From contig JAFCDT010000008.1 of the NCBI GenBank assembly GCA_017609525.1, forward strand, positions 1-38,025: a stretch of DNA of 38,025 bases, read 5' to 3'. The notes beneath the pieces are model-generated. The model saw nothing but the letters and a program-made list of their open reading frames with translations, was not told the DNA's origin and made no database searches. Origin of the DNA: Candidatus Woesearchaeota archaeon (GTDB lineage Archaea > Nanobdellota > Nanobdellia > SCGC-AAA011-G17 > JACPNG01). The number at the start of each line of letters is the position of its first letter. Position 1 is the stretch's first letter. Position numbers and translations under genes: made by a program. Positions 1-38,025 of this stretch are shown in pieces.

Positions 1-45
1 TAAATAGAAAACTTTTTAAAGAAAAATTAAAGAAAACTTACTAAA

Positions 46-255
46 ATGACTAAGAAAGTTGGTTCTACAGGAAGATTTGGAGCAAGGTATGGAAAGAAGG
101 TAAGAAGAAAAGTTTTGGATATTGAGAAAATACAAAGAAAACCGCATCAGTGTCCTTATTGTTCAAGCTTAAGAGCTAAAAGAATAGCTTCAGGAATTTG
201 GTATTGTAAAAAATGTGATGCTAAATTTACCGGGAGGGCTTATACTGTAAAATGA
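46..255 (+). CDS. rpl37ae: 50S ribosomal protein L37Ae
   Basis: 69-aa [26 protein letters not shown]...CPYC...CKKC: L37Ae zinc-ribbon pattern. Confidence 0.96.
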
Positions 256-389
256 AATCATACAAATGTTTTGATTGCGGGGCAAGCGTAAAACAAGATT
301 ATCTTAAGAAGAAAATCAGATGCCCTTATTGTGGAGGAAAGATATTATATAAACCCAGAACTGTTGTATCTAAAGTAAAAGCAAGATGA
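252..389 (+). CDS. rpoP: DNA-directed RNA polymerase subunit P (Rpo12)
   Basis: 45-aa ORF read by hand (absent from track): [45 protein letters not shown]; overlaps L37Ae stop (ATGA) and next start. Confidence 0.93.
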
Positions 390-712
390 AGAAGGAAATT
401 GAAGAAAAAATAAACCAGCTACAGATTATTGAACAAAATCTACAAGAATTTTTTATGCAAAAGCAAAACTTTCAGAATCAACTAATGGAAGTAAATTCTG
501 CTTTAGGGGAATTAAATAAAAGCAAAGATGATTGTTATAAGCTAGTTGGAAATGTGATGTTTAAAGAAAAAAAGGAAAATTTAATTAAGGAATTAAAGAA
601 TAAAAAAGATATTCTAGATTTAAGAATTAAAAACATAGAAAAACAAGAAAAAAAAATAAAGGAACAAGCAACTGAACTACAAAAAGAGGTTGTTAGTTCA
701 ATGGAAAAATGA
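386..712 (+). CDS. pfdB: Prefoldin subunit beta
   Basis: 108-aa coiled coil with prefoldin beta core 'ALGELNKSKDDCYKLVGNVMFK'; position after rpoP. Confidence 0.9.
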   Translation: MKKEIEEKINQLQIIEQNLQEFFMQKQNFQNQLMEVNSALGELNKSKDDCYKLVGNVMFKEKKENLIKELKNKKDILDLRIKNIEKQEKKIKEQATELQKEVVSSMEK

Positions 713-945
713 TGGGCGAGGCAGTAAATCTTTTGATACAGATTGAAGAGGATATGACTGTTCCGAAAAATATTAGAACAAAAATTAGAGAGGCCATTTC
801 TATTTTAAATAGTGATGATGAAGAAGCAATAAAATTGGATAGATCTTTACAACACTTGGATGGCCTGACTGATGACCCCAGTGTGCCGAGCTATACCCGG
901 GCACAGATATTAAATATTGTTAGCCTATTAGAGAGTAATGAATAG
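709..945 (+). CDS. UPF0147 family protein
   Basis: Recognisable 'EDMTVPKNIRTKIREA...L...DDPSVPSYTRAQILNIVSLLES'. Confidence 0.88.
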   Translation: MMGEAVNLLIQIEEDMTVPKNIRTKIREAISILNSDDEEAIKLDRSLQHLDGLTDDPSVPSYTRAQILNIVSLLESNE

Positions 946-995
946 AAATCTTTATATATTTGTTCATTATTTTTAAATACTACTGGAGTTTTAGG

Positions 996-1394
996 ATGAA
1001 ACGAGTGATTTCACAACTTAGGGATAAATTTCTTGGTAAAGGTGCTAATGTTGACTATAGTGATTTAGATGAGGAAGACTATTTAGAGATTGACGCTGGC
1101 AAGGATATTGGAACTAAACAAAAAATCGTTGTTAAACCTTTTGTTGTCGAGGAATTTGCTCATGTTAAACCTGCATTAGATGCTCTTAGAGAGGGCTATA
1201 CTATTGCTTTGATTAATATTAAGCCAATAAAAGATAAGGACATTGTTGAATTAAAAAGAGCAGTTAATAAATTAAAAAAAACATGTGATGCTATTGAAGG
1301 TGATATTGCTGGTTTTGGTGAGGATTGGATTGTTGTAACTCCAAATTTCGCAGAAATTTACAGGACTAAACAGATTGAAGAATTGGAGGAGTAA
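996..1394 (+). CDS. sepF: SepF-like cell division protein
   Basis: DUF552-type fold 'IVVKPFVVEEFAHVKPALDALREGYTIALINI...'; ATG at 996 preferred over the track start 960, with TATA-like sequence upstream. Confidence 0.85.
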   Translation: MKRVISQLRDKFLGKGANVDYSDLDEEDYLEIDAGKDIGTKQKIVVKPFVVEEFAHVKPALDALREGYTIALINIKPIKDKDIVELKRAVNKLKKTCDAIEGDIAGFGEDWIVVTPNFAEIYRTKQIEELEE

Positions 1395-1402
1395 TTCTTT
1401 TT

Positions 1403-1579
1403 ATGATTGAACTAAAAGAATTTACAAAAGAGGAGAGGCTTATTCTGGGTTTGGACATAATTAAGTTTTATAGAGACAAGAAAAGAGGACTCACTAAAGC
1501 TCGGGAAAAACAATTTAAAACTAAACTAAAAGCATTAAAGAAAAAGAGGGACAAGTATCTAAAGGAACTAAAAGGTTAA
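1403..1579 (+). CDS. Small hypothetical protein (58 aa, basic, helical)
   Basis: Hand-read ORF MIELKEFTKEERLILGLDIIKFYRDKKRGLTKAREKQFKTKLKALKKKRDKYLKELKG. Confidence 0.6.
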   Translation: MIELKEFTKEERLILGLDIIKFYRDKKRGLTKAREKQFKTKLKALKKKRDKYLKELKG

Positions 1580-1631
1580 TTCTCTTTCTTCTATTTTTGC
1601 AAACCTTTATATATAAGTTTTATTTCTTTTA

Positions 1632-1664
1632 ATAAATATTAAAAATTGTATAAATATTAAAAAT
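1632..1664 (+). promoter_or_regulatory. Two 15-bp direct repeats ATAAATATTAAAAAT (1632-1646, 1650-1664) overlapping the HTH gene start codon
   Basis: Exact repeat with 18-nt period; TATA-like 'TTTATATATAAG' just upstream (~1607). Confidence 0.5.
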
Positions 1665-2154
1665 GTTAAAACTTGATGAAATAGACAAAGATTTTATTGA
1701 ATTTTATCAGTCTATGGGTGAGGCCCATGGCATGGATAATTTGTTAACAAAAATCTTTGCCATACTTTATATTAAATCAAAGGAAGTAGCTATGGAAGAT
1801 TTAGCAAAAGAAACTGGCTATAGTTTAGCTACAATAAGTAACAAAATCAAATTTTTCGAGAACTTTGGCATAATTTCAAAGACCAATAAGCCTGGAACAA
1901 GAAAAATCTTTTTACGTGTAGACAATGATATGTTAAAAATTTTAAAAGAAACCTTAATGAAAAAACAACAATATGGAATCAATACTGCTAAGTCTAAACT
2001 TCCCACAATAATTAAAAAACATAAATCAAAAGCAAAAACTCTAGAACAAAAAAGAAAATTGAGAGTAATCGAAAACTATTATAATCAGGTTTTAAAGATT
2101 GAAAAGGTCTTTAAAGATTTTATAGGGAAACTCAACCAATTAGAAAATGAATAA
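1663..2154 (+). CDS. GbsR/MarR-like HTH transcriptional regulator
   Basis: wHTH 'VAMEDLAKETGYSLATISNKIKFFENFGII' and C-terminal helices; overlaps downstream ABC ATPase gene by 8 nt. Confidence 0.8.
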   Translation: MLKLDEIDKDFIEFYQSMGEAHGMDNLLTKIFAILYIKSKEVAMEDLAKETGYSLATISNKIKFFENFGIISKTNKPGTRKIFLRVDNDMLKILKETLMKKQQYGINTAKSKLPTIIKKHKSKAKTLEQKRKLRVIENYYNQVLKIEKVFKDFIGKLNQLENE

Positions 2155-2836
2155 AAACATTATAAGATTGGATAGTGTATGGAAAATATATAAAATGGAT
2201 GAGGTAGAGGTTCCTGCTTTGCGTGGTTTGGACCTAACTGTTAAAAAAGGAGAATTTTTGGCTGTTCTTGGTCCTAGTGGAAGTGGAAAAAGCACTGCAT
2301 TGAATATGATTGGCAGTCTAGACACACCCACTAAAGGAAAGATCTATCTGGATGGCATAAATATTTCCACTTTAAACGAATCAGACCTAGCCCAGTTAAG
2401 AGGAAGGAAGGTTGGTTTTATTTTTCAGGTATTTAATTTAATTCCAAGTTTAGATGCTGTTGGCAATGTGGCTTTGCCAATGGTATTTCAGGGAGTTTCC
2501 AGAGAAAGCAGGATTAAAAGAGCCAAAAATCTTTTGATTAAACTTGGATTGGGGCATAGGCTAACGCACAAACCAAGCCAACTAAGTGGAGGAGAAAGAC
2601 AAAGGGTTGCAATTGCCAGATCCTTAGCTAATGATCCAGAAGTAATCCTTGCTGACGAGCCTACTGGAAATTTAGACTCCAAATCTGGATTAGAGGTTAT
2701 GGAAATATTAAAGAACCTGCACAAAAAAGAAAATAAAACAGTGATTTTGGTTACACATGACCAGAAGCTGGTAAGATATAGCCAAAGAATCTGCTATTTA
2801 ATGGATGGGAAAATTATAAAAACTAGAAGGATGTGA
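2147..2836 (+). CDS. ABC transporter ATP-binding protein (LolD/MacB type)
   Basis: Walker A GPSGSGKST, signature LSGGERQRVAIARSL, Walker B VILADEPTGNLD. Confidence 0.96.
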   Translation: MNKNIIRLDSVWKIYKMDEVEVPALRGLDLTVKKGEFLAVLGPSGSGKSTALNMIGSLDTPTKGKIYLDGINISTLNESDLAQLRGRKVGFIFQVFNLIPSLDAVGNVALPMVFQGVSRESRIKRAKNLLIKLGLGHRLTHKPSQLSGGERQRVAIARSLANDPEVILADEPTGNLDSKSGLEVMEILKNLHKKENKTVILVTHDQKLVRYSQRICYLMDGKIIKTRRM

Positions 2837-2843
2837 TAATGCT

Positions 2844-4220
2844 ATGAAAAAAGGGGCTTTTTTGTTAATATTTTTAGTATGCATGATTTCTGTTATGGCT
2901 ATTGAACAGGATACAACAAGCAGCTGGCTTAATAGAACAAGCAGTGTAGGAAATTACCCCCAAATTGATGTTGTTTCTTTAAAGTATGAACCCTATCCAG
3001 TTGAACCAGGGCAGTACTTTACTCTGTGGTTAAAGATTAAAAATTTAGGCAATGTAAAGGCAGATAATGTCGAGGTTGAACTAATTGAAAAAGAGCCATT
3101 TTCAATTGGAGAAAATAAACAAATAATTGGAAGTTTGGGCAGCAGACAGGAATATTTATTGAAGTTTGAGAATATTAAAGTTAGCGAGGATGCTGTTGAA
3201 GGAGATAACACTTTAGAGATTAGATCAACAGCTGGCGGAGGTTATTCTAATGAATTTAAGATTAAGAAGATAGATATAAGGATACAGAGTGTTAGCCCTG
3301 TTTTAGATATTTCTGTTAAATCTGAACCTGAAATGATCCCGCAAGGAGGAACTGCAAACATTACCTTAACTCTAAAGAATACTGCCAAGTCTCTGCTGAA
3401 GGACATAACTGTTAAATTAAATTTGCCTGATGAATTAGTTCCTGTTAATTCTGTTGCTGAAAAGAAGATAGACAGAATTAAACCAGGATTTGAAAAAGAT
3501 CTTAGCTTTAATATTCTTGCTTTGTCTGATGCTGCTGCTAAGGCATATAAAGTTGGAATGAATATTACCTATTATGATGAAATTGGCAATGTTTATGACA
3601 AAGATAATGTGATGGGTTTGTTGGTTGGTTCTAGCCCCGAGTTTGCAATTTATGTTGGGGATAATGAGATTTTGAAAAGGGGGGAGGTTGGAAATATTTT
3701 CTTTGACGTTTATAATATTGGACCAAGCGATATAAAATTTGTTAATATAGAGCTTATTCCTACTAAAAATTACGATGTTGTTTCTGTTCCCAAACTCTAC
3801 TTAGGCAATATTGATTCTGATGACTATGAAAGCGGGGAATTTAAGGTTTATGTTAATCGTTGTTTCATGTGCGAGAATGAAATTAAATTCAAAGTTTTTT
3901 TAGAATATAGTGACAGCTATAATAATCAAAAACAAGAAATCATTTATGTTCCTTTAAAACTTTATTCTGGGAAAGAAATTAAGGCATTTGGTTTGAGGAA
4001 GGTTGGAAATGGCTATTCTCCCATAATCTATCTGATTGTTATAATATTTATATACCTAGCTTACAAGGGCTATAGGAAAGAAAAGGAATTGCCCAAGGCA
4101 TTGAAGTATGCGGCTCTTCGTATGCTTACTTATGTTGTTAAATTTGTACGCAAGCTTAGGTGGAGGTACATTAAAAGAGTACCAAGGAAACTAAAGCACT
4201 TTTTCAGAAGCTTACGATGA
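2844..4220 (+). CDS. COG1361/CARDB-like exported protein, C-terminal TM anchor and basic cytoplasmic tail
   Basis: N-terminal signal MKKGAFLLIFLVCMISVMA; repeated 'PGQ..TLWLKIKNLGNVKADNVEVEL'-type domains; TM SPIIYLIVIIFIYLAYKGY then K/R-rich tail. Confidence 0.8.
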   Translation: MKKGAFLLIFLVCMISVMAIEQDTTSSWLNRTSSVGNYPQIDVVSLKYEPYPVEPGQYFTLWLKIKNLGNVKADNVEVELIEKEPFSIGENKQIIGSLGSRQEYLLKFENIKVSEDAVEGDNTLEIRSTAGGGYSNEFKIKKIDIRIQSVSPVLDISVKSEPEMIPQGGTANITLTLKNTAKSLLKDITVKLNLPDELVPVNSVAEKKIDRIKPGFEKDLSFNILALSDAAAKAYKVGMNITYYDEIGNVYDKDNVMGLLVGSSPEFAIYVGDNEILKRGEVGNIFFDVYNIGPSDIKFVNIELIPTKNYDVVSVPKLYLGNIDSDDYESGEFKVYVNRCFMCENEIKFKVFLEYSDSYNNQKQEIIYVPLKLYSGKEIKAFGLRKVGNGYSPIIYLIVIIFIYLAYKGYRKEKELPKALKYAALRMLTYVVKFVRKLRWRYIKRVPRKLKHFFRSLR

Positions 4221-5446
4221 TAGCAGATTATTTTATTTATTCTTTTAATGGTATAAGAAATAGAAAACTAAGATCATGGATGACTGTAACCGGTATATTT
4301 ATTGGAATATTTGCTGTTGTTTCTTTATTAAGTCTGAGCGATGGTTTAAAGAATGCAATTAACAGCCAGTTTGAGAGTGTGGGTGCAGATAGGATAATTG
4401 TTAAGCCTGGGGGAGGAGACTTTGCTGGTTCAACTCCTGTTACAGGTGAGTGGTCTGCCGCCAAACTTTACGAAGATGATTTGGATGTGGTTAAAAAAAC
4501 AAAAGGGGTAGATCTTGCTATTGGAATAATAATACAAAACGGAAAGGTTGAGTTTAATGATGAGGTAAAGTATCTTAATATTGGCGGAGTTCCTACTGGT
4601 AAAGATGTTCAGGAGATGGCAGATAAAACAGATTTTTTACAAGTATCAGATGGGAGATTTTTTAAAGAGGGGGATCGAAATAGGGCGATTATTGGCCATG
4701 GAATGATGAATGACCTCTTTGGTAAAAGTCTTAAGGTTAGAGATACAATTTTAATAAAAGATGAGAAATTTAAAGTTATTGGAGTTTTTAAGAAATCGGG
4801 AAATCCAGTTAATGATTACGTTGTTAGGATACCAATAGAGGATGCAAGAGAACTATTTGATTTAGAAGAGGAAGGGCTTTCTACTATTATGGCAGTTACA
4901 AATAAAGGATTAGATCCAGAAATTGTTAAGAAAAATATTGAGAAAGAATTAAGAGAACATAGGGATGTTAAGGAAGATGAAGAGGATTTCACTGTTACAA
5001 CTTCAAAACAACTTATCCAAGGTTTTAATACTATACTGGATGTTGTCCAGTTTGTTATTGTTGGAATTGCAGCAATAAGTTTGCTGGTTGGAGGCATTGG
5101 TATAATGAATACTATGTATACCAGTGTTTTGGAAAGAACCAAGGAAATAGGAACTATGAAAGCCATTGGTGCTAGAAACAAAGACATTCTTACAATTTTT
5201 ATGATTGAATCTGGATTTTTTGGATTGGTTGGTGGTTTTATAGGAACTGTTCTTGGGCTTTTAATGAGCAAGGGCGTTGAATTTGGAGCCGCTAGTGCTG
5301 GTTTTGACATATTAAAGGCATCTGTTAGTCCTTTTTTAGTGATTGGTGCTTTGTTATTTTCGTTCTTAGTTGGATGTGTATCTGGGATATTTCCAGCTAT
5401 GAAAGCTGCTAAATTAAAACCCGTGGATGCTTTGAGGTATGAATAA
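4217..5446 (+). CDS. ABC transporter permease (FtsX/MacB family)
   Basis: 'NRKLRSWMTVTGIFIGIFAVVSLLSL' and 'LLVGGIGIMNTMYTSVLERTKEIGTMKAIGA'. Confidence 0.93.
   Translation: MIADYFIYSFNGIRNRKLRSWMTVTGIFIGIFAVVSLLSLSDGLKNAINSQFESVGADRIIVKPGGGDFAGSTPVTGEWSAAKLYEDDLDVVKKTKGVDLAIGIIIQNGKVEFNDEVKYLNIGGVPTGKDVQEMADKTDFLQVSDGRFFKEGDRNRAIIGHGMMNDLFGKSLKVRDTILIKDEKFKVIGVFKKSGNPVNDYVVRIPIEDARELFDLEEEGLSTIMAVTNKGLDPEIVKKNIEKELREHRDVKEDEEDFTVTTSKQLIQGFNTILDVVQFVIVGIAAISLLVGGIGIMNTMYTSVLERTKEIGTMKAIGARNKDILTIFMIESGFFGLVGGFIGTVLGLLMSKGVEFGAASAGFDILKASVSPFLVIGALLFSFLVGCVSGIFPAMKAAKLKPVDALRYE
5113..5152 (+). repeat. 40-nt segment identical to 6318-6357 (tandem permease paralogs)
   Basis: TATGTATACCAGTGTTTTGGAAAGAACCAAGGAAATAGGA occurs in both copies. 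Confidence 0.95.
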
Positions 5447-6648
5447 TGAATCAATATGTTAGATTAAGCTGGGAAAGCATAAAACATAGGAAGGTTAGAT
5501 CTTGGTTAACTATGTTGGGAATATTTGTTGGTATTGCTTCTATTGTTGCCTTGATTAGTTTGGGTCAAGGAATGAGTAATGTGGTTAATGAGCAGTTTGA
5601 AATGATGGGCGTTGATAAGATAATGATAATGCCTGGTCAAAATCTTCAAAGTATGGGATTGGCTGGAGAGGTGCTGTCGGAAGACGATGTTGAATTTATT
5701 GAGAAAATTAAAGGTGTAAAGTTGGTTGCTCCTATGTTATATAAAACTGTAAGGTTGAAATATAAGGATCAGATGGAGTTTGGTTTTGTTATAGGTTTGC
5801 CGACAGACGAAAGCATGGATATTATTATGAGTATGGGAAATTTTAATATTGAAAATGGAAGAAAACTAGAAAAAAAAGATAAAAATAAGGCAATGGTTGG
5901 TTGTAGACATACTAATGGAGACTTATTTGATAAAAAAGTTAGAATCGGGGATAAAATATATGCAGAAGATCAAGGATATACTGTTGTTGGTTCAATGGAA
6001 TGTATTGGTAGCAAACCCGATGATGGACAAATTTATATCCCTTTAGATTCTGCAAGGGATTTACTTAATGAGCAGACGAAAATAGATGCTATGTATGTTC
6101 AGGTTAAAGATGGATTTAATCCTAGCGAGGTTGCTGAAACAATTAAGAAAAAGATGAGAAAAGATAGGGATTTAGAAAAAGGGGAGGAAAATTTTAACAT
6201 ACAAACCTCTGAACAGTTAATGGAATCTTTTGGAGTCATTCTCGGTGTTGTACAGGCAGTTTTGATTGGTATTGCAGCAATAAGTTTGCTGGTTGGCGGT
6301 ATTGGAATAATGAATATTATGTATACCAGTGTTTTGGAAAGAACCAAGGAAATAGGAGTTATGAAAGCTGTGGGTGCGAGAAATAAGGATATAATGATGA
6401 TCTTCCTGATTGAGTCTGGTATGATGGGCTTGGGGGGAGGGGCTATTGGAGTAGTTATTGGTATAGCTATTGGAAAGTTTATTGAGTCAATTGCTGCTAA
6501 GACAGGTTATGTTTTTTTAAAGATAACTTTTGATCCTGGGTTGATTATTGGTGCTCTGGCTTTTTCTTTTGTTGTGGGTGCTTTATCTGGTTTATTGCCT
6601 GCCAGAAGGGCTGCAAAATTAAAACCTGTGGATGCTCTGAGATACTAG
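5446..6648 (+). CDS. ABC transporter permease (FtsX/MacB family), tandem paralog
   Basis: Same architecture as preceding ORF; 1-nt overlap. Confidence 0.93.
   Translation: MNQYVRLSWESIKHRKVRSWLTMLGIFVGIASIVALISLGQGMSNVVNEQFEMMGVDKIMIMPGQNLQSMGLAGEVLSEDDVEFIEKIKGVKLVAPMLYKTVRLKYKDQMEFGFVIGLPTDESMDIIMSMGNFNIENGRKLEKKDKNKAMVGCRHTNGDLFDKKVRIGDKIYAEDQGYTVVGSMECIGSKPDDGQIYIPLDSARDLLNEQTKIDAMYVQVKDGFNPSEVAETIKKKMRKDRDLEKGEENFNIQTSEQLMESFGVILGVVQAVLIGIAAISLLVGGIGIMNIMYTSVLERTKEIGVMKAVGARNKDIMMIFLIESGMMGLGGGAIGVVIGIAIGKFIESIAAKTGYVFLKITFDPGLIIGALAFSFVVGALSGLLPARRAAKLKPVDALRY
6318..6357 (+). repeat. 40-nt segment identical to 5113-5152
   Basis: Same 40-mer in the second permease. Confidence 0.95.
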
Positions 6649-7212
6649 CTTTTTTAATAATTTCTTATCTTTTTCAAATATAATTGCTTCTATTTCTTTT
6701 AAGTTTTCTTCTGGTTTTTTTGATGTGTCCAGAATGTATTGATATTTTTTAGCTATTTCTAATTCTTTTTTAATTGATCTTAATCTTGCCTTTTCATTTG
6801 GATCTCCTTTTTTCTCTATTCTTTTCTTAAGTATTTCAAATGGAGGTGATAAAAAGATAGTTATTATTTTTTCTGGAAGTTTGTCTTTATTTTTCATCAA
6901 AGTTAAAAATCCCTGGACGTCTATTACAAGTATGGGTATTTTATCTTCTTCTATTACTGAGTAGAGATCTTTTTTTTGGGTACCATAGTAATCTGTATGA
7001 ACTTTGGCAATTTCAAGAAACCTTTCCTTATTTTCAAATTCTTTCTTTTTTAAGAAGTGATAATCTTTGCCATTAACCTCTCCGGGTCTTGGTTTTCTAG
7101 AAGTAGATGTAATTACTCTTTTAAGGTTGTGGTGTTTTGCTAATAGTAAATTGACCTGGGTGTTCTTTCCTGATTGAGAAGGCCCTGAAATGATGACAAC
7201 CTTTTCTTTCAT
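6619..7212 (-). CDS. gmk: Guanylate kinase
   Basis: P-loop GPSQSGKNTQ, 'TSTSRKPRPGEVNGKDYHFL', 'DYYGT'; tail overlaps permease by 30 bp. Confidence 0.9.
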   Translation of the reverse strand: MKEKVVIISGPSQSGKNTQVNLLLAKHHNLKRVITSTSRKPRPGEVNGKDYHFLKKKEFENKERFLEIAKVHTDYYGTQKKDLYSVIEEDKIPILVIDVQGFLTLMKNKDKLPEKIITIFLSPPFEILKKRIEKKGDPNEKARLRSIKKELEIAKKYQYILDTSKKPEENLKEIEAIIFEKDKKLLKKLVSQSIHRF

Positions 7213-7736
7213 TTTTTCTTTATTATCCCTTCTTTTGTTATTAATGAATTTGGGATATGAATGACTTCTTTATCTTTATTTTCAATTTTTGTTTCTAACA
7301 AATTAATTTCTATTACTTTTCCTTCTAGGTTTTTTACTTTTATTTTATCTCCGACATTGATTTTGTTTTTTTTATGAATTATAAATCCCGAGATTATATT
7401 TGGCACAAAATCTTTTATTGATAATAAAATTGTTGTAACGATTACTACCATAATTCCTATAAATATAACATAGAGAATCTTGGTTGTTATTCCTAATTGG
7501 TTTAGTGCCAGGATTATTGTTATGAAATAAATTAAGTATTTTAATGTTCCTGAGATTATGTTTTCTATTGGTAATTTTATGTTTAGTTTTGTTTTGAGGA
7601 TCTTATTTACTTCTAATTCTTTTAGAAGTTTTTTTGTTAGTTTGCTTAGTATATTAGCTACTATTATTCCTGCCAAAAACAGTATTATTGCAGCTATGGT
7701 TCTTAGAAGGGTGTTATTTATTTCAATTAGATTCAT
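7209..7736 (-). CDS. Small mechanosensitive channel (MscS family)
   Basis: 175 aa; TM helices then 'SIKDFVPNIISGFIIHKKNKINVGDKIKVKNLEGKVIEINLLETKI' typical of the MscS core. Confidence 0.82.
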   Translation of the reverse strand: MNLIEINNTLLRTIAAIILFLAGIIVANILSKLTKKLLKELEVNKILKTKLNIKLPIENIISGTLKYLIYFITIILALNQLGITTKILYVIFIGIMVVIVTTILLSIKDFVPNIISGFIIHKKNKINVGDKIKVKNLEGKVIEINLLETKIENKDKEVIHIPNSLITKEGIIKKK

Positions 7737-7812
7737 TGTGCAATTAAATATCTTATTTAGTTTAAAAAGATTATGGAAAACTATTTAAAAATGGTAAGCC
7801 ATATTACTAGTT

Positions 7813-8649
7813 ATGCCAGTTAATCCAGGAATTCATTATCAAAAAGCAGAAGAAGAGTATAGAGAAGCCGTTACTATACAAGATAAATTAAAAGCTCTAA
7901 AAAAGATGATGGCTCTGGTGCCTAAGCATAAGAGTTCAGAGAATTTACAGAGAGAAATCAAGGAAAGAATATCCCGATATACTAAGATATTACAAAAGGA
8001 AAAACAACAAAAAAAGGGGAAAAAATCTAAATTTTCTATTAAAAAAGAAGGAGCTGCCACTGTTGTTATTGTGGGAACAACTAATTCGGGAAAAAGCACT
8101 TTATTGAGTAAATTAACTAATGCTAGACCAGAGATTGCCGATTACCCTTTTACAACTAAAAAACCAGAAATTGGTACCATGGATTATGAAGGTATTAAAA
8201 TACAGATTGTTGAGATTCCTGCCATCTTTGAACATTTTGAAGCAAGCCAGGATGGTTTAGCTTTAATGAGCATTATTAGATTAGCAGATTTAGTTATTTT
8301 AATGTTTAATAATGAGGAAGAAAAAAGATTATTAAGAAAGGAATTGGAAGAAGTTTTAGGTGAATACATTGAGTTTGAGAAAGTTAAGGGACTAAAAGAT
8401 TTGATTTGGAGAAGATTAAGGTTAATTAAGGTTTATACCAAGGTTCCGGGAGGCAAAAAACAGTTTCCACCATTGGCTTTGAAAAAAGGAGATTGTATTA
8501 AAGATATGGCTGAGCATATTCATAAAGATTTTATTAAAAAATTTCATTTTGCTAGGGTTTGGGGGAAAAGCGTTAAGCATCAGGGAATTAGAGTTAATTT
8601 AGATCATGTTTTGGAAGATAATGACTTGGTTGAATTACATATGAAATAA
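7813..8649 (+). CDS. OBG/DRG-like GTPase with C-terminal TGS domain, degenerate G domain
   Basis: P-loop GTTNSGKST, 'ADYPFTTKKPEIGTMDYEGIKIQIVEIPA', TGS 'IKVYTKVPGGKKQFPPLALKKGDCIKDMAEHIHKDFIKKFHFARVWG'. Confidence 0.85.
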   Translation: MPVNPGIHYQKAEEEYREAVTIQDKLKALKKMMALVPKHKSSENLQREIKERISRYTKILQKEKQQKKGKKSKFSIKKEGAATVVIVGTTNSGKSTLLSKLTNARPEIADYPFTTKKPEIGTMDYEGIKIQIVEIPAIFEHFEASQDGLALMSIIRLADLVILMFNNEEEKRLLRKELEEVLGEYIEFEKVKGLKDLIWRRLRLIKVYTKVPGGKKQFPPLALKKGDCIKDMAEHIHKDFIKKFHFARVWGKSVKHQGIRVNLDHVLEDNDLVELHMK

Positions 8650-8688
8650 AGAAGCAAATTATTTAAATTCTTAAAACAAGTTAATATT

Positions 8689-9462
8689 ATGAAAGAGGCG
8701 ATATTTAGTGATTTAGATGGAACTTTGTTAGATCATAAAACATATTCTTATGTAAAGGCAAAAAAATCTATTAATTTAATAAAAAGAAAAAAAATTCCTT
8801 TGGTTTTTTGTACTAGTAAAACAAGAGCAGAGGTTGAATTTTATAGAAAAAAATTAGGAATTAAAGATCCTTTTATTTCTGAGAATGGGGGAGCTATTTT
8901 TATTCCTAGAAATTATTTTGATTTTAGATATAAATGTAAGAAAGGCAAGTATAATATTATTGAAGTGGGTGTTGGATATCAAGAATTACAAAAAATTGTT
9001 GATAAAATTAAAAGAAAAGGAATAAAGATTATTACCTTTAAAGACCTAACAGCAAAAGAGGTTGCTAAAGATGCTGGCTTAAAGTTAGAAAGAGCAAGAT
9101 TGGCCAAAAAAAGAGAATATGATGTTGTTTTTAAGGTTAATAAAAAAGATATAAAAAAAATAGAAAAAATTGTTAAAAAAAATAAATTAAAATTGTTAAA
9201 AGGGGGGAGGTATTATCATATAAATAAGAGCGATAAAGGAAAGGCAGTAAGAATTTTAACAAAAATGTTAAAAAAGAAAATTGGAAAGATAAAAACAATA
9301 GGTTTTGGTGATTCAGAAAATGATTTTGATATGCTGGACAATGTTGATGTTCCTTATTTGGTCAAAAGGCCAAACAATAAATATAAAAGCAAGAGATATA
9401 ACAAAGCTAATGGGATTGGACCTGTTGGTTTTAATAAAGTTATATTAGAGGTGTTAAAATAG
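8689..9462 (+). CDS. HAD-family phosphatase, mannosyl-3-phosphoglycerate phosphatase-like
   Basis: 'FSDLDGTLLDH', 'FISENGGAIFIP', 'TIGFGDSENDFDML'. Confidence 0.82.
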   Translation: MKEAIFSDLDGTLLDHKTYSYVKAKKSINLIKRKKIPLVFCTSKTRAEVEFYRKKLGIKDPFISENGGAIFIPRNYFDFRYKCKKGKYNIIEVGVGYQELQKIVDKIKRKGIKIITFKDLTAKEVAKDAGLKLERARLAKKREYDVVFKVNKKDIKKIEKIVKKNKLKLLKGGRYYHINKSDKGKAVRILTKMLKKKIGKIKTIGFGDSENDFDMLDNVDVPYLVKRPNNKYKSKRYNKANGIGPVGFNKVILEVLK

Positions 9463-10634
9463 TAAATAGGAAAAAAGCAGAACAAATTTATCGGGAGAGT
9501 TTAAAGGTTTTAAAGAAGGTTCAGTTAAAAAATGGTGGTTGTTTAGCGACACCTATCGGAGAGAGATATCCCTATGTTTACCCAAGAGACCATGCCTTTT
9601 GTATTTTGGCATTTAATTCTGCAAAAAAATTTAAAGAAGCTAAAAAAGCCTTAAAATTTATTTTAAAAAGTCAGTTGGATAGCGGGGCATTTCCACAGAG
9701 ATTAAATGAGAAGGGCAAGGACGCTAGCTATAAACCAATACAGATTGATGGTTCTGGTCTAACGATTTATGCTTTTTGTGATTATGTGAAAAAAAGCGGC
9801 GATTTGGCATTCGGTAAAAAACACTGGAATTGTGTTACTAAATTTTTTAAATATGTTAAGTCAGCATTAGATACTGGAAGGGGTTTGGTTTTTACCCCTA
9901 ATTCTGTCCATGAATTTCCTCCCACTGAAGAAGGATTGGAGTTGTGGGCAAATGGTGTTTGTAGTGCGGCTTTTAGAGAAGCTTTTGATGTTTCTAAATT
10001 AATTAAACAAGAGAACGAAGAACTATTGAATATGGCTAATAAAATAAAAGAAGGCATTGATAAATACATGTGGAATTCAAGGGTTAAAGGTTACATTAAA
10101 AACATAAGGTTAAGGGAATCTAGTTCTATTATTGCTCATGTGGATGTGGCTGTTCTGGCTTTATCTGAATTTAATGTTTTTCCTGTAAGTTGGAAGAGGG
10201 TGAGATTAAGCATACAGAGAGTACAAAAATTCCTTTGGAATAAAGAATTAGGAGGAATTTGCAGATATCCAAAATTTGAGGGAAGGAATAATGGCGGATG
10301 GGGTCCATGGCCACACTTTACTTTGATGATGGCTGATTATTTTATCTTTGTCAAGAATAAGAAAAAAGCTGAGAAATATATTAATTGGGTTTTAAAAATA
10401 GCTTATAAGAATAAGCTACCTGAACATCTTGCTACTGTTAAAGAATTTAATGAATATGTTACTGATTTTTCCGAAGCTGCGATTTTAAGACCTGACAGGT
10501 TGACAATGATTGAAAATACTAAAAAAAATCCCCTGTTTAAGAAAGGGATAGCTTATGTTACTTTGCCACTAGCTTGGCCCCATGCCCAGTTTATTATAAC
10601 TTGGAATTTATATAAGAATAAGTTTATAGCTTAA
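9459..10634 (+). CDS. GH15-like (glucoamylase/trehalase-type) (alpha/alpha)6-barrel enzyme
   Basis: Upstream in-frame extension beyond the track's TTG (9606) reads IVNRKKAEQIYRESLKVLKKVQLKNGGCLATPIGERYPYVYPRDHAF, the conserved N-terminus; no ATG/GTG/TTG in frame upstream, so 9459 is tentative. Confidence 0.7.
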   Translation: MVNRKKAEQIYRESLKVLKKVQLKNGGCLATPIGERYPYVYPRDHAFCILAFNSAKKFKEAKKALKFILKSQLDSGAFPQRLNEKGKDASYKPIQIDGSGLTIYAFCDYVKKSGDLAFGKKHWNCVTKFFKYVKSALDTGRGLVFTPNSVHEFPPTEEGLELWANGVCSAAFREAFDVSKLIKQENEELLNMANKIKEGIDKYMWNSRVKGYIKNIRLRESSSIIAHVDVAVLALSEFNVFPVSWKRVRLSIQRVQKFLWNKELGGICRYPKFEGRNNGGWGPWPHFTLMMADYFIFVKNKKKAEKYINWVLKIAYKNKLPEHLATVKEFNEYVTDFSEAAILRPDRLTMIENTKKNPLFKKGIAYVTLPLAWPHAQFIITWNLYKNKFIA

Positions 10635-12045
10635 GACCGTCTTTTTTTTCTTTTTCACTTATGTATTGCCTATAATCAAATACTTCTTGTTTTTTTGTTT
10701 CAATTAATTTACTAAGCACATCTTCTCCAATTGTATTGCGCAAGACTTCGCTTTTTTCTGCTTCCTCTACTGCTTCACAAAGATCACGTGGAAGAGATTC
10801 TATTTGGATGCCCCTTTCTTCTGCTCTTTTTCTTTCTATCCCTTCATATAAATCAAAGGTCAGCTCTTCTCCTGCAGACCTTTTGTGTTCTATTCCATCT
10901 ATTGATGCACCAATGATCACAGAAAAAGCAAGATAGGGGTTACAAGCAGCATCTGGAGATCTGAGTTCTATTCTCGTAGCTTCTTCCTTTCCTGGCCTGT
11001 ACTCTGGTATTCTTATTAAGGCAGATCTGTTTCGTCTAGCCCACGCAATATAGACTGGAGCTTCACACCCCGGAACCAATCTTTTAAATGAATTTTCCCA
11101 TTGATTAAGAATTAATGTAATTCCCCTTATGTTGTGCTTTATACCCCCAATAATGTGCTTAGTTATCTCAGAAAGACCGCCGTCTTGTCCTTCATCAAAC
11201 ATCACATTATTATCTTTGTTCCAGTACGAGACATGAATATGCATGCCAGAACCATTCTCTGAAGCTAGGGGTTTAGGCATGAAAGTTGCATGAACTCCTG
11301 CTCTGCTTGCTATTTCTTTTACTAACCACTTATAGGTTATTAAGTTATCCGCCATTGTTAATGCATCTTTATATTTAAGATCAATTTCATGTTGAGAAGG
11401 AGCAACTTCATGATGCTCATATTCAACAGGAATGTCCATAGATTCTAATGCAAAGATTGTTAGTTGTCTTAAATTGTCACCATCTCTTAAAAAAGACATA
11501 TCGAAATACCCTTCGTTATCTAATGGCTCTGTACTTTCAGAATCTCTAAAATAAAAATATTCAGCTTCTGGACCTACATTCATCTGAGTTATTCCGTGTT
11601 TTTTTAGTTTTTTTAAATTCTCAATTAAAATATTTCTTGGATCACATTCATAAAGAGATTCATCAGGACTCCTTATTTGTGCAAACATTCTTATTGTTGG
11701 TGATCCCCCTACTTGAAAGGGGAGGAGTTGGGCTGTTTCTATTAGTGGGAGGGCAACCATGTCACTTTCATGTATTCTTCTATAGCCTTCTATTGAAGAA
11801 CCGTCAAAACCCATACCTTGTTCAAAAGCTTTTTTTAGCTCAGAGGGCCTTATTGAAAAGACCTTGAGGTTTCCTAAGAAGTCAGTGAACCAAATTTGGG
11901 TAGAAATTGATTTGCTTTTTACATAGTCTATGAATTCTTTTTGATCTCCTTTAACTTTATGGATTTGAGAAATCTCGATTTCTTCTAGAAGACTTTCAAT
12001 ATTTCCTTTAATCTCTTCTGTCCTTTTTCTGAGAGTATTGTGCAT
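10624..12045 (-). CDS. glnA: Glutamine synthetase type I
   Basis: 'GMGFDGSSIEGYRRIHESDM', 'NVGPEAEYF', 'NGSGMHIHVS', 'ARRNRSALIRIPEYRPGKEEATRIELRSPDAACNPYLAF'. Confidence 0.97.
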   Translation of the reverse strand: MHNTLRKRTEEIKGNIESLLEEIEISQIHKVKGDQKEFIDYVKSKSISTQIWFTDFLGNLKVFSIRPSELKKAFEQGMGFDGSSIEGYRRIHESDMVALPLIETAQLLPFQVGGSPTIRMFAQIRSPDESLYECDPRNILIENLKKLKKHGITQMNVGPEAEYFYFRDSESTEPLDNEGYFDMSFLRDGDNLRQLTIFALESMDIPVEYEHHEVAPSQHEIDLKYKDALTMADNLITYKWLVKEIASRAGVHATFMPKPLASENGSGMHIHVSYWNKDNNVMFDEGQDGGLSEITKHIIGGIKHNIRGITLILNQWENSFKRLVPGCEAPVYIAWARRNRSALIRIPEYRPGKEEATRIELRSPDAACNPYLAFSVIIGASIDGIEHKRSAGEELTFDLYEGIERKRAEERGIQIESLPRDLCEAVEEAEKSEVLRNTIGEDVLSKLIETKKQEVFDYRQYISEKEKKDGLKL

Positions 12046-12048
12046 ATG

Positions 12049-12068
12049 TAATACTATTTATGGTATTA
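12049..12068. promoter_or_regulatory. Inverted repeat TAATAC-N8-GTATTA upstream of glnA, in the divergent glnA/lrp interval
   Basis: Perfect 6-bp arms, 4 nt from the glnA start codon; flanked by two oppositely oriented TATA-like tracts. Confidence 0.4.
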
Positions 12069-12177
12069 TATAAATCTTTTTTATATTTCCTATTACGAAT
12101 ATATATAAAAAGACTGAAAAACTATGTTTTCGTTTAGATTAATGACAATATACTAATCTTTTTTAAACAAATGTAAA

Positions 12178-12621
12178 ATGAAAATTGATGATACTGACCT
12201 AAAAATATTGAATTTTTTAGCAAATAATTCTAGATTGTCTTACAGGCAGATTGCTAAAAACATTGGTTTGAATGTTGTCACAGTAATTAATAGGATGAAA
12301 AAGTTAGAGGAAAATAATATAATAATAAAGTACGGAGTTAATGTGGATTATGAAAAATTGGGATATGATCTAAAGATCTTAATTGATTTAAGGGTGGCTA
12401 AAGGGAAATTATTTGAAGTTGAAAATAAAATAGCTAAGCATCGGAATGTTTTGGCTGTTTATGATGTTACTGGAAATTTTGATGTTTTAATAGTTGCTTG
12501 CTTCAAGAATAGAAAAGCAATGGATAATTTTATAAAAAAGATACAGACTTATGATTTTGTTGAAAGAACAGAAACAAAGCTGGTTTTGAATACTATTAAA
12601 GAAAATTCTTTACTATTTTAA
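12178..12621 (+). CDS. Lrp/AsnC family transcriptional regulator
   Basis: 'DDTDLKILNFLANNSRLSYRQIAKNIGLNVVTVINRMKKLEENNII' plus RAM domain. Confidence 0.95.
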   Translation: MKIDDTDLKILNFLANNSRLSYRQIAKNIGLNVVTVINRMKKLEENNIIIKYGVNVDYEKLGYDLKILIDLRVAKGKLFEVENKIAKHRNVLAVYDVTGNFDVLIVACFKNRKAMDNFIKKIQTYDFVERTETKLVLNTIKENSLLF

Positions 12622-12659
12622 TTAAGAAGTTTTTTATATCAGCACTTTTTGATTTTTGG

Positions 12660-13367
12660 ATGCTAAAATTAGATTTGCATATCCATACAAGAAGTTTTGT
12701 CAAATGGGAAGGGAATATAACTCCTAAAGAACTAATTGACAGGGCCAGTAAATTGAATTTTGATGTCCTAGCCATAACAGAGCATGCCACTTTAAATAGA
12801 TATGTCAAAGGTGTTAAATTTTTTGATGCTTTAAAAACCTATAGAAATTATAAAGACTATGCTAAACAAAAAGGAATTTTGTTGTTGCCTGGCTTTGAGG
12901 CGCATATTGAAGGCAAGGAGGTTTTGTTTATTGATTGCTTAGAAGATATCAGAAAATACAGGACTTTTGAGAGTTTGTATGATTTGAAGGATAACTGTTT
13001 TATTATTGCACCACATCCTTTTTTGTTTAAGGATTCTTGCTTAAAGGAGAAATTAGTTGAGCATATTAAGTTATTTGATGCCGTTGAGCATACGGCCAGT
13101 TACTTGCCATGGCTTAATAGCAATATCAAAGCAGAAGAAGTTGCCAGAAAATTTGATAAGCCTTTTATTGCTACTTCTGATTCCCACTGGTGGTTTCAGT
13201 TTGGAAGGAATTATAGTTTAGTTGATGCTGAGAAGAATAAGGATGATCTTTTAGAAGCTATAAGAAAGAAAAAGATAAAAAGAGTTATTGATCCTTTAAA
13301 ATTTCATGAGGCCTTGTTTTTTGCTGCTAGGTTTCCATATGCACATTTGATTAAAGAGTTTGAATGA
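12660..13367 (+). CDS. PHP domain metal-dependent phosphoesterase
   Basis: 'LDLHIHTRSF', 'VLAITEHAT', 'IAPHPF', 'ATSDSHWW'. Confidence 0.9.
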   Translation: MLKLDLHIHTRSFVKWEGNITPKELIDRASKLNFDVLAITEHATLNRYVKGVKFFDALKTYRNYKDYAKQKGILLLPGFEAHIEGKEVLFIDCLEDIRKYRTFESLYDLKDNCFIIAPHPFLFKDSCLKEKLVEHIKLFDAVEHTASYLPWLNSNIKAEEVARKFDKPFIATSDSHWWFQFGRNYSLVDAEKNKDDLLEAIRKKKIKRVIDPLKFHEALFFAARFPYAHLIKEFE

Positions 13368-14777
13368 TTATTTCATATATTTATTTATCAAGGAAGCAGC
13401 TTCTCTTCCATTAATTTTTCCTCTAAATCTTTTCATTACCTCTCCCATTATTGCATTGAATCTTAGATGTTTGTATTTGTTTACTATTTCTTTTATTTCT
13501 TTTTCTAGTTTTTCTTTAGAAACTACTTTGTATTTGTTTATATCAATCTTTTTGTTTTTAGAAATTTCCAATAAAGCCTCAAATACCGCATCTCTTGTTA
13601 TTTTTTTAGAATCAAAATAGGAGAGGATTTCTTCCACATGTTTGTCAAGTACTTTGAGATTATATCTTGATTTGATTTCTTTTGGATATTCTACTAATAC
13701 TTTTGCAATAAATCTCGGATCTGTTTTTGGAAGTTTTTTAACTAGGAATTTAAAGAATTTTTGTTTAGGTACCAGTTCGTTAGCTAGTTGAGAAGAAAGT
13801 TTAAACCCTTTTTCAAGTTTTATTGCCCTTTCTGTTAATAGCTCTGGAATTTTTATTTTTTTAAGCATTGCTGGAGTAATCTCAATTGTTCTAATGTCTG
13901 TTTCTGGGTACAAACGGGCAGAGGTAGACATTGGCCTTAAAAAAGTTGTAGAAAAATCAGGATTTGCTTTTCTTACATGAGGTGTTGTTTTTCTTTTGTC
14001 TTTTATTTGCCTTTTAACTTCTTTTTCAATAACTTTGGGCATTGATCTTAGATCTTGGAAACCTTTTATTTCTACTCTTGGATGCGTTCTTATGTTGATA
14101 TTTACATCTTGTCTTATTGTTCCTATGCCTCTTTTTACTCTTTCTGTGGACCTCAATATCATTCCGAGTATTGAGGCTGTTTCTTTAACATGTTCTGGAT
14201 CTTTTAGGCTTGCATCTGTTGTTATTTCTATTAAAGGAACCCCCAACCTGTCTAAACTATAAACTATTTCTGTTGGTGTTTCTTTTATTTTTTTGGCTGC
14301 CTCTTCCTCTAACATTATTGTTGGAATTCTTACCTTTCCTTTAGAGGTTTCTATTTCTCCATTTGTTGCAATTAATCCTGTTCTCTGAAACCCAGAGGTT
14401 ACTGAGCCGTCTATAATTGTTTTTCTCATAAACTGTATCTTGTCAACTATTTTGGCTTTGAGAAGTAATGCAACCTGTAGTGCGGTTTCTAGGGCATCTT
14501 CGTTGATGTTGTGTGGAGGATCTTCATCTAACTCTACTAGACATGAAGATGTTTTCTTTGCTTCATAAATTACCCATTTGTCCTTTTTTCTTTCGTATTT
14601 AGCGGCCTTGTCTATTTCTTTTGTTTCTCCTTCTACAGCCCTTAATTTTCTTTTTATTATATTTGTTGTAGGATTAGGATCATTAACTAATGAAGGACAA
14701 GAACAGAACAATTTATGCGATTCTAGTTGTTGGTGAATTTCGATTCCTGCTTTAAAACCAAGTCTTTGATAGTTCAT
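13368..14777 (-). CDS. gatE: Glutamyl-tRNA(Gln) amidotransferase subunit E, apparently lacking GAD insertion
   Basis: 'GFKAGIEIHQQL', 'GTIRQDVNINIRTHPRVEIKGFQDL', 'TTFLRPMSTSARLYPETDIRTIEI'; upstream neighbour gatD. Confidence 0.92.
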   Translation of the reverse strand: MNYQRLGFKAGIEIHQQLESHKLFCSCPSLVNDPNPTTNIIKRKLRAVEGETKEIDKAAKYERKKDKWVIYEAKKTSSCLVELDEDPPHNINEDALETALQVALLLKAKIVDKIQFMRKTIIDGSVTSGFQRTGLIATNGEIETSKGKVRIPTIMLEEEAAKKIKETPTEIVYSLDRLGVPLIEITTDASLKDPEHVKETASILGMILRSTERVKRGIGTIRQDVNINIRTHPRVEIKGFQDLRSMPKVIEKEVKRQIKDKRKTTPHVRKANPDFSTTFLRPMSTSARLYPETDIRTIEITPAMLKKIKIPELLTERAIKLEKGFKLSSQLANELVPKQKFFKFLVKKLPKTDPRFIAKVLVEYPKEIKSRYNLKVLDKHVEEILSYFDSKKITRDAVFEALLEISKNKKIDINKYKVVSKEKLEKEIKEIVNKYKHLRFNAIMGEVMKRFRGKINGREAASLINKYMK

Positions 14778-15256
14778 TTTGTGAATATCCTCTTTTTAAA
14801 ATCAACTAAGTAATCATGGTCTGGTTTGGGATTATTTACTGTTAATACTTTAAGTTTTTTATTTCCAATATTTACCAGTCTGTGTGCGCTATTTTTGGGA
14901 ATGATGACTGGTTTGTTTGGCTTAAGATCGATAATCTTTGGTTGTTTATCTTGGATTATTAATTTACCTTTGCCATGCACTAGCGCGCATAATTCTGCAC
15001 TTGATTTTTTGTGCTTATGCCCATGTGTCATATGAAATTCCTTACCAATGGTTCCAGGGTTTATTACTGTTAAACCATACTTAACTTTTCCAGATTTTGC
15101 AATAAATCTCTCATAAATTACTGGATTTTCGGTTTTTAGGATTCTTTGGACTTCTCTTTGATTATGATAAACATGTTTTAGACCATGGAGAGTTCTTGTT
15201 AATTTTTCGTCAAATTCTCTTTCTAAATGTTGACAAAGTTTATTTAATTTCATCAT
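14774..15256 (-). CDS. Cupin-type glucose-6-phosphate isomerase (archaeal PGI family)
   Basis: 'TVINPGTIGKEFHMTHGHKHKKSSAELCALVHGKGKLIIQ' and 'VIIPKNSAHRLVNIGNKKLKVLTVNNPKPDHDY'. Confidence 0.82.
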   Translation of the reverse strand: MMKLNKLCQHLEREFDEKLTRTLHGLKHVYHNQREVQRILKTENPVIYERFIAKSGKVKYGLTVINPGTIGKEFHMTHGHKHKKSSAELCALVHGKGKLIIQDKQPKIIDLKPNKPVIIPKNSAHRLVNIGNKKLKVLTVNNPKPDHDYLVDFKKRIFTK

Positions 15257-16527
15257 ATCCCACTTGGTTGCAATCTTTCGTTTATCTCCCCTTTAAGATT
15301 GGTTACCATTAAATCCTTTATTTTATCTTTGGGATAATTGGCAAGCAACCATGAAAGTTTAATGAATGCTGTTTCTGTTGTCATGTCTTCACAAGGAACA
15401 ACTCCAGCCTCCAATAGTTTTATCCCATTTGAGTAAACATTGAGATTTACTTTTCCAAAGATTGTTTGTGTAGATATTGCCACTATGCATCCTGCCTTAA
15501 CTAGCTTTTTAATTGCATTTAGGATCTTGATATGCTCTTTTGTTCCAACTGGAGCATGGCCTAAACCAGTGCCTTCTATTATTAATCCTTTGTAGTTTTT
15601 ATAAAATAAGAATTGTTTTTCTGACATGTTTGGGTGCACTTTTAATATTGCCACTTTCTCTTCCATTTTTGGTTTTATTTCTAATCCATTCTTTATTGAT
15701 ATTATTGGTTTAAACAAAGTAATTTGCTTTGTCATGTAGTTGATTTTTGCTATTGGTGTGTCATTAACCACTTTAAATGCGTCTCTTCTGGAGCTATGAA
15801 GCTTTCTAGCTTTGGTTCCAGGAAGTATGATGGAGAATGTATCATTAATGGTTTCATGCATGCAAATTGCGACCCCTGTGTAATCTGTTTTTGCTATGAA
15901 TAATGCAGCACAGGTTAAATTCATTGCAGCGTCTGAACTCCCTCTGTCAGATGATCTTTGTGCTCCCACTAATATTACTGGAATTGGACATTTTTTGAGC
16001 ATAAATGATAAAGCTGCAGAAGTGTAATGGAGGGTATCTGTCCCATGAGTTATAATTATCCCTTTTACTCCTTTCTTATATTGTTTTTCGATTTCTTTAA
16101 CTATTTTGATGTAATCTTTAAAACACATGTCTTCAGAAAGCATGTTGCTTATGAATTCTGATTTAATGTTAGCAATTTTTTCCAGTTCTGGAAACATTGC
16201 GACTATTTCTTCTGGTGTAAATCTTGCTATCACTCCTCCTGTTATATAGTCTACTTTGGAAGCAAAAGTTCCCCCTGTGTGTAGGAGAGCAATTGTTGGA
16301 AGATTTTTATGAATTTTAAGCTTCCTGGTTATTGTTTTTTCTTTTTTGTATTTTTTTATTATCTTTACTTTCTTTATTTTTGTTTTTTTAATCCCAATAT
16401 TATATCCTGAATTTAATTTAAGAAAAATGTATTTTTTATCTTTGCTTGGCATTACAATTCCTTTATATTTTTCAGAAGATGTAATCACCTCTATTGTATC
16501 TAAGACGCTATGCTTTGTCATGTTCAT
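15253..16527 (-). CDS. gatD: Glutamyl-tRNA(Gln) amidotransferase subunit D (asparaginase-like)
   Basis: 'TIALLHTGGTFASKVDYITGGVIARF', 'GIIITHGTDTLHYTSAALSFML', 'ILVGAQRSSDRGSSDAAMNL'. Confidence 0.96.
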   Translation of the reverse strand: MNMTKHSVLDTIEVITSSEKYKGIVMPSKDKKYIFLKLNSGYNIGIKKTKIKKVKIIKKYKKEKTITRKLKIHKNLPTIALLHTGGTFASKVDYITGGVIARFTPEEIVAMFPELEKIANIKSEFISNMLSEDMCFKDYIKIVKEIEKQYKKGVKGIIITHGTDTLHYTSAALSFMLKKCPIPVILVGAQRSSDRGSSDAAMNLTCAALFIAKTDYTGVAICMHETINDTFSIILPGTKARKLHSSRRDAFKVVNDTPIAKINYMTKQITLFKPIISIKNGLEIKPKMEEKVAILKVHPNMSEKQFLFYKNYKGLIIEGTGLGHAPVGTKEHIKILNAIKKLVKAGCIVAISTQTIFGKVNLNVYSNGIKLLEAGVVPCEDMTTETAFIKLSWLLANYPKDKIKDLMVTNLKGEINERLQPSGI

Positions 16528-16876
16528 GGATAATTATGTTGGTTAAATAATTATTTATATACTCTAACATATATATCAATATTAAATAATGTTTAAATAG
16601 TAATCTGTTATTTGATTTTTTAGTAAATAAAATAGAATAAGACCGTATCATCATTAATTTGGTTTTGTTTGGCGGCTAAACCAAATATTGGCAGTTGATG
16701 AATTGGTTTCGAATTGAATTTCTCTTTTAAGTTATTTGGAAATATATTCCACTGAAAAAGCTTAACTTGGCGGGATAAACTTTTTCTAAAAAGGAGGGTA
16801 GCAATACTCAAATATAAATTTTATGGTATTGGAGTATATACCTTATTAATTAAAAACAAAAAAGGGGGAAAGATAA

Positions 16877-17947
16877 ATGGAATTTATCATACAAAATGCA
16901 ATAGACACACAAAAACAAGAAGGACCCGCTGTGGAGGTTGGTCAGGCAAACATAAAGGTTGTTGGTGCTGGAGGGGCAGGATGTAATGCAGTGAACTGGT
17001 TATATAAAAAAGGCGTTCAAGGTGCTGAGATTGTTGCTATGAATACAGATCAACAGCACTTGAATATAATTAATTCTGATAGAAAGGTTCTGATTGGAGC
17101 AGAACTTACTCGCGGTTTGGGTGCAGGAGGATACCCGAATGTAGGTAGGGAAGCTGCAAAAGAATCTATCAATGAAATCAAAGACTCATTAAAAGATGCA
17201 GATATGGTCTTTATTTGTGCTGGGGAAGGAGGTGGTACTGGTACTGGTGCAGCTCCTGTTATTGCTCAAGTAGCTAAAGACTCTGGAGCTATTGTTATTG
17301 GTACCGTAACTATGCCCTTTGATATTGAGAGGGCAAGAGTTGATAAAGCTGAATTTGGCTTGCAACAATTAAGAGATGTCTGTGATACTGTTATTGTTAT
17401 AGATAACAATAGATTAGTTAGTATTGCAGGAAACTTGCCGGTTGAACAGGCTTTTGCAGTTGCAAATGAGTTGATAAGCACTATGATTAAAGGCATTGTA
17501 GAAACAATTGCTGTGCCTAGCCTAGTAAACTTAGATTACGCAGATGTTAAAGCTATAATGGCTAATGGAGATGTTTCTGTTATTGGAATTGGAGAAAGCG
17601 ATTCTGAGCATAGAGTTGAAGAGGCTGTAAGAAGAGCTTTGACAAATCCATTGCTGGATGTTAGCTATCAAGGCGCAACTGGAGCATTGATACACATAAG
17701 TGGAGGCGCTGATTTATTGCTGGATGAAGTAAGTAAAGTGGGAGATATGGTAACAGAAGCATTAGACGTTGATGCTAATGTAATCTGGGGAGCTAGGATA
17801 CAGGAAGATCTTAAAGGAAAATTAAGAGTTATGACCATAGTTACTGGCGTAAACTCTCCATATATCTTAGGTAAGTCCCGAAGTGGTGAGGTCCACACAG
17901 ATCAGGCAAAACAGATAACTAGTGAACTAGGAATAGATTTGATTTAA
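16877..17947 (+). CDS. ftsZ: Cell division protein FtsZ
   Basis: 'IKVVGAGGAGCNAVNWLY', 'GEGGGTGTGAAPVIAQVAKD', 'VIVIDNNRL'; SD 'AGGGGGAAAG' upstream. Confidence 0.97.
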   Translation: MEFIIQNAIDTQKQEGPAVEVGQANIKVVGAGGAGCNAVNWLYKKGVQGAEIVAMNTDQQHLNIINSDRKVLIGAELTRGLGAGGYPNVGREAAKESINEIKDSLKDADMVFICAGEGGGTGTGAAPVIAQVAKDSGAIVIGTVTMPFDIERARVDKAEFGLQQLRDVCDTVIVIDNNRLVSIAGNLPVEQAFAVANELISTMIKGIVETIAVPSLVNLDYADVKAIMANGDVSVIGIGESDSEHRVEEAVRRALTNPLLDVSYQGATGALIHISGGADLLLDEVSKVGDMVTEALDVDANVIWGARIQEDLKGKLRVMTIVTGVNSPYILGKSRSGEVHTDQAKQITSELGIDLI

Positions 17948-17991
17948 TCTTTATGGGCAGACCCCCCTAAGTGAAAGCCCTTCTTTGTTTT

Positions 17992-18020
17992 GCTGGTGCC
18001 TTTTGGCATCGGCTTTTTTT
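17992..18020 (+). terminator. Intrinsic-terminator-like hairpin plus T-run downstream of ftsZ
   Basis: GCTGGTGCC-TTTT-GGCATCGGC (9-bp stem incl. G-U pairs, 4-nt loop) followed by TTTTTTT; convergent with the nitroreductase gene. Confidence 0.55.
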
Positions 18021-18639
18021 ATTTTTTAAATTTTTTAAGAATTCTTTTTAAAAAAGGAGTTTTTGCTGGTGGTTCTTTACAAAGTCCAAAACTTTGTTGA
18101 GGATATTGTCTTCTGGAACCCCATGTCTCGTAAAATGCAATGTCTTGACAGGTAAACCTTATGGGAGCATTTGGCTTTTCATCTGCGTAACCTATTGTTA
18201 TGATTGCTTCTGGTTTTATTCCTGAAGGCAAATTTAAACATCTTGACATCGCATTATCATCAAAAGCACCCACCCAACACGTTGCCAGGCCATGTGCTGT
18301 TGCCATTGTCAATATGTTCTGAATAAAGGCTGCACAGTTTTGAATACTATAAAGGTTTTTTCCCCTTTCTCCATACATTCTTTCTACTTCAGCTATTCTG
18401 TTACAGACTGCAATTAAAACCGGTGCTTGATTCATCCAGTTTTGTTGTAGACAACAATCACTTATTTTTTGTTTTATTTCCTCATCTGTTATTATCACAA
18501 CATGCCAGTTTTGAACATTACCTGAAGAAGGAGTATAACGTGCTGCATCAAGTATGTCATTTATTATGCCCTGATTTACTTTTTTATCTTTGTAGGCCCT
18601 TATTGACCTTCTTTTTGTTATTGCAGATTTAACATCCAT
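18019..18639 (-). CDS. Nitroreductase family protein
   Basis: 'AITKRRSIRAYKDKKV...ILDAARYTPSSGNVQNWHVVII' and 'ATAHGLATCWVGAFDD'. Confidence 0.93.
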   Translation of the reverse strand: MDVKSAITKRRSIRAYKDKKVNQGIINDILDAARYTPSSGNVQNWHVVIITDEEIKQKISDCCLQQNWMNQAPVLIAVCNRIAEVERMYGERGKNLYSIQNCAAFIQNILTMATAHGLATCWVGAFDDNAMSRCLNLPSGIKPEAIITIGYADEKPNAPIRFTCQDIAFYETWGSRRQYPQQSFGLCKEPPAKTPFLKRILKKFKK

Positions 18640-18678
18640 ACCAAAATCTTTAAATCTTTCAAATATTTATAACTTTCT

Positions 18679-20421
18679 ATGAAGTATAGTTTGTTGGTTC
18701 AGTCCTATGATGCTCTTGATAAAACTACTAAACGTTTAGAAAAAACTAAAATTTTATCAGACTTAATAAAAAAAACACCCAAAGAGGAAGTTGAGAAAGT
18801 AATTTATTTGCTACAAGGAAGAGTTTTTCCAATTTGGGATGAAAGAAAGATAGGCATGAGTTCTCAATTGACTGTTAAGGCTTTGGTACTTGTTACTGGA
18901 ATTTCTAAAAAAAAGATAGAAGAACTATGGAAAAAAGAAGGAGATTTGGGAAAGGTTTCAGAGATAATTATGAAAGAAAAAACCCAAAGAACTTTAGGGA
19001 ATTATGAATTAACTGTGAAAAAAGTTTTTGAAAACATAAGGGCTTTGGCTGAATTAGAGGGAAAGGGCACTGTAGATAAAAAAATTAAACTTGTTTCTGA
19101 ATTATTAAGTTCTTCAAAACCCAAAGAGGCAAGATTTATTGTAAGAACAATTTTAGATAATTTACGTATTGGAGTTAAGGAAGGAATTTTAAGAGACGCT
19201 TTGGCGTGGACTGTTTTTCCAATTAGATACGATCCAGATGAAAATAAAATAGAATTCAAGAAAGGTTCACGCGAAGATTATAATGAAGTTATAGGAAAGA
19301 TACAACATGCTTATGACTTAACCAATGATTTTGGATCGGTTGCTGTTTCTCTTAAGGAAAAAGGACTCAAAAACTTGGAAGGAATTTCAATAGAGTTAGG
19401 CAAGCCAATAAATTCGATGTTGGCCATTAAGGAAGATGGTATTAAAGAAGCTCTCAAGGCTGTAGGTGCACCTGCTTTATTTGATTATAAGTTAGATGGA
19501 TTTAGGTTGCAGATACATAAATTCAAGAATAAGTATTACTTTTTTACTAGGAGACTAGAGGATGTTACTAAACAGTTTAAGGAATTGGTTCCAATTTTAG
19601 ACAAATATGTTAAAGGAAAAAATTATATATTGGATTCAGAATTGGTTGGTTATGATGTTAAAACTGGCAGATATTTGCCGTTTCAAAGTATTTCTCAAAG
19701 GATAAAAAGAAAGCACAATATTGACAAAATTGCTAAAGAATTTCCTGTTGAAATAAATGTATTTGATATTCTTTATTATAATAATAAAAACTATATGAAT
19801 CAACCTCAGAAAGAAAGAAGAAAACTTATAGAAAAGATAATAAAAAATAAGAAGAAAAAAATAGTATTAACGAAGAAGATTATTTCTAAAGATATTAAAA
19901 AAATAAAAACATTTTATAATGAAGCGCTTAAAGAAGGATATGAAGGGCTGATTGCTAAGAACCTCCATAAGGAATATTCTCCTGGCAGAAAGGTGGGAGG
20001 CTGGGTAAAATTAAAACCAGTGATGGAACCTTTACAATTAGTAGTTATTGGTGCTGAGTGGGGGGAAGGAAAAAGGGCAAATTGGTTAAGCAGTTTTATT
20101 CTTGCTTGTAAAAAAGGAGATAGTTTTTTGGAAATTGGAAAAGTTGGAACAGGAATTAAGGAAAAAGGAGAAGGATCAACTTTTAAGCAGTTAACTAAAA
20201 TGTTTAAACCATTAATAGAAAAAGAAGATGGAAAACATGTTATTATAAAGCCTAAAATCTTATTGGATGTAAGTTATGAAGAGATTCAAAGAAGTCCAAC
20301 CTATAAAAGTGGCTATGCTTTAAGATTTCCAAGATTAAATAGTGTGAGAAATGACTTAAAGTTAGAAGACTGTGATGACATTGAAAGAATTAAAAGATTA
20401 TACAAAAAACAGAAAAAATAG
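18679..20421 (+). CDS. lig: ATP-dependent DNA ligase
   Basis: Adenylation motif 'FDYKLDGFRLQIHKF', 'ILDSELVGYD', 'EGYEGLIAKNLHKEYSPGRKVGGWVKLKP', C-terminal 'SGYALRFPRLNSVRNDL'. Confidence 0.95.
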   Translation: MKYSLLVQSYDALDKTTKRLEKTKILSDLIKKTPKEEVEKVIYLLQGRVFPIWDERKIGMSSQLTVKALVLVTGISKKKIEELWKKEGDLGKVSEIIMKEKTQRTLGNYELTVKKVFENIRALAELEGKGTVDKKIKLVSELLSSSKPKEARFIVRTILDNLRIGVKEGILRDALAWTVFPIRYDPDENKIEFKKGSREDYNEVIGKIQHAYDLTNDFGSVAVSLKEKGLKNLEGISIELGKPINSMLAIKEDGIKEALKAVGAPALFDYKLDGFRLQIHKFKNKYYFFTRRLEDVTKQFKELVPILDKYVKGKNYILDSELVGYDVKTGRYLPFQSISQRIKRKHNIDKIAKEFPVEINVFDILYYNNKNYMNQPQKERRKLIEKIIKNKKKKIVLTKKIISKDIKKIKTFYNEALKEGYEGLIAKNLHKEYSPGRKVGGWVKLKPVMEPLQLVVIGAEWGEGKRANWLSSFILACKKGDSFLEIGKVGTGIKEKGEGSTFKQLTKMFKPLIEKEDGKHVIIKPKILLDVSYEEIQRSPTYKSGYALRFPRLNSVRNDLKLEDCDDIERIKRLYKKQKK

Positions 20422-20588
20422 TGATTTGTTATCTGCCGGGAATAAAAAGATATTTTTTACTATAATAATCTTTAAATACTAGTGCTATTACCATTAAGGT
20501 ATAGTTTATATTTTAGTTAAGTAGAAAAAGAATATGAATACTTAGCAGTTACTAAAAAAAGAGGTGATCCTCGGGAGGCACAGGTACT

Positions 20589-21413
20589 ATGATTGTAAAG
20601 GAAGAGTTTTTAAATAAACTTAGGCGTTCTTTTGGTCTAAATTTATATGAGGTTAAAATTTGGACTGCTCTTTTATCTCGGGGGGTTTCTACTGCGGGGG
20701 AATTAAGTGAGATTGGCGATGTGCCAAGAAGTCGAGCTTATGATGTTCTAGAAGGTTTGGAGAAGAAAGGTTTTGTAGTGATGAAACTTGGCAAACCGAT
20801 TAAGTACATTGCGGTGGATCCAAGAGAGGTGGTTGAAAGAGCAAAGAAACTTGTGAAACAAAATGCAAATGAAAGTGTTAATAGACTTGAAGAATTAAAA
20901 GGAACTTCTGTTTTAAACGAGTTGGAACTTTTACATAAAGAGGGAATTGAATTTGTTGAACCGTCTGATTTGAGCGGGGCTATTCGTGGTAGACATAATC
21001 TTTATTCTCACTTAGAAACAATGATAAAAGCAGCTAAGAAAAGTGTTACAATTATGACAACCTCAAAGGGAATTCTAAGAAAGATAGATGCATTAAAAAG
21101 TGAACTAGAAAGGTTACACAAGAAAGGTGTAAAAATTAAAATTGCTGCACCTATTACTAAAGATTCTGCCAGCGCGGTTAAAGACCTAATGAAGATTGCA
21201 GATGTAAAGCATATTGATAAGATTAATGCAAGGTTTTGTGTAGTTGATGATAAAGATATGATGTTTATGGTGATGGATGATACTGAAGTACATCCGACAT
21301 ATGACTTCGGTGTTTGGGTAAATACACCCTATTTTGCTTCTGCACTGTCAAATATGTTTAATCTAGCGTGGAAAGATATGACTAGCGCCGACAAGGTGAT
21401 GGCTAAGTTTTAG
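20589..21413 (+). CDS. TrmB-family transcriptional regulator
   Basis: 'GLNLYEVKIWTALLSRGVSTAGELSEIGDVPRSRAYDVLEGLEKKGFV' plus PLD-like C-terminal region. Confidence 0.9.
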   Translation: MIVKEEFLNKLRRSFGLNLYEVKIWTALLSRGVSTAGELSEIGDVPRSRAYDVLEGLEKKGFVVMKLGKPIKYIAVDPREVVERAKKLVKQNANESVNRLEELKGTSVLNELELLHKEGIEFVEPSDLSGAIRGRHNLYSHLETMIKAAKKSVTIMTTSKGILRKIDALKSELERLHKKGVKIKIAAPITKDSASAVKDLMKIADVKHIDKINARFCVVDDKDMMFMVMDDTEVHPTYDFGVWVNTPYFASALSNMFNLAWKDMTSADKVMAKF

Positions 21414-21478
21414 TATATCTTTTAATTCTTTTTTTTTATTACACAAATCTTTATAAATATGGATTCTACTAAACGGAT

Positions 21479-21703
21479 ATGGTTAAGAAGAAACCAACAA
21501 TGGAGTATAGGGATGAGAAAGGAAATACCCTATATGGCTTTTCTCAGACCAGTTTGGATCAGACTAATGCTAAGTTAAATAATGTAGTTTTAGGATTAAA
21601 GATTTTAATTATTTTGTTTGTTATTTTTCTAATAGGTGTTGGTTTAATAATTGGTTGGATATCTTATTACGATGTCATAACTAGATTGATTTATGGTTAT
21701 TAG
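21479..21703 (+). CDS. Small single-TM hypothetical protein
   Basis: 74 aa; TM 'VVLGLKILIILFVIFLIGVGLIIGWISYY'; TATA-like 'TTTATAAATA' upstream. Confidence 0.65.
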   Translation: MVKKKPTMEYRDEKGNTLYGFSQTSLDQTNAKLNNVVLGLKILIILFVIFLIGVGLIIGWISYYDVITRLIYGY

Positions 21704-21763
21704 TTTTAACTGCCTTGTTTTCTTAACTAAAGATTTATAAATTAATTGTTTTTACCATTTGGT

Positions 21764-22204
21764 ATGATTTGCATTGTTGCTTTGGTAGTTTTTGCAGTAT
21801 TGGCTATTTTTAGTGCAAGATATAGGCCTTTGGCTAAGGAAGCCTTTGATTGTACTTTTAGAAAAATTACTTTTAGGAAATGCAAGACTAATTTAGACCA
21901 ACGAATAAGAGCAAAGTTAACTGGAAAGTTAATGAGGGTGCCAAGAGTAGCAAGATTTACCTATAAACATTTCCAGATCTTATCTTTTATTTTTACAACT
22001 CTTTTTATTTTAAGCATAGTTTTTACAGGAACGGCTGTATACAATTATGCAGTTTATGGAAACTGCAATGGTCCAAATAGCGATGGTTTTTGTATTTTTA
22101 ATCCTCTGGATTTAGGAGATTGCAATCAAAGCAATTGTACTGCTGAAGATTGTAATTGTGAAAATGTTGGCGAATGCGATTGTCCTGATGGCGGTTGCAA
22201 ATAA
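21764..22204 (+). CDS. Two-TM membrane protein with Cys-rich C-terminal tail
   Basis: Starts at ATG 21764 (track uses TTG 21746). TM at N-terminus and 'FTTLFILSIVFTGTAVYNY'; tail CNGPNSDGFC...CNQSNCTAEDCNCENVGECDCPDGGCK. Confidence 0.75.
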   Translation: MICIVALVVFAVLAIFSARYRPLAKEAFDCTFRKITFRKCKTNLDQRIRAKLTGKLMRVPRVARFTYKHFQILSFIFTTLFILSIVFTGTAVYNYAVYGNCNGPNSDGFCIFNPLDLGDCNQSNCTAEDCNCENVGECDCPDGGCK

Positions 22205-22206
22205 AA

Positions 22207-23317
22207 ATGTATAATGTTGAGAGAATTAGAAAAGATTTTGAAGTTCTTAATAAGAATGTTGTTTATCTGGATTCTGCTTGTATGGCTCTTAAACCTAATC
22301 AGTAAGAGAGTTACATCAGAAGTTGAAGAATCCAGGAAGACCATTAAGAAATTTTTGAATGCTAAAAAAGGTGAGTTAATATTTACTAAAAATACTACTG
22401 AGAGTATTAATTTGGTTGCTAATTCTTTAGGTTTTCAAAAAGGAGAAATTGTTGTGAGCAGTGATAGAGAACATAATTCTAATTTATTGCCATGGCAAAT
22501 ATTGGAAAAGAAAAAAGGAATTAAAAGAAGAATTGTTGATGAAAAACAAGACCACTCTTTTGATTTAGATGATTTTAATGAAAAGGTTAAGGGTGCCAGA
22601 CTGGTTTCTGTTGTTCACACTTCTAATTTAGATGGGTATACATTGCCTGTTAAGGATATTATAAAAATAGCCCATGAAAATGATGCTTTGGTTTTGTTAG
22701 ATGGAGCACAAAGTACACCACATAAAGAAATCAATCTCAAAAAATTAGATGCAGATTTCTTTGCTTTTTCTGGACATAAAATGCTAGGACCTACTGGGGT
22801 TGGTGGGTTGTATGGAAAGAAAGAGTTGTTAGAAAAGCTAGAACCTTTTATTGTTGGAGGAGATACTGTTACTGAAACAACATATGATAAACAAGAATTT
22901 GCAGATGTTCCTCATAGATTTGAGGCTGGTTTGCAACATTATGCTGGAATAATTGGTTTGGGTGAGGCTGTTAAATATCTAATGAGGTTGGGATTGAAAA
23001 ATATTGAGAAGCACGAAATTAAATTACAGAGATTTATTGTTGATAATCTGAATAATGAAAAGATTGAAAGGATTGGTTTCAAAGGTGAAACCGGAATATT
23101 TAATTTTAATATTAGAAAGATGAGCCCGCACAACGTGGCAATGATATTGGATGAAACAGAGAATATTATGATTAGAAGTGGAGCCCATTGTGTACATAGC
23201 TGGTTTAATAAATATAACCTACAAGGCAGCGCAAGGGCTTCCTTATACTTGTATAATAACAAAGAGGACTGTGAGAAGTTTATTAAAGGTGTGAATAATA
23301 TTATAAAGCTGGGCTAG
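22207..23317 (+). pseudogene. Cysteine desulfurase-like class V aminotransferase (SufS/Csd), frame-disrupted with apparent internal deletion
   Basis: Frame A from 22207: MYNVERIRKDFEVLNKNVVYLDSACMALKPNQ* (stop 22303-22305); homology continues in the other frame from ~22298: ISKRVTSEVEESRKTIKKFLNAKKGELIFTKNTTESINLVANSLG...; PLP Lys 'FSGHKMLGPTGVG' and Cys 'RSGAHCVHSW' intact. Confidence 0.85.
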
Positions 23318-23342
23318 TTTTGTAAATTAAAAAGAGGTGAAT

Positions 23343-24827
23343 ATGAAACTAAGTATTTTGTTTGGTGGTAAGGCTGGTTTGGGCCCCAATATTCTGGGAA
23401 GCATTTTAGGCGAGGCATTAGTTAAGCAAGGCTATTATGTTTTTTATTCCAGAGATTATCAATCTTTAATTAGGGGGGGACATAACTTTAATGTTCTAAC
23501 TTTTTCTGATAAACCTGTTTATAGTAATGAAACTAAAATTGATATTTTGGTCGCTTTGGATGAAAACACAGTAAGAATTCATAAAAAAGATCTGAAAAAA
23601 CGAGCAGAGATTATTAAAGGAAGTCATGTGAATATGTATTTTGCTGGGGCTTTGTTTAAGGTTCTTGGTTTGGATTTTAAGATTTTGAAAAACAGACTAA
23701 AAAGTTTAAGAAATTTTGAAGAAAATCTGAAAAGTGCTAAAAAAGGTTATATTGAAGAAAAGGAGAGGTATGAGATAAAGAGATTAAAAAGAAAAAAATT
23801 AACTTTTATGAATGGAACCCAAGGAATAGCACATGGGGCAATTAGGTCTGGTTTAGATGTTTACTATGCTTATCCTATGACTCCTGCAACTCCTTTGTTG
23901 GGTATTCTTGCTCAAAAACAAATTGAGCATAATTATTTGGTTTTGGAACCAGAAAATGAAATTGCAGTTATCAATGCAGCGGTTGGTTCTGCGATTACTG
24001 GTGCGAAGAGTATGCTGGGAACATCTGGGGGAGGTTTTGATTTAATGACAGAAACGTTGAGTATGTGCGGGATGGTAGGCATACCTTTAGTGATTTATCT
24101 AGCTCAGAGACCGGGTCCTGGTACAGGGGTCCCAACTTACACAAGACAAGGTGATTTAAATGATGCGAGACATGCCGGACATGGGGAATTTCCTAGAATT
24201 GTTTTGGCTCCGGGAAATCCAATTGAGGCAGCAGAGTTAACTAGCGAGGCTTTTTATTTTTCTCAAAAATATAAAATTCCCTGTATTGTTTTGAGTGATA
24301 AACATTTAGCAGAAAGTTTTTACACTTTTACTAGGAAACCTAGGATAAAAAGATCTAATAAATCAACAAAGTTGATAAAGTACACTAGTTATGAGCATTT
24401 TAAAAAAGGAGTGTCTACAGAGGATGCAAAGAAAGTAAGGAAAGGAGTTGAAGAAAGATTAAAGAAAAATAAGAAAATTAAAAAAGAGGCTGAAAAATTC
24501 AGGATGTTTAAAATTTATGGCAATAAAAAAAGTAAAAATTTAATTATAGGTTGGGGATCAACGAAAGGGGCAATTTTAGATGCAATCAAGGGACTTAACT
24601 GTAAATTTTTACAAGTTTTGTATATTGAACCTTTTTCAATTAAGATTAAAAAGCATTTAAAGAGAGCAAAAAATGTAGTGGTTGTTGAGAATAATTCTAC
24701 TTCACAATTATCAGATGTTATTGCTGAGAAAACTGGTTTTTTAATTAAAAATAAAATTTTGAAATATGATGCAAGGCCGTTTTTTGGTGAAGAATTGAAT
24801 AAATTAATCAGGAAAAAGTTAAAATGA
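23343..24827 (+). CDS. korA: 2-oxoacid:ferredoxin oxidoreductase, fused gamma-alpha subunit (KorA-like)
   Basis: 'FGGKAGLGPNILGSILGEALVKQGYYVFYSRDYQSLIRGGHNF', 'MNGTQGIAHGAIRSGLDVYYAYPMTPATPLL', 'QRPGPGTGVPTYTRQGDL'; SD GAGGTG before ATG 23343 (track start 23337 is GTG). Confidence 0.9.
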   Translation: MKLSILFGGKAGLGPNILGSILGEALVKQGYYVFYSRDYQSLIRGGHNFNVLTFSDKPVYSNETKIDILVALDENTVRIHKKDLKKRAEIIKGSHVNMYFAGALFKVLGLDFKILKNRLKSLRNFEENLKSAKKGYIEEKERYEIKRLKRKKLTFMNGTQGIAHGAIRSGLDVYYAYPMTPATPLLGILAQKQIEHNYLVLEPENEIAVINAAVGSAITGAKSMLGTSGGGFDLMTETLSMCGMVGIPLVIYLAQRPGPGTGVPTYTRQGDLNDARHAGHGEFPRIVLAPGNPIEAAELTSEAFYFSQKYKIPCIVLSDKHLAESFYTFTRKPRIKRSNKSTKLIKYTSYEHFKKGVSTEDAKKVRKGVEERLKKNKKIKKEAEKFRMFKIYGNKKSKNLIIGWGSTKGAILDAIKGLNCKFLQVLYIEPFSIKIKKHLKRAKNVVVVENNSTSQLSDVIAEKTGFLIKNKILKYDARPFFGEELNKLIRKKLK

Positions 24828-25639
24828 AAAAATTAGATACAGGAGAAAAATCAACTTGGTGTCCTGGATGTCCCAACTCCCTTATTTTAGAAGGAGTTAA
24901 GCAAGCGCTTGCTAAAAGAACCAATGTAGCAATTGTTTCTGGCATTGGATGTCATGCCAAGATTTTTGATTATCTTAATCTGCCTGGTTTGAATAGCATA
25001 CATGGAAGGGTTTTGCCAACTTGTTTAGGTCTTAAAATAGGAAATCCTAATCTAAATGTTGTTGGTTTTTCAGGTGATGGGGATGCTTACCAAGAAGGAA
25101 TAAGCCATTTAGTCCATGCAGCGAGGTATAATTCTGATTTTAAGTACCTAGTTCATAATAACCAGGTTTTTGCATTGACTGTTGGTCAGCCTACTGCAAC
25201 TACTGAGATTGGTTTTAAGGACAAGACAACTATGCCTTTTGGTTCTAAGATTGTGCCATTAAATCCAATAAAATTGATGCTGGCTTGTGGTGCTAGTTTT
25301 GTTGCCAGAGTGTTTGCTGATATAAAACAGGTGAGATGGATTCTAAATGAGGCATTTAAGCATAAAGGTTTTGCTTTTGTTGAGATAATACAACCGTGTA
25401 TTACTTTTCATCCAGACACTGGTTATAAAGAGAAAACATATTCTTTAGAGAAAACCGGACATAATAAGAGAGATTTAAAAGCAGCTTTTAGAAAGGCAGA
25501 TGAATTTGATTATAATACTGTGAAGAAGATCCCTTTAGGAATATTTTACCAGGAAAAAAGAGAAACTTTTGAAGAGAAATATCCCCAATTGGTTAAATTA
25601 AAGAAAAAGGAGATTTCTTGGAGAAACATAAAGAGGTAA
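24824..25639 (+). CDS. korB: 2-oxoacid:ferredoxin oxidoreductase beta subunit (KorB-like, TPP-binding)
   Basis: 'TWCPGCPNSLILEGVKQAL', 'GIGCHAKIFDYLNLPGLNSIHGRVLPTCLGLKIGNPNLNVVGFSGDGDAY'. Confidence 0.93.
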   Translation: MKKLDTGEKSTWCPGCPNSLILEGVKQALAKRTNVAIVSGIGCHAKIFDYLNLPGLNSIHGRVLPTCLGLKIGNPNLNVVGFSGDGDAYQEGISHLVHAARYNSDFKYLVHNNQVFALTVGQPTATTEIGFKDKTTMPFGSKIVPLNPIKLMLACGASFVARVFADIKQVRWILNEAFKHKGFAFVEIIQPCITFHPDTGYKEKTYSLEKTGHNKRDLKAAFRKADEFDYNTVKKIPLGIFYQEKRETFEEKYPQLVKLKKKEISWRNIKR

Positions 25640-25693
25640 TATTATTTTAAAGAGCAGTTAATTTTATAAAGCTTTAATCTAGATTTTTCTTTT

Positions 25694-26587
25694 ATGTTTG
25701 ATGTTATTATTGTTGGTGCCGGACCTGCAGGTTTGAGTGCTTGTCTAGAAGCTAAAAAAAATAATTTGAATTACTTGTGTTTAGAGCAGAATAAAATAGC
25801 AAATACAATTAGAAATTACCCCAAAGGCAAAAAGATACAGAAAGATTATATGGGGGTTAGTTTAGAAAAAGAAGGAGAATTATTTTTTGAAGAAGTTAGT
25901 AGAGAAGAACTTATTGAGAAATGGGAAAGGATAGTTCATGAGGAAAAATTAAATATTAAAGAAAACGATAATGTGCTGGATATTAAAAAAGAAGATGAAA
26001 CCTTTAAGGTGATTGCCAATTCTGGCGAATATAAAACAAAAAATGTTATTTTGGCTATTGGAAGGATGTCAAGCCCTAGAAAACTGGAGGTTGTTGGAGA
26101 GGATCAAAATAATGTTTTCTATAGATTAGATGATCCTGGAGAATACAGTGATAAAAATATTTTAGTTGTAGGAGGAGGAAATAGTGCTATTGAAGCTGCC
26201 TTATTATTAAGTAAAAAGAATAAAGTTACTTTAAGTTATAGGAAATCAGAGCTTTTTAGATTAACTAATGAAAATCAAGAGGGAATAGCTAAAAATGAGA
26301 ATGTTAATGTTATTTTTGAATCTAATGTAGAAGAGATCAATGGTAAAGAAGTAAGTTTAAATATTAAAGGCGAGATAAAAAAATTAGAATTTGACTATGT
26401 TTTTATATTGGTTGGATTTAACTTACCTACAGAGTTCCTGGACAGAATTGGAGTTGAGGTTGGTGAGGGCATAGAAAGCAATATAAAAGGGATATACTTA
26501 ATAGGTGATATAAAGGAAGTTAAGAATATTACTCATGCTATAAATGATGGAAAAAAAGCAATCGAGGTGCTTAAGAATGGATTATAA
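25694..26587 (+). CDS. Thioredoxin reductase/FNR-like FAD-NAD(P) oxidoreductase without CxxC
   Basis: 'DVIIVGAGPAGLSACLEAKK', 'NILVVGGGNSAIEAALLLS', C-terminal 'GIYLIGDI'; no redox CxxC. Confidence 0.87.
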   Translation: MFDVIIVGAGPAGLSACLEAKKNNLNYLCLEQNKIANTIRNYPKGKKIQKDYMGVSLEKEGELFFEEVSREELIEKWERIVHEEKLNIKENDNVLDIKKEDETFKVIANSGEYKTKNVILAIGRMSSPRKLEVVGEDQNNVFYRLDDPGEYSDKNILVVGGGNSAIEAALLLSKKNKVTLSYRKSELFRLTNENQEGIAKNENVNVIFESNVEEINGKEVSLNIKGEIKKLEFDYVFILVGFNLPTEFLDRIGVEVGEGIESNIKGIYLIGDIKEVKNITHAINDGKKAIEVLKNGL

Positions 26588-27770
26588 TAAAGAAGCAATA
26601 AAAATGCATAAGGAAAAAAAAGGCAAAATTGAAGTAGTGAGTAAGGTCGAATTAAAAAATAAAGATGATATGTCTATTGCTTATACTCCTGGAGTAGCAG
26701 AACCTTGCAGAGAAATCGCTAAAGATAAGAAGAAAGTTTATGATTATACTGCTAAGGGCAATATGGTTGCTGTTGTTAGTGATGGTTCAGCAGTATTGGG
26801 CTTGGGAAATATTGGAGCTGAGGCGGCATTGCCTGTTATGGAAGGCAAAGCAATACTGTTTAAGGAATTTGGTAATGTAGATGCATTTCCAATTTGTTTG
26901 GATACTCAGGATACAGAAGAGATAATTAAGGCTGTTAAGCAAATTGCGCCTGTTTTTGGTGGTATTAATCTGGAAGATATTTCTGCTCCCAGATGCTTTG
27001 AGATTGAGGAGAGACTGAAGAAAGAGTTGGATATTCCTGTTTTTCATGATGATCAACATGGTACTGCAATAGTTGTTTTAGCTGGATTGATAAATGCCTT
27101 GAAATTAACCGGTAAGAAAAAAGAAGAGATTAAGGTTGTTGTTTCTGGCGCCGGGGCTGCTGGCATAGCAGTGACTAAGATCTTGCTTAGTTATGGTGTT
27201 GAAAATATTGTGTTAACTGACAGCAAGGGGGCCATTTATAGTTGTAGGGATCATTTGAATCTTACTAAGAAGGAAATTTCTTTTGTTACAAACTCTAAAT
27301 GCGGACATACCGAGTTTCAGAATAGTGAAAAATGTAAGACCTGCATTAGAGGAAGTTTAAAAGATGCATTGAAAGGAAGTGATGTTTTTATTGGACTAAG
27401 TGTTGCTGGGATCGTTGATAAGGATATGGTCAAGAGCATGAACAAAGACCCCATTATTTTTGCTATGGCCAATCCTACTCCGGAAATTATGCCTGATGAG
27501 GCCAAGGAAGCTGGAGCCAAGATAATAGCCACAGGTAGAAGTGATTTTCCTAATCAGATAAACAATGTTTTGGCTTTCCCTAATATTTTTAGAGGAGCAC
27601 TAGATGCTGGGGCTAAGGATATAACAGAAGAGATGAAGGTTAAATCTGCAGAGGCTTTAGCTGATTCTGTTGATGATTTAAGTGAGGAAAAGATAATTCC
27701 AAATGTGTTTGACAAGGGTTATAGGGAAACAATAATAAAAGCTGTGAAGGATTGTGTTAAAGAAACTTAG
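26577..27770 (+). CDS. NAD(P)-dependent malic enzyme
   Basis: '[15 protein letters not shown]', '[27 protein letters not shown]', '[20 protein letters not shown]', '[10 protein letters not shown]'; ATG 26577 after SD GAGGTG (track start 26544 lies inside the upstream gene). Confidence 0.93.
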
Positions 27771-29070
27771 ATAAAGAAGTTACTGCATTCTTAGGAAAAC
27801 CATAACAAGGAATATTGTGGCGTTCTAATTTTCTTTTTATTATTTCTGTTTTATTCCCTCCTGTTGCGATTACTATCGTTGGTTTTTTATTGTTTTTTAT
27901 TATAATGTCTGTTATGTCTTGGGTTAGTGTTGAAGTCTGATACAAGATGATTATAAGGAGAATGTTTATGTTCTTGTCCTTATTCGCTAATTTTATTGCT
28001 TTTTCATACCTTTTTGTTGTGGCATCTCCCACCAGGTCTAAGGGATTTCTAATGTTAACTGTTTTCGGCATTGTTTTTTTAAGAGCCATCCTTGTTTGGG
28101 GAGACAGTTCTGCCAGTTCTAATTTTGATTTATCTATCTCATCTGATGTAATAATTGAGTAGCCTCCCCCGTTTGTTATTACTAGTATTTTCTTTCCTTT
28201 TGGTTTTTTTAATTTAGAAAAAATCTTAGCAATATCAAATAACTCTTCTATTGAGTTGGCTTCTATTATTCTATTTTGTTTAAAGACTGCAGAATAGATT
28301 TTTGAATTTCCTGCTAGAGAACCAGTGTGAGATAAAGCAGCTTCAATACCTTTCTTTGTTTTTCCTCCTTTTAGGATTATAATTGGTTTTTTTATTTTAT
28401 TTATTGTTTTTATGAATTTTTTTCCATTTTGCACTGCTTCTATGTACATGCAGATCACTTTTGTTTTCTTATCTTTGTTTAGGTAGTTTAGTAGATCTGA
28501 TTCATCTGTGTTTGTTGCATTTCCATAGCTAATGAACTTTGCAAAACCATAATCTTGTTCTGAATAAAGATCTAAAATTGCCGCACCTATTGCACCTGAT
28601 TGACAGATAAAGGAGATATTTCCCTTTTTTGGCCTTTTTAGTTTGTTTTGAGGGAGAAATAATGTGTCTAGATTGTTTTCTGTATTCAGTATTCCTAAAC
28701 AGTTTACACCAATGCAGGTTATTTTGTATTTGTTTAGTATTGTTTTAACTTTGGTTTCTAGTTTAATGTTTCCTGTTTCTTTAAACCCGGATGAAATTAT
28801 TATTATGTTTTTGATCTTTTTTCTTCCACATTCCTCCATTATTTTCGGAACTAATTGTGCTTTTGTTGTTATAACTGCCAGATCTATTTTTTCTTTTACT
28901 TTTTTAACTGATGGAAAGGTTTTTTTCCCCAAGATTTCTTTGGTATTGGGATTTATGGGTATTACTCTGAAATCTTTTAGAAGATTCCTAAAGATTACAT
29001 TGCCTACTTTGTGTGTATGTTGTGAAGCCCCAATAACTGCAATTGTTTTAGGATAGAATAAAGATTTCAT
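27757..29070 (-). CDS. acdA: Acetate-CoA ligase (ADP-forming) alpha subunit / CoA-binding protein
   Basis: 'FYPKTIAVIGASQHTHKVGNVIFRNL', 'GVNCLGILN', 'ICQSGAIGAAILD', active-site His 'ALSHTGSLAG'. Confidence 0.88.
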   Translation of the reverse strand: MKSLFYPKTIAVIGASQHTHKVGNVIFRNLLKDFRVIPINPNTKEILGKKTFPSVKKVKEKIDLAVITTKAQLVPKIMEECGRKKIKNIIIISSGFKETGNIKLETKVKTILNKYKITCIGVNCLGILNTENNLDTLFLPQNKLKRPKKGNISFICQSGAIGAAILDLYSEQDYGFAKFISYGNATNTDESDLLNYLNKDKKTKVICMYIEAVQNGKKFIKTINKIKKPIIILKGGKTKKGIEAALSHTGSLAGNSKIYSAVFKQNRIIEANSIEELFDIAKIFSKLKKPKGKKILVITNGGGYSIITSDEIDKSKLELAELSPQTRMALKKTMPKTVNIRNPLDLVGDATTKRYEKAIKLANKDKNINILLIIILYQTSTLTQDITDIIIKNNKKPTIVIATGGNKTEIIKRKLERHNIPCYGFPKNAVTSLSKFL

Positions 29071-29123
29071 ATCACCTCTTTATTGATAGTTTCTGGTTAT
29101 TTATATATTTTGCTCATAAAAAG

Positions 29124-29366
29124 CTAATTTAGATGCAAAAGCTCTTTAATTTTTGTTTCATCAAAACCAACAACAATCTTTCCATCGATCTCAATTACTG
29201 GAACACCCATTTGACCTGATTTTTCCACCATTTCTTTTGCTTTTTCTTGATCTTTTCCTACGTTAACATCTTCAAACTCAATGTTGTGCTCTTTTAAGAA
29301 GTCTTTAGCTTTATGGCACCATGGACAGCTATCGGTTGAGTAAACTATTACTTTATGTTTTTCCAT
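29124..29366 (-). CDS. Glutaredoxin/NrdH-like protein
   Basis: 'VIVYSTDSCPWCHKAKDFLKEHNIEFEDVNV', 'GVPVIEIDGKIVVGFD'. Confidence 0.92.
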   Translation of the reverse strand: MEKHKVIVYSTDSCPWCHKAKDFLKEHNIEFEDVNVGKDQEKAKEMVEKSGQMGVPVIEIDGKIVVGFDETKIKELLHLN

Positions 29367-29429
29367 TTTAAATCCTCCTTGGGTTTGATAAAAATTTTCT
29401 CTTTATATATTTTATTATTAGACTTAATT

Positions 29430-30413
29430 TTAATATGGATTCTCTATTGTTGTTAGTGTTGTTTCTATTTCTGTTTCATTTCTTATTAATTTAATCTTTG
29501 CTTCTTGTCCTGGTTTAACCCATGCTATTATATTTCTTAGATGATTTATGCTTTCTATTTTTATACCATTTATCTCTGTTATTAAATCCCCTAGTTGGAT
29601 TCCTGCTTTATCTGCTGGACCATCTTTGAGAACTAAAGCCACTAATGCCCCTTTGGCTATATGGCCTTCTCCTCCACTATCGAGGACAAATTGATTCTGA
29701 CCACTTATTCCCATATAGCCCCTAACGATTCTCCCACTTTCAATAAGTTCATTCATCACTTTCTTAGCTAAGTTACTGGGGATTGAAAATCCCAGTTCCC
29801 CTCCAATTAAATCAGAAACAATGAAGGTATTGATCCCCACTAATTCTGCATTTAGATTTAGTAAAGGTCCTCCTGAGTTTCCTGGGTTAATAGAGGCGTC
29901 TGTTTGTATGAAATCCCTGTAGTCTGTTGGCCCCTGGTCACGATGTTTTGCAGAAATTATGCCTGAGGTAACAGTAAAATCATATCCATAGGGATGACCA
30001 ATGGCAATTACTTCTTCACCAATTTTTAGTTTTTCTGAATCTCCGAACTTGATGGTTGGAAGATTTGTGTCGTTTACTTTTATTACTGCAAGATCTACTT
30101 TCTCATCTATTCCAACCACTTTTGCTTTCCTTATCCGATTATCTGAAAAAATCGCATGTAATTTTGTAGCGTTTTTTATAAGGTGAGCATTTGTTAAAAT
30201 AAAACCATTTTCTTTTACTATCACACCGGAACCTGCTTTTCCGTCTGCAGTTATTGATACAACAGATGGGGTTGCTATTCTAGCTACCTCTTCGGGGGTA
30301 TTTTCTTTTAATGTATTCTTTGTTTGACTGTAAGTTATTAGAAGTCCTATTTGTAGCAAGATTACAATACCCAATAATACAACTATTGTTTTCCTTAAGG
30401 TTTTTCTTCTCAT
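29430..30413 (-). CDS. HtrA/DegP-like membrane-anchored serine protease with PDZ domain
   Basis: N-terminal TM; triad contexts 'LTNAHLI', 'VDLAVIKV', 'GNSGGPLLN'; PDZ 'GPADKAGIQLGDLITEINGIKI'. Confidence 0.94.
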   Translation of the reverse strand: MRRKTLRKTIVVLLGIVILLQIGLLITYSQTKNTLKENTPEEVARIATPSVVSITADGKAGSGVIVKENGFILTNAHLIKNATKLHAIFSDNRIRKAKVVGIDEKVDLAVIKVNDTNLPTIKFGDSEKLKIGEEVIAIGHPYGYDFTVTSGIISAKHRDQGPTDYRDFIQTDASINPGNSGGPLLNLNAELVGINTFIVSDLIGGELGFSIPSNLAKKVMNELIESGRIVRGYMGISGQNQFVLDSGGEGHIAKGALVALVLKDGPADKAGIQLGDLITEINGIKIESINHLRNIIAWVKPGQEAKIKLIRNETEIETTLTTIENPY

Positions 30414-30437
30414 CTTAAATTAAAAAAAGAAAAGAAA

Positions 30438-30782
30438 CTAATATCTCTTGAATTTGATTCTTTCTTCGAAATAATCAGAAATTCTTGAGCCGTCTGCGTT
30501 TCGTATATCTGTTCTGCTTTTTGTAAAGTATTCATATTCAAATCTGTACCTTTGCCTATAAAATGGTGTGTTGTAGTAGTAGTTTCTATTATGGTAAGAT
30601 GGGTAGTAGTGCTGTGTGTATGGATAGTATCGATAGTTTGGATCATACTGATAATATTTGTGATATGCTGGATAATCTGATGTGTACCTGCCATTTGGCC
30701 CTGTTGGAGCATAGTAATATGCTGAAGCAAAACTAGATATCACAAATATGCTCAAGATTAAGCACATAATCAATTTTTTCAT
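30438..30782 (-). CDS. Tyr-rich secreted protein
   Basis: Signal peptide MKKLIMCLILSIFVISSFASA followed by ~93 aa with about 25 Tyr; overlaps upstream gene by 4 nt. Confidence 0.72.
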   Translation of the reverse strand: MKKLIMCLILSIFVISSFASAYYYAPTGPNGRYTSDYPAYHKYYQYDPNYRYYPYTQHYYPSYHNRNYYYNTPFYRQRYRFEYEYFTKSRTDIRNADGSRISDYFEERIKFKRY

Positions 30783-31369
30783 TTAGCTCCTCCCTCACCT
30801 CTCGCATTTTTAGATGCATTCTCTTTTAAAAATCTTTTGATTAGGGATCCTATCAGGATTATGGCTAGAGATAGCAAAAAGGCTTGAATTAGGAAGAGAA
30901 TAGCAAATTTGTGAAAGAAGCTCAATGGGTATATATCAAGCAATAGTGAGCCTTTGGGAAGAAGCCATAAGTTGTTTCTGAAGAGGATATAATGCATGCT
31001 GATAAATATTGGCTTAAAAAAAGCTACAATAAGAATTAATAAGCCAACTATTACAAATAAAGAGAGTTTCCCCGCTTTCAGTACTGTTTTTTGAATATTT
31101 GGTTTAATATTAAATAACAATAGACCGTAAATAGTCAGTAAAAAATAAAAGATTAAAGATATTTTATTTATTATTGATTTTACATCTTTTAGATGTAATT
31201 TTTCTCTTTCTGAGAAATTATCATTAAGTTGTGCTTTGTTTTTTAAATAGTCTATTACATTTTTTGCATCAGGACTTTTGGAAGAATAATTAATTTCAAA
31301 AAGAGTTAGTTTAAATGATAGTAAAAGAATTATAAAAGGAGTTAGGATGATGAGTAATTTATTCTTCAT
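30779..31369 (-). CDS. DUF1461-like (TIGR01906-type) integral membrane protein
   Basis: Multi-TM; 'FSEREKLHLKDVK', 'SMHYILFRNNLWLLPKGSLLLDIYPLSFFHKFAIL'. Confidence 0.65.
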   Translation of the reverse strand: MKNKLLIILTPFIILLLSFKLTLFEINYSSKSPDAKNVIDYLKNKAQLNDNFSEREKLHLKDVKSIINKISLIFYFLLTIYGLLLFNIKPNIQKTVLKAGKLSLFVIVGLLILIVAFFKPIFISMHYILFRNNLWLLPKGSLLLDIYPLSFFHKFAILFLIQAFLLSLAIILIGSLIKRFLKENASKNARGEGGAK

Positions 31370-31751
31370 TTAAATTACATTCAGATATTGCAGAAAGCCT
31401 ATTTAAAGACTGTTCCCCTACATATTTTTGTCCATTTATTATCCATGTTGGATAGCCATTGATACTGGCTTCTTCGCATTTTTCAGGTTGTGCGTTCTTT
31501 CCTCTTGGATCACATTCAATGTAGCCCCCTAATGAATCAAATATTTTAAATGAACTCTTAAACATTTCTTTCTGGTTTTTACAATGAGGACACCAATATG
31601 CACCATACAACTTTGCATCTTTTTCTATTAGACAGGTTACAAAGTTGTCATAATCTTTGTTGTTGGTTGTTAAGCCTGTCATCTTAAACGGAATGAATAT
31701 ACCTATTATCAGAACAACTGCTACAATTAAGACAATCCATGTTTTTTTCAT
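31359..31751 (-). CDS. Membrane-anchored thioredoxin-fold protein
   Basis: N-terminal TM then 'AKLYGAYWCPHCKNQKEMF...YPTWIINGQKYVGEQSLNRL' (CPHC). Confidence 0.87.
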   Translation of the reverse strand: MKKTWIVLIVAVVLIIGIFIPFKMTGLTTNNKDYDNFVTCLIEKDAKLYGAYWCPHCKNQKEMFKSSFKIFDSLGGYIECDPRGKNAQPEKCEEASINGYPTWIINGQKYVGEQSLNRLSAISECNLNEE

Positions 31752-31836
31752 AGGTTTTTTAGATTATGGGTAATATAAATACCTTTCTATTTAGGGATAA
31801 CATAATTTTATAAAGAGAAAAACTGAATATTACGGC

Positions 31837-32580
31837 ATGTTTTATCATAACATCAGTCCTGTTTTATTTCATATTTTTGGTCTAGAGGTTAGGTATTATG
31901 GCTTATTTTATTTGTTAGGATTTGTAATAGCTTATTTTTTTATGAAGTTTTTGGCTAAAGAAAGAAAATTAGACTTAAAAAAAGAAGAAATACTTGATTT
32001 TCTTTTTTATATTTTGATAGGCGGAATAATTGGAGCTAGGATTGGCTATGTTCTTTCACATCTGTCGAGTTATGTTGAAAATCCGCTGTCTGCTTTGTAT
32101 ATTTGGCAGGGGGGATTGGCTTTTCATGGTGGTTTGATAGGAGCACTAATTGTTGCTTTGTTCTTTTGCAAGAAAAAGAAAATCAGCTTTTATAAGTTAG
32201 CGGACATTACAGTGATTCCCTTTTCGTTAGGCATTGTTTTGGTTAGGTTGGCTAATTTTACTAATGGCGAACTTTATGGCAGGATAACTGATGTTGCATG
32301 GGCGGTTAAGTTTAAAGGTGTTGAAGGTTTTCGGCATCCTTCACAAATATATGCTTCTATTAAAGGTTTGGCCATATTTCTTATTTTGTTTTTAACAAGA
32401 AATAAAAAACATAAAGATGGTTATATTTTTTGGCTATTTATCACCTTATATGGTTTATTTAGATTTTTTGTCGAATTTTATAGGGAACAAATCTACCTGT
32501 TTTTGGGAATATCTTTTACGCAAATTTTAAGTATTATTATGTTTTTAGTAGGGATATACTTTGTTTTTAAAAAGAGGTAA
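31837..32580 (+). CDS. lgt: Prolipoprotein diacylglyceryl transferase (Lgt) family
   Basis: 'VRYYGLFYLLGFVIAYFF', 'GGIIGARIGYVL', 'IWQGGLAFHGGLIGA', 'RLANFTNGELYGRITDVAWAVKF', 'RHPSQIYAS'. Confidence 0.92.
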   Translation: MFYHNISPVLFHIFGLEVRYYGLFYLLGFVIAYFFMKFLAKERKLDLKKEEILDFLFYILIGGIIGARIGYVLSHLSSYVENPLSALYIWQGGLAFHGGLIGALIVALFFCKKKKISFYKLADITVIPFSLGIVLVRLANFTNGELYGRITDVAWAVKFKGVEGFRHPSQIYASIKGLAIFLILFLTRNKKHKDGYIFWLFITLYGLFRFFVEFYREQIYLFLGISFTQILSIIMFLVGIYFVFKKR

Positions 32581-32583
32581 ATA

Positions 32584-33150
32584 ATGAAAGAGAGCATTAG
32601 AAGAGACATTTTGCATGTATTGCAGGATAGTTTGAAAGCAATACAGGAAAAAGATGCCCTGAAATTAAGAGAGGTTAGTGATCATGTTATACATGATTGT
32701 ACTGTTTCTCAGGAAAGCGAGGTTGTTTCTGTTGCAGTAATTATTTATTCTTTATCTAAAATTTTTGACAAATGGCAGCATAGAGATGATAAAAAGTGGA
32801 AAAAATTCAAGATAAGGGTTGTTAATGACCTAAATAAAGCATTGCAGTTTCTTAAAGAAGGGAATGTCACCAAGTATAAAACTATTTTACAGGGATTTTT
32901 TAAAGCCATTGGAGATATTGATAATAAACTGGGCTTGTATATAAGCAAGGTTATAAGTCAAGCAAAAATTAAGAAAGGTTCGAGAGTTTATGAACATGGT
33001 TTGTCTGTTTCAAGGGCAGCTGAGATATTAGATATTTCTATTTGGGAATTGATGAGTTATTTAGGCAATACTAAAATTGTTGACCAAGATCCGGTATTAA
33101 CTAAGAAAGTTAAAGAAAGATTGATTTTTACAAGGGGGTTATTCACATGA
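32584..33150 (+). CDS. Helical protein with C-terminal UPF0175-like HTH (antitoxin-like)
   Basis: C-terminal 'HGLSVSRAAEILDISIWELMSYLGNTKI' resembles COG2886/UPF0175 HTH; 4-nt overlap with PIN-like gene. Confidence 0.6.
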   Translation: MKESIRRDILHVLQDSLKAIQEKDALKLREVSDHVIHDCTVSQESEVVSVAVIIYSLSKIFDKWQHRDDKKWKKFKIRVVNDLNKALQFLKEGNVTKYKTILQGFFKAIGDIDNKLGLYISKVISQAKIKKGSRVYEHGLSVSRAAEILDISIWELMSYLGNTKIVDQDPVLTKKVKERLIFTRGLFT

Positions 33151-33863
33151 GGGCCATGGTTTTTGATTCAAGTTCAATAATAACTTTGGCTACGAATAAT
33201 TTATTATGGACCTTAAAACATTTGAAAGAGAAGTTTCAAGGCAATTTTTACATTACAGAAGGGGTTAAAGAAGAGGTAATTGACCGTCCTCTAAAAACAA
33301 GAAAGTTTAAACTAGAAGCCATGCAAATTTTAGCTTTGGTTTCTGAAGGTATTGTAGAAATCTATAGCAATAAAAGGGTTCAGGAAAGGGCAGCTTATTT
33401 TTCTAATTTAGCCAATAATATTTTTGAAGCACATGGGAATTTTATTAAGATTGTTCAAAAAGGAGAAATGGAAAGTTTGGCTTTGGTTGAATATTTGAGT
33501 GCAAACGCTTTTGTAATTGATGAAAGAACCACCAGGGTATTAATAGAAGAACCCACGAGGTTAGCAAAACTTTTTTCCCATAAGTTGCATACTCCTATCA
33601 AGGTCAATAAAAATGGTTTAAGAGCATTTAAAGAATTAGTGAATGTTAATGTGATTAGGAGTGTGGAGCTGATGACCATTGCATATGAAATGGGACTTTT
33701 GAATAAATATCTTAATGAGAAAGAAAAAGAAATTGCTAATATTGATTTGAATAAGACTTTGTTAGAGGGTTTACTTTGGGGATTAAGATTAAAAGGTTGT
33801 GCGATTTCTACTAATGAGATAAATGAAATTATGAGATTGAAGGGTTTTAGTGGGCGAGGGTAA
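33147..33863 (+). CDS. PIN-domain-like protein (putative nuclease)
   Basis: 'MVFDSSSIITLAT', 'ITEGVKEEVIDRP', 'GEMESLALVEYLSANAFVIDERTTRVLI': spaced acidic residues typical of PIN. Confidence 0.68.
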   Translation: MRAMVFDSSSIITLATNNLLWTLKHLKEKFQGNFYITEGVKEEVIDRPLKTRKFKLEAMQILALVSEGIVEIYSNKRVQERAAYFSNLANNIFEAHGNFIKIVQKGEMESLALVEYLSANAFVIDERTTRVLIEEPTRLAKLFSHKLHTPIKVNKNGLRAFKELVNVNVIRSVELMTIAYEMGLLNKYLNEKEKEIANIDLNKTLLEGLLWGLRLKGCAISTNEINEIMRLKGFSGRG

Positions 33864-33898
33864 GATTTATATATTCTAGCTTAAATCTTTTTCTTTGC

Positions 33899-33972
33899 GG
33901 GGGCGTAGTTTAACTTGGCTAGAGCACGCGGCTCCAGACCGCGAAATGGGGGTTCAAATCCCTCCGTCCCCA
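33899..33972 (+). tRNA. tRNA-Trp (anticodon CCA), intronless
   Basis: Acceptor GGGGGCG/CGTCCCC, anticodon stem CGCGG/CCGCG with loop CTCCAGA, T arm GGGGGTTCAAATCCCTC, discriminator A; 3' CCA not encoded; TATA-like 'TTTATATATT' upstream (~33866). Confidence 0.95.
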
Positions 33973-34110
33973 TATCACTTCTAATGATGATAAGATTAGA
34001 ATAAATGGATTCTGATGTTGGTTTTAATTCTTTTATAATATATTTTTTACCATCCAAAAGTTTATATATGCTTCTTAACTGTTGGATAATAAATATTTTA
34101 GGGGGGAATT

Positions 34111-35382
34111 ATGATGAAAAAGATCTTATTTGCTTTAATTGCTTTGGTTGTTTTAAATATAGCCCTTGCCCAAGATTATGTTCTAGATAAGGTAGAAATT
34201 GATGGAGCAACTGTTCTAGAAGATGGTTTGGTTGTGGGGAGCGGAGCAGTTTTTCTTGAAAGAGGGAGTACAGCAGATATAGAGGTTTTTGTTAAAAGTT
34301 TAGATGGTGTTGATTTTGAGGCTATAAAGGATGTTAAAGTTAAAGCTTGGATTGGTGGATATGAGTATGGAGATGTAGAAGAAACAAGCGAAATCTTTGA
34401 CATTAATGCACCAAATGTAGTTTATAAGAAAACTTTAAGATTGGATATTCCAAATGACCTTGATGTAGATGAAGGGGACTATACACTATTTGTTAAGGTT
34501 TTTGATAGAACCGATAGTGTAGAAGAAAGCTTTGATGTTTTTCTTGAAGAAAAAAGACATCTTTTGAAGATACAAGATGTTATTCTAAGGCCAACAAATG
34601 TTGTGGATGCAGGAGCACCTCTTTTTGTTGTTGTGAGAGTGGAAAATCTAGGTGATAAAAAAGAAGAGGATATTAGAGTAAGCGTTAGTATCCCAGAACT
34701 AGGTCTTAGCACAAGGGACTACATAGATGAATTGGCTGCACATGAAATAGACAATGAGGATGAAGAAGATTCTGAATCAAGTAATGAGATTTTCCTAAGA
34801 ATACCAAAAGATACTGCAAGTGGTTTATACACATTAAAGGTTGATGTTGAATACGATAGAGGACATAAAACAGTAAGTAAACAAGAAACCATTAATGTTC
34901 TAGGTAAGGAAAAAGAAGAAGTTAAAAAACCAGCAGAAGCAATGGTCGTTGTTGATAGTTCTAGCCAGAGCGTTAGAGGCGGAGAGGAAGCATTGTATAG
35001 ACTTACCTTAATGAATACTGGCGAAGAAGCAGAACTGTATTCTCTAGAAGTTAGTGGAGAGAAATTATTTGCAAGTTCAAGAGTCGATCCTGGATTTGTA
35101 TTAATCAAAGGAGGAGAAAGTGCTTCTTTTGATGTTATAGTCAGGGCGAACGAGAATGCAGACGGCATTAAGAACTTTGTTGTTAAGGTTAAGGCTGGAG
35201 AAACTATTATTAAGGAACTACCACTTAGCTTAGAAGTGACTGGAAGATCTTATGATTTAGGTACTGTTTTGGTTGCAGGTTTTATTGTGTTGATTGTGGT
35301 TTTGATTATTTTAGGAGTAGTACTTTTGGCAACCAAGAGTAGACCTGAAGAACCTGGATCAGAAGGACAAAGCTATTACTAA
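34111..35382 (+). CDS. Predicted exported, C-terminally TM-anchored surface protein (COG1361/S-layer-like domains)
   Basis: Signal 'KKILFALIALVVLNIALAQ', Ig-like repeats, C-terminal TM 'LGTVLVAGFIVLIVVLIILGVVLLATKSR'; strong TATA and SD (AGGGGGG). Start could be 34114. Confidence 0.72.
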   Translation: MMKKILFALIALVVLNIALAQDYVLDKVEIDGATVLEDGLVVGSGAVFLERGSTADIEVFVKSLDGVDFEAIKDVKVKAWIGGYEYGDVEETSEIFDINAPNVVYKKTLRLDIPNDLDVDEGDYTLFVKVFDRTDSVEESFDVFLEEKRHLLKIQDVILRPTNVVDAGAPLFVVVRVENLGDKKEEDIRVSVSIPELGLSTRDYIDELAAHEIDNEDEEDSESSNEIFLRIPKDTASGLYTLKVDVEYDRGHKTVSKQETINVLGKEKEEVKKPAEAMVVVDSSSQSVRGGEEALYRLTLMNTGEEAELYSLEVSGEKLFASSRVDPGFVLIKGGESASFDVIVRANENADGIKNFVVKVKAGETIIKELPLSLEVTGRSYDLGTVLVAGFIVLIVVLIILGVVLLATKSRPEEPGSEGQSYY

Positions 35383-35435
35383 TTTCTTTTTTTCTTTTTC
35401 ATAATTCTTTTAAAGATTTAACGATTAACTAATTT

Positions 35436-36374
35436 ATGCATAAATTCCCCAAACTAAAGAACAAAACCATCCTAGCTCCAATGAGCGGTGTAACTGATAT
35501 AGCTTTTAGGGTTCTGGCTAAAAAATATGGAGCTGGTTTAACATATACTGAGTTTGTGAGCGGTGCTGCCTTGGTAAGAAATTCTAAGAAAACTTTTGAT
35601 ATGCTCGTGGTTGATCCAACAGAAAAGCCTGTTGCTGTGCAGTTGTTTGGAAGTAATGCCAAAGAAGTTGTTGAAGCAGCAAAATTAGTCGAGAACAAAT
35701 TTGATGTTATTGATATTAATTGTGGATGCCCTGTGTATAAAGTAATTAAAAAAGGTGCGGGAAGTGCTTTACTAAAAAAACCAGAGAAGATTTCAGAGTT
35801 GGTTAGCAAGTTGGTTAATGTAGTAAATAAGCCTATTACCGTAAAGATTAGGTCTGGTATTGATAAAAACCACATTAATGCTGTTGAAGTGGCTAGGCTA
35901 GTTGAGGATAGTGGTGCTAGTGCTATAACAATACATGGCAGAACTCAAAAACAGAGATATGGTGGAAAGGCAGATTGGGAAATAATAAAAAAAGTTAAAG
36001 AAAGTGTTAATATCCCTGTTATTGGAAATGGGGATGTAGATTCTCCTGAAGTGTTTAAGAAGAGATTGGAAGAAAGTAAGGTTGATTACATTATGATTGG
36101 GAGAGCAGCTATGGGCAATCCCTATATTTTTAAACAGATTAATGATTTCCTGCATAAAGGAAAATACAAAGAAGAAGATAAAATTGAATTGTTTTTTGAA
36201 TATTTGGAATTAGCTAAGAAATACAAAATAAAATATAACCTTATTAAGGCTCATACTATTCAGTTAACCAAGAGTCTTCGTGGTAGCAGAAAATTAAGGA
36301 GCGAATTAGTTATGGCTGATTCTGTTAAAGAGGCTTTGAAAATAATAAATAAACACCCTTTGGGTTATAATTAA
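35436..36374 (+). CDS. dus: tRNA-dihydrouridine synthase
   Basis: 'ILAPMSGVTDIAFRVLAKKYGAGLTYTEFVSGAAL', 'DINCGCPVYKVIKKGAGSALLKKP', 'ITIHGRTQKQRYGGKADWEII'. Confidence 0.95.
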   Translation: MHKFPKLKNKTILAPMSGVTDIAFRVLAKKYGAGLTYTEFVSGAALVRNSKKTFDMLVVDPTEKPVAVQLFGSNAKEVVEAAKLVENKFDVIDINCGCPVYKVIKKGAGSALLKKPEKISELVSKLVNVVNKPITVKIRSGIDKNHINAVEVARLVEDSGASAITIHGRTQKQRYGGKADWEIIKKVKESVNIPVIGNGDVDSPEVFKKRLEESKVDYIMIGRAAMGNPYIFKQINDFLHKGKYKEEDKIELFFEYLELAKKYKIKYNLIKAHTIQLTKSLRGSRKLRSELVMADSVKEALKIINKHPLGYN

Positions 36375-38025
36375 ATCTTTAGGCTAACAACTTTAGAAAT
36401 TTCGTTTTGCATTGATACTCCATAAATTTGATCTGCTTCTGTAATTACTGCATCATTATGAGAAATAACAATGTATTGTGAGTTATTTGCATATTTCTGA
36501 ATTAGCTTAGATACGATCTCAGAATTCTTCTTGTCCAGTGCTGCATCAACCTCATCAAAGAAATAAAAAGATGATGGAGAATATTCTTGTATGGAAAAGA
36601 TAAAGGCCAGGGCCGCCATTGTTTTTTCTCCTCCAGATAGGGATCTTATATCCAGGAATTTATTACCAACTATCCTAACTTTAATATCCAAGCCTGCATC
36701 AAAAATTGTTTCTGGTTCTTCTAATTCCAGGTGTGCTGTTCCTTTTGTTGAGAGTTCTTGGAAGATTCTTTTGAAATTATTATTTATTTCATTATAGGTT
36801 TTCATGAATAGGTCTTTCTTTTTACTGTCGATTTCTTGCATCATATCAAGAACATCATTTTTCTCTAGTTTTAGTTTTTCTACTTTGTCTACTATTTTTT
36901 GGTATTCTTTTTCAATATCTTTATAGACCTCTAATGCTTTTAGATTAACATTGCCTAATCTATTCAGAGAAGCTTCTGCATTTCTTATTCTATACTTTAA
37001 TTCCTCTAAACTTAATCCCTTTTTCAGCTTAACATCAATAAAATCTTCAAATTCTTTATTTAATCCTTCTAATTCTGCTGTTATTTTTGCTTTTTCTAGA
37101 GACAGATTATTTTTTCTATATTCTAAACCCTTTATTTTTTCCTCTTCTCTGACTATCTTTGTTTCTTTTTTGTTTATTTCTTCATTAAGCTTGTTTCTTT
37201 TTGAGAACATATTCTTAAAATTCGAATAGAATTTCTTTTCTGTTGTTTGATTTTGTTTTAGCTTAATCGTTTGTTCTTGTATTAGCCCTTTAAGTTCTTT
37301 GAGTTGTTGTATAAAGGTTTGTTTTTCTTTTTCTTGATCTTCTATGATTTTATTTATTCTTTCTTCTTCTTTTTTATAGATATTATTGATTTGCATATCT
37401 ATATTCTTGATATTTGTTCTTATTTCAGTTAGTTTATTACTAATTCTTTCTTTTTCTTGTTCTATTTTATCTAGATTGCCAGGTTTATCTCTTTGGAATT
37501 TTTCTTTGATATTCTCTTTTGATGACTTTAGGCTGTCTAATTTAGTTAGCGATGATTTTAGTTCTGAAGTTATTTTTGAAAGTTCCTTATTTGTTTGAGA
37601 AAGTTCTTTTTCAATATTTGCTGATTTACTTTTTAATTCTTTTATGTTCTTAAAATCTCCAATTTTTTCAAATTTGATAATTTCCCCTTCTAGCTCGGAT
37701 TTTTTCTGCTTTAATTCATGCATAATGTTCTCGTTTTCTAATCTTCTTTTTTCAAGTATATCAATAGATTCTTTTATTTTACTAACTTCTTCTTTTAATT
37801 TATTTAAATTGGAAGATATTTCTTTTTGTTTGAATCCTACTCCTGGTTTTCTATGGCCCCCCATCATTGCTCCGCTAGTTTCTAACAAAGTTCCATCCAA
37901 GGTTACCATTCTCGCTTTGCCAATACCTACTTTTCTTGCTGTTTCTAGATTTTCCAGCACCAATGTTGAACCAAATACATAACTGAAAATATTTTTGAAT
38001 TTATGATCAAAATCAATTAAATCTA
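36371..38025 (-). CDS. smc: Chromosome segregation protein SMC (C-terminal part; gene continues past window end)
   Basis: Hinge 'MVTLDGTLLETSGAMMGGHRKPG', coiled coil, 'LSGGEKTMAALAFIFSIQ...YFFDEVDAALDKKN'; frame stays open to 38025 (…DLIDFDHKFKNIFSYVFGSTLVLENLE). Confidence 0.93.
   Translation of the reverse strand, partial: DLIDFDHKFKNIFSYVFGSTLVLENLETARKVGIGKARMVTLDGTLLETSGAMMGGHRKPGVGFKQKEISSNLNKLKEEVSKIKESIDILEKRRLENENIMHELKQKKSELEGEIIKFEKIGDFKNIKELKSKSANIEKELSQTNKELSKITSELKSSLTKLDSLKSSKENIKEKFQRDKPGNLDKIEQEKERISNKLTEIRTNIKNIDMQINNIYKKEEERINKIIEDQEKEKQTFIQQLKELKGLIQEQTIKLKQNQTTEKKFYSNFKNMFSKRNKLNEEINKKETKIVREEEKIKGLEYRKNNLSLEKAKITAELEGLNKEFEDFIDVKLKKGLSLEELKYRIRNAEASLNRLGNVNLKALEVYKDIEKEYQKIVDKVEKLKLEKNDVLDMMQEIDSKKKDLFMKTYNEINNNFKRIFQELSTKGTAHLELEEPETIFDAGLDIKVRIVGNKFLDIRSLSGGEKTMAALAFIFSIQEYSPSSFYFFDEVDAALDKKNSEIVSKLIQKYANNSQYIVISHNDAVITEADQIYGVSMQNEISKVVSLKI

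Follow-up and report, generated by a model that had tools for sequence, protein, structure and literature searches.

The window analysed here, 38,025 bases in length, is an entire contig (C56) of a fragmented Woesearchaeota metagenome bin (G000; 785 kb in 66 contigs, 86% complete). It contains a SufS-type cysteine desulfurase gene that is split between two reading frames, with the following features:

22207..22305, + strand: N-terminal piece of the SufS-type cysteine desulfurase, 32 codons, ending in the stop TAA at 22303-22305.
22297..22303, + strand: junction at which 71 nt are missing (22 codons and a change of frame), with AATCAG at 22297-22302.
22214..23317, + strand: mechanical open reading frame, consisting of an out-of-frame start and then the desulfurase body in the correct frame from ~22298.
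22778..22780, + strand: codon of the PLP-binding lysine (SGHK), placed by sequence and by alignment to solved SufS chains.
23189..23191, + strand: codon of the catalytic cysteine (GAHC), placed in the same way.

Translation from the ATG at 22207 gives a product of 32 amino acids, MYNVERIRKDFEVLNKNVVYLDSACMALKPNQ, for which the profile models of CsdA and SufS give matches at their N-termini (E 1.6e-5 to 3.5e-4). This N-terminus (22207-22302) and the body of the enzyme (~22298 on) lie in different frames, and the body is free of stop codons through 23317. In the open reading frame at 22214-23317, similarity to the family begins no earlier than residue 29-31, with alignments that start at model position 38 of Pfam Aminotran_5 (E=1.3e-101) and at model position 56 of TIGR01979. 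The first residues of this frame look hydrophobic because the conserved SufS N-terminus is translated there out of frame. Its TIGR01979 score of 364 bits falls below the curated cut-off of 475.1 bits; so does the score of 408 bits for the unbroken homologue from the nearest relative, in which a contig end cuts off the first residues. Further downstream, an SGHK-type motif and an R-S/A-G-x-H-C loop, here RSGAHC, align with those of relatives and of solved SufS chains, and by this homology the PLP lysine and the catalytic cysteine are judged intact. Thus, the preliminary description was right to see a desulfurase broken by a deletion or frameshift, with a first frame that stops at 22303, a nonsense hydrophobic start to the longer frame, and intact catalytic residues downstream. 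The gene shares the fold family, both catalytic residues and gene-long homology with the SufS/CsdA-type (group II) cysteine desulfurases (TIGR01979; solved chains such as 5j8q).

What the contig lacks can be measured against relatives. In the nearest of these, a second fragmented bin (G007), the homologue (contig C33, L004, JAFCDD010000017.1; 75% identical) is unbroken across the site and reads KPKQ-VIEKVNEYYKEYPGCGGRSYHK-IGKR. These 22 residues are present in all 15 aligned rows of the subfamily (14 distinct, L014 and L038 having identical sequence), none of which shows the arrangement found in the window. On the DNA of the relative the loss amounts to 71 nt, which is 2 mod 3 and therefore out of frame; the earlier estimate of ~20-25 missing amino acids agrees with this count. 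Among the missing residues is an arginine that falls in the same alignment column as the VHR arginine in solved SufS chains, and from this alignment and the E. coli sequence we take it to be R56 of E. coli SufS. The contig is thus without the α3-α4 loop, at which the aligned relatives have a GGRSxH-type sequence, although the organism itself probably possesses the loop and its conserved arginine. In E. coli SufS this loop is mobile, and its R56 makes contact with the substrate sulfur (PMC11408855). Were the loss real, no normal enzyme could be made from either of the two frames. Quite apart from the break, the Woesearchaeota SufS-like subfamily (L004-L015, L038-L040) differs from canonical SufS in having DSACM and a loop of Cys-x-GRSxH type (GGRSxH) where the canonical enzyme has DSAAT and VHRGxH.

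The bin also differs from a complete SUF system, as the SufB/SufD core domain (PF01458) had no match in the 86% complete G000. A search for a second intact cysteine desulfurase in the genome, which the preliminary description had proposed, did find one: an intact IscS (C44:6700-7803) adjoins IscU (C44:7877-8254). No second intact copy of the SufS-type gene was found in the bin. Given the IscS-IscU pair and the lack of a SufB/SufD match, a real loss of SufS would in principle be tolerable.

The break could have arisen in the genome or in the assembly, and frame-breaking losses elsewhere in the same bins bear on the choice. Comparison of stretches of G000 and G007 (~164 gene matches at ≥50% identity, with ~38,000 residues aligned each way) yielded a set of frame-changing losses, mostly of 35-80 nt, and few gains. 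Among them are a 73-nt out-of-frame loss in G000 contig C20 (L103:11291-11931), in a gene that we read as Rrp41, an archaeal exosome subunit, and a 50-nt out-of-frame loss in a single-copy gene of G007 that we read as threonyl-tRNA synthetase (ThrRS). A living cell should not be without either. Rrp41 is the sole exosome subunit detected in G000, where no second copy was found, and it is unbroken in all six other genomes that had it in that search; ThrRS is unbroken in the seven other genomes searched. When two well-assembled relatives, G008 (2 contigs) and G010 (9 contigs), were compared with each other, no credible frame-breaking loss of similar size was seen.

Tandem duplications follow the bins in the same manner. 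In 581 kb of G000 there are 10 exact two-copy repeats with a period of 25-114, and in 8 of these the period is not divisible by 3; 333 kb of G007 contain 8, of which 7 have such a period. There are none in 199 kb of G008 and one, in frame, in 200 kb of G010. One of those in G000, an exact 44-nt duplication on contig C39, breaks the frame of leucyl-tRNA synthetase (LeuRS). In this gene the assembly contradicts itself directly, as two contigs of the bin, C39 (L162:1-462) and C64 (L184:6091-6412), overlap in it by 114 identical bases. C64 skips 96 nt that C39 holds, a multiple of 3, with the cut exactly at the 114-nt shared contig end, and beyond the gap it continues as a 97%-identical variant up to its own end. 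Exact 114-nt overlaps also occur in 8 other contig pairs, mostly end to end. The overlap length looks like k-1, with a largest k-mer near 115, and both the 44-nt duplication in C39 and the 96-nt loss in C64 have the look of joining errors made where strain variants branch. Thus, the contradiction between these two contigs indicates that a loss of such a size does arise in this assembly, at a strain-variant branch and by a blunt join. Other work has assembled DPANN bins by IDBA-UD at maxk 115 (PMC8204110), and we infer that bin G000 was assembled in this way. Errors of local assembly, and duplicates left unmerged where sequences are joined, have been described for short-read metagenome assemblies (PMC7111523). 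Those errors and the lesions reported here have in common wrong or missing sequence at joins, leftover duplicates, broken proteins, and exact overlaps between contig ends whose length is dictated by the k-mer size; the SufS junction differs in that no second contig covers it and shows the error directly.

Based upon these observations, we consider it very probable that the 71-nt loss is an assembly join that omits sequence, the cause at this particular junction being read from the rest of the bin. The cell would carry an intact SufS-like cysteine desulfurase gene. In a de Bruijn assembly of short reads, its largest k being about 115, strain variants would have led to branch ends being joined wrongly, and the draft contig would then unite two assembled pieces with 71 nt left out between them, which would shift the frame and drop 22 codons. 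We favour this reading because like lesions occur throughout the bin, are frame-random, fall in genes that are expected to be essential, and in one case are contradicted by a second contig. The missing 71-nt piece was not found on another contig of the bin (among contigs > ~3 kb). The preliminary description had left three causes open, namely a recent lesion, a subpopulation variant and an assembly error; the last is now strongly favoured, and the deletion at a microhomology that headed that description does not stand as the leading account.

Alternatively, the deletion could be real and recent, either fixed or confined to a subpopulation, having arisen by recombination or slippage at the short AATCAG homology and left a pseudogene in a cell whose sulfur is supplied by IscS-IscU. 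Several observations are compatible with such an event. The junction allows up to 6 nt of homology, which fits a real deletion too; the remaining frame is undamaged, as a recent event predicts; and the intact IscS and IscU, together with the absence of a SufB/SufD match, would make the loss bearable. In addition, SufS genes with internal frame-changing losses occur in two further Woesearchaeota bins (G037:C32, L048 ~1150; G048:C33, L049 ~1280), and malic enzyme is split, with a change of frame and a gap of ~20-35 codons, in two more (G074:C15 ~26310; G087:C46 ~874). In all, 3 of ~65 SufS copies are broken, as is malic enzyme in 2 of 21 genomes, whereas no break was found among ~150 listed FtsZ copies of the order, so that some breaks could reflect dispensability. 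It is mainly this contrast that leads us to keep a small share of probability for a real deletion. However, in this bin and in its relative like lesions also strike genes that are expected to be essential, and a second contig of the bin contradicts one such loss; this makes a real deletion improbable here. The SufS and malic enzyme cases might hint that cysteine desulfurase genes are especially prone to breaks, but this idea was rejected, as Rrp41, LeuRS and ThrRS are broken too. A search of the literature on Woesearchaeota pseudogenes returned nothing useful.

The role proposed for AATCAG deserves separate consideration. The preliminary description had placed the deletion between two AATCAG repeats, and the hexamer at 22297-22302 does allow two readings, NQ (the end of KPNQ) in the frame of the N-terminus and (K)IS in that of the body. 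Yet the contig has a single copy at the site, the second having been deduced from the reading frame, and the two corresponding sites in the relative read AAACAA and AGATTG, so that AATCAG is found at neither. Alignment with the relative leaves ~6 nt within which the breakpoint could lie. Other junctions in these bins, among them those in Rrp41 and SMC, are sharp and have hardly any homology or none, and the best resolved are blunt joins without microhomology. A microhomology-mediated deletion pseudogene would share with this locus a frame-breaking loss and a possible short sequence common to both sides of the junction, but the second repeat cannot be observed, and elsewhere in the bin losses of a comparable kind have blunt joins and affect genes expected to be essential. 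Because the loss that can be checked, between C39 and C64, and the best-resolved junctions are blunt, an AATCAG mechanism is possible, yet unnecessary and unproven.

Two further readings carry little weight. The 367-residue product of the frame at 22214 could be a genuine, expressed short or membrane-anchored form that does something different from ordinary cysteine desulfuration, since the ATG-started frame is open to 23317; we regard this as extremely unlikely, as its first 28 residues are the conserved SufS N-terminus read out of frame, it is without the α3-α4 loop whose arginine contacts the substrate sulfur, and no relative has such a form. Programmed bypass or frameshifting was rejected as well, since the DNA itself does not contain the 22 codons.

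With an assembly join as the favoured cause, the biological importance of the SufS break is small, and its value lies in a practical warning. Where a bin is fragmented and built from short reads, a gene that seems split or turned into a pseudogene by a loss of ~35-100 nt can owe this to an assembly join, and reports that DPANN archaea have lost genes need to be verified with reads. Even without reads, such bins can be flagged quickly by two signs, namely exact tandem duplications that are random with respect to frame and contig-end overlaps of constant length.

The surroundings of the gene also vary between the two bins. The window at 22214-27770 and G007 (L047:1-3225) have in common the gene order desulfurase, thioredoxin-reductase-like FAD protein and malic enzyme; two 2-oxoacid:ferredoxin oxidoreductase genes (23343-25639) lie between the desulfurase and the FAD protein in the window only. 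A truncation of the KorA gene downstream of the desulfurase was considered and discarded, as KorA in the closest relatives is equally long.
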